Below, piece by piece: positions 1 to 64,000 of a DNA stretch of 64,000 nt. Every line of letters starts with the position of its first letter. Positions within the stretch are counted from its first letter, which is position 1. The position numbers were made by a program, and so were the translations under genes. The notes under the pieces are model-generated. The model was not told the origin of the DNA. It saw only the letters and a list, made by a program, of their open reading frames with translations, and searched no databases. The DNA comes from Tianweitania populi (lineage in GTDB: Bacteria; Pseudomonadota; Alphaproteobacteria; Rhizobiales; Rhizobiaceae), in the NCBI RefSeq assembly GCF_014652875.1, contig NZ_BMZQ01000005.1, positions 124,001 to 188,000 on the forward strand. The letters run 5' to 3'.

Positions 1-2135
1 CCGTAGCGCTGGTTGTGCTGGTCGTGATCGTCTTCCTGCAGACCTGGCGCGCTTCGATCATTCCGCTGCTGGCCGTTCCGATCTCGATCATCGGCACCTT
101 TGCCGTGATGTATATGTTCGGCTTCTCGGTCAACGCGCTGACTTTGTTCGGCCTCGTGCTTGCAATCGGTATTGTGGTCGACGACGCGATCGTTGTGGTC
201 GAGAATGTCGAGCGCAATATCGAAAATGGTCTGGCGCCGCGTGAAGCGACCTATCGCGCGATGAAGGAAGTGTCGGGCCCGATCATCGCCATCGCGCTGG
301 TTCTGGTGGCGGTGTTCGTGCCGCTCGCATTCATCTCCGGCCTGTCGGGACAGTTCTATCGGCAGTTCGCGCTGACGATTGCAATCTCCACCGTGATCTC
401 GGCGATCAATTCGCTAACGCTTTCGCCCGCGCTCGCGGCTTTGCTCCTGAAGGGACATCATGCCCCGAAGGATCGTGTGACGCGCGCGATGGACTTTGTG
501 TTCGGCTGGTTCTTCCGTGGTTTCAACCGCGTCTTTGGCGCGGCGTCGAACGGCTACAGCCGCACGGTCGGCGGGTTGTTGTCGCGCAAAAGCCTCGTGA
601 TGATCATCTATCTGGCGCTGGTCGGGTTGACCTACAGCATGTTCAACGCCGTGCCGGGGGGCTTCGTGCCGAGCCAGGACAAGCAGTATCTCGTGGGCTT
701 TGCTCAGCTGCCGGATGGCGCAACGCTCGACCGGACCGAAAGTGTCGTCAAGCAGATGAGCGACATCGCCCTGAAGCAGCCGGGCGTCAAGCACACGATC
801 GCGTTTCCGGGCCTCAACATCAACGGTTTCACCAATGGCTCGAACGCCGGCGTGGTGTTCGCCGTGCTGGATGACTTCAAGGATCGCCAGACTCCCGAAC
901 TGTCCGGTGACGGCATCGCGATGGCTTTGAACGGTCAATTCTCGGGCATCAAGGACGCGTTCATCGCGATCTTCTCACCGCCCCCCGTCAACGGTCTTGG
1001 TACCACCGGCGGCTTCAAACTGCAGATCGAGGACCGCTCTGGCTTCGGCTACCAGACGCTCGACGAGGCCACCAAGGCGGTGATCGGCAAGGCTTACCAG
1101 ACACCGGAACTCGCCGGCATCTTCTCAAGCTACCAGATCAACGTGCCGCAGCTTTATGCCGATCTCGATCGCGCCAAGGCCGAGCAACTCGGCGTCTCGG
1201 TGACGGATGTGTTCGAAACGCTGCAGATTTATCTGGGATCGCTTTACGTCAACGACTTCAACGCGTTTGGCCGCACTTACAGCGTGCGCGTCCAGGCGGA
1301 TGCCGCCTTCCGCGCCAAGGCGGATGACATAGGCAACCTGAAGGTCCGGTCGCAGTCCGGCCAGATGATTCCACTTTCGGCACTGCTGAAGGTCGATGAA
1401 ACCGCAGGGCCGGAGCGCACTACGCGCTACAACGGCTTCCTTTCGGCCGACATCAACGGTGCTCCGGCACCTGGCTTTTCTTCCGGACAGGCGCAGGCTG
1501 CGATGGAGAAGATTCTCGACGAGACGCTGCCGTCCGGCGTGGACTACGAATGGACGGATCTGACCTATCAGCAGATCCTCGCCGGCAATTCGAGCATCAT
1601 CGTGTTCCCGCTGGCTCTGCTCCTGGTCTATCTCGTGCTTGCCGCACAGTATGAAAGCCTGACCCTGCCGCTGGCGATCATCATGATCGTGCCGATGGGC
1701 GTGCTGGCGGCGTTGACAGGTGTGTGGCTCACGGGTGGCGACAACAACATCTTTACGCAGATCGGTCTGGTGGTGTTGGTGGGCTTGTCGGCGAAGAACG
1801 CGATCCTGATCGTGGAGTTCGCGCGAGAGCTGGAGTTCGAAGGAAGAAAACCGCTGGAAGCTGCGATCGAAGCCAGCCGCTTGCGCTTGCGCCCGATCCT
1901 GATGACCTCGATGGCCTTCATTATGGGCGTGGTGCCGCTCGTCACATCGACAGGCGCTGGTGCGGAGATGCGCTCGGCCATGGGTGTCGCGGTGTTCGCC
2001 GGCATGATCGGCGTGACCTTCTTCGGCATCTTCATGACGCCGGTGTTCTACATGCTGGCCCGTCTGTTGACCGGCGCAAAGCCGCTGCGCCAGCATGATC
2101 CGGAACCGGAGCCTCTGCTCGTGCCTGCGGAGTAG
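1..2135 (+). CDS. RND-family multidrug efflux permease (AcrB/MexB type), 5'-truncated
   Basis: Inner-membrane proton-driven pump of a tripartite efflux system. The open frame enters from the left edge (first whole codon at base 3), so only about the last 710 of the usual ~1,040 residues are visible. The fragment opens in TM3/TM4 and carries the paired aspartates of the proton relay (VVDDAIVVVENVER, near base 180). It then contains the second periplasmic pore/docking half and the TM10 lysine (LSAKNAILIVEFA, near base 1790). A hydrophobic block (LALLLVYLVLAAQYESL) marks the second membrane domain. The adaptor gene presumably lies upstream, outside the window; no outer-membrane channel gene follows. 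Substrates cannot be told from sequence. Confidence 0.95.
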   Translation, partial: VALVVLVVIVFLQTWRASIIPLLAVPISIIGTFAVMYMFGFSVNALTLFGLVLAIGIVVDDAIVVVENVERNIENGLAPREATYRAMKEVSGPIIAIALVLVAVFVPLAFISGLSGQFYRQFALTIAISTVISAINSLTLSPALAALLLKGHHAPKDRVTRAMDFVFGWFFRGFNRVFGAASNGYSRTVGGLLSRKSLVMIIYLALVGLTYSMFNAVPGGFVPSQDKQYLVGFAQLPDGATLDRTESVVKQMSDIALKQPGVKHTIAFPGLNINGFTNGSNAGVVFAVLDDFKDRQTPELSGDGIAMALNGQFSGIKDAFIAIFSPPPVNGLGTTGGFKLQIEDRSGFGYQTLDEATKAVIGKAYQTPELAGIFSSYQINVPQLYADLDRAKAEQLGVSVTDVFETLQIYLGSLYVNDFNAFGRTYSVRVQADAAFRAKADDIGNLKVRSQSGQMIPLSALLKVDETAGPERTTRYNGFLSADINGAPAPGFSSGQAQAAMEKILDETLPSGVDYEWTDLTYQQILAGNSSIIVFPLALLLVYLVLAAQYESLTLPLAIIMIVPMGVLAALTGVWLTGGDNNIFTQIGLVVLVGLSAKNAILIVEFARELEFEGRKPLEAAIEASRLRLRPILMTSMAFIMGVVPLVTSTGAGAEMRSAMGVAVFAGMIGVTFFGIFMTPVFYMLARLLTGAKPLRQHDPEPEPLLVPAE

Positions 2136-2157
2136 CCAGCGTCCACTCGAGCCGCGC

Positions 2158-2949
2158 TCATCCTTGTTCGGCAAGACCGGCAAGGGTGAGTGCGTTGCTT
2201 GTGGCGGCACCTGAGGCGGTGTTGTCGAAGATGCACCAGGTTTCGGCACCCACAGTCGTTGCCTCGACCAAGGTATTGAACCAGCGCGCCAGCGTGGGGT
2301 CATCGTAGGAAGAGCGATAGATGACCGGCGAACCATGCAGCCGGGAATAGCGCAATCCTGACCAGCCGCCGGGTTCATCGGCTTGTGCAACCGGAGCCGG
2401 ATCAGCGGCAACGCGTGCGATCCGGTGGTCGACCAAGAGATCAGTCGCGGCTGGCGTGAACCAGCTGACGTGGCGCGGCTCACAGGCGATTGGGCATTGA
2501 ACTGCGGCTGATAGTCTGTCGAAAAGCGTGTTCGCAGCCGCGCTGTCGAATGCGTGCTTTGGAGGGAACTGGACGAGCAGCACGCCGAGTTTCTCGCCCA
2601 GGCCACCCACCTCCTCGGAGAAGCGGGCGATCAGTGCTTCCTGATCTTCGTTTGAGGCCGCATGCGAGATCGATTTTGGCAGTTTAACCGAGAAGCGAAA
2701 ATCCTCAGGCACACTAGCGGCCCAGCGCTCGTAGGTCGCTCGACGATGAGGCCGATAAAAGGATGAGTTGATCTCAACGGCACTGAAACGCGCCGCATAG
2801 CGTTGCAGGTGGGTGCCCTCAGATGGGAACTGGTCTGAAACGCCGCTCGGCACCGACCATCCGGCCGTACCGATCCGCAGGGGAGCGGATGACTGGCCTG
2901 CAACTTCGCCGGTCGGCAAGCTGGGTGGAGCGGCGGCTTCTTCGATCAA
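2158..2949 (-). CDS. DUF72 (YecE-like) TIM-barrel protein
   Basis: A 263-residue protein with the DUF72 hallmarks: RIGTAGW near residue 25, an FSAVEINSSFYRPH segment near residue 57, and RFSVKLPKSISH near residue 87. The family is widespread and of uncertain biochemical function; some members sit near Fe-S or DNA-repair genes. It is convergent with the RND gene and separated by only 22 bp. The downstream minus-strand gene is the unknown 2971-3600 protein, which ends 21 bp upstream, so the two may be co-transcribed. I infer a cytoplasmic protein because there is no signal peptide. Confidence 0.85.
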   Translation of the reverse strand: MIEEAAAPPSLPTGEVAGQSSAPLRIGTAGWSVPSGVSDQFPSEGTHLQRYAARFSAVEINSSFYRPHRRATYERWAASVPEDFRFSVKLPKSISHAASNEDQEALIARFSEEVGGLGEKLGVLLVQFPPKHAFDSAAANTLFDRLSAAVQCPIACEPRHVSWFTPAATDLLVDHRIARVAADPAPVAQADEPGGWSGLRYSRLHGSPVIYRSSYDDPTLARWFNTLVEATTVGAETWCIFDNTASGAATSNALTLAGLAEQG

Positions 2950-2970
2950 TGCTCTTTCCCGATAGCTGCC

Positions 2971-3600
2971 TCAGCGCAGCAGCCCGTCCAGATCAAACGC
3001 ATCCCAGCCTCTCAGCGGCAAATCGAGTGCATCACCTCTTTGTGCATCCGGCGCGAGTTGGTTGGTCTTTCCCGCGCGCGTTCGTGCTGCTTTTCCCGCC
3101 GCGCGACGACGGTTTTCGGCAGCAGCTTGCGCGTCATCCTCACGCCAGAGGGAAGGGAGGTCGCGATCAAGCACGTCTTCGATGTGGCGGGGATCGAAGA
3201 CGTGGAAGGTGACGGCCTTCGCCCGCCCACGAAGCTTGACAGTTCGCGTGCCTGCGCTCTTCAAACGGCCATCCTTGAGCCAGCGGTGACGCTCGGCCTG
3301 AGAGATCGTCAGGATATCTTCGACCTCACGCGGAATGACGGGTAGGGCTTCAATCCCATCGAGCGTCTTCGACACGAGAGCCGATAAGGCTTCGAACGCA
3401 GTGTCTTCACCTTCCGCCATGCGCAAGGCGAGAGCGCCAGACTCGACATCGAGAGACTTTCTCGCCGGGAACGGCATGCGCGCTCTCACCTCAAGCAAAA
3501 TGCCTTTCGCACGAACGGAAGATCCAAGCGTCGCTGCGGGTGTGAGGGTCCATTCCTGCACCAGCTTCAGAGGCGCAGTTGTTTTCGGTTTTGATGCCAT
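2971..3600 (-). CDS. hypothetical protein with helix-turn-helix-like segment
   Basis: I do not recognise this 209-residue protein. The start is placed at the MASKPKTT methionine; an in-frame start 36 bp further upstream only adds an unlikely leader. The centre (ILTISQAERHRWLKDGRL, then TRTVKLRGRAKAVTFHVFDP) resembles an excisionase/MerR-type DNA-binding helix-turn-helix followed by a wing. The C-terminal quarter is rich in Arg and Ala (ENRRRAAGKAARTRAGK) and looks like a flexible basic linker. There is no membrane segment or signal peptide. It probably forms a transcription unit with the DUF72 gene. DNA binding is only an inference from the HTH-like pattern. Confidence 0.6.
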   Translation of the reverse strand: MASKPKTTAPLKLVQEWTLTPAATLGSSVRAKGILLEVRARMPFPARKSLDVESGALALRMAEGEDTAFEALSALVSKTLDGIEALPVIPREVEDILTISQAERHRWLKDGRLKSAGTRTVKLRGRAKAVTFHVFDPRHIEDVLDRDLPSLWREDDAQAAAENRRRAAGKAARTRAGKTNQLAPDAQRGDALDLPLRGWDAFDLDGLLR

Positions 3601-3778
3601 AGAGGCTAAATAAGTCGGGGACCAGCAGAGTTCCAACTATGGTACGAACGGCAGCTAAGCCTTCAGCACGCGGGCACTTTTTTCCTGCTCATGGTGGCCA
3701 TAGCAAGCGGCTCTATCTTAGCCTGCACATCGTTGAAGTGGTTGCGGGATCAAATCTTCATCCACTTCGTTGGGCCGC

Positions 3779-5094
3779 ATGAGCTTCCCCTTCAACGTTT
3801 CGCCTGACCCTTACATCCTTCTCCTGATCGGTGCCGGCTTCCTGATCGCCTTGGTAGCTTGGCTACCATTGGTGCTCCGGAGGCTACCGCTTTCCTTGCC
3901 TATTGTCTGCATCGGCTTGGGCGCGCTGATCTTTGCGATCCCCGGCGTCTCGTTTGATCCGCTTCCCGTCAATTATCCGGAGTTCACGGAGCGGTTTTCC
4001 GAGTTCGTGGTCATCATCGCCTTAATGGGCGCGGGGTTGAAGATCGACCGGATCTTCGGTTTCCGTGACTGGTCCGTCGCGTGGCGGCTGATCGGCATCA
4101 CCATGCCGCTTTGTATCGGAGCGATCACCCTGATCGCGGGATGGTGGGTCGGCTTATCGTGGACAATCGCGCTCCTGATCGGAGCAGCGCTTGCCCCTAC
4201 CGATCCGGTGCTGGCGGCTGATGTCCAAGTCGGGCCACCGAAGTCGGGTGAAGAAGACGAGGTTCGCTTCGGCCTGACCTCAGAAGCAGGACTGAACGAC
4301 GGCTTCGCCTTTCCCTTTGTTCATCTGGCATCGCGCTAGCCCTGGCGGCATCGAGCGGCGAGCCGTGGTTCACGAAGTGGCTCACTTACAATGTGTTGTG
4401 GGAGATTGGGGCCGGCGTCGTGGCCGGATATGCCATTGGCAAGGCCTTCGGCTGGCTCACCTTTCATGTGCCGGCCGAGTCCAAGCTGGCGAAAACCGGT
4501 GATGGCCTGATCGCGCTTTCGGCGACCTTCGTTTCCTACGGGCTGACTGAGTTGATCCATTGCTACGGCTTCCTTGCCGTGTTCGTCACCGCTTTGACCT
4601 TCCGCCATTCCCATCGCGATCATGAATTTCAGCTCGATATGCACCAGCTAACCGAGCAGATCGAGCGCATCGCGATGATGGTGCTGCTGCTGCTGTTCGG
4701 TGGCGCGTTGACCAGCGGATTGCTCGCGCCGCTTACCTGGATCGACGTGGTTGCGGTTCTCGCCATCCTTTTGGTTGTGCGCCCGATTGCTGGGCTCATT
4801 GGCCTGCTTGGGCACCAAACCGACTGGACGGAACGGCTGACGCTGGCCTTCTTCGGCATTCGCGGCGTCGGCTCAGTGTACTACCTGGCTTACGGCCTCA
4901 ACCAGATGGAAGAGGTGGAAGGCGCTGAGCGTCTTTGGGCTTTTGTCGGCCTGGTGATCCTGGTGTCGATCCTCATGCATGGTTTGACGGTGACGCCGAT
5001 CATGCGCCTACTCGACAGGCATCATGGCAGAGACCCTGATGCCGACGAAGCGACGCCGCCGCCCGGGCTGCAAGGTCCGGCTTCGGCATTGTGA
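3779..5094 (+). pseudogene. Na+/H+ antiporter (CPA1/NhaP type), interrupted by one frameshift
   Basis: Two adjacent open frames together make one cation/proton antiporter of about 438 residues. The first frame (ATG at 3779) carries TM1-6 with the ion-binding motif APTDPVLA and the NDG pattern of CPA1 exchangers, then stops at 4339 after FVHLASR. The second frame picks up the homologous continuation directly (GIALALAASSGEPW), including the FFGIRGVGSVYYLAYG motif. Restoring one missing base near 4328-4331 joins them as FVHL-(A/G)-IALALAAS. The downstream half therefore has no sensible start of its own. This is either a true inactivating 1-bp deletion or a sequencing error; nothing else in either half is degraded. 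Confidence 0.8.
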
Positions 5095-5164
5095 TTTAGA
5101 GGGTCGAGCAGAAGACGGAGGTCTGGAGCTCAGATGACTTTGCAAAGGCGGTGGCGGCTGCTAT

Positions 5165-5179
5165 GTTCACGGAGTGTTC
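5165..5179 (+). promoter_or_regulatory. LexA (SOS) box upstream of dinB
   Basis: GTTC-ACGGAGT-GTTC is an exact match to the alphaproteobacterial LexA consensus GTTC-N7-GTTC. It ends 33 bp before the ATG at 5213, the right place to repress the DNA polymerase IV gene. It also overlaps a possible GTG start at 5174, which argues against that upstream start. Confidence 0.85.
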
Positions 5180-5212
5180 CAGGTAGATCGCGCGACGAAT
5201 ACGACCATTTCG

Positions 5213-6343
5213 ATGATGCACAATCGATCGATCCTGACCGAAAAGGCGGCTGACAACACGAGCGTGGAAGAGCCGCGCATCCGCAAGATCATCCATGTCG
5301 ACATGGATGCATTTTACGCGTCAGTCGAGCAGCGCGATAATCCCGAACTCAGAGGCAAACCTGTAGCGGTCGGGGGCTCTGCAGCGCGTGGCGTCGTGGC
5401 TGCGGCGAGCTACGAGGCGCGTGTGTTCGGGGTCCGCTCGGCACTCCCCTCGGTAACGGCCAGACGCCTTTGCCCAGACCTCATCTTCGTCAAGCCACGG
5501 TTCGAAGTCTATCGCTCCGTGTCAAACCAGATCCGCGAGATCTTTGCGGAGCATACCGACCTGATCGAACCGCTTTCACTGGATGAAGCCTATCTCGATG
5601 TGACCGAGAACAAGAACGGCATCGGTGTTGCCACCGAGATCGCGGCCTTGATCCGCGCCCGCATCAAGGAGGTGACAGGGCTGAACGCGTCGGCTGGCAT
5701 CTCCTATTGCAAGTTCTTGGCGAAAACGGCGAGCGATCTGAATAAGCCCAACGGGCAGGCCGTCATCACACCGCGTTTGGGACCGGACTTCGTGGCATCG
5801 CTGGCGATCAAGAAGTTCCATGGGATCGGTCCTGCTACGGCTGCCAAGATGCAGCGGCTAGGCATCGAAACCGGGGCTGATCTGCGTGAAAGATCGCTCG
5901 TCTTCCTCCAGCAAAATTTCGGCAAATCTGGACATTGGTACTACCGCATTGCGCGCGGCATCGACGAACGCGCGGTGCAGCCGGACAGGCAGCGAAAGTC
6001 AATCGGTGCGGAAGACACTTTCGCTTCCGACATCTTCGACCTCGACCTTGCGCGGCAGGAACTCGTTCCGCTCGCCGACAAAGTCTGGAAGCACTCCCTG
6101 ACCAAGCAGTTGCGGGGTCGAACGGTGACGTTGAAGGTGAAATATGCAGACTTCCAGCAGATCACCCGCAGCCGCACCTTGCCGGACTGTGTCGCCGGGT
6201 TGAACGACATGACGGATGTCGCGGGATCGATGCTGGCAGCCTTGTTTCCCGTCAGCAAGGGCATCCGTCTGCTCGGCGTTACCCTGTCGTCCCTGGAAGG
6301 CGTCGACGGTGAGGGCGGGCAGCAGCAACTGGCTCTGTTCTAG
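5213..6343 (+). CDS. dinB: DNA polymerase IV (Y-family translesion polymerase)
   Basis: 376 residues from the ATG at 5213. Catalytic acidic residues are visible in HVDMDAFYASVEQ (D30) and SLDEAYLDV (D124, E125), with Y35 as the likely steric gate. SAGISYCKFLAKTASDLNKPNG follows, then the thumb and little-finger domains. The last residues, QQLALF, are a textbook beta-clamp binding motif. A longer start (GTG 5174) lies inside the LexA box and is disfavoured; a second ATG follows at 5216. The gene should be induced by DNA damage. It is tail-to-tail with the photolyase gene and shares the four bases CTAG with it. Confidence 0.95.
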   Translation: MMHNRSILTEKAADNTSVEEPRIRKIIHVDMDAFYASVEQRDNPELRGKPVAVGGSAARGVVAAASYEARVFGVRSALPSVTARRLCPDLIFVKPRFEVYRSVSNQIREIFAEHTDLIEPLSLDEAYLDVTENKNGIGVATEIAALIRARIKEVTGLNASAGISYCKFLAKTASDLNKPNGQAVITPRLGPDFVASLAIKKFHGIGPATAAKMQRLGIETGADLRERSLVFLQQNFGKSGHWYYRIARGIDERAVQPDRQRKSIGAEDTFASDIFDLDLARQELVPLADKVWKHSLTKQLRGRTVTLKVKYADFQQITRSRTLPDCVAGLNDMTDVAGSMLAALFPVSKGIRLLGVTLSSLEGVDGEGGQQQLALF

Positions 6344-8031
6344 AGCAGCCGCGGCTCCTCCTCTTCCTGTACTGGTTGAGAGCTCCCGTCTTCCAACGCA
6401 CAAAGCCGCTCGACATCCTGTTGATAGGCGTTCAGGTTGATCTTACGCAGCGAGTTCTCGTTTTGGTATCGCACCGTGCCAAAGATCGGGCGCTTGACCC
6501 AGGGTCGGTCATGAAGGCCGTAAATCCAGGCGACATTGGTGAAGGAGTTGGGGTCGCGGCCGTCGAGAAAGAAGCGGTTGTTGAGCCGCAAGGTTCGGTC
6601 AAACCCGTCCTCAGGTGTTCTTGACCATTCCAGGATCTTCTTGCCCCAATACATGCGCAGGTGATTGTGCATGTAGCCGGTTTCCCGCATCTCCTTCATG
6701 GCGCTGTTCCAGCCATCATCATGCGTTTCGCCCCTGGCGAGCTGATCGTCGGTGTACAGATGCGGACGCGCGTCTCCAGCTCGTTCCGCCAGGGTTTGGC
6801 GCGCCCATTCCGGCACCGCATCCTCGTAGGAGTCATATCTAGCGGTATAGAAGACGTGGTTCATCGCGAGTTCGCGCCGAACAACCACTTCTTCCACAAA
6901 GGCCGCCTTATCCTCCCTGCTGGCATTGGCCGCCCGGGCCGCAAGCACGATCTCGACAGGTGAAATCTGGCCGAAATGGAGGTAGGGGCTCATATGCGAA
7001 GCAGCGCCTGCTTCCGGCTTACCGCGGTTGTCTCCATAGTGCTCGAAGGGACCTGATAGAAAGGCTTTAAGCCGCCGCCGCGCCTCGGTTTCGCCGCCCT
7101 TGAAGCGCTTTACGGGACCAACAGATCGATCCAGCGTCATTGAAGCCAAAACGGCGTCAGGATCTGAAATGTCGATCTCGCTTGTCAGCCCGAGCTCTTG
7201 GGCAGGATGTTTCACCTTGCGCGAACGTAAGGGGCTAAGGAAGTCTTCGAGTTCGTTTGCGATCTTAGGGCGCAACGTCCGCGCGCCAAATTCGTGACGC
7301 GGCGATGCGACCTCCACGGGTACGGCGACATCACCTTCCACCTGCACGATGCTGGTGTGCACCTTCTTGCAGATATCCGCGTACCATTCTGTCTGGATAC
7401 CGAGATAACCCCGGTCGAGCACAAGAAGCGCCGCTTCCTCGGCGAGGTCGATCGCGATCCGTGCCGGCGAGCATTTGCGCATCACAAAGCCGATCTCGCG
7501 TTTGGCAAGACCCCGCGCAGCGTCGCTCAGTCCCTGCAGCAGGAAAGCATAATGGCGGGCATTGGCTTCCGGAAAGCCGTTGGCGCCATCGAGTAGGCCA
7601 AAGCATGCAACAACCGGAAGGCCCCTTTGGTTGGCTTCCTCGATAGCTAATTCCAGCGCCGGATTGTTATAGGCCCGGTTCGCCTGCTGGAGCAGGTAAA
7701 GAACATAGCGTCCCTTGGTGTCCGCCGGGGCTTCCTTGAGCATCCGTATGCGGCGCGGATCGATTGTCAATGCGTGATCCCTGGTGGATGAGGCGCCGGT
7801 ATCAGCGTGTCGCTCCTGTGCTGCCCGCGTGCGGCAGCGGTCGGAGCAGTAAAGAACGTCGTTCCAGTTGCGCGCCCAAGCCTTGCGCCAAACCATAGGC
7901 CTGCCGCACTGACGGCAAGGTTTCGACGGCAGGTCAGCTTTGGCGCGCATCTTCGGCATGGCAGGCAAGATATGCTGCGGTGTGACGCGGGCAAGCTTGC
8001 AGCCGGAAACTTGCTTGATGAATGCTGACAC
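6340..8031 (-). CDS. DUF2256-class II CPD photolyase fusion
   Basis: 563 residues. An N-terminal zinc-binding DUF2256-like module (CRQC at 39-42, YCSDRC at 61-66, with WRKAWARNW between) precedes a class II deoxyribodipyrimidine photolyase: the alpha/beta antenna domain (RYVLYLLQQANRAYNNPALE) and the FAD domain with class II signatures YMHNHLRMYWGKKILEWS and DGRDPNSFTNVAWIYG. It should repair UV cyclobutane pyrimidine dimers using light, in the cytoplasm. DUF2256 is more often a separate small protein next to cryptochrome/photolyase genes, so the fusion is notable. A shorter start at the second or third Met (residues 25-28) would retain both domains. It faces SOS-controlled dinB, making a two-gene UV-damage locus. 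Confidence 0.9.
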   Translation of the reverse strand: MSAFIKQVSGCKLARVTPQHILPAMPKMRAKADLPSKPCRQCGRPMVWRKAWARNWNDVLYCSDRCRTRAAQERHADTGASSTRDHALTIDPRRIRMLKEAPADTKGRYVLYLLQQANRAYNNPALELAIEEANQRGLPVVACFGLLDGANGFPEANARHYAFLLQGLSDAARGLAKREIGFVMRKCSPARIAIDLAEEAALLVLDRGYLGIQTEWYADICKKVHTSIVQVEGDVAVPVEVASPRHEFGARTLRPKIANELEDFLSPLRSRKVKHPAQELGLTSEIDISDPDAVLASMTLDRSVGPVKRFKGGETEARRRLKAFLSGPFEHYGDNRGKPEAGAASHMSPYLHFGQISPVEIVLAARAANASREDKAAFVEEVVVRRELAMNHVFYTARYDSYEDAVPEWARQTLAERAGDARPHLYTDDQLARGETHDDGWNSAMKEMRETGYMHNHLRMYWGKKILEWSRTPEDGFDRTLRLNNRFFLDGRDPNSFTNVAWIYGLHDRPWVKRPIFGTVRYQNENSLRKINLNAYQQDVERLCALEDGSSQPVQEEEEPRLL

Positions 8032-8191
8032 ATCTCAGTCGGATCGTGCCGCACGCCCAACCAAGTGCTCCTTATCGTTCTTGCTCGCCGGGAACATGAT
8101 CGCCGTATCCATAGTTCGGCAGAGACAAGAGTCAGACCCGACAACCGGACGCAGTTCCGTGTTGATGCGGCTGAGATGGGAGGAGACAATC

Positions 8192-8470
8192 ATGATCACC
8201 ACCGACGCCTTCTACATACCCGTGCCTCTGCCTACAGGACCAGATACTAAGCGTGATATCCGCACGCTCAGCGAAATGCATGAGTTCCTGAGCGGCTGGC
8301 CGTGCGTTCGTGTCAGTCCGAGCTACGAGGCGGCACGGCGGACATGCTCTGCTGCCCGCGCGGGACGCTTGTCAGTGGAGCAAGCAAGGCGAGCACTGCT
8401 GACCTTTGCGCAATCCGCGGAATATCTTGGCAGCAAGCACGCGGCTATGCCTCGCACTGGCCAGCAATAG
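8192..8470 (+). CDS. DUF982 domain protein
   Basis: 92 residues from an ATG preceded by GGGAGGAGA. It matches the DUF982 pattern typical of Rhizobium/Mesorhizobium genomes: a SEMHEFLSGWP block, then A-RTC-AARAGRLSVEQARRALLTFAQ. These small proteins are usually multicopy and of unknown function. The open frame extends upstream, but that extension lies in the promoter region opposite the photolyase start and has no better ribosome site. Divergent from the photolyase gene. Confidence 0.75.
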   Translation: MITTDAFYIPVPLPTGPDTKRDIRTLSEMHEFLSGWPCVRVSPSYEAARRTCSAARAGRLSVEQARRALLTFAQSAEYLGSKHAAMPRTGQQ

Positions 8471-8543
8471 ATCACTGCAGCGCAGATAGGTGCTGCGCGA
8501 GGGCTCGTGCTAAGACAATGAACGGTCTTAGCATGGAGCCGCC

Positions 8544-9449
8544 ATGAATATCCGACAGTTGGAAGTGTTGCGCACGCTGCTCGCGACCGGCTCCACGATC
8601 GCGGCGGCCAAGTCGCTGGGCTTGAGCCAGTCCGGTGTGAGCCGGTTGCTTCAGCAATTGGAAGCCGACCTCTCGGTCACCCTGTTTGCACGCGACAAGG
8701 GCCGGCTTGTTCCGACGCCTGAGGCAGAACTGCTGGGCCGCGATGCGGAAAACGTCCTTCTGGCCGTCGAGCGCATGAACGGCCATGCCGAAGATCTGCG
8801 CAGCGGCGCCGACGGGCCGGACATCGTGCGCATCGGGCTGCCGAGCAGCATGTGGGAGAATTTTGCGCCGGCGATGTTGGTCGAATATGCGCGCGACTTT
8901 CCCGGTGTTCGCATCGAAACTTTCTTTGAAAGCACCACGGCGATCCAGAAGCTGCTCGAAGAGCGCGTCATCGACATCGGCTTTCTTCGAATGGAAGGGC
9001 AGACCGGCCCGACCCTGGAAGTGGAGCATGTTGCCAGCGGCGAAAGCGTCTGCGTGATCCACAAAGATCATCCACTGGCCGCACTCGAGGAAGTGTCGGT
9101 CAAGGACTTGCGGGGTGTACCCCTGATCCTGATTGGTCGTCAGCGGCCGAACCGGATGGGGCTGGACCAGGCGTTCAAGCGGGCAGGCGTGAAGCAGACG
9201 GTGAAGGTTGAAACCCACACCAACAGCTCGGCCTGTTCCTACGTCGCGCATGGACTGGGCGTGGCCATCATCAGCAGCTTCTATGCGAATCTCTATCCGC
9301 ATTTGCCGGTGGTGCGACGACGCTTTCTTCCGCATTCAACCCAGCAATTTGGTATTGCCCGCTCTGCGGGCTTGCCGCTGTCGATCGCCGCTCAGGCACT
9401 TAGCGATGCTTTGACCCGACAGATCCAGCTTTCGCAGAAAAGCTTATAA
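8544..9449 (+). CDS. LysR-family transcriptional regulator
   Basis: 301 residues: an N-terminal winged HTH (MNIRQLEVLRTLLATGSTIAAAK, then SGVSRLLQQLEADL) and a LysR substrate-binding domain from about residue 90. It lies 176 bp upstream of, and in the same direction as, the oligopeptide-type ABC operon, so it is the obvious candidate regulator of that operon. LysR genes are more often divergent from their targets. A strong hairpin follows the gene, suggesting it is transcribed separately. The inducer is unknown; a peptide or amide degradation product is an inference. Confidence 0.9.
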   Translation: MNIRQLEVLRTLLATGSTIAAAKSLGLSQSGVSRLLQQLEADLSVTLFARDKGRLVPTPEAELLGRDAENVLLAVERMNGHAEDLRSGADGPDIVRIGLPSSMWENFAPAMLVEYARDFPGVRIETFFESTTAIQKLLEERVIDIGFLRMEGQTGPTLEVEHVASGESVCVIHKDHPLAALEEVSVKDLRGVPLILIGRQRPNRMGLDQAFKRAGVKQTVKVETHTNSSACSYVAHGLGVAIISSFYANLYPHLPVVRRRFLPHSTQQFGIARSAGLPLSIAAQALSDALTRQIQLSQKSL

Positions 9450-9476
9450 AAACAGTGGCCTAGCGATCAGGTCGCT

Positions 9477-9504
9477 GCGGTGCACGAGTCTTCCCGTGCA
9501 CCGC
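9477..9504 (+). terminator. hairpin after the LysR gene
   Basis: Perfect 10-bp stem GCGGTGCACG / CGTGCACCGC with an 8-base loop, 28 bp past the LysR stop. There is no long T run, so intrinsic termination is likely but not certain. Confidence 0.55.
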
Positions 9505-9524
9505 ATCTGCATAGATGTATGATG

Positions 9525-9536
9525 ATTATGCATAAT
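9525..9536. promoter_or_regulatory. palindromic operator candidate before the peptide ABC operon
   Basis: ATTATGCATAAT is a perfect 12-bp palindrome, 89 bp upstream of the first permease ATG. It is followed by a second AT-rich inverted element (ATAAT-attgcgc-ATTAT). The location between the LysR gene and its presumed operon suggests a regulator site. Confidence 0.4.
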
Positions 9537-9624
9537 ATTGCGCATTATCGTCAAACCTTTCATAGTCTCCACAAATGAAGATGTTTGGGCCGATCATTGG
9601 ATCGGTCACCAAGCCGGGGGACCA

Positions 9625-10569
9625 ATGATACGTTTCATCCTCAATCGTGTGTTGATGGCGCTGCCGACGATCGCACTTGTTGCGATCACGGTTTTCGCCT
9701 TAATCCGCTTTATTCCTGGCGACCCGGCAGAACTGATGCTGGGCGACATGGCGCAACCGGCACAGATCGAAGCCCTGCGTACCGAACTCGGGCTTGACCA
9801 GTCGCTGCCGCAACAGTTCCTGATCTGGCTCGGGAATGTTCTTCACGGCGACTTCGGCCGTTCGATCGTCAACGGTGAAGCCGTTCTGCCACTGGTGCTC
9901 GAGCGTTTTGTTGTGAGCGCGGAAGTCGTGGTCGTCGCCGTGTTTCTGGCGAGCCTGATCGCTGTTCCGGCAGGCGTCATTGCCGCGTGGCGCCAGAACA
10001 GCGTCACGGATCTTGCGCTGGTGGGCACCGCCACCGTGCTGCTGTCCATCCCGACCTTCTGGCTTGGTCTGTTGCTGATGCTGTTCTTCGGCCTGAAGCT
10101 CGGCTGGCTGCCCGTGCTTGGTTACGTTTCCATCCGAGACAACCCGACTGCCGGGCTGCTTTACCTCATTTTGCCGGTGATGACGCTTGTGATCCATGAA
10201 GCGGGCGTTCTGATCCGCATGGCGCGCGCATCGACGCTGGAAGTGTTGCGGCTCGATTACATCACCCATGCACGGGCCAAAGGACTGTCCGAAAGCGCGG
10301 TGTTGTGGCGACATGCGTTCAAGAACGCGTTCGGTCCCACCTGGACGATGATCGGCCTGATCCTCGGTAATCTGCTCGGCGGCATCGCCGTCATCGAAAC
10401 GGTGTTCACGATCCCAGGGCTGGGACGCCTGATGGTGGAGAGCATCTTCGCCCGCGATTATCCGGTCATCCAGGCCTGCCTGCTGGTGGTCGCCTTGTCC
10501 TACGTGTTGGTCAATCTCGTTGTCGACCTGCTTTATCCCCTGTTCGATCCGCGGGTGGTCGCCGAATGA
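9625..10569 (+). CDS. peptide/opine-type ABC transporter permease (DppB family)
   Basis: 314 residues from an ATG preceded by GCCGGGGGA; the longer frame from 9538 adds a non-hydrophobic leader. The N-terminus (MIRFILNRVLMALPTIALVAITVFALI) is the typical DppB first helix, followed by IPGDPAELMLG and the conserved ELGLDQSLPQQFLIWL segment. The permease coupling loop is near residues 210-240 (RMARASTLEVLRLDYITHARAKGLSE). It forms the inner-membrane channel with the next gene and overlaps it by four bases. Confidence 0.93.
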   Translation: MIRFILNRVLMALPTIALVAITVFALIRFIPGDPAELMLGDMAQPAQIEALRTELGLDQSLPQQFLIWLGNVLHGDFGRSIVNGEAVLPLVLERFVVSAEVVVVAVFLASLIAVPAGVIAAWRQNSVTDLALVGTATVLLSIPTFWLGLLLMLFFGLKLGWLPVLGYVSIRDNPTAGLLYLILPVMTLVIHEAGVLIRMARASTLEVLRLDYITHARAKGLSESAVLWRHAFKNAFGPTWTMIGLILGNLLGGIAVIETVFTIPGLGRLMVESIFARDYPVIQACLLVVALSYVLVNLVVDLLYPLFDPRVVAE

Positions 10570-11384
10570 AAAAGCTCACCTTCAATGGTCTGATCGGCGG
10601 CATCCTGATTGGCGTTCTTCTTGTGACGGCGTTGCTCAGCCTGGTGTGGACGCCCTTCGATCCGATGAAGCTTTCCTTCACCGCGCGCTTGGCAGCACCT
10701 GGCGCAGAACATTTGCTCGGCACCGATGAGTTCGGCCGCGACGTGCTTAGCCGTTTGATGGTTGGCGCGCGCGCTGCCATCTGGATCGGCGCGCTGACGG
10801 TGGCCTTTGCAACGGTCTGCGGAACGATCATCGGCCTGATCAGCGGCTATGCGCGCGGCTGGATCGACGGCGTGATCATGGCGATCAACAACGCGCTGAT
10901 GGCCTTTCCCGGCATTCTTCTGGCGCTTGGTCTGCTCGCTGTGTTCGGGGCCAATCAGTACGGCATCATCTTCGCGCTCGGTATCGCCTACACGCCGTCC
11001 ATGGCGCGTGTTGTGCGCGGCGCAGTGCTGTCGTTGCGTGAACGCGAGTTCATCGAAGCATCCAAGGTGATGGGCAACAGCGAGCTGTTCACGATGCTGC
11101 GCCACATCCTGCCCAATTGCCTGGCGCCGATCACGGTGCTCGCAACATCCATGTTCGGCTGGGCAATCTTGTCTGAAAGCGCGCTTTCGTTTCTCGGCCT
11201 CGGCGTGCCGCCTCCGGCTCCGACCTGGGGCAACATGCTCGCGGCTGGACGGCCCTTCTTCGAGCAGGCCGTGTGGCTCGGTCTCTTCCCTGGCCTGTGC
11301 ATCGCGCTGACGCTGCTCGGCATCAATCTTCTGGGCGATGCGCTTCGCGACAAACTCGACCCACGCATGAGGGGGCTGAAATGA
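10566..11384 (+). CDS. peptide/opine-type ABC transporter permease (DppC family)
   Basis: 272 residues. It has the DppC layout: one N-terminal helix, then the LGTDEFGRDVLSRLMVGAR signature near residue 50 and the coupling helix REREFIEASKVMGNSELFTMLRHILPN. LSFLGLGVPPPAPTWGNML near the end is diagnostic of the family. It overlaps the genes on both sides (ATGA type), so the operon is tightly coupled. It partners with the preceding permease and the double ATPase that follows. Confidence 0.94.
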   Translation: MKKLTFNGLIGGILIGVLLVTALLSLVWTPFDPMKLSFTARLAAPGAEHLLGTDEFGRDVLSRLMVGARAAIWIGALTVAFATVCGTIIGLISGYARGWIDGVIMAINNALMAFPGILLALGLLAVFGANQYGIIFALGIAYTPSMARVVRGAVLSLREREFIEASKVMGNSELFTMLRHILPNCLAPITVLATSMFGWAILSESALSFLGLGVPPPAPTWGNMLAAGRPFFEQAVWLGLFPGLCIALTLLGINLLGDALRDKLDPRMRGLK

Positions 11385-13024
11385 GCGGCGCTGAAGTGCA
11401 TACGAACACGCTTCTTTCCGTCCGCGGCCTCTCACTGGCTGTGGCGGGAAGCGGTCGCCAGGTCGTGAAGGATGTCAGCTTCGACATCGCGCCCGGCGAG
11501 ATCTTCGGCATTGTCGGTGAAAGCGGTTCGGGCAAGACGCTGACAACCCGATCGCTCATCCGACTGCTGCCGCAGGCGATTACCGTCACATCCGGCCTGG
11601 TCCAGTACAAAGGCCGCGACGCGCTTGGAATGACGCATCGCGAGCTCCGGGATCTGCGCGGCGCCGAGATCGGCGTCGTGTTCCAGGAGCCGATGACCTC
11701 GCTCAACCCGTCGATGACGATTGGTCGGCAGCTCGAAGAAGGGTTGATCCTGCACACCAAACTTCAGCCGGAGGAACGCCGCCACCGCATCCTCGACATG
11801 TTGAAGCGCGTCGGCATCCGCGATCCTGAAGGTGCGCTGACTGCCTATCCGCACGAATTCTCGGGCGGTATGCGCCAGCGCATCATGCTGGCTTCGGTGA
11901 TGCTGTTGAAGCCGGCGCTGCTGATCGCCGACGAGCCGACCACGGCCCTCGATGCCGTGATCCAGCGCGATGTCATGGAACTGATGGTCGAGCTGACCCA
12001 GGCAGAAGGCACAGCCGTGCTCCTGATCAGCCACGATCTGCCGATGGTGGCGCGTTATACAAGCCGCATCGTGGTGATGGAAAAGGGTTCGATCGTCGAA
12101 GCGGGCCGAACGGAAGACCTGCTCGACGCGCCGCAGCATTCTTATACGAAGAAGCTTCTGCAATCCCTGCCGCTGCGAGGCGAAGTGCGCGTGCTCGACA
12201 CGGCAAAGGCGCCGATGGTTTCGGCGAAAGACATCGTCGTCGATTATCCCGGTCGCAAGTCTTTCCTCAAGAAGGCGCAGGCCAAGCGCGCCTTGCACGG
12301 GGTGTCGATCGACATCCACGAAGGCGAAGTCGTCGCGCTGGTGGGCGGTTCCGGTTCCGGAAAGACCACGCTCGGGCGCACCATTGCCGGCCTGGTCAAG
12401 GAAAGCAGCGGCAATATCCAGTTCCAGGGACGCTCGCGCGATGCGGACTGGCGGGATTATCGCTTGAACTGCCAGATGGTGTTTCAGGATCCCTATTCTT
12501 CGCTCGATCCACGCATGACCATCCTTGCCCTCGTTGAAGAAGCGTTGCGGCTTGTTCCCGACCTCGACCGCGCGGCCAAGCGCCAGCGGGCGAGGGAAGT
12601 GCTGGAAGAAGTCGGCCTCGGCGGCGACTTTGCCGATCGCTATCCGCACGAACTGTCCGGCGGCCAGCGTCAGCGCGTGGCGATCGCCCGCGCCATCGCG
12701 CGCCGCCCGCGCTTCCTCATCGCCGACGAACCGGTATCAGCGCTCGATGTGACGGTGCGCGCTCAGGTACTCGACCTCTTCTCCGACCTGCAGAAACGCT
12801 ATGGCTTTTCCTGCCTGTTCATCAGCCACGATCTCGGCGTGGTGGAACAGGTCGCCGATCGCGTGGTGGTGATGCAGGACGGGCGGATCATCGAACAGGG
12901 TGACCGCGACACGATCTTCGACAATCCGCAGGAAGCCTACACGCGCCGGCTTCTTTCGGCCATTCCCGCCCTTGCCATTAACGAGCAGGGCGGGGTGAAA
13001 CTGAAATGGCGCCTGGAAGCATGA
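11381..13024 (+). CDS. double ATP-binding protein of a peptide-type ABC transporter (GsiA-like)
   Basis: 547 residues; the start is the ATG overlapping the previous stop. It holds two full nucleotide-binding domains that in Dpp systems are separate DppD and DppF. NBD1 has Walker A GESGSGKT, signature FSGGMRQRIMLASVML and Walker B LLIADEPTTALD. NBD2 has GGSGSGKTTLGR, LSGGQRQRVAIARAIA and FLIADEPVSALDV. Oligopeptide-type C-terminal extensions follow each NBD (HSYTKKLLQSLP; EAYTRRLLSAIP). It powers import through the two preceding permeases. Confidence 0.94.
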   Translation: MSGAEVHTNTLLSVRGLSLAVAGSGRQVVKDVSFDIAPGEIFGIVGESGSGKTLTTRSLIRLLPQAITVTSGLVQYKGRDALGMTHRELRDLRGAEIGVVFQEPMTSLNPSMTIGRQLEEGLILHTKLQPEERRHRILDMLKRVGIRDPEGALTAYPHEFSGGMRQRIMLASVMLLKPALLIADEPTTALDAVIQRDVMELMVELTQAEGTAVLLISHDLPMVARYTSRIVVMEKGSIVEAGRTEDLLDAPQHSYTKKLLQSLPLRGEVRVLDTAKAPMVSAKDIVVDYPGRKSFLKKAQAKRALHGVSIDIHEGEVVALVGGSGSGKTTLGRTIAGLVKESSGNIQFQGRSRDADWRDYRLNCQMVFQDPYSSLDPRMTILALVEEALRLVPDLDRAAKRQRAREVLEEVGLGGDFADRYPHELSGGQRQRVAIARAIARRPRFLIADEPVSALDVTVRAQVLDLFSDLQKRYGFSCLFISHDLGVVEQVADRVVVMQDGRIIEQGDRDTIFDNPQEAYTRRLLSAIPALAINEQGGVKLKWRLEA

Positions 13025-13890
13025 TGGACACCGAACGCAACCTCGCCACTCTGCGCCGAGACCTCGACGCCATCTGCGACGCTCAGCCTTTCGTCACCCG
13101 CTTCATGGCGCGCAACCTGTTGACAGGCGACGAGGTCGGCCGGGGCGAGAACGAGGAAACGCCGTCCGGCAGCACGCGCAAGACGTCCATCATGATGGCT
13201 GCGCTGAAAGCGGTGTCGGAAGGCCGGCTCGATCTGGACGAGAAGATTGTCTACGAACAGCGCTTGGCCCAGGAAGTCGCCAGCGGCATGATCCGCTTCA
13301 TGACCCCGGGGCTCGTGCTTTCGCTGCGCGATGCGATCACCGGCATGATGGTGCTCAGCGACAATGTCTGCACCAAGATGGTGCTGGAGCGCCTGACGCT
13401 GGAAGAGGTCGACGGCTACTGCAAGGCGCTCGGCATGGTGAACACGCATCACCGCTTCCTGATCCCGCCTCTGGCCCTGCCGATCGACCACTCGCTGAAA
13501 AGCGTGACCACGACCTCTGCGGCCGACCAAGTGCTTCTGCTGCAGACGATCCTCGATGCCCAGACATCTGCGGAAGCACAAGCCAAGCTTGGCTGCACGG
13601 CCGAGCTGTGCGCCTGGGCGCTACAGGTGTTGAAGAACCAGGTGCTGCGCTATGGTCTGCGTTCCCGGCTGCCCTTTGAGACCGTAACCGCCAGCAAAAG
13701 CGGTCGCGGCAAGCGTGGTCGCATGGATGCCGGTGTCGTCTACAGGAACGGCGCGCCGTTTTTCATCGTCACCGCCTATACCGACGACGTGCCTCAGGAA
13801 ATGCCTGACGGCACGCCAGGCTACACGATGTCACTCGAAACCATCGGTCGCATCGCCCGCGCCTGCTGGGATCGTTTTGCGGTTCAATGA
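13021..13890 (+). CDS. beta-lactamase-fold serine hydrolase, cytoplasmic
   Basis: 289 residues in the class A beta-lactamase/PBP fold. Visible catalytic elements are S51-T-R-K54 (SxxK), S113-D-N115 and K226-S-G228 (KTG box). No equivalent of the class A Glu166 (ExxLN) is visible in the omega region, and there is no signal peptide. A periplasmic beta-lactamase role is therefore unlikely; I infer a cytoplasmic amidase, esterase or transacylase acting on the imported compound. It is translationally coupled (ATGA) to the ABC ATPase and followed 27 bp later by the binding protein. ATG choices at 13006, 13021 and 13024; 13021 fits the coupling best. Confidence 0.8.
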   Translation: MMDTERNLATLRRDLDAICDAQPFVTRFMARNLLTGDEVGRGENEETPSGSTRKTSIMMAALKAVSEGRLDLDEKIVYEQRLAQEVASGMIRFMTPGLVLSLRDAITGMMVLSDNVCTKMVLERLTLEEVDGYCKALGMVNTHHRFLIPPLALPIDHSLKSVTTTSAADQVLLLQTILDAQTSAEAQAKLGCTAELCAWALQVLKNQVLRYGLRSRLPFETVTASKSGRGKRGRMDAGVVYRNGAPFFIVTAYTDDVPQEMPDGTPGYTMSLETIGRIARACWDRFAVQ

Positions 13891-13916
13891 TCAACGACAA
13901 CAAAGAGGGTAGAACA

Positions 13917-15461
13917 ATGAAGAAAATTCTTTTGGCAGGCGTCGCCCTGCTGGCGATCGCAGGCACGGTGCAGGCGCGCGATCTAGTGGTTGCGCAAAGT
14001 TCGGATCTGCGCTCCAACAACCCAGGCGTCAACCGTGACGGCAATACGGATGGCGTGATCCTGCACATCGTGGAAGGCTTGGTGGGCTACACCAACAGCG
14101 GCGAGGTCAAGCCACTGCTGGCGCAAAGCTTTGAGACCTCTGAAGACGGTCTCACCTATACGTTCAAGCTGCGCGACGGCGTCAAATTCCATAATGGGAA
14201 GGTGCTGACGGCTGAAGACGTGGTCTGGAACTGGACCCGTTATCTTAAGCCGGAAACCAAGTGGACCTGCCTGAATGACTTCGTCGAAGGTGGCGCGGCA
14301 CCTGTCGCTGGCGTGAAGGCCATCGATGCTTCCACGGTCGAGATCAAACTCACCAAGCCTTCCGCCGTGTTCCTCGGCCTGATGTCGCGCCCGGAGTGCG
14401 GCTACACGGGCATTCTCTCGCCGGACTCGGTCACTGCGGACGGCAGCTTCGACAAGCCGATCGGAACGGGCCCGTTCATGTGGGATGAATGGAAGAAGTC
14501 GGAATATATCCGTCTCGCCAAGTTCAACGATTACCAGTCGCCTGACAACGACGGCAAGCCGGATGGCATGGTCGGGTCCAAGCGCCCGCTGGTCGATGGC
14601 GTCAAGTTCATGGTCATTCCGGACGCATCGACCGTGAAGGCGGGACTGGAATCCGGCGTGCTCGATACGGCGGAAATCTCGCCGGATCTCATTCCGGAGT
14701 TCCAGAACAGCGACAAGATGCAGCTCATCGTCGCGCGCAACAACGGCAAGAACCTGTTCTACTTCCAGACCCGCGACAAGGTTCTCAGCAATCCGGGCGT
14801 GCGCCGCGCCATGGCCATGGCGCTTGACCTCGATCAGCTGGTGGCCGCTGCTTCCAACGGCACCGGCGAAGCCAATGGTTCGATGGTTTCGCAGGACTCG
14901 GTTTATTTCAACGAAACTCAGAAGAAGCGTCTTCCCTATGACCTGGAAGCCGCCAAGAAGGAGCTAGACGCAGCCGGCTACAAGGGCGAGCCGATCTCCA
15001 TCATCGCCAACAAGCGGGGCAACGTCCCAAGCTATCCGGCCGCGATCATGGCCCAGGCCATGATGCAGCAGATCGGCCTGAACGTGCAGATCGAAGTGCT
15101 GGATTATGCCACGCAGGTCGATCGCCGGCGTTCGGGCAATTACCAGGTGATCTCGCAGTCGGTAGCGCCGCGCCTCGATCCAGCGCTGATGTACAGCTTC
15201 TATGTCGGCAACAAGGACAAGAACGCCTCCCTGATGTGGGATAACCCCAAGGCGGTCGAGCTCATGAACGCCGCCTACGCCGAGGCCGATCAGACCAAGC
15301 GGCAGGCGATCTTCGACGAGTTCCATGAGCTGATGCTGCAAGAGATGCCTGGCATCTTCTTGTACGACATGGTCGACGTCTGGGGCGCCTCCAAGACGCT
15401 GAAGGGCGTGCCGGTCTGGCAGTCGAACACGCGGCTCTGGGAAGTCTCGCTCGAAAACTGA
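13917..15461 (+). CDS. peptide-type ABC transporter substrate-binding protein (SBP family 5)
   Basis: 514 residues with a Sec signal peptide (MKKILLAGVALLAIAGTVQA). The start is chosen at the ATG 14 bases after GAGGG. It has the family 5 pattern: LVVAQSSDLRSNNPG, a long N-lobe, GLTYTFKLRDGVKFHNGK near residue 80, and IGTGPFMWDEWKKSEYIRL near residue 185. It is the periplasmic receptor for the two permeases and double ATPase. Placed last of the transport genes, it ends in a strong terminator, so the M20 hydrolase downstream is probably expressed at a lower level or from its own promoter. Confidence 0.93.
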   Translation: MKKILLAGVALLAIAGTVQARDLVVAQSSDLRSNNPGVNRDGNTDGVILHIVEGLVGYTNSGEVKPLLAQSFETSEDGLTYTFKLRDGVKFHNGKVLTAEDVVWNWTRYLKPETKWTCLNDFVEGGAAPVAGVKAIDASTVEIKLTKPSAVFLGLMSRPECGYTGILSPDSVTADGSFDKPIGTGPFMWDEWKKSEYIRLAKFNDYQSPDNDGKPDGMVGSKRPLVDGVKFMVIPDASTVKAGLESGVLDTAEISPDLIPEFQNSDKMQLIVARNNGKNLFYFQTRDKVLSNPGVRRAMAMALDLDQLVAAASNGTGEANGSMVSQDSVYFNETQKKRLPYDLEAAKKELDAAGYKGEPISIIANKRGNVPSYPAAIMAQAMMQQIGLNVQIEVLDYATQVDRRRSGNYQVISQSVAPRLDPALMYSFYVGNKDKNASLMWDNPKAVELMNAAYAEADQTKRQAIFDEFHELMLQEMPGIFLYDMVDVWGASKTLKGVPVWQSNTRLWEVSLEN

Positions 15462-15470
15462 TCGTGAGAA

Positions 15471-15492
15471 CGCGCCGGCAAGATCCGGCGCG
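15471..15492 (+). terminator. Rho-independent terminator after the peptide-binding protein gene
   Basis: CGCGCCGG-caagat-CCGGCGCG, an 8-bp perfect stem followed by GTTTCCTTTG. It sits 10 bp after the stop codon. Confidence 0.75.
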
Positions 15493-15569
15493 GTTTCCTT
15501 TGAAATGGAGCGACGAGCGCTGTGCCGGCAGTCGCGTCAACACGCACCAACACGATAGGGATAGTGTGC

Positions 15570-17015
15570 ATGAACCAGCAAGCAGTGGAGTCGATCGCGC
15601 GTTCCGTCGACGCGATGAAACCGACCTTCAGCAAGCTCAGCGACAGCATCTGGGAGTTCGCCGAGCTGAAGTTTCAGGAGCAGCGCTCCTCTGAAGCACT
15701 TGCTGGTGCGTTGGAAGAGGCTGGCTTCTCCGTGCGACGCGGTGTAGCGGAGATGGAAACCGCATTCATCGCCGAAGCCGGCAGCGGTAAGCCTGTTATT
15801 GCATTCCTCGGCGAGTTCGATGCGCTTGCTGGCATGAGCCAGGCGGCCGACCTCGCAGAAGCCAAGCCGCTGGTCTCCGGCGCAACCGGGCATGGCTGCG
15901 GCCATAACTTGCTGGGCGTCGGTTCGATGATGGGCGCCATCGCGGTCGCCCGTCACCTCAAGGAAAACAATCTGCCTGGCACTGTCCGCTATTACGGCTG
16001 TCCGGGCGAGGAGGGCGGCTCCGGCAAGACCTTCATGGTGCGGGCGGGCCTTTTCGACGATGTCGATACCGCACTGACCTGGCATCCAGCGCCGTTCAAT
16101 GGCGTCCGCTCCACGAACAACCTTGCCGTTCTTGAATATTACTACCGCTTCAAGGGTATTGCCGCGCATGCATCCAATGCGGCTCACCTCGGCCGTTCGG
16201 CTCTGGATGCGGTGGAACTGATGAATGTCGGCGTCAACTTCCTGCGCGAGCACATGCCGCAGGATTGCCGCGTTCATTACGCCATCACCGACACGGGTGG
16301 CCGCGCGGCCAACGTCGTGCAGGCGCAGGCAGAAGTGCTTTATCTCGTACGCGCCCCTGAGATGAGCCAGGCGCTTGCCCTTGCCGAGCGCGTGGACAAG
16401 GTTGCACGCGGCGCCGCGATGATGACGGAAACCGAAGTCGAGATCATCTTCGACACGGCTTCCACCAATCTCCTGCCCAACATTACGCTGGAGACCGCGA
16501 TGCACCAGAACATGGTGGCGCTCGGCCCGGTGCCCTTCGACGAAGCGGATCTCGCTTTCGCGAAGGACATCCAGGACACCTTCACCGATGAAGCCATCAA
16601 AAGCAGCATCCGCCTGTACCAGATCAAGGGCGACGTGTTTTCCAACGCGAAGATCGACGGCTCAACGCCGCTGCATCTCGGCTTGCGTGACTTCGAGGGA
16701 CAATCCCACTTTCGTGCCGGTTCCACCGATGTGGGCGACGTGAGCTGGGTCACGCCGACGGCGCAATGCTGGACGCCGGCATGGGCGATCGGCACCAATC
16801 CGCACACCTGGCAGGTCGTGGCGCAAGGCAAGAGCCCGGCTGCGCATAAAGCCATGGCGCATGCCGCCAAGACCCTGGCAACCACCGGGTTGGCCCTCAT
16901 GACGCAACCCGATCTGCTCGCTGCCGCGAAGGCAGAGTGGAAGGAAAAGACAGAAGGCCAGCCTTACGTGTGCCCGATCCCAGCCGAGGTTAAACCTGGC
17001 TCTATCACGCACTAA
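15570..17015 (+). CDS. M20-family amidohydrolase (AbgB-like)
   Basis: 481 residues from an ATG preceded by TAGGGA. Metal ligands of the M20 peptidase/amidohydrolase family are visible: LGEFDAL near residue 75, GATGHGCGHNLLG near residue 105 and PGEEGGSGKTFM near residue 145. The overall pattern and length match AbgB (p-aminobenzoyl-glutamate hydrolase subunit B) and related aminoacyl-amide hydrolases. It follows the peptide ABC operon and probably cleaves an amide bond in the imported compound. No AbgA partner is present. It is cytoplasmic, with no signal sequence. Confidence 0.88.
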   Translation: MNQQAVESIARSVDAMKPTFSKLSDSIWEFAELKFQEQRSSEALAGALEEAGFSVRRGVAEMETAFIAEAGSGKPVIAFLGEFDALAGMSQAADLAEAKPLVSGATGHGCGHNLLGVGSMMGAIAVARHLKENNLPGTVRYYGCPGEEGGSGKTFMVRAGLFDDVDTALTWHPAPFNGVRSTNNLAVLEYYYRFKGIAAHASNAAHLGRSALDAVELMNVGVNFLREHMPQDCRVHYAITDTGGRAANVVQAQAEVLYLVRAPEMSQALALAERVDKVARGAAMMTETEVEIIFDTASTNLLPNITLETAMHQNMVALGPVPFDEADLAFAKDIQDTFTDEAIKSSIRLYQIKGDVFSNAKIDGSTPLHLGLRDFEGQSHFRAGSTDVGDVSWVTPTAQCWTPAWAIGTNPHTWQVVAQGKSPAAHKAMAHAAKTLATTGLALMTQPDLLAAAKAEWKEKTEGQPYVCPIPAEVKPGSITH

Positions 17016-17061
17016 CCGAATCGGCGGCCGGTGCCTTCACTTGGCAACCGGCCGTCCAACA

Positions 17062-17817
17062 TCAAATGTTCTGACCGCCGGACACCTCGATGCGCTGGGC
17101 GTTGACCCAGCGATTGTCCGGTCCTAGCAGACTGGCGACGGCAGGACCGATGTCGTCAGGTATACCTACACGGCCCAGCACGGTCATTGATGCGAAAGCT
17201 TCGTTATAGGCCGGCGTGTCACGCACGGCACCGCCCAGGAAGTCGGTTTCGATTGCTCCGGGGGCAATCGTGTTGGCTGTGATCCCGCGGCTTCCCCATT
17301 CCTTGGCCATGTAGATCGTAAGGATCTCTACCGCTCCCTTTGCCGCGGCATAGGCTCCGAAGCCGGCGGATGAAACGCGTGTGAGGCCGCTGGAAAAGTT
17401 GACGATCCGCCCGCCGTCGGCAAGCAGCGGCTCCAGTGCCTGGCTCAGGAACAGGACGCCTTTCACATGCACAGCGAACAGCGTGTCGAACTGCGCTTCC
17501 GTGGTTTCGATGAGGCTCGCCATCTCGCCATGGCCGGCATTGTTCACGAGATGGTCGAACGTTTCGCGCTGCCAGGTTTCGCGGAGTGCAGTCCGAACCT
17601 GTGCGACAAAGATCGGGAAGTCGCTCATTTCGCCTGTATCGAGACGTAAGGCGACTGCTTTGCGGCCCAAAGCTTCAATTTCCCCTACCACACCAAGGGC
17701 ATTCTCTTCTCCGCGATGGTAGGTCAAGATGACGTCGCCGCCCCGCTGGGCGATGCTGATGGCGGTGTTGCGGCCTAGGCCCCGGCTGCCGCCGGTGACG
17801 ATCGAAATGGTGCTCAT
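17062..17817 (-). CDS. SDR-family oxidoreductase
   Basis: 251 residues from an ATG with AAGGAG seven bases upstream; a longer frame to 17847 is not needed. It is a classical short-chain dehydrogenase: NADP-type glycine motif GGSRGLGR at the N-terminus, NNAGHGE, SSGLTRVSS and the catalytic YAAAKGA, ending in the usual VSGGQNI. The substrate is unknown. It is divergent from an AraC regulator 138 bp away, the usual arrangement for a regulator and its single target. Confidence 0.9.
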   Translation of the reverse strand: MSTISIVTGGSRGLGRNTAISIAQRGGDVILTYHRGEENALGVVGEIEALGRKAVALRLDTGEMSDFPIFVAQVRTALRETWQRETFDHLVNNAGHGEMASLIETTEAQFDTLFAVHVKGVLFLSQALEPLLADGGRIVNFSSGLTRVSSAGFGAYAAAKGAVEILTIYMAKEWGSRGITANTIAPGAIETDFLGGAVRDTPAYNEAFASMTVLGRVGIPDDIGPAVASLLGPDNRWVNAQRIEVSGGQNI

Positions 17818-17954
17818 GCTTGGCTCCTTGCTGCCTTCGTTCTGCAAGGATCATCGCTGGTCATCTACCTCCGGTGTTGCTTGATCTTGGCATTGTCTTG
17901 CCTAATCCTCCAAGCCGGCTTGCGTGGAGCTTCGGCTGGCGCTAGCCTGTGAGG

Positions 17955-18854
17955 ATGACCTCCGATCTGCTCCACACCGCAATCCGTGTTGCTGAACACC
18001 AGCCTGTTCGAACAGGTATGGCGTCCACATCGATTCCAGGCCTATCCGTGGTCCGCGAGATTATACCAAGCCCACTCCAGCACGCGGTCAACCGCCCCTT
18101 GGTGGCGCTGGTGCTTCAAGGCAGCAAGCGTGTCGCGATGGGAGCGAGCTCCCTCGATTTCGGGGCCGGGGAGTCTCTGTTGATTACGGCCGACGTGCCG
18201 ACCGTCAGCCAGATCACCCGCGCAAGCCTGGCTGCGCCATATATCTCCGTCGTCTTCGAGCTGGATCCCGCAGTGATCGCTGAGCTGGTTACGGAGATCG
18301 GGCCTTTGCCATTCGTGGCCGGAGCACCGGTTCGGGTGGACCCAACCGAAAGGGAGGTGGCAGACGCAACCCTGCGCCTACTGAGACTGCTTGATCGCCC
18401 CGCGACAATCCCGGTGTTGCAGGCGCAATTATTGCGGGAACTGCATTACTGGCTGCTGATGGGACGTCATGGCGGAGCCATTCGCACGCTCGGCATCCCC
18501 GGTAGCCATGCTCAGCGGATCGCGCGGGCCGTCAGCCTGATCCGCAGTGATTTCGCAAAGCCGCTGCGTATGGAACAGCTGGCGATGGCGGCTGGCATGG
18601 GCGTTTCGTCTTTCCATGCACATTTCCGCGCGGTGACATCTTTGACACCGCTGCAATTCCAGAAGCAGCTGCGGCTGATTGAGGCTCGCCGGCTGATGTT
18701 GTCCGACGGGGAGGCCATCAGCAATGCGGCTTATGCCGTCGGTTACGAGAGCGTCCCGCAGTTTACCAGGGAGTATGGCCGGCTGTTCGGTGTGACGCCG
18801 GCGCGAGACATGCGAGCCACGAAGCTCGGAGAGGCTGCCTCTTTGATTGCGTAA
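17955..18854 (+). CDS. AraC-family regulator with AraC_N domain (YqhC-like)
   Basis: 299 residues (a GTG at 17949 is also possible). The N-terminal cupin-like AraC_N domain (HAVNRPLVALVLQGSKRV, FGAGESLLITADVPT) is followed by two HTH motifs in the C-terminal 100 residues: MEQLAMAAGMGVSSFHAHFR and ISNAAYAVGYESVPQFTREY. YqhC-like proteins often control an adjacent aldehyde or quinone reductase; here the divergent SDR is the likely target. Confidence 0.9.
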   Translation: MTSDLLHTAIRVAEHQPVRTGMASTSIPGLSVVREIIPSPLQHAVNRPLVALVLQGSKRVAMGASSLDFGAGESLLITADVPTVSQITRASLAAPYISVVFELDPAVIAELVTEIGPLPFVAGAPVRVDPTEREVADATLRLLRLLDRPATIPVLQAQLLRELHYWLLMGRHGGAIRTLGIPGSHAQRIARAVSLIRSDFAKPLRMEQLAMAAGMGVSSFHAHFRAVTSLTPLQFQKQLRLIEARRLMLSDGEAISNAAYAVGYESVPQFTREYGRLFGVTPARDMRATKLGEAASLIA

Positions 18855-18888
18855 ATTGCTGGCCACGCCCAGCAGCAACCGCAAACGA

Positions 18889-18915
18889 AAGGTCGCCTTT
18901 CCATTCGGCGACCTT
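18889..18915. terminator. bidirectional terminator between convergent genes
   Basis: AAGGTCGCC / GGCGACCTT, a 9-bp stem with a 9-base loop, between the ends of the AraC gene and the binding-protein gene. T- or A-containing flanks on both sides suit termination in both directions. Confidence 0.6.
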
Positions 18916-18937
18916 CCATGTTCATGCGGGGGCGAGC

Positions 18938-19789
18938 TTACGGCGTGACGTCGAAGCCGAACCACTTTTCGGACAGGCGCTTGACGGTGCCATCGGCCTT
19001 GGCAGCCTCGATGGCCTCGTCAAACATCTTCTTCAACTCCGGCTCGTTCTTGCGCAGGCCAACGGCCACGCCGCGTCCGAGAATACCGCCCTTGAAGTAA
19101 GGTCCGGTCATCACGATGCCCTCGTTGCCCGGCTTCTTGGCAGCGTCGGTGAGGTAGGCGAGCGAAGCGACGATAAGGTCGACGCGGCCGGAGCCAAGAT
19201 CGAGATCGTGCTGGTCTGTCGTCTTGTATTCTTGGATTTCGATGGAATCCTTGAAGTACTTGTCCAGCAGCGACAGGCCGAGCGAAGCGCTTTGAACGCC
19301 GACCGTCTTGCCCTTGATCTCAGCCGTCACATCATCGATCGCCTTCTGAACTCCAGCCTCATCCTGTGCGAGGTAGAGCGTCTCGCCCGTATGAGGAAGC
19401 TTGGCATACGGGCTGTCCTTCAGCGTTGCGAAGGTCTGAGGGGTGAGGCCGTAGGAGATAGAGAAATCGATGGTCTCTTCGCGCTTCGGCGTGGCGGTCA
19501 AGCCAGCCATGATGGCGTCGAACTTGCCGGCGGTGAGTGCGGGGATGATGCTGTCGAAAGGCTGCGCCACCATCGTGCACTCGATCTTCATGCGTGCGCA
19601 AAGATCCTTGTAAAGATCGACTTCATAGCCATCCAGCGAGCCATCCGGATTGGTGAAGTTATAAGGACGGAAAGCGCCTTCCGTCGCGATGGTGAGCTTG
19701 GTCCACTTCTTCTCTTCCGCATACGCAGAGGCGGTGGTCAGAACCAGCGCGGAAACGATCAGTGTCTTCAACAGTCTCGTAGTCTTCAT
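18938..19789 (-). CDS. orphan polar amino-acid ABC substrate-binding protein
   Basis: 283 residues with a signal peptide (MKTTRLLKTLIVSALVLTTA, cleavage near AYA). It belongs to SBP family 3: TIATEGAFRPYNFTNPDGSL, the GYEVDLYKDLCARM helix, and the ligand-pocket segments DAIMAGLTATPKREETIDFS and GKTVGVQSASLG. It resembles lysine/arginine/ornithine or opine binding proteins. No permease or ATPase gene is adjacent: the next minus-strand gene upstream is the rhodanese, 195 bp away. It must therefore share a transporter encoded elsewhere or act as a sensor. Confidence 0.9.
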   Translation of the reverse strand: MKTTRLLKTLIVSALVLTTASAYAEEKKWTKLTIATEGAFRPYNFTNPDGSLDGYEVDLYKDLCARMKIECTMVAQPFDSIIPALTAGKFDAIMAGLTATPKREETIDFSISYGLTPQTFATLKDSPYAKLPHTGETLYLAQDEAGVQKAIDDVTAEIKGKTVGVQSASLGLSLLDKYFKDSIEIQEYKTTDQHDLDLGSGRVDLIVASLAYLTDAAKKPGNEGIVMTGPYFKGGILGRGVAVGLRKNEPELKKMFDEAIEAAKADGTVKRLSEKWFGFDVTP

Positions 19790-19919
19790 GTGAATACCCT
19801 TGGGTGGCTACCCGGAAAGCACCGCCATCAGCGGTCCAACCAGCTTGGACAACGCTGCATTATCACGGCTTTTTAGCCAGCGACATTGCCAGGACTAACC
19901 CGTCGGGCGTTTGTGGATG

Positions 19920-19964
19920 GGACGGTAGGCCGGTTGCTCGGTAAGAGCCGTCAGCCTGCCGTCC
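19920..19964 (-). terminator. long hairpin downstream of the sulfur operon
   Basis: GGACGGTAGGC pairs with GCCTGCCGTCC (one G-T pair), and a second stem GCTC/GAGC sits inside. It starts 20 bp past the rhodanese stop codon. It has no clear T tract, so it may end or stabilise the operon transcript. Confidence 0.4.
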
Positions 19965-19983
19965 GCAGAAGCTCCATCTATGC

Positions 19984-21549
19984 TCAGCGGACTACGTGGA
20001 AGTTGGAGACGCCATCATTGGCGAGCTGCGCGACCAGTTCGAGCTCCCAGTCGATATAGGCCTGCATGTTGGCTCTTGCATTGTCCGTGCCTTCGTAGGG
20101 CCGTTTGTAGACGTCGATTGGCTCCGACAGATAGTTGGCTTCGCTATCGAGTCCGTAGCCAGCCGCGTGCCATGCCTCTGTGCCGCCAGCCAGGATCAGC
20201 AACTCGCGCGATCTTAAAGCGGATATTTCGGTCAGGTTCGCGGCGGCAACACGGCCGTCAGGCGAAGTGAGAACCAACGGATCGTTCCCATCTAGCGTTG
20301 CAACGTCGCGGGCAAGCTCCGGCCCTGATGCAAAGTAGGCGCCGGGGATATGGCCCTTGCGGTAGGCAGGACTGCGGGCGAGGTCGACGACGACCACTTC
20401 GTTTAAGCGATCGTGCAGTTCGTGCGGCGTGATGGCACGGAATGCCCTCTGACCGTTTGGTGAAATCGGACTATCCTCCGCCGCAGGCAGATCCGCTGCT
20501 TCAGAGAGAACAAACACGTCCCAACCCATCTGGATCAGCCAGGACGCCGCCATCCGTGCGCGGACGCCATCGTCGTCATAGAGGACGACACGAGCACCGC
20601 GCACGCCGAGCCATTCATCGGTTGCCTGAACAAGCTGGCCGCCGGGTGCGGATGCAAAGCCGGCTGGGTGCCCGGCAACGTATTCGCGGGGATCGCGGAC
20701 GTCGAGTGTGTAGAGCGTGCGTGTCTCTGCCTCGCTGCGAAAGCGGGAAAGATCCTCTGTTCCGATAATGGGCACGCCGACATGCTCAGCCCACCTACCA
20801 GCGCGCGAACGCGCGTGGCTGCGCGCTTCGTTGGACGGCGTGTCGACCCGCGCGCTTTGGTGGCTTTCAAGCCCCAGCCCTTCAAGCGTCCAGCCGATCG
20901 TTCCGTTGCGCAGAGCCACGACGCGGTTAGGGATGCCGGCATTGACGAGGCTCTGCGTGCCAATGATCGACCGCGTGCGTCCAGCGCAGTTGACGATGAC
21001 GAGCGTTTCCGGCGACGGCGCGACGTCGTGGATGCGGTAAACGAGTTCGCCGCCGGGCAGGCTGCGCCCACGCGGAATGCTCATCGTGTTGTATTCTTCG
21101 AAGCGGCGTGCATCCACCACCACAACATCCTCTTGTGTCTCGAGGATCTGCTTTACTTCATTGGCCGGCAGCGACGGGGTGTGGCGGATTGCTTCAACGA
21201 GTTCGCCAAAGGCTTTCGAAGGCACGTTGACATCTCGATAGACTTCGCCGACCTCACGATAAGCTGAAAGGCCGCCTTCGAGGATCGCGACGTCGCTATA
21301 GCCGAGAGCGACAATGCGCGTGGCGGCTCGCTCGGCATACCCCTCACCATCATCATAAACGACGATCGGCGCCCCAAGCCGCGGCACGAGTGTGGGAAGA
21401 GATATTTCCACTTCGCTGACCGGCACGCTGAGCGCAAACAACGGATGAGCTTCGGAAAAAGGGCCCTCCTCGCGCACATCGAGCAGGGCGACTTCGCGCC
21501 CGGTTTTCCAGAAGGCGCGAAGTTCCTTGGGGGTGATCGTCTTTGTCAT
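19984..21549 (-). CDS. four-domain rhodanese-like sulfurtransferase
   Basis: 521 residues made of four rhodanese-type domains: about 5-100, 115-225, 255-355 and 370-475. Only the second has a catalytic cysteine (C188 in VNCAGRTR). The matching loop positions in domains 1, 3 and 4 read VYDDGEG, LYDDDGV and LTSPDGR, so these are inactive structural or regulatory copies. Last gene of the organosulfur operon, 26 bp after the DszC/SfnB-like monooxygenase. I infer that it handles sulfite- or thiosulfate-derived sulfane sulfur released by the monooxygenases. Confidence 0.88.
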   Translation of the reverse strand: MTKTITPKELRAFWKTGREVALLDVREEGPFSEAHPLFALSVPVSEVEISLPTLVPRLGAPIVVYDDGEGYAERAATRIVALGYSDVAILEGGLSAYREVGEVYRDVNVPSKAFGELVEAIRHTPSLPANEVKQILETQEDVVVVDARRFEEYNTMSIPRGRSLPGGELVYRIHDVAPSPETLVIVNCAGRTRSIIGTQSLVNAGIPNRVVALRNGTIGWTLEGLGLESHQSARVDTPSNEARSHARSRAGRWAEHVGVPIIGTEDLSRFRSEAETRTLYTLDVRDPREYVAGHPAGFASAPGGQLVQATDEWLGVRGARVVLYDDDGVRARMAASWLIQMGWDVFVLSEAADLPAAEDSPISPNGQRAFRAITPHELHDRLNEVVVVDLARSPAYRKGHIPGAYFASGPELARDVATLDGNDPLVLTSPDGRVAAANLTEISALRSRELLILAGGTEAWHAAGYGLDSEANYLSEPIDVYKRPYEGTDNARANMQAYIDWELELVAQLANDGVSNFHVVR

Positions 21550-21575
21550 GTCTTTCCTCGAATACGGTGTCGCGC

Positions 21576-22826
21576 TCAGAAGAAGGCGCCGGTCGGCGGC
21601 AAGGCACCGTTCAGATAATGATCGCCGAGAACTCGTTCCTTGTAGATGCGCGGATTATGCGCGGCGATGACCTTGAGGTTGCGCCAATGACGGTCGAGCG
21701 CCTTCGAGCTCGAAACGGCGCTGCCGCTGCCGACGTCGAGCAGAAGGCCGGCCAGGTTCGCCGCCACTTCGTCCGTTACCACCTTCGCCTCCGCGGCCGC
21801 GATGCTGGCTGCAATCGACAGGGCGCCGGCTTCCGGCGATGCTTCTTTCGCCCAGGCGAGATCGAGCGCGGCGATGGCGCGATCGACCGTGCCGAGGATC
21901 GCAGCGCGGTAAGCGGCAATCCGCCCGATCACCGTCTGGATCTCTGGCTCATCGGTCGGCTTTTCAGCAAGCGCGTGGTAGAAGTTGCGGCTGCGCGAGC
22001 GGACCAGCGCCAGCGCATCCTGCAAGATGCGGGTGACGATGCCGGAGATGATCGTGGTCAGATAAACCTGATGGAAGGTGAAGCCGTAAAGATAGGGATC
22101 ATTCTCGCCCCGCTCGGGAAGTTCGTAAAGGTCTTCTGGCGCCACGCCCACATCGGCAAAGATCGTTTTACCTGAGCCTGTCAGCTTCTGGCCGAAGCCG
22201 TCCCAGTCATCGTCAAGCGTCACGCCATCTGCTTTGGTCGACACGAGGAATTGGGCGATCTTGCCTGTTCGTCCATCCAGTGCCGAGGCGAAGAGGTGGT
22301 CGGCATAGATGTTGCCGGTGCTATAGATCTTGGTGCCGGTGACACGATAAGCGCCATCGGCATCGGACCACCGCAGGGCCGAGCCCGGAACCTGGCCGCG
22401 GCTTCCGGCGGGTCCGCCGCCTGCTTCGGAGAAGGCCACGCCGAACATCCTGTTCTGTGCGGCAAGGGCTAGAACGCGCTGCGAGAACGGCTCGGCTGCC
22501 GTTTTCGCGTGTTGCTCGACAGCGTAGAAGTGGTTGCGAAAGACATGCGCAATGTTGGGATCGGCGGTCGCGAGATCACGAGCGAGGGCAAACAGGTCTG
22601 GAAGTGTGATGCCCGCGCCGCCTTGGTTCACCGAAAGGCGGACTGCACCGAAACCGCGCTCCTTCAACAGCCGCGTTTCTTCGAAGATCGGACGACGGAA
22701 AACATCGCGCTCCGCAGCACCGGCCGCGAAGTCCGCGAACAGCGGATCCAGGCCCAGCCGGCGCGTGACCGGATGCCAGACCAGTTGCGCCGCGGCGGAA
22801 GCATCAAAGGTTGAGACTTGCAGCAT
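21576..22826 (-). CDS. acyl-CoA dehydrogenase-fold flavin monooxygenase (DszC/SfnB-like)
   Basis: 416 residues from an ATG preceded by GAGGG; the longer TTG start overlaps the upstream stop. It has the acyl-CoA dehydrogenase fold (N-terminal helices, AFSEAGGGPAG loop, C-terminal helical bundle) but groups by pattern with sulfur-acquisition oxidoreductases and DszC, which use reduced flavin to oxygenate organosulfur compounds. The position inside an ssu-like operon with a flavin reductase supports this role over fatty-acid oxidation. Probably soluble and cytoplasmic. Confidence 0.85.
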   Translation of the reverse strand: MLQVSTFDASAAAQLVWHPVTRRLGLDPLFADFAAGAAERDVFRRPIFEETRLLKERGFGAVRLSVNQGGAGITLPDLFALARDLATADPNIAHVFRNHFYAVEQHAKTAAEPFSQRVLALAAQNRMFGVAFSEAGGGPAGSRGQVPGSALRWSDADGAYRVTGTKIYSTGNIYADHLFASALDGRTGKIAQFLVSTKADGVTLDDDWDGFGQKLTGSGKTIFADVGVAPEDLYELPERGENDPYLYGFTFHQVYLTTIISGIVTRILQDALALVRSRSRNFYHALAEKPTDEPEIQTVIGRIAAYRAAILGTVDRAIAALDLAWAKEASPEAGALSIAASIAAAEAKVVTDEVAANLAGLLLDVGSGSAVSSSKALDRHWRNLKVIAAHNPRIYKERVLGDHYLNGALPPTGAFF

Positions 22827-22834
22827 ATCAACCC

Positions 22835-24199
22835 TCAAGCGGCCGTGCCAACATGCCGGACAGGCTCGGCATCGCGCGGATCGACATAGTGAGCCAGCCC
22901 CAGGTGGTGGCGGAGCGTCTGTCCGGTGTAATCGGTGCGGAAGCGACCGGCCTTCTGCAGGATCGGGATGACATGATCGACGATGTCTTCGAGACCGCTC
23001 GTCTGCACGTCGATATTGAGGTTGAAGCCGTCGGCCGCACCCGTGTCGATCCAGTGCAGGATGTCAGCCGCGATTTGCTCCGGGGCACCAACCACCATGC
23101 GGTGACCGCCGATGATGTTGCTGAGGGCGGCCTGGCGCGCCGTCCATCCATACGTCACCGCTTCCGACAGGATCTGCTTGCGCGGCCAACGGGACGCGAT
23201 CGGCACCCTTGGCTCGGCTGCCTCGATGCGCGCGAACGGCAGCGGCTCGTCCAGCGGCAGGTCATCGGGATCGAGTGCGAAATGGCGGGCGAGTTCGCCA
23301 TGCAGGAAGTCGAGGTCGAGCCCGGCATCGAGATCGGCCTTGCGTCGCAGGGCCTCCTGTTCCGTGCCGCCGACGATCGGGAACAGACCCGGCATGACGA
23401 GAAGATCATCCGCGTTGCGACCGTTGGAACGGGCAAGCGCCTTCACGTCGGCATAGAACTTGCGCCCGCCCTCGATGACACGCTGCCCCGTGAACAGCGC
23501 ATCCGCATAGCGCGCGCCGAAGGCCTTGCTGTCTTCCGACTGGCCGGCTTGGAAGATCACCGGTCGCCCTTGCGGTCCGACCGGCGCTGACAATGAGCCC
23601 TTGGTGCGGAAATGCTTGCCTTGGATGTCGATCGGGCGCAACGCCTGTTCATCCACGAAGACGTTGCGGGCGTGATCGGCGACAATCGCCGCATTCGGCA
23701 ACGAGTCCCATAGGCCGGTGACAATCTCCGCGAACTCGCTTGCGCGACGGTAGCGTTCTTCCTGGTCGAAGCCTTGATCAAGGCCATAGGCAGCCAGCGC
23801 AACGGGCGACTGGCTGGTAATGATGTTCCAGGCCGCGCGCCCCTTGCTGATGTGGTCGAGCGTGGCGATCTGGCGCGCAACGACGTAGGGATGGCCGAAG
23901 ATCGTGGAGGTCGTGGCAACCAGACCAATGCGTTCCGTTACTTGGCTTAGTGCGGACAGAAGCGTGATCGGATCCAGCGCGCGCCAGGGCCGGTGAAAAG
24001 CTTCATCCACCAATCCTCCTGGTCCGTCGGCCAAGAAGAGCGCATCGATCTTGCCGCGCTCGGCGACCTTGGCGATGCGGATGAAAGCGTCGATGTCGCT
24101 GGAAAGGCCGGCGGCATCGGGCAAGGTCTTCCAGGCAGCATCGTGACGGCCGGATGCAAGCACGTTGACGCCGAGGCGCACAGGTTTGGCGGCGGGCAT
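22835..24199 (-). CDS. FMN-dependent LLM monooxygenase (NtaA/SnaA/DszA family)
   Basis: 454 residues preceded by AGAGGAG. A luciferase-like TIM barrel of the NtaA/SnaA/SoxA/DszA subfamily: LFLADGPGGL near residue 55, TSTIFGHPYVVARQIATLDH, GRAAWNIITSQ near residue 140, and PVIFQAGQSEDSKAFGARYAD near residue 230. It uses FMNH2 (supplied by the operon's flavin reductase) and O2 to cleave C-S or C-N bonds. The ssu-like transporter next to it points to a sulfonate, sulfone or thioether substrate. It sits between the binding-protein gene and the DszC-like gene. Confidence 0.9.
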   Translation of the reverse strand: MPAAKPVRLGVNVLASGRHDAAWKTLPDAAGLSSDIDAFIRIAKVAERGKIDALFLADGPGGLVDEAFHRPWRALDPITLLSALSQVTERIGLVATTSTIFGHPYVVARQIATLDHISKGRAAWNIITSQSPVALAAYGLDQGFDQEERYRRASEFAEIVTGLWDSLPNAAIVADHARNVFVDEQALRPIDIQGKHFRTKGSLSAPVGPQGRPVIFQAGQSEDSKAFGARYADALFTGQRVIEGGRKFYADVKALARSNGRNADDLLVMPGLFPIVGGTEQEALRRKADLDAGLDLDFLHGELARHFALDPDDLPLDEPLPFARIEAAEPRVPIASRWPRKQILSEAVTYGWTARQAALSNIIGGHRMVVGAPEQIAADILHWIDTGAADGFNLNIDVQTSGLEDIVDHVIPILQKAGRFRTDYTGQTLRHHLGLAHYVDPRDAEPVRHVGTAA

Positions 24200-24268
24200 G
24201 AGACGAACTCCTCTGGGTTCTGAAAAAGAAGGCGCGACGGCTGCCAGTCAGGTTCGGCCTAATGAAGA

Positions 24269-25276
24269 TCAGACGCGCAGAACATGGTCTGAAACAGTGA
24301 TGCGTTCGGGCAGGATGGAGCGTTCAGCCAGCCAGTCCGCCGCTTTCTGGAAATCGGCGAGGAAGCCTGTGTCATCGGCTTCGTAGAACTTGTTTTGACG
24401 CTTGTAGGCGACGAGATGATCGCGCACGGCGTCGCTGTACTGGCCTTCCTTCTGCGCGATGGTTTCGGCCTCCAGCGGATTGTCGCTGATCCACTGGCCT
24501 TCCTGATGGTAGGCGTCGATCACGGCGCGCACGAGGGCTGAGTTGTTCGTCGCGAAATCGCGCAGCGTGACCAGCGAGGAATAATCGATCAGGAAGTCGA
24601 GATCCGTTCCTTCGAAGAAGATGTCCTTGGCGTCATATTGTTCGCGCGCGATATCGACGGCCGGCGTCCACATCGACCAGGCATCGACGCGGCCTTGGCC
24701 GAATGCCGGCGAAGCGTCTGGCGGGTTCAGGTAGACGAATTCGACATCCTTGCGGTCCACGCCGTTCTTCTCAAGCGCTGCCACCAGCAGAAACTCACCC
24801 AATCCGGACCGATTGACGGCAACCTTTTTGCCGACGAGATCGGCAACGGAGTCGATGCCGGAGTCCTTCTTCACGATGATCGCGGTGGAGCGCGGCGTGT
24901 AGACGTTGAAGTTGGTGAAAACGAAGGGTGACCCGGCGATGATGCCGGCAAGGGCTGGCGTCGTGCTGCCCCAGAAGCCGAAATCGGCACTGCCGCCGAC
25001 CACGGCCTGAAGCGACGGAGCGTGGTTGGGAAAAGGGCCTACCCACTCGACCTTGATGTCTTCACCGGCAAGTATCTTCTCGAACTCGCCACGCTGCTTC
25101 GCCACGAGCGGCAACCCGCCGCGACCCCAGCCAAGGCGCACCGTATCGGTATTGCGGGTGCCTTGCGCTGACGCACTGCCCGTCAATGCGACGCCGGTTG
25201 CCGCGGCGCCAAGCGCCAGGGTCGCGCCTTGAAGAAGGCTGCGGCGGTTGATTTTGAAGTGTTTGGAAACCGTCAT
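24269..25276 (-). CDS. sulfonate-type ABC substrate-binding protein (SsuA-like)
   Basis: 335 residues. The N-terminus (INRRSLLQGATLALGAAATG) is a twin-arginine-type signal peptide ending near ASAQ. The mature part matches the NMT1/SsuA family: RLGWGRGGLPLVAKQRGEFE, SLQAVVGGSADFGFWGSTTP, and the VGKKVAVNRSGLGEFLLVAAL and QGRVDAWSMWTPAVDI segments. It is the periplasmic receptor for the ATPase and permease encoded just upstream in the same operon. Confidence 0.92.
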   Translation of the reverse strand: MTVSKHFKINRRSLLQGATLALGAAATGVALTGSASAQGTRNTDTVRLGWGRGGLPLVAKQRGEFEKILAGEDIKVEWVGPFPNHAPSLQAVVGGSADFGFWGSTTPALAGIIAGSPFVFTNFNVYTPRSTAIIVKKDSGIDSVADLVGKKVAVNRSGLGEFLLVAALEKNGVDRKDVEFVYLNPPDASPAFGQGRVDAWSMWTPAVDIAREQYDAKDIFFEGTDLDFLIDYSSLVTLRDFATNNSALVRAVIDAYHQEGQWISDNPLEAETIAQKEGQYSDAVRDHLVAYKRQNKFYEADDTGFLADFQKAADWLAERSILPERITVSDHVLRV

Positions 25277-25369
25277 GCTGAAACGTCCTGTCTGATGAAA
25301 GAGGGCAAAGGGATGACGTTCGACCGGCTGCAGCCTGTCGTGAAAGCCTTGGTTAAGAGTGTTTACGTG

Positions 25370-26077
25370 CTAGGCGGCGCGCTCGTGGAGCGTGACGCCG
25401 AGTTGGCCGAGAAGCTTGTGCCGCAAAGACTGGGGACCGCTTTCGGTCTCCGCTGCGACTTCGTATGTTGAAGCGATGCGACCACCGCGCATCACCAAAA
25501 TGCGGTCGGCCAGCGCGATGGCTTCATCCACGTCATGGGTCACAAGGAGAACGCCAGGCCGGTGCAGGGCAACGAGATCCTTGATCAGTTCGTGCATCTT
25601 GATCCGGGTCAGCGCGTCGAGTGCGGCGAAGGGCTCGTCCAGGAGAAGAAGCGACGGTTCGCGCACGAGGGCACGAGCAAGTGCAACACGCTGCGCCTGT
25701 CCGCCGGAAAGATTGCGAGGCCAGTCGTTTTCACGTCCGCCAAGCCCGACTTCTTGCAGTGCGGCAATGGCTTTCGCCTTGCCTTCCGCCGTGTCCATGC
25801 CGAGTGCCACGTTCTGCCAGAGAGGCGCCCACGGAAGCAGGCGGTGTTCCTGAAACACGACCGCAGGCTGGGCAGGTCCGTCGATCGAGCCGCCATCCAC
25901 CGGATCGAGACCGGCCAGCGCGCGCAAGAGCGTGGTTTTACCGCATCCGCTTTCACCCAGCATGGCGACGAACTCGCCGGGCTCGATGCGCAGGTTCAGG
26001 CCTTCGATGACGATCCGCTTGCCGTAGTGACGATGCAGGTCGCGAACGACGACCGCGGCGTTGTTCTGGAGGCTCAA
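25370..26077 (-). CDS. sulfonate-type ABC transporter ATPase (SsuB-like)
   Basis: 235 residues with all ABC ATPase motifs: Walker A LGESGCGKTTLLRAL, Q-loop VVFQEHRLLPW, signature LSGGQAQRVALARAL, Walker B LLLLDEPFAALD and the switch histidine in LLVTHDVDEA. The HRLLPW Q-loop is typical of the SsuB/TauB group. Overlaps the permease gene by four bases. Energises sulfonate-class uptake at the inner membrane. Confidence 0.93.
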   Translation of the reverse strand: MSLQNNAAVVVRDLHRHYGKRIVIEGLNLRIEPGEFVAMLGESGCGKTTLLRALAGLDPVDGGSIDGPAQPAVVFQEHRLLPWAPLWQNVALGMDTAEGKAKAIAALQEVGLGGRENDWPRNLSGGQAQRVALARALVREPSLLLLDEPFAALDALTRIKMHELIKDLVALHRPGVLLVTHDVDEAIALADRILVMRGGRIASTYEVAAETESGPQSLRHKLLGQLGVTLHERAA

Positions 26078-26937
26078 CGGCGTTCTCCCTTTGCATAGTT
26101 GGGATGCCAGGCGAGAAGCCGGCGCTCCAGGGCGCGCGCTGCGCTGTCGGCCAGCACGCCGATGGCGGCATAAATGACAATGGTCAGCACGATGACGTTG
26201 GTTTGCAGGAACTCACGCGCGTCCATGGCAAGGAAGCCGATGCCCTTTGTGGTGGCGATGGTCTCGGCAATCACAAGCGCAAGCCATGCAACGGCAAGGG
26301 CGTAACGCACGCCGGTGAGGATTGAGGGCAGCGCGCCCGGCAGGATGATCTTGGTGATGCGCCCGCGCAAGGAGAGCCCCGTGACCTTCGCAAGTTCCAG
26401 AAGCTTCAAATCGATCTGGCGGATGCCCAGCACGGTGTTGATGTAGATCGGGAACATCACGGCCAGCGAAACAAGGAATATCTTGCCGGCTTCGTCGACG
26501 CCGAACCAGACGATGACAAGCGGTAAGAGCGCAAGAAAGGGAATAGCCCGGATCATCTGGATCGAGCGATCGAGGAGCGCTTCGGCGAGCCGTGAGAAAC
26601 CAACGAGGATGCCGAGCGCAAAGCCGATGCTCCCGCCGATGGCGAAGCCGATCGCCGCGCGAAGCATGCTATAGCCGAGATGTTCAAACAGCGTGCCATT
26701 TGCTAGGAGCTTCCAGGCGGTGGCCACAACCGTGCTGGGCGCCGGCAGGACCTGTGGTCTTATCCAACCGAGATGTGCGGCCAGTTCCCAAGCGACCACC
26801 AGCAGAAGTGGCGCTAGCCAAGAGAGCGCCAGCAACTCGCTGTCCCGCAAAGCTCTGTGGGACCGGGTGTCGATCAAACCGCTTGAGCGGGATGATCGGA
26901 GCGTCGGGCCGGACGACAAGGACGTTTCAAGCGTCAT
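26074..26937 (-). CDS. sulfonate-type ABC transporter permease (SsuC-like)
   Basis: 287 residues with about six membrane segments. After a polar N-terminal stretch comes LLVVAWELAAHLGWI, then PSTVVATAWKLLANG, a feature of SsuC/TauC permeases. The coupling loop near residue 185 reads ELAKVTGLSLRGRITKIILPG, followed by GVRYALAVAWLALVIAET. It works with the SsuB-like ATPase. Confidence 0.93.
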   Translation of the reverse strand: MTLETSLSSGPTLRSSRSSGLIDTRSHRALRDSELLALSWLAPLLLVVAWELAAHLGWIRPQVLPAPSTVVATAWKLLANGTLFEHLGYSMLRAAIGFAIGGSIGFALGILVGFSRLAEALLDRSIQMIRAIPFLALLPLVIVWFGVDEAGKIFLVSLAVMFPIYINTVLGIRQIDLKLLELAKVTGLSLRGRITKIILPGALPSILTGVRYALAVAWLALVIAETIATTKGIGFLAMDAREFLQTNVIVLTIVIYAAIGVLADSAARALERRLLAWHPNYAKGERR

Positions 26938-26967
26938 GACAGATCCTGTTCGTTGAGGAGGGGACGC

Positions 26968-27504
26968 TCAGAGCGCGTTCAACGTGCCGTAACGACCATT
27001 GCCGTAAGCAAGCGCTGCACCATCACGCAGCCTGACGGCTCGTACGGCACCGAAGATCAGGGCGTGGCTATGCCGCTCGATCACCTCTTCGACCTCGCAG
27101 TCCACCGAGGCGAGCGCATCATCGAGCACGCCCGCGCCGGTCACGAGGCGCGACCAAGAACTACCGAGATACCGCGCCGGACCCTTGGTCCCACCGCGCC
27201 CGGCAAACCTGTCCGCGACCGCCTGCTGTTCGTTGCTCAGGACATTGACGCAGAAGTGCCCGTAGCGACGAATGGCCGGCCAGGTCGAGGACGACAGGTT
27301 GATGCTGACGAGCATCGTTTCAGGTTCGACGGAAAAGGAAATTGCCGTCGTCACCGTTGCGCCGGTTCTATCCTCGCCGATGCCAGCGGTGATTACACTG
27401 ACACCGCCAGCGGAACGCCGCATGGCATCCCTCAAGGATACCGTTGGGAGGGATAAAGCCCTGCTAGCTACTGGAGGGCGAAGCGCATCTGCGACAAGGG
27501 TCAT
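26968..27504 (-). CDS. flavin reductase (DszD/HpaC-like)
   Basis: 178 residues of the flavin-reductase-like domain family. The family pattern AMRRSAGGVSVITAG opens the domain; FSVEPETMLVSINLSSST and GHFCVNVLSNEQQAVADRFAG follow, then SHALIFGAVRAV near the end. It reduces FMN or FAD with NAD(P)H and hands it to the two monooxygenases of the operon. First gene of the minus-strand sulfur operon, 30 bp before the permease gene. The exact start is uncertain because no strong ribosome site is visible. Confidence 0.88.
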   Translation of the reverse strand: MTLVADALRPPVASRALSLPTVSLRDAMRRSAGGVSVITAGIGEDRTGATVTTAISFSVEPETMLVSINLSSSTWPAIRRYGHFCVNVLSNEQQAVADRFAGRGGTKGPARYLGSSWSRLVTGAGVLDDALASVDCEVEEVIERHSHALIFGAVRAVRLRDGAALAYGNGRYGTLNAL

Positions 27505-27898
27505 CTAATGATCTCTATCGTTTCCTGACGTGCCGAAGCAGCGTCGAGCACCTAAATAACCAAGCCTTCAGAGACCTCGCGACAAACCGGATGCTAAATC
27601 TACTAGCTTTGTAGGAATTTAAATCCCAAGGCGAGCTATCAACTCGGCGTGGATCGCATTTGATCTAACCCCCAAATTTGACTGCTGCTTTCCCCCTTCG
27701 AAAAATTTAGAAGACCGGCCCTCGACAATCCCTAGTAACTTACTAGACTATCTTTGTTGACGCTTCAGCCGTCAGCCTGGCTGCGAGAGGGGTAACCTCG
27801 GCGTGGGCCCAACAAGAAGTCGCGCAGGAGGAAGCGCGCTCAAGACAAGGATGACGACCGCTTAGCCGAACAACTCGGAACAGGATGGGAGAGCCTCC
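27505..27898. other. divergent intergenic region, AT-rich
   Basis: 394 bp between the sulfur operon and the short LLM gene, with visibly lower GC than its neighbours (27540-27770). It must hold promoters for both directions. I see the inverted element CTAC-tagcttt-GTAG at 27600-27614 next to GGAATTTAAAT, but no confident consensus and no gene. Confidence 0.4.
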
Positions 27899-28831
27899 AT
27901 GAGCATCGAATTTGCAGGCCTTATACTGACCCAGGCAGAAGCCGGGGTGCCTCGCCTTCACGAGCATCGCCGCAAGTCGGATCTGCCTCAGTCGTTTGCT
28001 CAAGCCGGGTTCGATACGATATTGGTTGGGGGAGCTGGTGCTCTTGGACTGGCGCGCGGACTATCTGCCGACCGTACCGGGCCGAAGCTCACCATCCAGC
28101 ACCGTCCGCATGAGGAACTGGTTGAAGCGGCGGATACGTTTGCTTTGCTGGACTGTAGCGCTGCTGGCGGGTTGAGCGTCGAAATCGTGGGCGAGCCCAC
28201 TTCAATCGAGCGTGCCTCCTTCGTTCACGAAACGGACCAGGCAAGAACCGACGAGTATCTCACCTTGTTGAAGCGCCTTTGGCTCAACGATAAAGCGATC
28301 GACTATGAAGGCCGCTTCTTCAGCCTGCACGGTGCTATACTCTCGGCGCGGCGATGTCACAGGACGCTGCCGCTCATCATAGGCGGGCGTTCCGCAGTCG
28401 CTGTTCGCGTCGCGGCACGGCATGCGGATGTGTTCAAGCTCGGCGGCGTTGGCCTTGCTGAAGCCAAGGACCTCATTGCGCAGGTGGAAGCTGCAGCGAT
28501 ACCGTTCGGTAGATCAGGCCGCATTCGCTACTCACTGGATATTCAACCGAATGATGTACCCCTAACAAAGTCAGGAACACGCTCGTTGGTCATGATGCCA
28601 CCGCAGGAAGTGCTGGAGTTAACCGGCCGCGCGGAAGACATGGTGCTGCAACTCCTTCCTTATATTGAGCTAGGCGTGTCGCACTTCACAGTGCGCGGGC
28701 TGCAAACGCCGGAGGATGTGGCCAGTTTCGGCGAAGACGTCATCTCGCTTCTGCGCCGAACACAGGAGCGCGCCGTGCACCACCGCTTTGGCTTGCATCC
28801 TGAAATTCGTTTGATGCAAACGCTTTCATAG
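27899..28831 (+). CDS. short LLM-class oxidoreductase (SsuD-like, shortened)
   Basis: 310 residues, roughly 60-70 fewer than the alkanesulfonate monooxygenase SsuD. Recognisable parts are DEYLTLLKRLWLNDKAIDYEGRFF, ILSARRCHRTLPLIIGGRS near residue 150, AARHADVFKLGG, and a C-terminal LLPYIELGVSHFTVRGLQTPED. The N-terminal barrel strands (residues 1-100) diverge and look compressed; the usual ERLRFL and VTGGDP blocks are poorly kept. It may be a specialised paralog or a decaying copy. Divergent from the sulfur operon, so the context supports a sulfur role. Confidence 0.65.
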   Translation: MSIEFAGLILTQAEAGVPRLHEHRRKSDLPQSFAQAGFDTILVGGAGALGLARGLSADRTGPKLTIQHRPHEELVEAADTFALLDCSAAGGLSVEIVGEPTSIERASFVHETDQARTDEYLTLLKRLWLNDKAIDYEGRFFSLHGAILSARRCHRTLPLIIGGRSAVAVRVAARHADVFKLGGVGLAEAKDLIAQVEAAAIPFGRSGRIRYSLDIQPNDVPLTKSGTRSLVMMPPQEVLELTGRAEDMVLQLLPYIELGVSHFTVRGLQTPEDVASFGEDVISLLRRTQERAVHHRFGLHPEIRLMQTLS

Positions 28832-29171
28832 AATCCAAGACACGGTCCCCCGTCGGGCCTAGAGCGTTGCCGGAGCCAGGATGAATGCTCATCTTGGCTC
28901 TACAAAAACTGCCTTTGAAGCGACTGCAGGCGTCAGCTGCGCTGGCGACGTCGGTGCAGCTTCGTTCTCAACGAAAACGCTTCTTCGATGTAAATCTTCC
29001 CTGATCTGCCATCACAGCGAATGTCCCATGCTTGGAAGTGCGATCAAGCTCATGGGAGCGTGGTGCAACACCATTGGTGAAGCAGTGAGGAAGCACCATG
29101 AGCCACATCCACAAAATGGCCGAATTGATCGCGTGTCGAACGACCGGTTTATCGTCGCAAGGAGTCGCTCG
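28832..29171. other. intergenic region before the 2OG oxygenase
   Basis: 340 bp. A frame open to the oxygenase start crosses it, but its translation (rich in Ser, Cys and His) resembles no leader domain. I read it as non-coding, holding the oxygenase promoter. Confidence 0.4.
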
Positions 29172-30191
29172 ATGACCAGGATCGTTCCTGTGCTGGATCT
29201 CAGTCAGCTTGAACGTGGCGAGCAGGCGCGAAGCGCGTTTCTTGCCGATCTCCGTTCAGCCGCGCGCGACATTGGCTTCTTCTATCTTGGCGGCCACGGC
29301 ATTTCGTTCGACGAGATCAATCAAGTCCTGAAGGCTTCGCGTCAGTTTTTCGCCCTTCCCGATGCCGAAAAGCAGGCGATCGAGATGGTCAACTCCCCGC
29401 AATTCCGCGGCTATACCCGCGCTGGCGGAGAGCGCACTCAAGGCAAGGCAGACTGGCGCGAGCAGCTAGACATTGGCTTTGAGCGTCCAACGCTCGTGCA
29501 GGAGCCCGGCTCACCTGCTTGGACGCGGTTGCAAGGGCCCAATCAGTGGCCTGCTTCGCTTCCTGATCTTCAATCGCGTTTGCTGAATTGGCAGAACAAG
29601 GTCACCGATGTTGGGATCCGGCTGCTACAGGCTTTCGCGCTCGCGCTTGAACAGGATGAGGATGCGTTCGGCTCGATCTATCGCGGCGAGCCGAACCATC
29701 GCATGAAGATCGTCCGATATCCTGGGCGCGAGACGGAGGCGAATGATCAGGGCGTCGGCGCGCATAAGGATGGCGGCTTCCTGACCTTGCTTCTCCAGGA
29801 CGAAAACCGCGGCTTGCAAGTGGAATATGACGGCAGCTGGGTGGATGTCGAGCCGCTGCCGGGCACCCTCGTCGTCAACATCGGCGAACTTCTGGAACTC
29901 GCCTCCAACGGTTATCTCCGCGCAACGGTACACCGTGTCGTTGCACCGCCTGCTGGCGTCGATCGCATCTCCGTCCCGTTCTTCTTCAGCGCAAGGCTCG
30001 ACGCCACCATTCCGCTGCTGGATTTGCCGGAGGAGCTTGCACGGGAAGCGACTGGTCCGGCCAGCGATCCGGATAATCCATTGCTGCGCGATGTCGGCGC
30101 CAATGTCCTGAAGAGCCGGTTGCGCTCCCATCCGGACGTAGCGGAGCGCCATTACGCCGATCTTCTCGGCAAGGCGCCCCGCGCAGCCTGA
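29172..30191 (+). CDS. 2-oxoglutarate/Fe(II)-dependent oxygenase, isopenicillin N synthase family
   Basis: 339 residues from an ATG with AAGGAG eight bases upstream. It has the N-terminal DIOX_N domain (PVLDLSQLERGEQARSAF, ARDIGFFYLGGHGI) and the double-stranded beta-helix core with iron ligands H198-x-D200 and H254 and the 2-oxoglutarate-binding R265-x-S267. GGFLTLLLQD and LVVNIGELLELASNGYLRATVHRVV are typical. The substrate is unknown. It lies between a sulfur operon and an amino-acid-type transporter, so oxidation of an imported organosulfur or amino-acid-like compound is plausible. A strong terminator follows. Confidence 0.9.
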   Translation: MTRIVPVLDLSQLERGEQARSAFLADLRSAARDIGFFYLGGHGISFDEINQVLKASRQFFALPDAEKQAIEMVNSPQFRGYTRAGGERTQGKADWREQLDIGFERPTLVQEPGSPAWTRLQGPNQWPASLPDLQSRLLNWQNKVTDVGIRLLQAFALALEQDEDAFGSIYRGEPNHRMKIVRYPGRETEANDQGVGAHKDGGFLTLLLQDENRGLQVEYDGSWVDVEPLPGTLVVNIGELLELASNGYLRATVHRVVAPPAGVDRISVPFFFSARLDATIPLLDLPEELAREATGPASDPDNPLLRDVGANVLKSRLRSHPDVAERHYADLLGKAPRAA

Positions 30192-30334
30192 TGGATGGTT
30201 TGTTCCTCGTCGACGAACAATTTAGAATCCTGTTCGTCGTGAGGTGAAGCCGGGTCTGCCAGAACAACCGAACGCCCGCTGGTTCCTCTTTCGGCGGACG
30301 TGTTCCCCTCAGAAGGTCTCGCACCTTCCACTTG

Positions 30335-30366
30335 ACCGGGCCGCATGCGCGCCCGGTTTTTCTTTT
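30335..30366 (+). terminator. Rho-independent terminator after the 2OG oxygenase
   Basis: ACCGGGC-cgcatgcgc-GCCCGGT followed by TTTTCTTTT. It lies in the 356-bp gap before the amino-acid transporter; the rest of that gap holds the AT-rich promoter region near 30400-30460. Confidence 0.85.
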
Positions 30367-30547
30367 CCCGTCAGTCGTTTAGCCGCATATTCGAGATGCC
30401 TCAAAGTTTAGCACGCTGCTCGTCAAACCAGCTGGATTTTAGTTTGGAATTTCTAGTCTGAAGCCTCTGAGCAAGTACCCTGAGATTATCAACCACGGCG
30501 GGGGACGCCGGCTGGACGATAACAAACGAGACTCAGGAGCATTCATC

Positions 30548-31582
30548 ATGACGTCCACGAAACGCTTGGGCCATGGCTGGAGATCGGTTTTGGCAGCTGG
30601 CCTGGCGATCAGTACAACCTTTCTCGCGACGCCCGGTCATGCCGGTCCGACACTGGACAAGATCAAGGAGCGCGGCTCCATCAAGGTTGGCGTTGGCACG
30701 ACGCCCGGCTTCTTCGCGCCCGACAGTAGCGGTAAGTGGCAGGGTTTTTTCATCGATTACGGCCGCGCGCTGTCGATCGCCGTGTTCGGCACGCCGGATA
30801 AGGTCGAATTCACCAACTCATCGCCGCAGCAGCGTCTGCCCGCGCTTCAATCCGGCGAGTTCGACATCCTTCTTTCGGGCGTCACCGTCACCGTTACCCG
30901 CGCCTTCCAGCTCGGCTTCCACTTCGGTCCGACCATCTTCTATGATGGCCAGGGCATTCTGGTGCGCAAGGATCTAAACGTCGGAAAGGCGGCTGATCTC
31001 GACGGCGCAACGATCGGCATTCAGAGCGGCACAACCGGCGAGCTCAATATTGCCGACTTCTTCCGCAAGACTGGCAAGCAGTTCACGCCGGTGACCATCG
31101 AAGACACCAGCGAATTCATCGACGCGCTGCAATCAGGCCGCGTCGATGCGATCACGCAGGACTCGTCGGATCTTGTCGGCAAGCGCACGCAGCTGAAGAA
31201 CCCGGATGACTACGTCGTTCTGCCCGAGCGCCTGTCCAAGGAGCCGCTCGCTCCGGCAATCGCCGGCGGCGATGATCGCTGGCTGGAGATCGTTAACTGG
31301 ACCGTCAATGCCACGATCCAGGCTGAAGAGTGGGGCATCACTTCGGCTAATGTCGACGAGTTCCTAAAATCCGAAGATCCGGCCATCAAGCGCTTCCTCG
31401 GTGTCGATCCTGCGCTCGGCCAATCGATCGGCCTTGATCCGAAATGGGCTTACAACATCATCAAGACCGTGGGCAATTACGGTGAGTTGTTCGACAAGCA
31501 CCTGAAGCCGCTGGGCTGGGAGCGTGGCTACAACCGCCTGTGGACCGACGGCGGCCTGCTTTATTCGCCGCCGTTCCGCTAA
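30548..31582 (+). CDS. general amino-acid-type ABC substrate-binding protein (AapJ/BztA-like)
   Basis: 344 residues, CAGGAG just upstream, signal peptide ending near GHA. SBP family 3, AapJ branch: GPTLDKIKERGSIKVGVGTT opens the mature protein; a DLDGATIGIQSGTTGELNIADF block and SADVD-like DALQSGRVDAITQDSSDL follow. The C-terminal LGLDPKWAYNIIKTVGNYGE-type end (here IGLDPKWAYNIIK) is characteristic of AapJ. First gene of a three-gene operon with two permeases but no ATPase. Confidence 0.92.
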   Translation: MTSTKRLGHGWRSVLAAGLAISTTFLATPGHAGPTLDKIKERGSIKVGVGTTPGFFAPDSSGKWQGFFIDYGRALSIAVFGTPDKVEFTNSSPQQRLPALQSGEFDILLSGVTVTVTRAFQLGFHFGPTIFYDGQGILVRKDLNVGKAADLDGATIGIQSGTTGELNIADFFRKTGKQFTPVTIEDTSEFIDALQSGRVDAITQDSSDLVGKRTQLKNPDDYVVLPERLSKEPLAPAIAGGDDRWLEIVNWTVNATIQAEEWGITSANVDEFLKSEDPAIKRFLGVDPALGQSIGLDPKWAYNIIKTVGNYGELFDKHLKPLGWERGYNRLWTDGGLLYSPPFR

Positions 31583-31594
31583 GCGCAAGCATCC

Positions 31595-32782
31595 ATGACA
31601 ACCGAAACGATACTGCCGGGCCCGACAAGGCCCGGCATCTTGCGTCAGGTGCGCGCCTGGTGGGGGCCGCATGCGCTGTCGCAAGGGCTGTTTATCGCCG
31701 CACTCGGCCTGCTGGTCATTGTGCTGGCCAGCAACACGCTGGCGACCATGACGCGCATCGGGATTACACCCGGCTTCGACTTCTTGTGGCGCTCGGCCAA
31801 TTTCGAGATCGGCGAGGGCTTGATCCCCTTTCGCGCTGGCGATCCCTATTTTCGCGCGATACTCGTGGGGCTGCTCAACACGATCAAGGTTGCAGCACTC
31901 GGCTGCGTTTTCGCCACCATTTTAGGCGTGATTCTGGGTGTTGCCGGACTGTCGGGCAACCTCCTGCTCGCCACCCTCGTGCGTTGGTATATCGAAGCGA
32001 TCCGCAACACGCCGCTGCTGTTGCAATTGTTCTTCTGGATCGCGCTCGCCAAATCATTCCCGCCGCCTCGCGCCGCCATCAGCGCATTTGACTCCGTGTT
32101 CCTCACCAATCGCGGCGTGTTCGTTCCTACGGTCAATCTCGTGGAGGCGAGTGCGTGGACCTGGTGGCTGATCATCGCGATTGTTGCTGCCCTTGTCGCT
32201 GGTTTGTCGTGGCTGCGCCGTGGCCATGGGCTGACTTTAAGCCGCTTCGGGGTGCTATTCGTCGCCGGCCTTGTCGCGATTGCCATTGTTCTACTCCTCA
32301 GCGATGGCCGCTTCAGCGCCGAACTTCCTGTTTTGGCCGGGTTCAATATTCGTGGCGGAGCAAGCCTGACGCCGGAATTTGCCGCGCTGCTGACGGGTTT
32401 GACCGTGAAGTTCTCCGCGGCCATCGCCGAGATTGTGCGCGCGGGAATCCAGTCCGTCAGCCAGGGGCAGTGGGAAGCAGCGCGGACGCTCGGCCTGCGC
32501 GACGGCCAGATCATGCGCCTGATCGTGCTGCCGCAGGCGCTGCGGGTGATCACCCCGCTGACAACGTCCAGCTATCTCGACCTCACCAAGGATTCCAGCC
32601 TCGCCGTTGCGATTGGCTATCCCGACCTCGTCAATGTCATCAACACCACGGCCAACACGACAGGCCAGTCCTTTGAAGCGCTGGCGATCCTGATAGGCCT
32701 TTATCTCACCCTCAATCTGACAGTGTCGGCTGCTATGAACCTGTATAATCGGCGCGTTGCCTTGCGGGGGCAGGCGCGATGA
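31595..32782 (+). CDS. amino-acid-type ABC permease (AapQ/BztB-like)
   Basis: 395 residues, the long permease form of the Aap/Bzt family with extra N-terminal helices. Markers are TRIGITPGFDFLWRSANFEIGE, RNTPLLLQLFFW near residue 137 and the coupling region IVRAGIQSVSQGQWEAARTLGL near residue 285, followed by VLPQALRVITPLTTSSYLDL. Starts 12 bp after the binding-protein gene and overlaps the next permease by four bases. Confidence 0.92.
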   Translation: MTTETILPGPTRPGILRQVRAWWGPHALSQGLFIAALGLLVIVLASNTLATMTRIGITPGFDFLWRSANFEIGEGLIPFRAGDPYFRAILVGLLNTIKVAALGCVFATILGVILGVAGLSGNLLLATLVRWYIEAIRNTPLLLQLFFWIALAKSFPPPRAAISAFDSVFLTNRGVFVPTVNLVEASAWTWWLIIAIVAALVAGLSWLRRGHGLTLSRFGVLFVAGLVAIAIVLLLSDGRFSAELPVLAGFNIRGGASLTPEFAALLTGLTVKFSAAIAEIVRAGIQSVSQGQWEAARTLGLRDGQIMRLIVLPQALRVITPLTTSSYLDLTKDSSLAVAIGYPDLVNVINTTANTTGQSFEALAILIGLYLTLNLTVSAAMNLYNRRVALRGQAR

Positions 32783-33852
32783 CCGACGGCTTCCAAACTG
32801 TCCGGCAGGCGAACGTCATTTTCGATCGCCTACGTCGCGGTCTGTTCGGCGGATGGCTGAACACCAGCCTCACGGTTCTGACGGTAGTATTGCTGGTTTG
32901 GATTGTACCTCCGCTGATCCGATGGGGGCTGCTTGATGCAAGCTTCTCGGGTCCCTCGGGCGATTGCGTCGCGGCCGGTGGTGCGTGCTGGTCCTTCGTC
33001 GCCGCCAAGCTGCGTTTCATCCTGTTCGCCTTCTACCCACCCGACCTGCAATGGCGTCCGCTGCTGGTCATGCTGCTGCTTGTTGCGCTCCTAGTGATCA
33101 CGGCACAGCCACGCTTCTGGCGGCGCGAACTGCTGATTGCCTGGATCGTCGTGATCGTCGGCAGCTGGGTGCTGATGTCCGGCGGTTGGCTCTTGCTGCG
33201 CGTGCCGTCGAACCAGTGGGGCGGCTTGCCGGTCACACTCTTTGTGTGGACCGTCTGCTTCGCCCTCGCCATGCCGCTCGCCGTGCTACTTGCCCTTGCG
33301 CGACGCTCCCGCATGGGCGGCCTCCGCACTGTCTCAATCCTCTTAATCGAATTGATGCGCGGCACGCCGATGGTGGCGATCCTTTATGTGGCGATGCTGA
33401 TCCTGCCGATGGCTATCCCTGGCGGTCAGGGCTTCGACAAGACGCTGCGCGCCATGATCATGATCACCCTGTTCTGGTCGGCTTACGTGGCAGAGGTCGT
33501 GCGCGCCGGTCTGCAGACAATCCCGGCTGGCCAGGAAGAGGCGGCCACCGCGCTCGGTCTCGGCTACTGGCGCACGATGCAGCTGATCGTCTTGCCGCAA
33601 GCGCTGCGCCTTGTCATTCCCGGCCTCGTCAACCTGGCGATCGGGTTCCTGCTTGCGACCTCGCTGCTTGCAGTGATCGGCATCTTCGATCTCCTGAACG
33701 CCGCCCGCGCCTCCGCCACCGACCCGCAGTGGCTGGGTTTCTATGACGAAGCCTACCTCACCGTCGCCGTGATCTATTTTGTGTTCTGTTATGCGGGATC
33801 GCGTTACAGCCGATGGCTTGAGCGCAGGCTGGGAAGCCATGTTAGGCCGTGA
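32779..33852 (+). CDS. amino-acid-type ABC permease (AapM/BztC-like)
   Basis: 357 residues with about eight hydrophobic segments. LIELMRGTPMVAILYVAML near residue 190 and VVRAGLQTIPAGQEEAATALGL near residue 240 are the family motifs. In Aap/Bzt operons the ATPase gene aapP follows; here the next gene is an unrelated kinase on the other strand. The transporter therefore needs an ATPase from elsewhere, or the operon has lost its last gene. Confidence 0.92.
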   Translation: MTDGFQTVRQANVIFDRLRRGLFGGWLNTSLTVLTVVLLVWIVPPLIRWGLLDASFSGPSGDCVAAGGACWSFVAAKLRFILFAFYPPDLQWRPLLVMLLLVALLVITAQPRFWRRELLIAWIVVIVGSWVLMSGGWLLLRVPSNQWGGLPVTLFVWTVCFALAMPLAVLLALARRSRMGGLRTVSILLIELMRGTPMVAILYVAMLILPMAIPGGQGFDKTLRAMIMITLFWSAYVAEVVRAGLQTIPAGQEEAATALGLGYWRTMQLIVLPQALRLVIPGLVNLAIGFLLATSLLAVIGIFDLLNAARASATDPQWLGFYDEAYLTVAVIYFVFCYAGSRYSRWLERRLGSHVRP

Positions 33853-33921
33853 TCCAAGGACTGTTCCGCATCGATCTGTCCGCGCACGGAAAGGTGGTCA
33901 GTCCTGTTGATGACCTATGGA

Positions 33922-35391
33922 CTAATGCGCGGTCAAGCGTCCAAGCAGCGAGCGCCAATCGCCTGTAACTTTCGACCGCCAGGTTCCGGCCTCTTGTCGG
34001 GGCTGAAACACTGTGTCAGATTGATGCGACGGGGCCGGTAGGCTTGCAAGGTTTTTGAGAGCCATCGCTGCGACGCCGATTGCGCCGACTTCGGCTTGAG
34101 CGCTGCGTGTGACAGGGCGATTGAGAAGATCAGCTTGTAACTGCATGAGAAGATCGTTCGCCGATGCGCCGCCGTCGGCGAGCAGGCCGTGCAGCGAGCC
34201 TTCGATGTCCTGCTCCATGGCGTTGAACACGTCGGCGATTTGAAGAACGATAGCTTCCAGCGTTGCGCGAGCGAGGTGGGCTCGGGTGGTTGCGAGCGTC
34301 ATGCCGGAGATGGTGCCGGAAACAGTGTCGTTCCAGTGCGGTGCGCCGAGGCCGGCGAGTGCCGGAACGAAGGTCACGCCGCCGCTATCTTCGACGGTTT
34401 CTGCAAGCTCGGAAAGGGCTTTGGCGTCAGGCAGACCCAGCATGTCGGCAGCGAAGGCGGCTGCCTGTGCGGAAACTGTGATGTTGCCTTCGAGAGCGTA
34501 GGTTACGCCCTGATCCTGCTCGCTCCAGGCGATGGTGGCGGAAAGGCCGTGCTTTGACAACACGCGTTCCGGTGTCAGCGTCATCAGCGAGGAGCCGGTG
34601 CCGTAGGTGGCTTTCACAAGACCCGGGGCGCGCACGCCATGGCCATAAAGCGCGGCATGGCTGTCTCCCATCATGGCAAGGATCGGAACGCTAGCGGGCA
34701 GGGCGGTTACACCGTCTGCCACTTCGCCGAAGCGGCTGTTCGAGGCGCGGACGTCCGGCAATGCCGATAAAGGCACATGGAACAGGTCACACAGACTTTC
34801 GTCCCATTGCAGCCGCTGGGTGTTGAACAGTTGCGTGCGAGATGCGTTGGAATGATCTGTGGCGAACGTTTTGCCACCGGTCAGACGGTAAAGCAGCCAG
34901 CTATCCACCGTTCCGGCTCGAAGCCGGCCTTGTTCGGCAAAGCTCCGGGCCTCCGGCACATTCTCCATCACCCATCCCAGCTTTGAGGCCGGGAAGAGGG
35001 CGTTGATCGAAAGGCCGGTCGCTTCCACGACCGCGGGGTTGGCTCCATCCGCGATCAGCGCGTCGCAAACTTTGGCGGTGCGTCGGCACTGCCAAAGGAT
35101 GGCTGGCGTAAGGGGTAAGCCTGTTTCGGCATCCCACACCACCAGCGTTTCGCGCTGGTTGGCGATGGCCAGGCCGCTGATGTCGTAGTTGCCCGATGCC
35201 ATGATGTCGGCGATGACGGCCTGGACGCTGGCCCAGATTTCCACGGCGGATTGTTCGGCCCAGCCGGGGCGCGGATAGGTCGACTTCAGCGGCGCCGAAG
35301 CCTTGGCGACGATGCCACCTGCCATGTCAACCAGGATCGCCTTGGTATTGGTCGTGCCCTGGTCGATGGCAATGACATGGCCGGTGCTCAT
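33922..35391 (-). CDS. FGGY-family carbohydrate kinase, candidate D-apulose kinase
   Basis: 489 residues. Glycerol-kinase-like FGGY fold: IAIDQGTTNTKAILVD at the N-terminus, IANQRETLVVWD, GTVDSWLLYRLTGG near residue 160, KATYGTGSSLMTL near residue 260, and SGMTLATTRAHLARATLEAI near residue 365. It phosphorylates a sugar or polyol with ATP. It is translationally coupled (ATGA) to the transketolase C-terminal-half gene and belongs to the minus-strand catabolic operon with an isomerase. That set fits apulose phosphorylation in the transketolase-type D-apiose pathway; another ketopentose or a glycerol-like substrate is possible. Confidence 0.85.
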   Translation of the reverse strand: MSTGHVIAIDQGTTNTKAILVDMAGGIVAKASAPLKSTYPRPGWAEQSAVEIWASVQAVIADIMASGNYDISGLAIANQRETLVVWDAETGLPLTPAILWQCRRTAKVCDALIADGANPAVVEATGLSINALFPASKLGWVMENVPEARSFAEQGRLRAGTVDSWLLYRLTGGKTFATDHSNASRTQLFNTQRLQWDESLCDLFHVPLSALPDVRASNSRFGEVADGVTALPASVPILAMMGDSHAALYGHGVRAPGLVKATYGTGSSLMTLTPERVLSKHGLSATIAWSEQDQGVTYALEGNITVSAQAAAFAADMLGLPDAKALSELAETVEDSGGVTFVPALAGLGAPHWNDTVSGTISGMTLATTRAHLARATLEAIVLQIADVFNAMEQDIEGSLHGLLADGGASANDLLMQLQADLLNRPVTRSAQAEVGAIGVAAMALKNLASLPAPSHQSDTVFQPRQEAGTWRSKVTGDWRSLLGRLTAH

Positions 35392-36350
35392 GCGCGCTTG
35401 CGTCCGATCGCCTTGCGTGCCGTGCGGGCAATGCCCTCAGCCGTCAGCCCGAAATGGTCGAACAGCCATTCAACGGAGCCGGTCGGAACGAAGCCCGGGA
35501 AGCCCATGCGTTCAACCGGCACTGGCTCGCTGGACGCGGTATATTCGGCTACCGCGCCGCCGAGGCCGCCATGGATGTTGGCTTCCTCGATCGTGACGAT
35601 CGCACCCGTTTCATGCGCCGCCGACGCAATCGCTGCTTCATCCAGCGGCGTGATGGTCCCCATGTTCAAAACGCGGGCGGAGATCCCCTCGGCTTCCAGG
35701 TCGGCTGCTGCCTTGGCAGCCAGATGAACCATCGTGCCGCAGGCGATCAGCGTCACATCGCTTCCATCGCGAACCAGTTCGGCCTTGCCGTGCGCGAACT
35801 TGCGATCGGCAACTTCCAAATCGGGAACAGGCATGCGGCTCAGGCGGATATAGACCGGGCCTTCATGCGACGCCGCCCATTTCACCGCCTCTGCCGTTTC
35901 CCAGGCATCGGCCGGGACAACGATCGAGATGTTGTTGAGCGGGCGCAGCCAGGCGAAGTCTTCGATCGAGTGATGGGTCGGTCCAAGCTCGCCGTAAGCA
36001 ACGCCGGATGACTGTCCGACGAGTTTGACGTTGAAGTTGGCATAGGCGACATCTGCCTTCACCTGCTCCAGCGCGCGTCCGGTCAAAAAGCAGGATGCGG
36101 CGGAAACAAAGGGAATGCGGCCGCCATTGGCGAGGCCTGCGCTGACGCCGACCATATTCTGCTCGGCAATGCCCACATTGATCAGGCGGTCGGCATGCTT
36201 CTTCTGGAAGCCGCCGAGCTTCGAAGAGCCGACAGAATCGTTGACAACCACGACGATGCGCGGATCCTGCGCGGCAAGATCCTCGATCGTCCGCGCCCAG
36301 GCATCGCGGCAATCGTGCAAGCCGTCCTGTTTTACAGCGGGAGCAGCCAT
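35388..36350 (-). CDS. transketolase C-terminal-half subunit (candidate apulose-4-phosphate transketolase B)
   Basis: 320 residues corresponding to the pyrimidine-binding and C-terminal domains of transketolase. VVVVNDSVGSSKLGGF, NVGIAEQNMVGVSAGLANGG (with the catalytic glutamate), SSGVAYGELGPTHHSIEDF and PADAWETAEA are visible, then the transketolase_C domain from about residue 185. It needs the partner subunit encoded next door to bind thiamine diphosphate. Split transketolases occur in several sugar pathways, including D-apiose. One base overlaps the partner gene. Confidence 0.9.
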   Translation of the reverse strand: MAAPAVKQDGLHDCRDAWARTIEDLAAQDPRIVVVVNDSVGSSKLGGFQKKHADRLINVGIAEQNMVGVSAGLANGGRIPFVSAASCFLTGRALEQVKADVAYANFNVKLVGQSSGVAYGELGPTHHSIEDFAWLRPLNNISIVVPADAWETAEAVKWAASHEGPVYIRLSRMPVPDLEVADRKFAHGKAELVRDGSDVTLIACGTMVHLAAKAAADLEAEGISARVLNMGTITPLDEAAIASAAHETGAIVTIEEANIHGGLGGAVAEYTASSEPVPVERMGFPGFVPTGSVEWLFDHFGLTAEGIARTARKAIGRKRA

Positions 36351-37171
36351 CAGATCAATTCCTCCAAAGCGGTGGTGTGTTGCTCGGCATTCGGTACGCC
36401 ATGGTGCCAGGAAGCAATGTTTTCCATGAAGGAAACGCCCTTGCCCTTGATCGTGTTGGCAATGATGCAGAGCGGTTTGGTTCGCCCGCCCGCCGGCTCG
36501 CTCAAGGCGGTCAACAGCGCATCGACATCATGGCCGTCGACCATCTCGACATCCCAGCCAAAAGCGCGGAACTTGTCGTCGAGCGGATCGAGGCCGTTGG
36601 TTTCCTCGGTGCCCATGCCCTGCTGAAGCCGGTTGCGGTCGACGATTAGCGTGAGCTTACCGAGCTTGCGGTTGCCAGCGGTCATCGCGGCTTCCCAGTT
36701 CGATCCTTCTTGTAACTCGCCGTCGCCGGTGAGAACGAAGGTTCGGTAATCTGCGTTGGTCAACTGCCCTGCGATGGCAATGCCGAGCGCAACTGGTACG
36801 CCATGACCGAGCGGACCGGTATTGGTCTCGACCCCTGGAAGGTAGTTGCGGTTCGGATGCCCGTTCAGCTTGGATTGCGGCTGCATATAGGTGTTCAGCC
36901 AGTCTTCCGGGAAATAGCCGGCTGCGCACAGACCCGTATAAAGAGCGCCCGTCGCATGCCCCTTGGACATGATGAAGCGATCGCGTTCCGCCATCTCCGG
37001 CTTTTTTGGGTCATAGCGCATGACGCCGAAATACAGCGTCGCGATGATGTCGATTGCCGAAAAGTCACCGCCGGGATGTCCCAGCCGCGCGTCGAAAACC
37101 ATTGTGAAAGCCCTGCGGCGCATCCACAAGGCTTTCTCGCGGATGGTCTGGGCGATGTCATTCGTCGACAT
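36350..37171 (-). CDS. transketolase N-terminal-half subunit (candidate apulose-4-phosphate transketolase A)
   Basis: 273 residues corresponding to the thiamine-diphosphate-binding domain: GHPGGDFSAIDIIATLYFGV, SKGHATGALYTGLCAAGY, GPLGHGVPVALGIAIAG, and the GDGELQEGSNWEAAMTAGN motif that holds Mg2+ and the cofactor pyrophosphate. It forms one enzyme with the following subunit. In the published D-apiose transketolase route the reaction is apulose 4-phosphate plus glyceraldehyde 3-phosphate giving dihydroxyacetone phosphate and xylulose 5-phosphate; assignment here rests on the neighbours. Confidence 0.9.
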   Translation of the reverse strand: MSTNDIAQTIREKALWMRRRAFTMVFDARLGHPGGDFSAIDIIATLYFGVMRYDPKKPEMAERDRFIMSKGHATGALYTGLCAAGYFPEDWLNTYMQPQSKLNGHPNRNYLPGVETNTGPLGHGVPVALGIAIAGQLTNADYRTFVLTGDGELQEGSNWEAAMTAGNRKLGKLTLIVDRNRLQQGMGTEETNGLDPLDDKFRAFGWDVEMVDGHDVDALLTALSEPAGGRTKPLCIIANTIKGKGVSFMENIASWHHGVPNAEQHTTALEELI

Positions 37172-37215
37172 AAGTCATGCCTTTCATAGCTAAGTCGGCT
37201 CTTGCCAGACGGCGC

Positions 37216-38196
37216 CTACATGGCGCCGTACAAAGCCTTCTGAGCGATCTTCAATGCACCGATGGCGTCATGGCGGCTTTGCGCCTCACGAAGCGCATCG
37301 ATGTCGAGCGCATCGAGACCGCGAGCGGCTGCCTTGAGGAAATCAATGGCGTGGTTGGCGGTCGCGACGCTGTCTTCGCGGAACGGGAACTGGTCGAGCT
37401 GCCACACACCTTCCCACTTGTTCTTGCGCAGCACGTGGAAGAACTCGAAAAGCTCGATCGGATGCAGGCTGCCGGCGACGAGATCGTCATCCCATGACCG
37501 GTAGTTGTCGTTGACGTCCATGCCGAACAAACGGCCGTAATCGATAGCCAGCTGTGCGCTGTCGGCGGCGTTCTCACCGCCCATGATGGCATGGCCGAAA
37601 TCGAGCAGGATGCCGACATTGGGCAGACCGATCTTCTCGATGCCCAGCAGGGTGCGGGCAACGGAGCAGAAGCTCATATGAACGCGGGGTTCGCGCGGCT
37701 TGTATTCGATGACGAACTTCAGATCGGGATTTTCGCTGGCAAGCTTGCCGACGCCATCGAGCGAATGCTGCCACAATGTGCCGTAATCGACCTGGAACGG
37801 GTAATCCCAGCCGTCCTGGCCCGGCCAAAGCTTGACGTAATCGGCACCGAAATAGCGGACTTGCTCACAGGCTTCCGTCACCAGTTCATGCGTCCGGCGG
37901 CGCACGCCGGCATCGGGGTTGGTGAAAGAGCCTTTGACGAATTCGCGGGTATAGATCTCCGGCGTGATGCCGATAACGCTGAGTTTGTTGCGATCCAGCG
38001 CTTCCTTGACCTGCGCGTTGGAAAAATCGCCGCCGAAGAAGGGATAGTTGAGATCCACAACCGACAAGTCCTTGACCTGGCCGGCCAGGTCGATGGCGTC
38101 GATGACGCTGCGCGGGGCGCCGTAGCCATCGGTGGCATAGCGGTCAAGATAGGTGGCGAAGTGCCAGATGCCGGCGCCGAAACGTTGTTCGCTCAT
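37216..38196 (-). CDS. TIM-barrel sugar isomerase, candidate D-apiose isomerase
   Basis: 326 residues from the ATG that has GGAGGA directly upstream; an ATG 12 bases earlier contains this ribosome site and is less likely. It is a xylose-isomerase-like TIM barrel: [21 protein letters not shown] at the start, [29 protein letters not shown], and metal-ligand segments [11 protein letters not shown] (Glu), GILLDFGHA (Asp/His) and [11 protein letters not shown]. First gene of the minus-strand catabolic operon, facing the sugar transporter across a shared promoter region. With kinase and split transketolase it gives an isomerase-kinase-transketolase route. Exact sugar unproven. Confidence 0.78.
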
Positions 38197-38344
38197 AGGT
38201 TCCTCCATGTCCTTTGGGTATTTGAGTGCGGTTGTTCGCGCAGCCCATCAAGATACGCGGATGGATGCAGATAGTGCCGCACCCCTCCTGCTCCTCCCGA
38301 ACAAACATCCGCATCCAACCAGTATACGTTATGCGCGATTGTCT

Positions 38345-38362
38345 TCGATTATTTTCGTTTGA
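38345..38362 (-). promoter_or_regulatory. DeoR-type operator candidate, site 1
   Basis: Minus strand reads TCAAACGAAAATAATCGA. It is 15/18 identical to site 2 (38521) and 15/18 to site 3 (42891). It lies about 150 bp upstream of the isomerase start. Each site contains two direct A-A-(A/T)-C-G-A-like half-sites 10 bp apart. Confidence 0.6.
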
Positions 38363-38520
38363 TTGGTTATCTCGCATGAATTGCGCTTTCTTTCAACCAA
38401 AAATATCGCTGGTGGTAGGCAAGATGTTGGCTGCGTGAGCGGAAAGACCGTCTCGACTGTGCTCTGCGTCGGCAGGCTGTTAGCGAAGCTGAACGAAGCC
38501 GCTTCAAAAAGAGATTGACT

Positions 38521-38538
38521 TCAAACGAAAGAGATCGA
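38521..38538 (+). promoter_or_regulatory. DeoR-type operator candidate, site 2, with -35 element
   Basis: TCAAACGAAAGAGATCGA, 52 bp upstream of the binding-protein ATG. It directly follows TTGACT (38515-38520), a good -35 hexamer; TAGTTT at 38539 is a weak -10 at 18-bp spacing. A repressor here would cover the promoter. The rest of the 381-bp divergent region holds site 1 and no gene. Confidence 0.6.
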
Positions 38539-38541
38539 TAG

Positions 38542-39531
<990 letters not shown>

Positions 39532-39542
39532 GCACCGCGAAC

Positions 39543-39575
39543 GCCACCCGTGCGCGAGATTTGCGAACGGGTGGC
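39543..39575 (+). terminator. intra-operon stem-loop after the binding-protein gene
   Basis: GCCACCCGT / ACGGGTGGC, a 9-bp perfect stem with a 15-base loop, then TTCCGCTTTG. Such attenuating or RNA-stabilising hairpins commonly raise binding-protein output over the membrane genes. Confidence 0.55.
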
Positions 39576-39602
39576 TTCCGCTTTGACCAAAGTGCGGTTC
39601 CC

Positions 39603-40222
39603 ATGACAGTCAGAACACTCTTTGTGGCAGGCTTGCTTGCCACGTCTCTTTGCGGCTGCAAGCTGGTTGCCACCGGTAGCAGTGGTTCCGGCGGTGCTGC
39701 TGCCGACCCGATCGCCGAGCTCGTGGAAACGACCTTTGACGCAAAGCTTGTGCCCGCCCTCACCGAGAAGGCAGCCGATCTCGCAACTTTGCGCGGCGCC
39801 ATCAAGGATGGTTTGGACAAGGCCGGCGAAAGCCAAGGTGTAAAGGTCGGAGGTGCCGGTGGCGGTTGGAACTTTGCCGTCAAGGGAAGTGGCACGATCG
39901 TCGATGAGAACCGCGCTTCAAAGGCAGCCGTGGCCGAGATTGACCTCGACGGTGACGGTGCGGCCGACGCGACGCTCCAGCTTGGCCCTGTGATCAAGGG
40001 CAGTGCGCTTCGCGACACGACCAACCTCTACGACTTCTCCACCTTCCGCGACCAGATCGAATACGCAAAACTGGGGCGGGCACTGAATGACAAGGCTGTC
40101 TCAAAGCTCCCGGCCGCTGATGCTCCCTTGAAGGGCAAGCGCGTCAATTTCCTTGGGGCGATGGTCATTCGCTCCGGCAGCGAAAAGCCGCTGGTGATGC
40201 CGGTGTCGATCGAGGTTGCGCC

Positions 40223-40226
<4 letters not shown>
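39603..40226 (+). CDS. DUF2291 lipoprotein of a sugar ABC operon
   Basis: 207 residues. The signal sequence ends in a lipobox-like LCGC, so the mature protein is probably membrane-anchored in the periplasm. The DUF2291 pattern is seen in FVETTFDAK-like VETTFDAKLVPAL, LATLRGAIKDGLDKAGE and NLYDFSTFRDQIEYAKLGRAL. The family is found almost only inside ribose/polyol ABC operons of Proteobacteria, between the binding protein and the ATPase, and its role is not established. Overlaps the ATPase gene by four bases. Confidence 0.85.
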
Positions 40227-41763
<1,537 letters not shown>

Positions 41764-41764
<1 letters not shown>

Positions 41765-42846
41765 TGAGCAGCATCAACGCCGCGGGTGATGTCAAAACCG
41801 TCACGAAAGGGGTGAAGTCGCGCACATCCACGCTGCTGCTGCTTTTGCACATGCGGACCTTCGTTGCGTTGATCCTGGTCTTCGCTTTCTTCGCGATTGC
41901 CGCGCCGAACTTCCTGTCGACCGGCAACATGCTGATCATCTCCAAGCATGTGGCGCTGAACGCCCTTCTCGCGATCGGCATGACCTTCGTGATCATTGCG
42001 GGTGGCATCGATCTTTCGGTCGGCTCCATCGTCGGTCTATGCGCCATGGTTGCCGGGTATCTCGTGCTGTTTGGGATCGATCTCAACTTCCTCGGGATCG
42101 CCTACAGCGTTCAATTCAACACGATCGAAATTTGCCTCATCGTGCTCGTGGTCGGCGTCTTCATAGGATGGATCAACGGCATGCTGATCACCAAGTTGAA
42201 CGTCGCGCCGTTTATTGCGACGCTGGGCGTGCTTTATGTCGCGCGTGGTGCAGCACTTCTGTTTTCGGAGGGGCGGACGTTCCCGAACCTCGCCGGTAAC
42301 CCCGAATACGGCTCGGACACGTTCCGCATCATTGGCTCCGGCACGCTGCTCGGTCTGCCGATCTCCGTGTGGATCATGATCGTAGTTGCGCTTTTGGCCG
42401 CCTATCTCGCAACCCGTACGCCGCTCGGCCGGCACATATATGCCGTGGGCGGCAATGAACGGGGCGCTGCCCTGTCCGGCGTGAATGTCGACCGCATCAA
42501 GCTCTTTGTTTACATGTTCTCCGGCTTCTGTGCGGCCTTTGTCGGTCTCATCATCTCGTCGCAGTTGCAGGCCAGCCACCCCGCAACGGGCGAGACCTTT
42601 GAGCTCAATGCCATTGCTGCAGCGGTTCTGGGCGGCACCTCCATGTCCGGCGGTCGCGGGCGCATCGGCGGCACGATCGTGGGCGCCTTCGTAATCGGCA
42701 TCCTCGCCGATGGCCTGATCATGATGGGCGTTTCGTCATTCTGGCAGACGGTGATCAAGGGTCTTGTTATCATCGCCGCCGTCGTGGTCGATCAGATCCA
42801 GCAGAAGCTTCAGGCGCGTGTGGTTCTGCAGCAGAACGCCAATTGA
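41764..42846 (+). CDS. ribose-type sugar ABC permease (RbsC-like, module A)
   Basis: 360 residues, about nine or ten membrane helices. The family motifs are [23 protein letters not shown] near residue 75, KLNVAPFIATLGVLYVARG near residue 145, GRHIYAVGGNERGAALSGVNV near residue 225, and AAVLGGTSMSGGRGRIGGT near residue 290. Last transport gene of module A; the DeoR regulator follows 92 bp later with its own operator candidate. Confidence 0.94.
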
Positions 42847-42890
42847 GGTTGATGCGACGTGCCGATGCTATAAGGATCACTGGGAGTAAA

Positions 42891-42908
42891 TCGATTAATC
42901 TCGATTGA
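42891..42908 (-). promoter_or_regulatory. DeoR-type operator candidate, site 3 (autoregulation)
   Basis: Minus strand reads TCAATCGAGATTAATCGA, 15/18 identical to site 1, with half-sites AATCGA and AATCGA 10 bp apart. It ends 30 bp before the DeoR ATG, so the regulator probably controls its own gene. Confidence 0.6.
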
Positions 42909-42938
42909 TTGCGATAGTGCGGGTGTGGGCCGATCCAA

Positions 42939-43748
42939 ATGGAAGCAAAAAGCGAGCATGACGCATCGGACTCGATGATCGGGCTGTTGTCCGAGCCGAG
43001 ACGGCGCCGCATCCTCGAATGGCTTCAGGAGGAAGGTTCGGCCCGGGTAAGGGATCTGGCCGGTGCGTTTCACGTTTCGGAAGCGACTATTCGCCAGGAC
43101 CTCGAGCGGCTGGAGAATGAGGGTTTCATAACCCGAGAACACGGCGGCGCTTACCTGAACTCCGTCGCGCCGCAGACCGGCACCATGACGCTCCATCATC
43201 AGGAGAACATGGATAAGAAGCGCCGCATCGGCGCTCTGGCCGCAGGTCTCATCAAGGACGGCGAAACGCTGATCCTCGATGCGGGTACGACGACGACGGA
43301 GATTGCTACCCGGTTGACCAGCCGCCGCGATCTCACCTTGATTACCAACGCGCTGAACATTGCCGTGATACTCGGGTCGGTTCCGAGCTTCGCGGTTCAT
43401 ATGCCCGGCGGCCAGTTCAAGTCGCCCACGCTGTCCTTGTCCGGCGACAAGTCGGTCGACTATTTCCGCAACATCTTTGCCGGCAAGCTGTTCCTTGCCA
43501 CCGCCGGCGTTGCGCTCGATGCGGGCCTGACCTATCCGAGCTTCGCAGACCTGCAGCTCAAGGAAGCCATGATCAAGGCCGCGGCGCATGTGTACCTCGT
43601 GGCTGATTCCACCAAGATCAACCGGTCGTCCTTCACGCGTCTCGGATCGCTCGATGTGATCCATTCCTTCATCACCGATGACGGCATCTCCGATCGTGAT
43701 GCGCGGGAGTTTGAAAAGCGCGGGATCGAAGTTCTGATCGCGAAGTAG
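42939..43748 (+). CDS. DeoR/GlpR-family sugar-operon repressor (module A)
   Basis: 269 residues. N-terminal winged HTH (RRRRILEWLQEEGSARVRDL, FHVSEATIRQDLERLENEGF, REHGGAYL) and the DeoRC sugar-phosphate-sensing domain: LIKDGETLILDAGTTTTEIA, LTLITNALNIAVIL, HMPGGQFK, and KEAMIKAAAHVYLVADSTKI. These proteins usually repress until a phosphorylated sugar binds. The adjacent operators at 38345, 38521 and 42891 define a probable regulon covering both arms of module A. An ATG at 42975 would remove only a short leader. Confidence 0.92.
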   Translation: MEAKSEHDASDSMIGLLSEPRRRRILEWLQEEGSARVRDLAGAFHVSEATIRQDLERLENEGFITREHGGAYLNSVAPQTGTMTLHHQENMDKKRRIGALAAGLIKDGETLILDAGTTTTEIATRLTSRRDLTLITNALNIAVILGSVPSFAVHMPGGQFKSPTLSLSGDKSVDYFRNIFAGKLFLATAGVALDAGLTYPSFADLQLKEAMIKAAAHVYLVADSTKINRSSFTRLGSLDVIHSFITDDGISDRDAREFEKRGIEVLIAK

Positions 43749-43838
43749 ATCGCAAAGATCTCGCAACTGTCTGCTGGCTGTCTGCTCTTGGTCTTTGAAG
43801 GGTTGCAGTCAGTACCGGTTTCGCAATACAGTCGATCT

Positions 43839-43974
43839 GTTCTCAGGGCGGGGCGAAACTCCCCACCGGCGGTATCGGGCTTGTCCCGGAGCCCGCGAGC
43901 GCTTCCCGGTTGGGAAGGTCAGCAGATCCGGTGCGATGCCGGAGCCGACGGTTATAGTCCGGATGGAAGAGAGC
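43839..43974 (+). ncRNA. FMN riboswitch (RFN element)
   Basis: All conserved blocks are present: GGCGGGGCGAAACTCCCC, ACCGGCGGTA, GAGCCCGCGAGC, the ATCCGGTGCGATGCCGGAGCCGACGG arm (43926-43951) and TATAGTCCGGATGGAAGA. The closing stem P1 pairs GTTCTC (43839-43844) with GAGAGC (43969-43974). It lies 116 bp before the ribB ATG, so FMN should switch ribB off. The stretch between aptamer and start contains GCCG/CGGC complements that could hide the ribosome site. Confidence 0.96.
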
Positions 43975-44090
43975 AAACCCGCGGTGATCGCAACAAGGTC
44001 ACTCGTGGTGCTTGTTCGCCCAAGGGAAAGTTTTGTCGGCGCGAGCCGATGCAACAGCCTTCACCGGCTTAACCCTTGAAAGACTTGACC

Positions 44091-44723
44091 ATGCCTATTT
44101 CCAAAATCGAAGATGCAGTCAAAGCCATCGCGCGTGGCGAGATGGTTATCGTCGTGGATGATGAGGATCGCGAAAACGAAGGCGATCTGATTTTTGCGTC
44201 CGAAGATGCAACCCCCGCCAAGATCGCGTTCATGATGAATAAGGCCCGTGGCCTGATCTGCGTCGCAATGGACGGCGCACGTCTCGACGCGCTCGACCTC
44301 CCATTGATGGTGCCCAACAATACCGAGTCCATGAAGACGGCCTTCACCGTTTCCGTGGACTACATCCCCGGCACCTCCACCGGCATCTCGGCGGCAGACC
44401 GCGCGGCGACCGTGAAGGCGCTTGTCGACTCGGCAGCGCGGCCTGAAGAGTTCGCGCGTCCCGGCCATATCTTCCCTCTGCGGGCGAACCCGCAGGGTGT
44501 ACTTGGCCGGACTGGACACACCGAAGCCGCCGTCGACCTTTGCCGCATGGCAGGTAAGCTTCCGTCGGGCGTCATCTGCGAGGTCTCCAACGATGACGGC
44601 ACGATGTCCCGGCTGACGGATCTCGAACTGTTTGCCGAGCAGCATGGATTGCTCGTCGTCACGATCAAGGATCTGGTCGAATACCGGCTGGAGTTGGAGA
44701 ACGCGAAGCGTTCTGCCGCCTAA
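44091..44723 (+). CDS. ribB: 3,4-dihydroxy-2-butanone-4-phosphate synthase
   Basis: 210 residues from the ATG at 44091 (an in-frame TTG at 44076 is less likely). It converts ribulose 5-phosphate to dihydroxybutanone phosphate, the four-carbon riboflavin precursor. Visible motifs are VIVVDDEDRENEGDLIFASE (metal and substrate ligands), FTVSVDYIPGTSTGISAADRA, FARPGHIFPLRA and GRTGHTEAAVDLCRMAG. It is stand-alone, without a fused GTP cyclohydrolase II domain, at the usual length for RibB. Controlled by the upstream FMN riboswitch and followed by a hairpin. Confidence 0.96.
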   Translation: MPISKIEDAVKAIARGEMVIVVDDEDRENEGDLIFASEDATPAKIAFMMNKARGLICVAMDGARLDALDLPLMVPNNTESMKTAFTVSVDYIPGTSTGISAADRAATVKALVDSAARPEEFARPGHIFPLRANPQGVLGRTGHTEAAVDLCRMAGKLPSGVICEVSNDDGTMSRLTDLELFAEQHGLLVVTIKDLVEYRLELENAKRSAA

Positions 44724-44740
44724 GCAAATCGCATGCCTGC

Positions 44741-44772
44741 ACTTGCGCGCCGTTATAAAATGGCGCGCAAGT
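44741..44772 (+). terminator. hairpin after ribB
   Basis: ACTTGCGCGCC-gttataaaat-GGCGCGCAAGT, an 11-bp perfect stem 17 bp past the ribB stop. No T run follows, so termination strength is uncertain. Confidence 0.6.
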
Positions 44773-45048
44773 CTCTCGTAGAGCTGGAGACCGACCATCG
44801 GTGGGCCGCTCAGCGTGACCAGTGCGGTCTATCGCTTCATCAAGCCCCATTGGACCGGCTTCCATCGAGAAGCCCAGGCGACAATTCTCAATGCGCCCCT
44901 CGCCTAGATGACAAAAAAGTATCAGTCGGAGTTTGCTGCTGTAGTGGAGCAGCGAGGTAGTCTCATTGTAACGTTCCTATGACGTTGAGCGGCGAGGAGG
45001 CTGCTTGGACGTTGGGTCCGACGAGGCCCAGGGGAGGATCGTTCAGCC
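44773..45048. other. upstream region of the AraC/pentitol operon
   Basis: 276 bp with no convincing gene. ACGTT occurs three times (44971, 44982 and 45009), the last two as GACGTTG. The ribosome site GGGGAGGA is near 45031. The promoter of module B must lie here. Confidence 0.35.
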
Positions 45049-46011
45049 ATGCAGCCCGACCTGGAACTGGTCCACATCCGCAAAGGCGAATCCTTCGCCG
45101 CCTGGATGCATGGCTATCCGTTCCGCACCGTGCGCTGGCATTATCATCCTGAATACGAAATCCATCTCGTCGTTGAAACGACCGGCAAGTTCTATGTCGG
45201 CGATCATATAGGCGACTTTTCGCGCGGACAGCTGGTCATGACTGGGCCGAACTTGCCGCAGAACTGGATCAGCGACATCGCGCCGGGTGAAATCGTCCCG
45301 CTGCGTTCGATGGTGATCCAATTTCCAGAAGCCTTTATCGATGACGCCTGCGACATAATGCCGGAGGTAGCGGTTATTCGCCCTCTGCTCGATCGCAGCC
45401 GACGCGGTCTGCTGTTCGATGATGCCACCAGCCGCACCGTCGCGCCTCTCATGCGCAGCCTGATCGAAGCGCGGGGCATGCGCCGCCTATCGCTGTTCTG
45501 GGAAATCCTGGATGTGCTGGCCTGCGCGCCGCAACCGGAAGTGCTCGCGAGCTTGAGCTATGAGCTTAACGTCGACAGAAACGCACGCTGCGGCATCAAT
45601 CAAGCCATTGCCTATCTGCGTGAGAACCTGGTCCGGTCGGTGGACGAGGGCGAGCTTGCCGAGGTTGTCGGGCTGAGTTCCAGTACCTTTTCGCGGGCGT
45701 TCAAAAAGCACACTGGCACGACGCTGGTGCGCTACAAGAACCAGCTTCGCGTCGATCTTGCCTGCCAGATGCTTTTGACCGAGCCGGACACAAAGGTGGC
45801 TGAGATCTGCTTTGAGGTCGGCTTTTCCAACCTGTCCAACTTCAATCGCCAGTTCCTGACCTTGAAGGGCATGTCACCCTCGCAGTTCCGCGAAACCTTT
45901 GCAGCGAACCAGACCCATCTGGCCGGCGAATTGCCGCCGATGGGAAGCCGCGTGACCACCAAGAATCTGGGCGATGATTGTCGACCGAGAACGGGCAATT
46001 CTGCCCACTAG
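45049..46011 (+). CDS. AraC-family regulator of the pentitol operon (module B)
   Basis: 320 residues. The N-terminal cupin (FRTVRWHYHPEYEIHLVVETTG, FYVGDHIGDFSRGQLVMTGP) is a small-molecule sensing domain. The C-terminal AraC DNA-binding domain contains ELAEVVGLSSSTFSRAFKKH and VAEICFEVGFSNLSNFNRQF. It lies 22 bp upstream of the binding-protein gene and in the same direction, so it heads the operon and probably regulates it with a polyol or sugar as inducer. Confidence 0.92.
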   Translation: MQPDLELVHIRKGESFAAWMHGYPFRTVRWHYHPEYEIHLVVETTGKFYVGDHIGDFSRGQLVMTGPNLPQNWISDIAPGEIVPLRSMVIQFPEAFIDDACDIMPEVAVIRPLLDRSRRGLLFDDATSRTVAPLMRSLIEARGMRRLSLFWEILDVLACAPQPEVLASLSYELNVDRNARCGINQAIAYLRENLVRSVDEGELAEVVGLSSSTFSRAFKKHTGTTLVRYKNQLRVDLACQMLLTEPDTKVAEICFEVGFSNLSNFNRQFLTLKGMSPSQFRETFAANQTHLAGELPPMGSRVTTKNLGDDCRPRTGNSAH

Positions 46012-46033
46012 AACCACCTAGGGAGGACTGACT

Positions 46034-46948
46034 ATGAAGAGAGCACTTTTGGCGTTTTCCGTCGCGGCTTTGGCACTCAGCGCGGCGGTTCCGGCCATGG
46101 CACAGGACAAGAAGCTCAAGATCGGCATGACCTTTCAGGAGCTGAACAATCCGTATTTCGTGTCTATGCAGGAAGCCTTGAACGAAGCTGCCAAGGCAAT
46201 CGGCGCGGAAGTCATTGTGACCGATGCCGGCCATGACGTCGCCAAGCAGATTTCCGACGTCGAAGACATGCTGCAGCAGGGAATCGACATTCTCCTGCTC
46301 AATCCGACCGACAGCGCCGGCATCGAATCCGCCGTGACGATGGCGAAGGAGAAGAACGTGATCGTGGTTGCCGTTGATGCCAACGCAAGTGGTCCGGTGG
46401 ACACATTTGTGGGATCGAAGAACCGCGATGCCGGATACCAGTCCTGCAAGTACATGGCTGAGAAGCTCGGCGGCAAAGGCGAGGTCGCGATCCTCGACGG
46501 TATTCCCGTTGTACCGATCCTTGAGCGCGTTGAAGGCTGCAAGGCTGCACTGGGTGAAAACCCGGACATCAAGCTCGTCACCACGCAGAACGGCCGTCAG
46601 GATCGTTCGGTTGCGCTGGGCGTCGTCGAGAACATGATCCAGTCCTATCCGAACCTCGCTGGCATCTTCTCCGTCAATGACGGTGGCGCAATGGGCGCTC
46701 TCGCTGCCATCGAAGGCTCGGGCAAGGACATCAAGCTGACCTCGGTCGATGGTGCACCGGAAGCCGTGGAAGCCATCACCAAGGGCGGCGCCTTCATCGA
46801 AACCACCGCTCAGTTCCCGCGTGACCAGGTTCGCGTGGGCCTGGCTCTGGCACTGGCTCACAAGTGGGGCGCTCGTGTTGTTCCGGCCGCCGTGCCGATC
46901 GATGTGCGCGTCGTCGACAGCGCGAATGCCAAGGACTTCAGCTGGTAA
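46034..46948 (+). CDS. ribose-type sugar/polyol ABC substrate-binding protein (module B)
   Basis: 304 residues, GGGAGG seven bases before the ATG, signal peptide ending AVPAMAQ. RbsB-like family 4: IGMTFQELNNPYFVSMQEAL, ILLLNPTDSAGIESAVTMAK, VVAVDANASGPVDTFVGSKN, and VNDGGAMGALAAIEG in the C-lobe. The distal genes suggest ribitol or another pentitol as ligand. A stem-loop follows the stop. Confidence 0.92.
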   Translation: MKRALLAFSVAALALSAAVPAMAQDKKLKIGMTFQELNNPYFVSMQEALNEAAKAIGAEVIVTDAGHDVAKQISDVEDMLQQGIDILLLNPTDSAGIESAVTMAKEKNVIVVAVDANASGPVDTFVGSKNRDAGYQSCKYMAEKLGGKGEVAILDGIPVVPILERVEGCKAALGENPDIKLVTTQNGRQDRSVALGVVENMIQSYPNLAGIFSVNDGGAMGALAAIEGSGKDIKLTSVDGAPEAVEAITKGGAFIETTAQFPRDQVRVGLALALAHKWGARVVPAAVPIDVRVVDSANAKDFSW

Positions 46949-46960
46949 GCAGTTCGTAAG

Positions 46961-46990
46961 CCGTCACCGCCCAGAAACGGGCGGGGACGG
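46961..46990 (+). terminator. intra-operon stem-loop after the binding-protein gene (module B)
   Basis: CCGTCACCGCCC pairs with GGGCGGGGACGG (one A-G mismatch) around a six-base loop AGAAAC, then TTCCTGTTCC. Same position and probable job as the hairpin at 39543 in module A. Confidence 0.55.
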
Positions 46991-47020
46991 TTCCTGTTCC
47001 GAACTGAGGGAGGTGTAGAC

Positions 47021-48523
47021 ATGCTGCGTCTGGAAGGGATCAGAAAGCGCTTCGGACCCGTCGAGGTTCTGCGCGGCGTCGATCTTGAGGTCAAAGCCGG
47101 TGAGATCCACGCCCTTCTCGGCGAAAACGGCGCTGGCAAGTCCACACTGATGAAGATCCTGTGCGGGATCCTGACGCCTACGGCGGGCACGATCCGCATC
47201 AACGGCGAAGAACAGCATTTTGCCGACTACGATCAAGCCACTGCTGCCGGCATTGGTATCGTGTTTCAGGAATTCAGCCTGATTCCCTATTTGACGCCGG
47301 TCGAGAACATGTTTCTTGCCCGCGAGATGACCACGAAGCTCGGCTTCCTGGATCGCACCGCCATGCGCAAGCGGGCGCAGGAAATCTTAGCGCAGCTGGA
47401 CGTCGACTTGCCGCTGGACGTACCGGTACGCAGGCTCTCGGTTGCCGAGCAGCAATTCGTGGAAATCGCCAAGGCGCTGTCGCTCAACGCGCGCATCCTG
47501 GTTCTGGACGAGCCGACCGCGACGCTTACACCGTCCGAAACTGAGCATCTCTTCAAGGTCATGCGCGAGCTGCGCAAACAGGGCGTGGCCATCATCTTCA
47601 TTTCGCATCATCTCGAAGAAATCTTCGAAATCTGCGACCGCATCACCGTTTTGCGCGATGGCGAGTTCGTCGGCGACAGTGATGTGGCCGACATCGACAA
47701 TGACCGTCTGGTTGAGATGATGGTCGGGCGGCGTATCGAGAACAGTTTTCCGCCCAAGCCTGCCTTGCTGCCGCAGGCCAAGATCCTGCTCGAATGCGAA
47801 GAAGTGCAGTTGCGGCGTGGTGGGCCAATTTCTTCCTTCCAGCTGCGTGAGGGCGAGATCCTCGGTTTTGCAGGCCTGGTTGGTTCCGGCCGCACCGAAA
47901 CAGCGTTGGCGATGCTCGGCGCTTACCCTGCAGTCCGCTGCAAGGTGAAGGTCGATGGCCAGGAGACGCGGTTCCGCGAACCGGCGGACGGTCTTGCGCA
48001 CGGCATCGGTCTGTTGCCGGAGAACCGGAAGGAAGAGGGGCTGATCACCAGCTTCCCGATCCTGCAGAACATCTCGATCAACAACTACGCCAAATATCGA
48101 AAGAACATGTGGTTCATCGATATGCAGAAGGAGCTTGCTTCTTCGGAAGCGGCGATGAAGTCCGTGCGCGTCAAGGCGCCGAACAGCCATACGCGCGTCG
48201 ATAACCTGTCGGGCGGCAACCAGCAGAAGGTGGTCATTGCCCGCTGGCTGAACCACAGCATGAAGGTGCTGATCTTCGACGAGCCGACGCGCGGCATCGA
48301 CGTTGGTGCAAAGTCCGAAATCTACCAGCTCATGCGGGATTTCACCGCGAAGGGCGACGCCATCATCATGATCTCATCCGAACTGCCGGAAGTGATCGGC
48401 ATGTCCGACCGCGTTTGCGTGTTCCGCTCCGGCGGGATCGTCGCGACGGTAGAAGGCGATGCCATTACTTCCGAGGGGATCATGACCCACGCTACGACGG
48501 GGAAAGCCAGAAATGTCGCCTGA
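47021..48523 (+). CDS. ribose-type sugar ABC ATPase with two NBDs (module B)
   Basis: 500 residues, GGGAGG upstream. NBD1: Walker [31 protein letters not shown], Walker [15 protein letters not shown]2: degenerate Walker [19 protein letters not shown], signature [15 protein letters not shown] and [14 protein letters not shown]. This is the RbsA/MglA layout. It overlaps the permease gene by 11 bases. Confidence 0.94.
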
Positions 48524-49499
48524 ATCCACAGTCGCTTCGCCCTCCAATCCTCCCCGCTCGGTCGGGTCGGTGTTCCGGAAGATCTTCGCCTCTCCGCTGG
48601 CCTTGCCGCTGATCGGTTTGATCGTGGTGTCGGTCCTCATGGGATTGGCCAGCGATAACTTCTTCAGCGTGTCCAACCTCCTCAACGTGCTGCGGCAGGT
48701 TTCGGTGGTGGCGATCCTCGCGGTCGGCATGACCTTCGTCATCCTGACCGGCGGCATCGACCTTTCGGTCGGCGCGGTCATGGCACTGGCTGGAACGATC
48801 GCGGCCGGGCTCATGGTAAAAATGGGCATGCCGGCGGGAGTCGGGCTTCTGGCAGGCCTTCTGGTCGGCCTTGGGCTCGGCTTCTTCAACGGCGTCTTGG
48901 TCGCCTGGGGCAGGATGCCCGCCATTATCGTGACGCTGGCGACGATGGGCATCGCGCGGGGCCTCGGCCTGATCTATTCGGGCGGCTATCCGATTTCCGG
49001 CCTGCCTTCCTGGATTTCATGGTTCGGCGTGGGACGCGTTGGGATCATCCCGGTGCCCGTCATAGCCATGGCCCTGATTTACCTCATCGCCTGGGTGCTG
49101 CTGCATCGTACGCCCTTCGGCCGGCATGTTTATGCCATCGGCGGCAACGAAGTCGCGGCCAAGTTGTCCGGTGTGAAGACCGAACGCGTGAAGCTGGCGG
49201 TTTATGTCATCTCAGGCCTGACCGCTGCGCTTGCCGCGCTGATCCTCACGGGTCGTCTGATGTCGGGTCAGCCCAATGCCGGCGTTGGTTTCGAGCTTGA
49301 TGCAATCGCGGCGGTTGTTCTCGGCGGAACAGCGATTGCCGGCGGCCGGGGGCTGATCTTCGGCACGCTGATAGGCGCCGTGCTGCTCGGCATCCTGAAC
49401 AACGGCCTGAACCTTATGGGCATCAATCCGTATCTGCAGGACGTCATCAAGGGCTTCATCATCCTGCTCGCCATCTACATCGGACGCGAATGGCGCTGA
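48513..49499 (+). CDS. ribose-type sugar ABC permease (module B)
   Basis: 328 residues with nine or ten helices. Family motifs are [23 protein letters not shown] near residue 75, [21 protein letters not shown] near residue 135, [21 protein letters not shown] near residue 205 and [19 protein letters not shown] near residue 270. Works with the preceding ATPase and binding protein; a hairpin separates it from the dehydrogenase gene. Confidence 0.94.
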
Positions 49500-49533
49500 G
49501 GGTCGTGATCCCTCGCGCCCGTCTCTGAACAAA

Positions 49534-49553
49534 GAGGGCGGAACGCCGCCCTC
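49534..49553 (+). terminator. terminator-like hairpin between transporter and enzyme genes
   Basis: GAGGGCGG-aacg-CCGCCCTC followed by CCCAAACTTTTT. The T run is six bases off the stem, so it may be a partial terminator that lowers expression of the downstream enzymes. Confidence 0.6.
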
Positions 49554-49589
49554 CCCAAACTTTTTAAACATCCACTTTGGAGACCAAGA

Positions 49590-50321
49590 ATGTCGGAATC
49601 CCTGAACGGCAAGATCGCCGTCATCACTGGCGCTGCTTCAGGCATAGGGCTCGCCACCACCGAGATGCTGCTGCGAAACGGCGCGACGGTGGTGATGGTG
49701 GACTTCAATGAAGCGGCCTTGAAGGAGCTCACCGCCAAGCTCGGTGAGAAGGCGATCCCGCAGGTCACCAACCTGATCGACCCGGAAAGCTGTGCCGCGA
49801 TGGTGCCGGAGATCCTGCAGAAGGTCGACCATATCGACATCCTGTATTGCAATGCAGGTACGTATATCGGCGGCGATCTCACTGAAACGGACGCCGCTTC
49901 CATTGATCGGATGCTGAACCTCAACGTCAATGCCGTGATGAAGAACGTGCATGCGGTTGTTCCGCACATGATCGAGCGCGGCACGGGCGACATCGTGGTC
50001 ACCTGCTCGATTGCCGGCCATTTCCCGACTTTTTGGGAGCCCGTTTATGCCAGCTCGAAGTGGGCGATCACCTGCTTCGTGCAGACCATGCGCCGTCAGA
50101 TGATCCCGCATGGTGTCCGTGTCGCCCAGGTTTCACCGGGTCCGGTTGTGTCCGCTCTGCTGGCCGATTGGCCGGAAGAAAACCTGCGCAAAGCCAAGGA
50201 ATCCGGCAGCTTGATCGATCCGAGCGAAGTGGCGGATGCGTTGGAATTCATGCTCACCCGCAAGCGCACGGTCACCATCCGCGACATGCTGGTGCTGCCC
50301 ACCAACTTCGACCGGGTTTAA
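49590..50321 (+). CDS. rbtD: ribitol 2-dehydrogenase (SDR)
   Basis: 243 residues. Beyond the general SDR features (TGAASGIG near residue 12, NAGTYIGG, catalytic YASSK) it matches Klebsiella ribitol dehydrogenase closely from memory: NAGAYIGG, WEPVY(A/T)ASK, MRRQ...HGVRV, SPGPVVSALLADWP, GSLIDPSEVADALEFM and a C-terminal VTIRDMLVLPTNFD. It oxidises ribitol to D-ribulose with NAD+. The next gene is a ribulokinase-type FGGY kinase, the expected second step. Confidence 0.85.
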   Translation: MSESLNGKIAVITGAASGIGLATTEMLLRNGATVVMVDFNEAALKELTAKLGEKAIPQVTNLIDPESCAAMVPEILQKVDHIDILYCNAGTYIGGDLTETDAASIDRMLNLNVNAVMKNVHAVVPHMIERGTGDIVVTCSIAGHFPTFWEPVYASSKWAITCFVQTMRRQMIPHGVRVAQVSPGPVVSALLADWPEENLRKAKESGSLIDPSEVADALEFMLTRKRTVTIRDMLVLPTNFDRV

Positions 50322-50403
50322 GGTCGAACAACATGGCTGTTGCTCCCGTCAATGAGGCAAGCAACAGCCGGGCCATGCAAGATGTGCGCGATCGGAGAAC
50401 ACC

Positions 50404-52065
50404 ATGATGAATGAGGTCAGTGACCTGTCGCGCACCTTCATCGGCATCGATGTCGGCACGGGTAGCGCCCGCGCCGGCGTGTTCAACCGGCAGGGCGATC
50501 TTCTCGCCACCGCCAAGCATTCGATCGCCATGCATCGGGAGGATGGCGGCATTGCCGAGCAGTCCAGCGCACAGATCTGGCAGGCGGTATGTTCGTCGGT
50601 TCGCGATGCCGTGGCAGAAGCGGGCGTTTCTCCGGACACGGTAACAGGCATCGGCTTTGATGCGACCTGCTCCCTGGTGGTGCTCGGTCGCGACGGCATC
50701 AGCCTTCCTGTCGGTGACCCCGAGCACTCCGAGCGCGACATCATCGTCTGGATGGACCACCGTGCGCTTGATCAGGCGTCGCGCATCAACGCTCTCGGCC
50801 ATGACGTGCTGCGCTATGTAGGCGGACGCATCTCGCCTGAGATGCAAACGCCGAAGCTGCTGTGGTTGAAGGAGCACCGCCCCGAAATCTACGCCCAAGC
50901 AGAGCACTTCTTTGATCTCACCGATTTCCTGACCTGGAAGGCCACCGGCGCGCTCGATCGCTCGTCCTGCACGGTGACCTGCAAGTGGACTTACCTCGCG
51001 CACGAAAAGCGCTGGGATGCGTCTTACTTCCAAGAGATCGGCCTCGGTGATCTGGCCGACGAGGATTTTCATCGCATTGGCCAGAGTGTGGTTGAGCCGG
51101 GATCGCGGCTCGGCAATGGCTTGTCGCCGGAAGCAGCAGCGGACATGGGCCTTCAGCCCGGGACGGCCGTTGCCGCGGGTCTGATCGATGCCCATGCTGG
51201 TGGGTTGGGAACAGTGTTCGCCGGTGGTGGGGCAGGGGATCCGACGCGCTGCCTCGGCTATGTATTCGGTACCTCCTCCTGCACGATGACGACGACGGCC
51301 GAGCCTGCCTTCGTGCCGGGTGTCTGGGGGCCGTATTTCTCTGCCATGGTGCCTGGCATGTGGCTCAACGAGGGCGGTCAGTCGGCAGCCGGAGCCGCGA
51401 TCGACCAGCTGATCAAACACCATCCGGCAAAAGCGGAAGCGGAAAGATTGGCTTCGGCAGAAGGCAAATCGCTGCCGCATTGGCTGGCCGATCAGGCTTT
51501 GGAACTGGCTGGAACTGCCTCGCAGGCCGTGCGCCTCGCTGATGATTTGCATGTCGTGCCGGAGTTCCTCGGCAACCGCGCGCCCTTTGCCGATCCTTAT
51601 GCCCGTGCGGTGATCGTCGGGCTGGGCATGGAGGAAGGCATCGATAGCCTCGTCGCCCTTTATGTCGCAGGCCTTTGCGGCCTGGGTTACGGACTGCGCC
51701 AGATCGTGGAAACGCAGGCAAGCCATGGCGCGCCGGTGGAAACGATCAGCATTTCCGGCGGCGCCGGCGCGCATCCTCTTGCGTGGCAGATATTGGCCGA
51801 TGCGACCGGACTGCCGGTTGAAGTCACCGCTTGCCCCGAACCTGTGCTGCTCGGCTCTGCCATCTTGGGCGCTGTCGCGGCCAGCGCCTATTCCGATATC
51901 CGTACCGCCATGCCGGCCATGTCCCACGTCGCCACGCGTTGCACGGCTGACGATCAGGCGATCACGGCGCTTCATGCGTTGCGCTATCAAGCGTTCCTGA
52001 AACTTCAGGACACGACGCGTGATATCCGCCGCCGCGAGCAAGCAGCGCTTTACCCGTCAGCCTGA
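50404..52065 (+). CDS. FGGY-family pentulose kinase, probable D-ribulokinase
   Basis: 553 residues, the long ribulokinase form of the FGGY family. IGIDVGTGSARAGVFN opens the ATPase fold; GIGFDATCSLVVLG, GGRISPEMQTPKLLWLKEH, FFDLTDFLTWKATG and GLIDAHAGGLGTVF follow; LFGTSSC-like VFGTSSCTMTTT is near residue 285 and ISISGGAGAHPLAWQILADATG near residue 450. It should phosphorylate D-ribulose (or L-ribulose/xylulose) to the 5-phosphate. It lies 82 bp after ribitol dehydrogenase. ATG at 50404 or 50407. Confidence 0.88.
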   Translation: MMNEVSDLSRTFIGIDVGTGSARAGVFNRQGDLLATAKHSIAMHREDGGIAEQSSAQIWQAVCSSVRDAVAEAGVSPDTVTGIGFDATCSLVVLGRDGISLPVGDPEHSERDIIVWMDHRALDQASRINALGHDVLRYVGGRISPEMQTPKLLWLKEHRPEIYAQAEHFFDLTDFLTWKATGALDRSSCTVTCKWTYLAHEKRWDASYFQEIGLGDLADEDFHRIGQSVVEPGSRLGNGLSPEAAADMGLQPGTAVAAGLIDAHAGGLGTVFAGGGAGDPTRCLGYVFGTSSCTMTTTAEPAFVPGVWGPYFSAMVPGMWLNEGGQSAAGAAIDQLIKHHPAKAEAERLASAEGKSLPHWLADQALELAGTASQAVRLADDLHVVPEFLGNRAPFADPYARAVIVGLGMEEGIDSLVALYVAGLCGLGYGLRQIVETQASHGAPVETISISGGAGAHPLAWQILADATGLPVEVTACPEPVLLGSAILGAVAASAYSDIRTAMPAMSHVATRCTADDQAITALHALRYQAFLKLQDTTRDIRRREQAALYPSA

Positions 52066-52135
52066 CGGTTCAACGACATCAACGCGGATCACCATCAGCT
52101 TGATGACCGCGACCAAGGCCTTCTGGAGAAAAAGC

Positions 52136-52861
52136 ATGGACTTCGCAGGAAAATCGGTCCTCATCACCGGCGCCGGAAAGGGTATCGGACGCGCCTGTGC
52201 GCGGTTGATGGCTGCACGGGGCGCCGAAGTCATCGCGCTCAGCCGCACGCAAGCCGATCTGGATGGTCTGCGCGAGGAACTCGGCGCTCGCACAATCCGG
52301 GTTGATCTGCAGGACCCGGTTGCGACACGCGCGGCCGTTGCGGAGGCCGGAACCTGCGACTTCCTCATCAACTCCGCCGGCATCAATGTGCTGGAAAGCG
52401 TGCTGGATATGACGCACGAGGGCTATGAGGCTGTGCTCGGTATCAACCTGCGCGCCGCCCTTATTACCTGCCAGGAATTCGCCAAGAGCCGCATTGCCGC
52501 CGGCGGTGGCGGCGCCATCGTCAATATCACATCGATTGCTGGCCATCGCGGCTTCCAGAACCACCTGTGCTATGCGGCGTCCAAAGCCGGCCTGGAAGGC
52601 GCGTCGCGCGTCATGGCCAAGGAACTCGGCCCCCATAACATCCGCGTCAATTGCGTGGCGCCCACCATCACCCTGACTGAGCTTGCCGTGGAGGCCTGGT
52701 CCGATCCCGTTAAGAGCGAGCCGATGATGGTGCGGCATCCGCTCAACCGCTTCGCGGAAGCCGACGAAGTGGCCCGAAGCATCGCCATGCTCCTGTCTGA
52801 TGATGCCGGCATGGTATCGGGCGCGGTCTTGTCCGTAGACGGCGGGTTCCTCGCCGTCTGA
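52136..52861 (+). CDS. SDR similar to L-xylulose reductase (DCXR)
   Basis: 241 residues from an ATG with GGAGAA upstream. The sequence follows animal dicarbonyl/L-xylulose reductase segment by segment: TGAGKGIGRACARLM, ALSRTQADLDGL, NLRAALITCQEFAKS, YAASKAGLEGASRVMAKELG, HNIRVNCVAPTITLT, WSDPVKSEPM, PLNRFAEADEVA and LLSDDAGMVSGAVLSVDGGF. It probably interconverts a pentitol (xylitol, arabinitol) and a ketopentose. As last gene of module B it suggests that the operon handles more than one pentitol. Confidence 0.85.
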   Translation: MDFAGKSVLITGAGKGIGRACARLMAARGAEVIALSRTQADLDGLREELGARTIRVDLQDPVATRAAVAEAGTCDFLINSAGINVLESVLDMTHEGYEAVLGINLRAALITCQEFAKSRIAAGGGGAIVNITSIAGHRGFQNHLCYAASKAGLEGASRVMAKELGPHNIRVNCVAPTITLTELAVEAWSDPVKSEPMMVRHPLNRFAEADEVARSIAMLLSDDAGMVSGAVLSVDGGFLAV

Positions 52862-52891
52862 CTTTCGGAGGCGACCTGCCGCGAACGCTGT

Positions 52892-54625
52892 TTAGGCTGT
52901 TTGCGGCGCGATGATCTCGAGTTCATGAACCATGGCGTCGCGCATCATGAACTTCTGAGCCTTACCGGTAACCGTGGTCGGCAGCTCGTTCTTAAATCGC
53001 ACGTAGCGAGGCACCTTATAATGGGCGATCTGCTCCTTGCAGAAGGCCCTGATCTCGTCCTCGCTCACGTCCTCACCGGCCTTCGGCACGATCCAGGCGC
53101 ATAGTTCCTCGCCATAACGGGGATCCGGCACGCCGAAAACCTGCACTTCCCGCACCTTCGGGTGGCGGTAAAGGAACTCCTCGATCTCGCGCGGATAGAT
53201 GTTCTCACCGCCGCGGATCACAAGGTCCTTCACCCGTCCGACGATGTTGCAGTAGCCCTCATCGTCGATGACAGCGAGATCGCCGGTGTGCATCCAGCCT
53301 TTTGCATCGATTGCCTCAGACGTACGGGCTGGATCGTCCCAATAGCCCTGCATCACGGAGTAACCGCGCGTGCACAGCTCACCGCGCTCGCCCGGCTTCA
53401 GCGTTTCGCCGTCGTCGCCCACAGTCTTGACCTCGACATGAGGATGCACCCGGCCGACTGTGGTGACGCGGCGCTCAAGCGGATCATCGATGGCGCTTTG
53501 GAACGACACCGGGCTGGTTTCGGTCATGCCATAAGCGATGGTTACCTCGCTCATGTTCATTTCCGAAACCACACGCTTCATGATCTCAATGGGGCAAGGC
53601 GCCCCGGCCATGATGCCCGTTCGTAACGTCGAAACATCGAAGCTCCTGAAGTCAGGATGATCGAGCATGGCGACGAACATGGTCGGTACGCCATACAGCG
53701 CCGTGCAGTTCTCCTTTTGAACCGCCGCCAACGAGGTTGCCGGATCGAAGCCTTCGCCGGGGAACACCATGGTTGCGCCCTTGGTGACACAGCCGATCGA
53801 CCCCATCACCATGCCGAAGCAGTGGTAGAAGGGCACGGGAATGCACAGGCGATCCTGAGCGGTCAGCCCCATCGCAGCCGTGACGAAGTGGCCGTTGTTG
53901 ACGATGTTGACGTGCGTAAGGGTTGCGCCCTTTGGCGCCCCGGTCGTGCCGCTGGTGAACTGGATGTTAATAGGATCGTCTTGCTTCAGTGTCGCGCTGA
54001 TCGCATCAAGTTCGGCCCTCGAGACATGCTGCCCATCCTCGCTCACTTCCGTGAAGCTCAGCATGCCTCGTCGTGAACCTTCGCCCATGTGGATCACGAA
54101 TTTTAGATCTGGCAGGCGAGCTGCGCTCAAGGGGCCGGAGGTTGCGGATGCGATCTCGGGCGCAAGCGTAGCAAGCATCTGCAGGTAATCAGAAGACTTG
54201 AAGCTTTCAGCCGTCACCAGCGCCTTACAGCCGACCTTGGTGAGCGCGTATTCAAGCTCGGCCGTACGATAGGCCGGATTGATGTTGACCAGGATGAGGC
54301 CAATACGCGCGGTGGCATATTGCGTGACCAGCCATTCCCATCGATTGGGCGACCAGATGCCGACACGGTCGCCTTTAACGAGGCCAAGTCTGTGAAGCCC
54401 GCCGGCAAAGGCATCGACGACCCGTCCAAGCTCGTACCAGGTAAAGCGGCGCCCTTGTTGCACAAAGATCGCCGCTTCCCGCTCGCCTTCCCTTGCCACT
54501 GTCGCTGCGAGAAGATCCGGCAGCGTATGGGGAAGGAGCGGCTGTGTCGTATCGCCCACAACATGGGCCAAACCAGCAACCGGCAGACGGTTTGCCGACG
54601 TCAGGTATTGATGGTGCATCACCAC
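52892..54625 (-). CDS. AMP-binding fatty-acyl-CoA synthetase
   Basis: 577 residues. The acyl-adenylate family motifs are complete: [17 protein letters not shown] near residue 220, [23 protein letters not shown] near residue 355, [12 protein letters not shown] near residue 430, [20 protein letters not shown] and a C-terminal GKAQKF lysine motif. It activates a fatty or aromatic carboxylate to its CoA ester with ATP. Convergent with the xylulose-reductase-like gene and not part of the sugar operon. A GC hairpin (CCAGCCG/CGGCTGG, 54651-54678) lies in its upstream region. Confidence 0.92.
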
Positions 54626-54800
54626 TGTTCTCCTCCGGTGGTTCCCGCATCCAGCCGCCGATCGTGGGCGACGGCTGGTCTGCTTCGGAGGTTAGAGGAT
54701 GTAGCGGTGCGATGCCAGCCTGGTGCCGGATCATGCCCGGTTAGCCTAAGCAGTACCTCCTAGAACCTTTGAAAGCGGTTCCGCTCGGCAGCTTGTCCAC

Positions 54801-56957
54801 TCACCATTTCAGGGCGATGCTGCCCAGAACGGTACGACCCTCACCATAGAAGCAGCCGAAGTTACAGCTGGCGACGTAGTCATCGTCGGCGATGTTGTTG
54901 ACGTTGAGCGAGGCTTTAAAATTGTCTCGCTCATAGCGGATCGCGGCATCGAACAAAGTGGCTGACGGCAAATGGATCAGGTTGCTATCATTGCCATAGC
55001 GCTCACCGAGGTAGCGCACACCTGCGCCAACGGAAACGCCTTCGAGCCAAGCGAAATTGGGCGAGAAGATTTGCGGCTGAAGGGTATAGTTCACCCAGAG
55101 CGATGCTGAATGCTCGGGCACATTGGCAGGTTGGTTACCGGTCGTCGTTGCGGTCACAATGCCATTGCGCAGCGTATCGGTACCCTCCAGAATTTCGGCG
55201 TCCGTGTAGGTATAGGCCGCGATGAGATCCAGCCCTGCTGCGAGGCTCGCCGTTGCTTCCAGTTCGAAGCCTTGGCTACGAACTTCGCCGGTTTGCGAGC
55301 GCACATTCGTCAGAAGTCCATTCACCGTCTCGGCCTGTGTGGCGACGACATTGGTCCGCGTCAGGCTGTAGAGGCTTGCGGTTACGAAGCTGTCCCAACC
55401 CTCCGGCTGGAACTTCAGACCGCCTTCGATCTGCTTGCCTTCGGTGGGCTTGTAGAGGTCGCCTGCAGTGGTGGTGCCGATGATCGGGTCAAACGACGTC
55501 GAATAGCTGATGTAAGGTGCCAGGCCATTGTCGAACAGGTAAACAGCCCCGGCGCGCCATGTCGTCGCCGTATCTTTTGGCTCGGAGCCGGTCAGCGTGT
55601 CTTCCAATCGCGACCAATCCTGCCGGATACCAAGCGTGGTCACGAGCCGGTCGAACTTGATCTGATCCTGCGCGTAAAGTCCCGTTTGGTTCAGGCGAAG
55701 GTCCTTGACCGTGGTTTTCGTCGGATCAACGAAGATGGGCGATCCATAAACGGGGTTATAGGCATCGATTGGCGTTTGGCCGGTGGTGAAGTTAGATGAC
55801 CGGTTCTGCTGGTGCCGGCGATGATCAAGGCCCACGAGAAGCGTGTGCTGAAGGGCGCCTGTATCGAAATCAGTCTCGAACTGGTTGTCGATGCCGAAAG
55901 ATGTCTGCCTTTCAGCTTGCACGGAAGCGCCGCGCAAAACCGATCTCTGGTTTGCGGCAAATCCCGAATAATACAAGTTCTGATAGTTGATGTCCGTGTA
56001 GAGAAGCTGCGCGTTCTGGCGGAACTTCAGCTGCTCGTTGAACTGATGCTTGAACTCGTAACCGATGGTCGCCGTCAGGAATTCGGACTCGTCGAAATCC
56101 GACTCGCCGAGATAACGGGAGGCAGGAATCTTGCCGTTTGGATTGAAGTCCAAAGTGCCGGCCTGAGGCAGACCGAAGGGCGAATTGCCCTCATCATATT
56201 GCAGCGACGACAGGAGCGTCAGCGACGTGCCGGCATCGGGTTCGAACGTGATCGTCGGCGCGATGTAGAGGCGGTTATCCTCGACATGATCCTGCTGCGT
56301 GTCGGCAAGGCGTCCGACACCCGTGAGACGATAGGAAACAGCTTCGTTGGGCGAAACGCCGCCGAGATCGAGTTTCCCGACATAGCGGCTGTCCGATCCA
56401 AACTCAACCGCCGCTTCCCGGAAGGTGGTGCCCGTGGGACGCTTCTGGATCAGGTTAACGATACCGCCCGGCACAGCCTGTCCATAAAGCACAGAGGCTG
56501 GGCCTTTCACGACCTCAATCCGCTCCTGCCCATAAGGCTCGAAGGACAGAGCGCCAAAATCGCGGATATATCGAAAATTGTTGAGGTAGATGTTGTCGGT
56601 GGCTGCAAAGCCGCGAATGATGGGCGAAAAGAAGCGCGCATCGTTGCCGAAGGGCTGAGTGACCACACCAGCCGTGTAGTTCAGCGCTTCGCCGAGATTC
56701 TGGACGCCGCGATCTTCGAGCTGTTCGGTCGTCACGACCGAGATGGCTTGAGGAATCTCAATGATAGGCGTGTCCGTTTTCGAACCGCTTGTCGTGTCAC
56801 GGGCGACGTAACCGCTCACCGGACCGGTTCCCGAACCGTCGCCGGTCACCACAACCGTATCGAGTGCAACCGTCTGCGCCATGGCAAACCCAGGTAGGGT
56901 GATGAAGGCGCAGGATAGGCTGAGGACGCGATAGTGCGAGAGCAAGCGACGGGGCAT
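54801..56957 (-). CDS. TonB-dependent siderophore receptor (ferrichrome/ferrioxamine type)
   Basis: 718 residues from MPRRLLSHYR with a signal peptide ending near GFAMAQ; a longer frame adds 18 unlikely residues. TonB box-like LDTVVVTGDG, then the plug domain (TPIIEIPQAISVVTTEQL, RGFAATDNIYLNNFR, IEVVKGPASVLYGQAVPGGIVNLI). The barrel ends in the FhuA-family signature FGCFYGEGRTVLGSIALKW with a terminal aromatic. It imports ferric hydroxamates across the outer membrane. Divergent from fhuCDB-like genes, its inner-membrane partners. Confidence 0.93.
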   Translation of the reverse strand: MPRRLLSHYRVLSLSCAFITLPGFAMAQTVALDTVVVTGDGSGTGPVSGYVARDTTSGSKTDTPIIEIPQAISVVTTEQLEDRGVQNLGEALNYTAGVVTQPFGNDARFFSPIIRGFAATDNIYLNNFRYIRDFGALSFEPYGQERIEVVKGPASVLYGQAVPGGIVNLIQKRPTGTTFREAAVEFGSDSRYVGKLDLGGVSPNEAVSYRLTGVGRLADTQQDHVEDNRLYIAPTITFEPDAGTSLTLLSSLQYDEGNSPFGLPQAGTLDFNPNGKIPASRYLGESDFDESEFLTATIGYEFKHQFNEQLKFRQNAQLLYTDINYQNLYYSGFAANQRSVLRGASVQAERQTSFGIDNQFETDFDTGALQHTLLVGLDHRRHQQNRSSNFTTGQTPIDAYNPVYGSPIFVDPTKTTVKDLRLNQTGLYAQDQIKFDRLVTTLGIRQDWSRLEDTLTGSEPKDTATTWRAGAVYLFDNGLAPYISYSTSFDPIIGTTTAGDLYKPTEGKQIEGGLKFQPEGWDSFVTASLYSLTRTNVVATQAETVNGLLTNVRSQTGEVRSQGFELEATASLAAGLDLIAAYTYTDAEILEGTDTLRNGIVTATTTGNQPANVPEHSASLWVNYTLQPQIFSPNFAWLEGVSVGAGVRYLGERYGNDSNLIHLPSATLFDAAIRYERDNFKASLNVNNIADDDYVASCNFGCFYGEGRTVLGSIALKW

Positions 56958-57357
56958 GAGAAAGTTCCTTACTGACGCCCGCCTCGCTAACAGAATTGAT
57001 GAGCTACACAATCATGTTTTGGCCTCAGCTGAGACATACCTGGCGAGTGTGATGTTCTTGCACAAGCACGGCATTCAGCAGGAGGTCGATCGTCATCGGC
57101 TTCGAAGCGGCTACCCAGACATCGAGTTTGGAGCGGCGGTGAGCCTTGTCCTGGCCTTGATCTCCTGGCGAGCTACACCTATAGCGGCGACGAGATTGCG
57201 CAGGGCACCTGATGCTGACAACGACCTTAGGCAAGCAGCCGGCCCGCTTTACAGAGTATCCGAGATCGCTTTTGCTAGAGATCTTAACGGCACAGAGCCT
57301 GGCCTGGGTCAGCGCTGGTCGTCGTTCCCGCGGCTCGCGCCTCAGCGAAAACAACAC
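56958..57357. other. divergent iron-operon promoter region
   Basis: About 400 bp between the receptor and the FhuC-like gene. A plus-strand frame is open through it, but the translation has no ABC homology before residue MVARRAAS and no recognisable domain. I see no clear Fur, RirA or Irr box, though iron control is expected from the gene content. Confidence 0.4.
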
Positions 57358-58173
57358 ATGGTAGCGAGACGGGCAGCTTCGATCGCAGACGCCGGCGAGG
57401 ATGCACTGTTTACGCTGGCAGGGGTCTCGTTCCGGGTTCCAGGACGCACCATCATCGAAGGTCTCGATCTGCGCCTGGAAGTGGGGCACATCCACGGCCT
57501 GATCGGTCCGAACGGCTCCGGTAAGTCGACGCTGGTGAAGATGCTGGCGCGGCAGGAAGTGCCTGCTGATGGAAGCATTCACTTCCGCGGCGAGGATCTC
57601 CGGCAAGAGGGCGACCGTGCCTTCGCCCGCCGGCTTGCCTATCTGCCGCAGTTCATGCCGAGCACCGATGGCATGAATGTCGAAGAGTTCGTTTCGCTCG
57701 GACGGTTTCCCTGGCACGGCACCTTCGGGCGCTTCACGGTTGAAGACCGCGCTAAGGTCGAGGAGGCGATGGAGCAGACCGGCGTCACGGCATTTCGCCT
57801 TCGCCTGGTCGATACTCTGTCCGGCGGTGAGCGTCAGCGTGTTTGGCTGGCTCTGCTTCTCGCGCAGGATACGGAATGCCTCGTGCTCGATGAGCCGACA
57901 TCTGCGCTCGACATCTCGCATCAAACTGAAATGCTTGATCTTGTGCGCACCCTTGCCAAGAAGCGCGGCCTGAGCGTCGTTGTCGTTCTGCACGACATCA
58001 ACATGGCAGCCCGCATCTGCGATAGGCTGGTAGCGATGGGCGCCGGCCGTGTTGTCGCCGATGGCACCCCGGCCGAGATCATGCGCCCGGATGTGCTTCA
58101 GCAGATTTACGGAATTTCCATGGGCCTCTTTGCCCATCCTGATAGCGGCATCCCTGTCGCTTTTGTCCGGTGA
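57358..58173 (+). CDS. ferric-siderophore ABC ATPase (FhuC-like)
   Basis: 271 residues from the ATG at 57358, matching the usual FhuC length. Walker A GPNGSGKSTLVKML, Q-loop YLPQ, signature LSGGERQRVWLALLL, Walker B CLVLDEPTSALDISHQ and the switch motif VVLHDINMAARICDR are all present; the last is typical of the FhuC/FepC group. Overlaps the FhuD-like gene by four bases. Energises cytoplasmic-membrane uptake of the siderophore brought in by the divergent receptor. Confidence 0.93.
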   Translation: MVARRAASIADAGEDALFTLAGVSFRVPGRTIIEGLDLRLEVGHIHGLIGPNGSGKSTLVKMLARQEVPADGSIHFRGEDLRQEGDRAFARRLAYLPQFMPSTDGMNVEEFVSLGRFPWHGTFGRFTVEDRAKVEEAMEQTGVTAFRLRLVDTLSGGERQRVWLALLLAQDTECLVLDEPTSALDISHQTEMLDLVRTLAKKRGLSVVVVLHDINMAARICDRLVAMGAGRVVADGTPAEIMRPDVLQQIYGISMGLFAHPDSGIPVAFVR

Positions 58174-59036
58174 GAACGCGACGTGATATCCTTGCGATGT
58201 GTGCCGGCAGTCTTGCACTGCCTCTTGCATCCGCGCGGGCTGAAACCGGCGGCATAGCCATTGTCGACTGGGCTTTGCTCGAAACGGCACTGGCGCTCGG
58301 CCTCAAGCCCCTGGCGGCCGTCGAGCTGGTGTTGTTCAAAAAGATCGTCGCCGAACCGCCTCTGCCTGACGGCATCATCGATCTCGGTCTGCGCGGCGCG
58401 ATCAACTTCGAGCTTCTCGCGACTCTGCAGCCTTCCCTTATCTATGGCTCGAACTACTCGGCCTGGGCCAACGATACGTTAAGGCGCATGGCGCCTGTGC
58501 GCGAGTTCAGCATCTACCTGCGGGGACAGGCCCCCTACGAGAAGGCCGTCGCTGCAATGCGCGGCATGGCTGGGGATCAGGGTCTACAGGAAACGGCGGA
58601 AAGCTATATCGCGGAAACGGACAAATACCTCGCGTCGGTGGGTGACCGACTTGCGCACCAGCGGCAGCGTCCGATCCTGATCATCAATCTCGGCGACGCC
58701 CGGCATTTCCGCGCCTTCGGCGTCGATTCCATGTTCGGTGACGTGGCCGCTCGTCTGGGATTCACCAACGCCTGGGCCACGAAAACGGCATATAGCGCAA
58801 CCGCGCCGGTCGGTTTGGAGCGCCTTGCAGATCATCCCGACGCAACGATCGCTGTGGTCGGACCCGTTCCTCCCGAAGCGGCACGCGCGCTGCCGCGAAG
58901 TGCGCTTTGGCAGGCCATGCCGGCGGTGCGCGAAGGCCGTACAGTCTGGCTGCCGAACATCAATCCTTTCGGGGGTCTACCGGCAGCACGGCGCTTCGCG
59001 CGCCTGCTCGCAGAGGGCCTGGAGCGCGCGACATGA
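58170..59036 (+). CDS. ferric-siderophore periplasmic binding protein (FhuD-like)
   Basis: 288 residues from a GTG start that overlaps the previous stop. The N-terminus (RTRRDILAMCAGSLALPLAS) is a Tat-type signal peptide, usual for FhuD. The helical-backbone cluster 8 fold is visible in AIVDWALLETALALGLKP, PSLIYGSNYSAW and the C-terminal WQAMPAVREGRTVWLPNINPFG. It hands the ferric hydroxamate to the FhuB-like permease. Overlaps that gene by four bases. Confidence 0.9.
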   Translation: MRTRRDILAMCAGSLALPLASARAETGGIAIVDWALLETALALGLKPLAAVELVLFKKIVAEPPLPDGIIDLGLRGAINFELLATLQPSLIYGSNYSAWANDTLRRMAPVREFSIYLRGQAPYEKAVAAMRGMAGDQGLQETAESYIAETDKYLASVGDRLAHQRQRPILIINLGDARHFRAFGVDSMFGDVAARLGFTNAWATKTAYSATAPVGLERLADHPDATIAVVGPVPPEAARALPRSALWQAMPAVREGRTVWLPNINPFGGLPAARRFARLLAEGLERAT

Positions 59037-60994
59037 GTCTCGAGAGGCTGAGGCCAACGAGCCCTGCATTGCCAGCGACCCTCCTTTTTGTCGTATTGGG
59101 CGTACTAGCCGCCTTGTTGTTCGGCTTGCAAATTGTGCACGACTGGCCGTCACCTGGCGACCAGTTGGGCGGGATCATCCTGCATTATTCGACGCTGCCA
59201 CGCGGCACAGTTGCTCTTCTGGCGGGTGCCGCACTAGGTCTGGCCGGGGCGCTGATGCAGCGCGTCTTGCGCAATCCGATCGCGGACCCCTCCACGCTGG
59301 GTGTCGTGTCGGGCGCGCAACTCGCGATGAGTGGCGCGCTTCTTTATGCACCGAGCCTGATGGCTGTTGCTCGTGAAGGCGTTGCCTTTGTTGGCGGCGC
59401 GTTTGCGCTGTTTCTGGTGGTAGCCCTTTCATGGCGGCGCGCGCTCGATCCGATCACCGTTGTGCTCAGCGGAATGCTCATCTCCCTGATAGCGGTCGCA
59501 TTTTCGTCAACGCTGATCCTGGCCAACGGCGAATACATGATGTCGATGTTCATCTGGGGCGGCGGCTCGCTTGAACAGCAAAGCTGGGCGCCCACCACCT
59601 CGCTAGCGATCCGCCTCACACTTGCCGCCTTCGTGGCCGTGCTGCTGATACGCCCTCTGGAGCTATTGGCGCTGGATGACGCCAATGCGCGTGCCCTTGG
59701 TCTCGGCGTCACAGGAACGCGGCTAGCGGTGCTAACGCTTTCGGTGTTTCTGGCAGCTTCGGTGACGGCCGAAGTCGGTGTTATCGGCTTTATCGGTTTG
59801 GCGGCGCCGAACCTCGCTCGGATGGCGGGCGCTAGAGGCCTGCGACAGATCCTCGTCGTATCCCCCATCGCAGGCGCCCTGATCCTGCTTCTGACCGATG
59901 GTTTAGTGAGGCTCATATCGCTCGGTATCAGCGAAACAGTTCCGACCGGCGCCGCGACCGCGCTTCTCGGCGGTCCCCTTCTTCTCTGGCTTTTGCCGCG
60001 CTTGGGCGGCTCGCTCCGGTCGACGCAACAGAGCGTTGCTTTGGCCACCAGAGTCGCATCCTGGCGCCTCGTGCTGCCCGGTTTGTTGCTGTTGGTGCTT
60101 GGTGTCTGCGCGCTGTTCATCGGCAAGAACGGCGAGGGCTGGGCGATTGCAACAGGACAACTGTTCGATCTCGTTGCTCCCTGGCGCGCCCCGCGCTTCA
60201 TCGCGGCCGCTTCTGCCGGTGCCATGCTGGCGGCAACCGGCGTGTTGATGCAGCGTGTGACCGGCAATGCGATGGCGAGCCCGGAAGTGCTGGGCATTTC
60301 ATCGGGCGCGGGCGTCGGGTTCGCTGCTGTGCTTGTGTTCTGGCCCGCTGCATCGCGCGTTGCAGAGCTTGGTGGCGCTGCAGCAGGCTCGGTCATCGCT
60401 ATCCTGCTTGTTATCGCTATATCGGCGCGTCATCGCTTCGCAGCAGAACGCTTTCTTCTGTCAGGCATTGCTGTTGGCTCCCTGGCCGGGGCGCTTGTTA
60501 CGGTCGTCATGGCGCGGGGAGGGCCGGAGTCGATGCGGCTGCTGAACTGGCTGAGCGGCTCGACCTCGCGGGTTGCTCCCGAAGACGCGATGATGGCACT
60601 AGCCGCTGCCGCCTTGTTCATCGCACCCTTGCCGCTGCTGGCGCGCTGGCTGCAGGTTCTGCCCCTTGGTCTGCCGTTTGCTCAGTCGGTTGGGCTCAAG
60701 CGCAGCCTTGCGGCAAGCATCCTGGTGCTCATCGCCGCCCTTCTTTCCGCAGCGTCGACGCTGTTCGTCGGCCCGCTTTCCTTTGTAGGCTTGATGGCGC
60801 CCCATATGGCACGCCTTGCCGGTTTCGCCCGGCCAATCCCACAACTGGCGGGTGCCGTGCTGATCGGGGCGAGCTTGATGGTACTGGCTGACTGGATGGC
60901 CCGCACGCTTGCCTTCCCCTACCAACTCCCGATCGGTCTCGTAGCTGCGATGGTCGGCGGTCCTTACCTTATCTGGCTACTGAACCGGCGCTGA
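59033..60994 (+). CDS. ferric-siderophore permease, two fused halves (FhuB-like)
   Basis: 653 residues from the ATG overlapping the FhuD-like stop. It contains two tandem BtuC/FecCD-type permease domains (about 1-330 and 335-653). Each has a family loop: GAALGLAGALMQRVLRNPIADP in half 1, SAGAMLAATGVLMQRVTGNA in half 2. VIGFIGLAAPNLARMAG and LSFVGLMAPHMARLAG are the matching coupling segments. This fused form is characteristic of FhuB (E. coli about 660 residues). Completes a receptor plus FhuCDB system. Confidence 0.94.
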   Translation: MSLERLRPTSPALPATLLFVVLGVLAALLFGLQIVHDWPSPGDQLGGIILHYSTLPRGTVALLAGAALGLAGALMQRVLRNPIADPSTLGVVSGAQLAMSGALLYAPSLMAVAREGVAFVGGAFALFLVVALSWRRALDPITVVLSGMLISLIAVAFSSTLILANGEYMMSMFIWGGGSLEQQSWAPTTSLAIRLTLAAFVAVLLIRPLELLALDDANARALGLGVTGTRLAVLTLSVFLAASVTAEVGVIGFIGLAAPNLARMAGARGLRQILVVSPIAGALILLLTDGLVRLISLGISETVPTGAATALLGGPLLLWLLPRLGGSLRSTQQSVALATRVASWRLVLPGLLLLVLGVCALFIGKNGEGWAIATGQLFDLVAPWRAPRFIAAASAGAMLAATGVLMQRVTGNAMASPEVLGISSGAGVGFAAVLVFWPAASRVAELGGAAAGSVIAILLVIAISARHRFAAERFLLSGIAVGSLAGALVTVVMARGGPESMRLLNWLSGSTSRVAPEDAMMALAAAALFIAPLPLLARWLQVLPLGLPFAQSVGLKRSLAASILVLIAALLSAASTLFVGPLSFVGLMAPHMARLAGFARPIPQLAGAVLIGASLMVLADWMARTLAFPYQLPIGLVAAMVGGPYLIWLLNRR

Positions 60995-61050
60995 TCAGGT
61001 TGAGGTACCCCTTCCGTGCAAGGCAGAGCTCGGTACGCAAAGTTCTGCGC

Positions 61051-61662
61051 TTAAGCACGCATAGTGCTATCTGCAGCCAGTCCCGAAATCATTGCATTGA
61101 CGATCAAGCGCAATTCGTCTTCTACAGCGGATGCGCCGGGACCTACGAACCAGTCGCCTAAGCCCATCAAGACAACGCCGTGGACTGCCGAGAAGAGAGT
61201 TCTCGCCCGTCTTAAAAGATGGGCTTGTTCCAGCTCCGGATGAAGAGCTGCAAGCGGTTCCGCAATCTGCTCTAATAGTGCTGCGTGCTCATCAAGATGC
61301 CATTGCGGGACCGGAACGCCCGCCGGCATGCGGTGCTCGAAGAGCGACATCCATAGAGCCGGCTCGGAGCGGGCGAAGTGCAGATAGCCTATCGCCAGCG
61401 CTACGAGCTGTTCGCGCGGCGATGATGCGTCATGGCCAGCCTTGTGCACGACGCCGCGCAAGTGCTGGAGCGTTTGTGAATTGACGTGCACGACGACGTC
61501 ATCGATGTCGGCGAAGACGTTGTAGAGCGCGCCGAGCGAGCAGCCTGCGTCCGTCGTAATGTCCCTTGCACGAAGGCTGCTCAGGCCGTCGGCGCGGATC
61601 CGGTCGGTCGCGGCCTCAATGAGCCTTTCCTTCAGTTTCGCTCTTCGCTCGGTTGTCGCCAT
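61051..61662 (-). CDS. TetR-family transcriptional repressor
   Basis: 203 residues from MATTERRAKLKERLIEAATD; ATGs at 61695 and 61689 lie inside an operator palindrome and lack ribosome sites, so the shorter form is preferred (AGAAGGA upstream). The N-terminal HTH reads ADGLSSLRARDITTDAGCSLGALYNVF. The C-terminal TetR_C domain is helical (REQLVALAIGYLHFARSEPALWMSLFEHRM). Divergent from the YiaA-like and Aas-like genes, which it probably represses through the three TGAAC-N3-GTTCA boxes. The inducer is unknown; a lipid-like ligand is plausible. Confidence 0.88.
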   Translation of the reverse strand: MATTERRAKLKERLIEAATDRIRADGLSSLRARDITTDAGCSLGALYNVFADIDDVVVHVNSQTLQHLRGVVHKAGHDASSPREQLVALAIGYLHFARSEPALWMSLFEHRMPAGVPVPQWHLDEHAALLEQIAEPLAALHPELEQAHLLRRARTLFSAVHGVVLMGLGDWFVGPGASAVEDELRLIVNAMISGLAADSTMRA

Positions 61663-61688
61663 CACCCGACCTACCGTCCTTCTGCTCA

Positions 61689-61701
61689 TGAACATTGTTC
61701 A
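61689..61701. promoter_or_regulatory. TetR operator candidate 1
   Basis: TGAACATTGTTCA, a TGAAC-N3-GTTCA palindrome just upstream of the preferred TetR start. Its centre is 22 bp from that of box 2, two helical turns. Confidence 0.7.
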
Positions 61702-61710
61702 AAAAGATCT

Positions 61711-61723
61711 TGAACACCGTTCA
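61711..61723. promoter_or_regulatory. TetR operator candidate 2
   Basis: TGAACACCGTTCA; with flanks it extends to TTGAAC-ACC-GTTCAA. Middle of the three boxes. Confidence 0.7.
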
Positions 61724-61744
61724 AATTGTGCTAACTTGCGCTCG

Positions 61745-61757
61745 TGAACGTTGTTCA
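61745..61757. promoter_or_regulatory. TetR operator candidate 3
   Basis: TGAACGTTGTTCA, 18 bp before the YiaA-like ATG and therefore over its promoter or leader. Confidence 0.7.
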
Positions 61758-61775
61758 TAACAAAGGAAAGCGACC

Positions 61776-62060
61776 ATGTCGATCAACACGGGCCATCCAC
61801 ACCCCGATTCTCAAGCCTGGAAGATGTTCACCCTGCTAAGCTTCGGCGTGGCTTTGGTGATGATGGCGGGAGGCATCTATTTCATGGAAGCGAGCTTCGC
61901 GGCTAAGGGCTTCTATGCCATGTCGGCCATCATGCTGGTGCATACCTCCATCACCACCACTAAGACCCTGCGCGACACCGAAGAAGCGGATCGCTTCATC
62001 AATCGCATCGAGGAAGCCAAGACGGAAAAGCTTCTTATGGAAATGAACAAGGGCGCCTGA
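61776..62060 (+). CDS. YiaA/YiaB-like small inner-membrane protein
   Basis: 94 residues. Two hydrophobic helices (MFTLLSFGVALVMMAGGIYF and AAKGFYAMSAIMLVHTSITT) are joined by a short polar turn, as in the YiaAB two-helix domain. A charged, probably coiled tail follows (RDTEEADRFINRIEEAKTEK). Function of the family is unknown. The ribosome site AAAGGAAAG precedes the ATG. It is 42 bp before the Aas-like gene, so they form one TetR-controlled operon. Confidence 0.85.
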   Translation: MSINTGHPHPDSQAWKMFTLLSFGVALVMMAGGIYFMEASFAAKGFYAMSAIMLVHTSITTTKTLRDTEEADRFINRIEEAKTEKLLMEMNKGA

Positions 62061-62102
62061 TCGGCAGCGTGCACTAAAGAACACCAGCTTCGGGGAAAAC
62101 AG

Positions 62103-64000
62103 ATGACTACCAGCCTGATGACGTCCCGGCGCTTTGCGCCTTTGTTCTGGACGCAGTTCTTGTCCGCCTTCAACGACAACTTCCTTAAGAATACGCTGGT
62201 GTTCCTAATCCTCTTCACTCTGCCGGGCAGCGGCGGTGCGTCGCTGATCACCCTGGCGGGCGCGATTTTCATGCTCCCGTTCTTGCTTTTGTCAGCCTTA
62301 GGCGGCGAGATGGCGGATCGCTATGACAAGGCGGCGGTTGCGCAAAAGCTTCGATTGGCCGAGATCGGCGCGGCCGCAATCGCGGTTGTCGGGCTCGCTT
62401 TCCATTCCGTCTGGATCATGATGGCGGCGCTGTTTTTGTTCGGCGTGATTTCTTCGCTGTTCGGGCCTATCAAATACGGCATTCTGCCGGATCACCTCGA
62501 AAAGCGGGATCTGCCGCGCGCCAATGCCTGGATCGAGGGCGGCACCTTCATCGCCATCCTGGGCGGCACGATTGCAGGCGGCATCGCGTCTACCGGCGGC
62601 ATCAGCGTGGCGGTATTCGGGCCTGTGATGCTGGCGCTGTCTGTGATCTGCTGGTTCGCCAGCCGGTTCATCCCCTCAACTGGCTCGGCCGCTCCAAGTC
62701 TCAAGATCGACAGCAACGTGCTGCGCTCGACCTGGAACCTGGTCGGGGAATTGCGGACAATGCCGCGCATCTGGCGCACGGCGCTGATGACGTCCTGGTT
62801 CTGGGGCGTAGGTGCGGTGGTGATGTCGCTGCTGCCGAGCCTGGTGAAAAACAGTCTTGGCGGCGGTGAAACGGCTGTCACGGCCTATCTGGCCGTGTTT
62901 GCCATCGCGATCGCGGCGGGTTCGGCAATCGCCGCCTGGATGTCCCAGGGTCGCATGGTGTTGTTGACGGCGCCTGTTGGCACCGCTCTGATGGCGCTGT
63001 TCAGCCTCGACCTTGCTTTCACGATCTGGGGTGCGCAGGCGACAACGGCAGCAGAAACGCTGTCCGGCTTCTTCGCTCTGCCGAACACGATCCGTGTGGC
63101 GGTCGATCTCGCAGGCCTGGCGATAGCGGGTGCCTTCGTGATCGTGCCCACCTTCGCGGCTGTCCAGGCCTGGGCGCCGGAAGACCGGCGGGCGCGCGTC
63201 GTTGCCGGTGTCAGCGTCGTCAATGCCGGCTTCATGACGATTGGTGGCGCGCTTGTGGCAGCGATCCAGGCGGCTGGCGTTTCGCTGGCGCATATCCTGC
63301 TAGGTCTAGCAGTGCTCAATGCCGTTTCCGCCTGGCTGATGCTGAAATATCTTCCGACCAATGCCTTGCGCGACTTCGTTTCGATCCTGTTCCGCGCATT
63401 TCACCGGCTTGAAGTCGAAGGTCTCGATAATCTCAAGGCGGCCGGTCCGGCGCCGATCCTCGCGCTCAACCATGTCAGCTTTCTGGATGGTCCGCTCGCC
63501 CTGACGCTGACCGACGAGGAGCCGGTTTTCGCGGTGGATCATACGATCGCGCAGGCTTGGTGGGTGAAGCCGTTTCTCAAGCTTACCCGCGCCATGCCGC
63601 TGAACCCGGCAAAGCCGATGTCGACCCGCACGCTCATCAAGGCCGTGCAAGGCGGCGAGCCGCTGGTGATCTTCCCCGAAGGCCGGTTGACGGTCACCGG
63701 CAGTCTCATGAAGGTCTATGACGGTGCTGCGATGGTTGCCGACAAAACTGGATCTATGGTTGTTCCGATCCGCATCGAAGGCCTGGAGAAAAGCTATTTC
63801 TCGCGGCTGACTTCCATGCATGTCCGCCGTCGCCTGTTTCCGAAGGTGCGGGTGACGATCCTCGAGCCAGTCAGGCTTGAGGTCGATGAAGCGCTGCGCG
63901 GACGGCAACGACGCGCTGCGGCGGGTGCTGCCCTCTACCAGGTCATGTCGGACCTGATCTTCCGCACGCAGCGTATCGATACAACCGTGCTGAAGCGCAT
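62103..64000 (+). CDS. Aas-like protein: MFS lysophospholipid flippase fused to PlsC acyltransferase, 3'-truncated
   Basis: The frame is open from the ATG at 62103 to the window edge (632 codons), so the gene continues to the right. Residues 1-420 are an LplT-type MFS transporter: FWTQFLSAFNDNFLKNTLVF at the start, GGEMADRYDK, and SLFGPIKYGILPDHL. Residues 430-620 are a PlsC acyltransferase with the catalytic HX4D in NHVSFLDG and the glycerol-phosphate motif FPEGRLT. Full-length relatives add a C-terminal AMP-binding acyl-ACP synthetase. The expected job is to flip in and re-acylate lysophospholipids. Confidence 0.9.
   Translation, partial: MTTSLMTSRRFAPLFWTQFLSAFNDNFLKNTLVFLILFTLPGSGGASLITLAGAIFMLPFLLLSALGGEMADRYDKAAVAQKLRLAEIGAAAIAVVGLAFHSVWIMMAALFLFGVISSLFGPIKYGILPDHLEKRDLPRANAWIEGGTFIAILGGTIAGGIASTGGISVAVFGPVMLALSVICWFASRFIPSTGSAAPSLKIDSNVLRSTWNLVGELRTMPRIWRTALMTSWFWGVGAVVMSLLPSLVKNSLGGGETAVTAYLAVFAIAIAAGSAIAAWMSQGRMVLLTAPVGTALMALFSLDLAFTIWGAQATTAAETLSGFFALPNTIRVAVDLAGLAIAGAFVIVPTFAAVQAWAPEDRRARVVAGVSVVNAGFMTIGGALVAAIQAAGVSLAHILLGLAVLNAVSAWLMLKYLPTNALRDFVSILFRAFHRLEVEGLDNLKAAGPAPILALNHVSFLDGPLALTLTDEEPVFAVDHTIAQAWWVKPFLKLTRAMPLNPAKPMSTRTLIKAVQGGEPLVIFPEGRLTVTGSLMKVYDGAAMVADKTGSMVVPIRIEGLEKSYFSRLTSMHVRRRLFPKVRVTILEPVRLEVDEALRGRQRRAAAGAALYQVMSDLIFRTQRIDTTVLKR

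Follow-up and report, generated by a model that had tools for sequence, protein, structure and literature searches.

A 1yt8-type four-domain rhodanese in an organosulfur operon, and the linkage of its family to cysteine-dioxygenase-type and organosulfur monooxygenase genes

This analysis identified the protein encoded at 19984-21549 of a 64,000 nt stretch of the Tianweitania populi genome (the whole stretch is referred to here as the window) as belonging, almost certainly, to the family of four-domain rhodaneses represented by the structure 1yt8, and as being of the alphaproteobacterial type. Its gene is, with near certainty, a late gene of an operon for sulfonate or organosulfur uptake and oxidation. 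Across the family, the gene is repeatedly linked to cysteine-dioxygenase-type (CDO-type) genes and to organosulfur monooxygenases; the quantification of this link is the useful outcome, and the link ties a poorly known protein to bacterial use of organic sulfur. The best overall explanation, which is considered moderately probable, is that of a 1yt8-type rhodanese in an organosulfur operon, in which C188 would exchange sulfane sulfur with sulfite or thiosulfate.

Domain architecture, active loops and conservation

Four tandem rhodanese domains had been proposed for this protein in the initial annotation, and four PF00581 stretches are indeed present (E 3.4e-40; Table 1), not the two domains that define two-domain rhodaneses and MST. 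The initial annotation gave no strand; the ORF is on the minus strand, the plus-strand frame at 19984-21549 being interrupted by stops, and its length fits the roughly 520-540 aa of the 1yt8 family. C188, in the loop VNCAGRTRS of domain 2, is the only cysteine in the 521 aa. Based on domain-profile alignment, its place is occupied by D66 (DDG), D325 (DDDGVR), and S429 (SPD) in domains 1, 3, and 4, respectively, D325 having been placed via domain 1 due to the alignment of domains 2 and 3 ending before the loop. The earlier reading of DDG, DDD, and SPD as loops without the cysteine was therefore correct, as was that of a single C188-AGRTR motif, which proves to be one conserved catalytic-type cysteine. 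In the window protein, catalysis would, judging by the loop residues, be carried out by domain 2 alone. The AlphaFold2 model has a mean pLDDT of 93.2 and a pTM of 0.91.

Table 1. Features of the rhodanese gene and its neighbours on the minus strand of the window.
Feature	Position	Strand	Evidence or remark
Flavin reductase, first gene of the unit	26968..27504	-	PF01613, 117.9 bits, over cut-off
SsuC-type permease	26074..26937	-	Best NCBIfam match NF008470, 302 bits, below cut-off of 347
SsuB-type ABC ATPase	25370..26077	-	Best NCBIfam match NF008420, 221 bits, below cut-off of 395
SsuA-type sulfonate-binding protein	24269..25276	-	TIGR01728, 163.9 bits, cut-off 163.5
NtaA/DmoA-family FMN-dependent (LLM) monooxygenase	22835..24199	-	TIGR03860, 426 bits, cut-off 280
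SfnB/DszC-like acyl-CoA-dehydrogenase-fold oxidoreductase	21576..22838	-	TIGR04022, 221.3 bits (cut-off 430.9); NF043015, 91 bits (cut-off 850)
Four-domain rhodanese, 521 aa, ATG start	19984..21549	-	ORF; PF00581; 1yt8 match over residues 8-520; fold
Rhodanese domain 1, aa 4-101, Asp66 at catalytic position	21247..21540	-	
Rhodanese domain 2, aa 125-226, active loop C188-A-G-R-T-R	20872..21177	-	
Codon TGC of C188, sole cysteine of the protein	20988-20986	-	
Rhodanese domain 3, aa 260-350, loop D325-D-D-G-V-R330	20500..20772	-	
Rhodanese domain 4, aa 372-466, Ser429 at catalytic position	20152..20436	-	
C-terminal tail RPYEGTD...DWE..., family-specific, end mostly helical	19987..20151	-	
Family-3 amino-acid-type periplasmic binding protein	18938..19789	-	194 nt downstream of the rhodanese; operon membership uncertain

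Among solved structures, the best relative is 1yt8 (539 aa, E 7.3e-154, 52 % identity over query residues 8-520), a Pseudomonas aeruginosa 'thiosulfate sulfurtransferase' released in 2005 (PDB 1yt8). The AlphaFold2 model superimposes on this crystal structure with a TM of 0.94 and a Z of 60 (519 residues aligned, rmsd 1.9); a single domain comes next, with a Z of 16. The tail RPYEGTD...DWE is found in the window protein, in the alignment of its relatives, and in 1yt8. The initial annotation regarded four domains as unusual, yet 1yt8 is a four-domain structure that matches nearly the whole length of the window protein, and the architecture has been known from the PDB since 2005. Among the papers listed in a search of open-licence literature, there was none on 1YT8 or on 'four rhodanese domains' and no activity assay of any 1yt8-type family member; judging by titles and the openings of abstracts, only PMC5373536 bears on the family. 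In the tree, the window rhodanese and that of locus L130, from another genome of the same order, are sisters (100/100), nested in an alphaproteobacterial group with Methylocystaceae, Acidocella, Bradyrhizobium, and Telmatospirillum.

To assess conservation, the window protein was aligned with its relatives at 51 of the 80 named loci (52 rows in all), the named loci being the best 80 of at least 596 confirmed relatives. NCAGRTRS, D66, D325, and R330 are invariant (52/52 rows). The invariance of NCAGRTRS and the confident model place the described architecture far beyond chance. There are 9 invariant positions in domain 1, 32 in domain 2, 15 in domain 3, 3 in domain 4, and 11 in the tail. The catalytic position of domain 4 is Ser in 28 and Cys in 24 of the rows. 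In 18 further loci, picked mostly as divergent, the C188 position is always Cys (18/18, with one CGGRTR and one CAGLPR loop), position 66 is Gly in three, position 325 is Cys in two (L137 and L143), and position 429 is Ser in six and Cys in two.

Domain 2 is thus predicted to be the conserved catalytic unit of the family, whereas a cysteine is apparently gained or lost by lineage in domain 4 and, in few cases, in domain 3. The three domains that are without cysteine here are not constant across the family, and since some relatives also have a Cys in domain 4 or 3, a single active domain may not hold family-wide. The domain-4 Cys was considered as a marker of CDO linkage and rejected, there being no clear link in the 52 rows (Cys with CDO-type gene, 20; Cys without, 4; Ser with, 18; Ser without, 10), where linkage means a CDO-type gene on the same strand within 1 kb and L101, with its CDO-type gene at 1.3 kb, is scored as without. 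For an origin by doubling of a two-domain rhodanese, the domain-versus-domain profiles do not give the expected pairing (E-values: domains 3 and 4, 2.7e-12; 1 and 3, 2e-11; 1 and 4, 2.2e-10; 1 and 2, 4.1e-9; 2 and 3, 2.7e-6; 2 and 4, 3.2e-6).

The operon and its genome

On the minus strand, the gene order is flavin reductase, SsuC, SsuB, SsuA, the DmoA-type monooxygenase, the SfnB/DszC-like oxidoreductase, and the rhodanese, with successive intergenic gaps of 30, -4, 93, 69, -4, and 26 nt, the LLM monooxygenase overlapping the SfnB/DszC-like gene by 4 nt. The features of an Ssu/Dmo/Sfn-type system are present: an ABC importer with an SsuA-family protein, and an FMN-dependent monooxygenase with a flavin reductase. 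The oxidoreductase at 21576..22838 is only SfnB-like, being under the curated SfnB cut-off. Placement of the rhodanese after two flavin-monooxygenase-type genes, as first described, is confirmed, the SfnB/DszC-like gene ending 26 nt upstream, and the organosulfur-operon setting is likewise supported.

The order from SsuC to the rhodanese is kept in L130, with protein identities of 87, 82, 85, 81, 75, and 74 % in that order; neither the flavin reductase nor the downstream family-3 binding protein was found in the L130 locus. Scans for promoter and terminator consensus sequences performed no better than on shuffled sequence (promoter-like matches: 3, shuffled mean 2.2; terminator-like matches: 9, shuffled value 10.2), therefore a single transcription unit is proposed from the spacing only. 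The GC content, 61.7 % in 18901-27550 and 60.5 % in the whole window, gives no sign either way.

Beside the operon, no permease or ATPase in the ORF list adjoins the binding protein at 18938-19789 on its strand. On the plus strand, 27899-33852 holds, in divergent orientation to the operon, a 2OG-Fe(II) oxygenase and another LLM monooxygenase with weak similarity to SfnG, followed downstream by an amino-acid-type binding protein-like ORF and two permease-like ORFs, these being judged by eye. The sulfur island may reach past the operon into this region. At E <= 1e-40, the family gene is absent from two same-genus genomes, the closest copy found (74 %, G167) is from another family of the same order, and same-family copies are 35-47 % identical. 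Given this distribution, the window operon (19984-26937) may be laterally acquired.

Neither PF05995 nor a seven-row profile of linked CDO genes detected a CDO-type gene in the window's genome (assembly 99.17 % complete); an adjoining CDO-type gene, common in the family without defining it, is therefore missing from the window protein's setting. The genome does contain one sulfite/nitrite-reductase-type frame (PF01077), one molybdopterin-oxidoreductase-type frame (PF00174), and three further rhodanese frames. Its contig C3 also carries, at about 121891-123015, another multi-domain rhodanese: the frame of 473 aa contains three PF00581 stretches, and its aligned part is 26 % identical to the window protein. 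Of the seven other named relatives grouping closest to the window protein, four (L032, L033, L034, and L036) have a CDO-type gene no more than 1 kb away, unlike the three Bradyrhizobium loci L035, L037, and L038; in L130, there is a CDO-type gene elsewhere in the genome. The Bradyrhizobium loci of the named set are four-domain. The distribution of the CDO-type gene suggests that the window's lineage may have lost or left it. The window represents a case of the organosulfur context standing without the dioxygenase.

Gene neighbourhoods across the family

The 80 named loci were investigated with up to 10 kb of flank on each side, some contigs ending within this distance, and 32 of the loci are labelled Pseudomonas. 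In 57 of the 80, a member of one neighbour cluster is no more than two genes away from the rhodanese, and two members of this commonest cluster (L077 and L101) match CDO_I (PF05995). Based on the cluster profiles, 64/80 loci have a CDO-type gene on the same strand and no more than 1 kb away. The commonest partner of the family is therefore a cysteine-dioxygenase-type gene, which was not seen in the initial annotation. An LLM monooxygenase is within 2.5 kb in 35/80, and at least two of LLM, SsuA/TauA-type binding-protein, acyl-CoA-dehydrogenase-type, and TauD genes are within 10 kb in 52/80. In 9/80, neither kind of gene, CDO-type or organosulfur, is within 10 kb. Of the 31 taxon labels, 22 include CDO adjacency and 16 the organosulfur pair.

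Since the marker profiles were derived from gene clusters in the flanks of these same 80 loci, an evenly drawn sample and control regions were added. From 398 genomes drawn across the window's phylum, 39 have the family at a threshold of E <= 1e-40, including the window's own. CDO_I is in 22 of the 39 genomes with the family compared to 16 of the 359 without (Fisher p 7e-16, not corrected for relatedness); the CDO_I and family counts were taken to be of the same 398 genomes, as the same handles recur. For each of the other 38 genomes, a 20-kb region (12 kb in one, L178) around the best-matching copy was surveyed, using plain longest frames as gene calls. The controls comprised 20 regions of 20 kb, at hand-picked round-number positions in 17 genomes that all carry the family.

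At least two of LLM monooxygenase, SsuA/TauA-type binding-protein, SfnB/acyl-CoA-dehydrogenase-type, and TauD genes are within 10 kb in 17/38 loci and in none of the 20 controls (p 1.8e-4). A survey of ortholog neighbours for ssu/dsz-type genes had been put forward as the check on the sulfur-operon setting, and this result is in its favour. An LLM monooxygenase alone is within 10 kb in 18/38 loci and 0/20 controls (p 8e-5), and no CDO-type gene is in the 20 controls. A CDO-type gene is on the same strand within 1 kb in 14/38 by the profile survey and in 16/38 by eye from the coordinates. The two counts differ in four genomes, G345, G328, and G379 by coordinates only and G377 by the profile survey only; in the profile survey, matches mostly inside the rhodanese frame were dropped, by which some CDO genes beside over-long frames were lost. 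In 25/38 loci, there is a CDO-type gene or at least one organosulfur marker within 10 kb; that 13/38 have none counts against the best explanation given above.

Three-domain forms make up 9 of the 38 sampled loci (L131 and L171-L178), with frames of 429-442 aa in which domain 4 is absent and NCAGRTRS and the tail are kept (9/9). A CDO or organosulfur marker is within 10 kb in only 1/9 of these versus 24/29 four-domain loci. All nine belong to one genus (g12 of family f3), therefore the three-domain loci may reflect a single event. Two of the three-domain forms are also represented by shorter stretches, L030 and L031, and L131 groups with Caulobacterales in the tree. Recurrent neighbours of the three-domain forms match 2-hydroxyacid-dehydrogenase-type and TonB-receptor-type profiles, and L131 has PepSY_TM and DUF1963 neighbours.

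A divergent four-domain subfamily was also observed (L136-L140, L142, L143, L146, and L147; 9 rows, 100/100 in the tree), with a tail resembling LFFVHDRHDGN in place of RPYEGTD. Seven neighbours in five of its loci were checked, and five of them could be named: alpha/beta hydrolases in L140 and L143, a Cys/Met PLP enzyme in L137, a nucleotidyltransferase in L138, and a family-3 binding protein in L139, a locus that also has a CDO-type gene. The other two neighbours matched no family.

Proposed function and comparison with known systems

The family is widespread, with a structure available since 2005, and its CDO and monooxygenase linkage points to sulfite, thiosulfate, and persulfide as the substrate class. 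The pathways of the linked oxygenases end in sulfinate or sulfite, therefore sulfite handling is the likeliest job. In the proposed mechanism, C188 would accept sulfane sulfur as a persulfide and exchange it with sulfite or thiosulfate. The rhodanese could thus cap sulfite released by the oxygenases with sulfane sulfur, giving thiosulfate, which is less toxic and can be assimilated, or, in the reverse direction, draw sulfane sulfur from thiosulfate; formation of thiosulfate from sulfite is one of several possible rhodanese directions. A structural or binding role may fall to the tail and to the Asp loops of domains 1 and 3. With no CDO-type gene detected in its genome by the two profiles, the window rhodanese would work with other oxygenases. 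Taken by itself, sulfite or thiosulfate chemistry at C188 is a reasonable possibility that falls somewhat short of probable.

The loop residues of other rhodaneses are informative here. In the available text of one study, thiosulfate-dependent transfer was lost or reduced when the loop-end Arg of RDL2 or of a DUF442 rhodanese was replaced, and changing the loop-end Thr of human TST abolished transfer to cyanide, with transfer to glutathione not significantly changed (PMC8533005). The C188 loop of the window protein also ends in Arg. Extracellular 3-mercaptopropionate was not significantly changed in a Pseudomonas protegens delta-tst mutant, according to the portions available of the report (PMC12947264). 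The upstream 3-mercaptopropionate step does not, then, need tst, and the result speaks to that step only.

The protein could instead be a sulfur donor that accepts thiosulfate or persulfide and supplies sulfane sulfur for cysteine, Moco, or tRNA modification, expressed under sulfur limitation and with no action on sulfite, which is unlikely. The operon is of the sulfur-scavenging type, as this would require. Furthermore, a rhodanese-domain protein in the mercaptosuccinate dioxygenase clusters of Variovorax and Advenella, although discussed for sulfite detoxification, is also suggested in the accessible text to serve cofactor synthesis of a molybdopterin sulfite-oxidising enzyme (PMC5373536). 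However, tight linkage to CDO-type genes is not an obvious signature of starvation, and no cofactor-synthesis gene is among the annotated representatives of the recurrent neighbour clusters.

A more elaborate version of the sulfite reading is rather improbable. In it, the protein would be specialised as a partner of oxidative C-S cleavage, capturing sulfite on its release by thiol-dioxygenase and FMN-dependent pathways and turning it into thiosulfate; the Asp-loop domains 1 and 3 would bind the anion or dock the releasing enzyme, and only this setting would require domain 4, a point to which the marker counts of 1/9 three-domain and 24/29 four-domain loci pertain. It is still less probable that the rhodanese is a passenger, incidental in its operon position, with the usual job of the family being on an endogenous thiol. 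The missing CDO-type gene and the position of the rhodanese as the last gene of the conserved block would fit this, but the six-gene order is shared with L130 at 74-87 % identity and organosulfur linkage recurs in other lineages.

The channelling scaffold of the initial annotation, a mostly non-catalytic protein in which the domains without cysteine dock monooxygenases and pass sulfite or persulfide between them, is improbable to a similar degree: although the well conserved domain 3 (D325 and R330 in 52/52 rows), the linker between domains 1 and 2, and the tail indicate a retained binding role, the most conserved domain is domain 2 with its Cys loop, which argues for catalysis, and domain 4 is the least conserved and is missing from nine sampled genomes that keep C188 and the tail.

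Two-domain rhodaneses and MST have the rhodanese fold, with one inactive and one active domain, and those compared (1rhd, 1urh, and 1e0c) have chains of 256-293 residues and whole-chain TM values to the query of 0.17-0.22. YnjE (2wlr and 3ipo) and EanB (6ktv and others), presumably three-domain rhodaneses, likewise have several rhodanese domains per chain, but whole-chain TM values of just 0.19-0.25.

The window protein and 1yt8, which we take to be PA2603, have in common four rhodanese domains along the chain, the C-AGRTR motif in domain 2, and the tail. They differ at the loop position of domain 4, which is Cys in 1yt8 and Ser429 in the window protein. The Pseudomonas loci of the family differ also in setting, as a CDO-type gene is within 1 kb in 31 of the 32 named loci, P. 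aeruginosa not being among these, whereas none was found in the window's genome. In P. protegens CHA0, as described in the available part of the report, the PA2603 homolog tst (c14100), annotated as a probable thiosulfate sulfurtransferase, is beside 3mdo and belongs, unlike the window gene, to a thiol-dioxygenase unit (PMC12947264).
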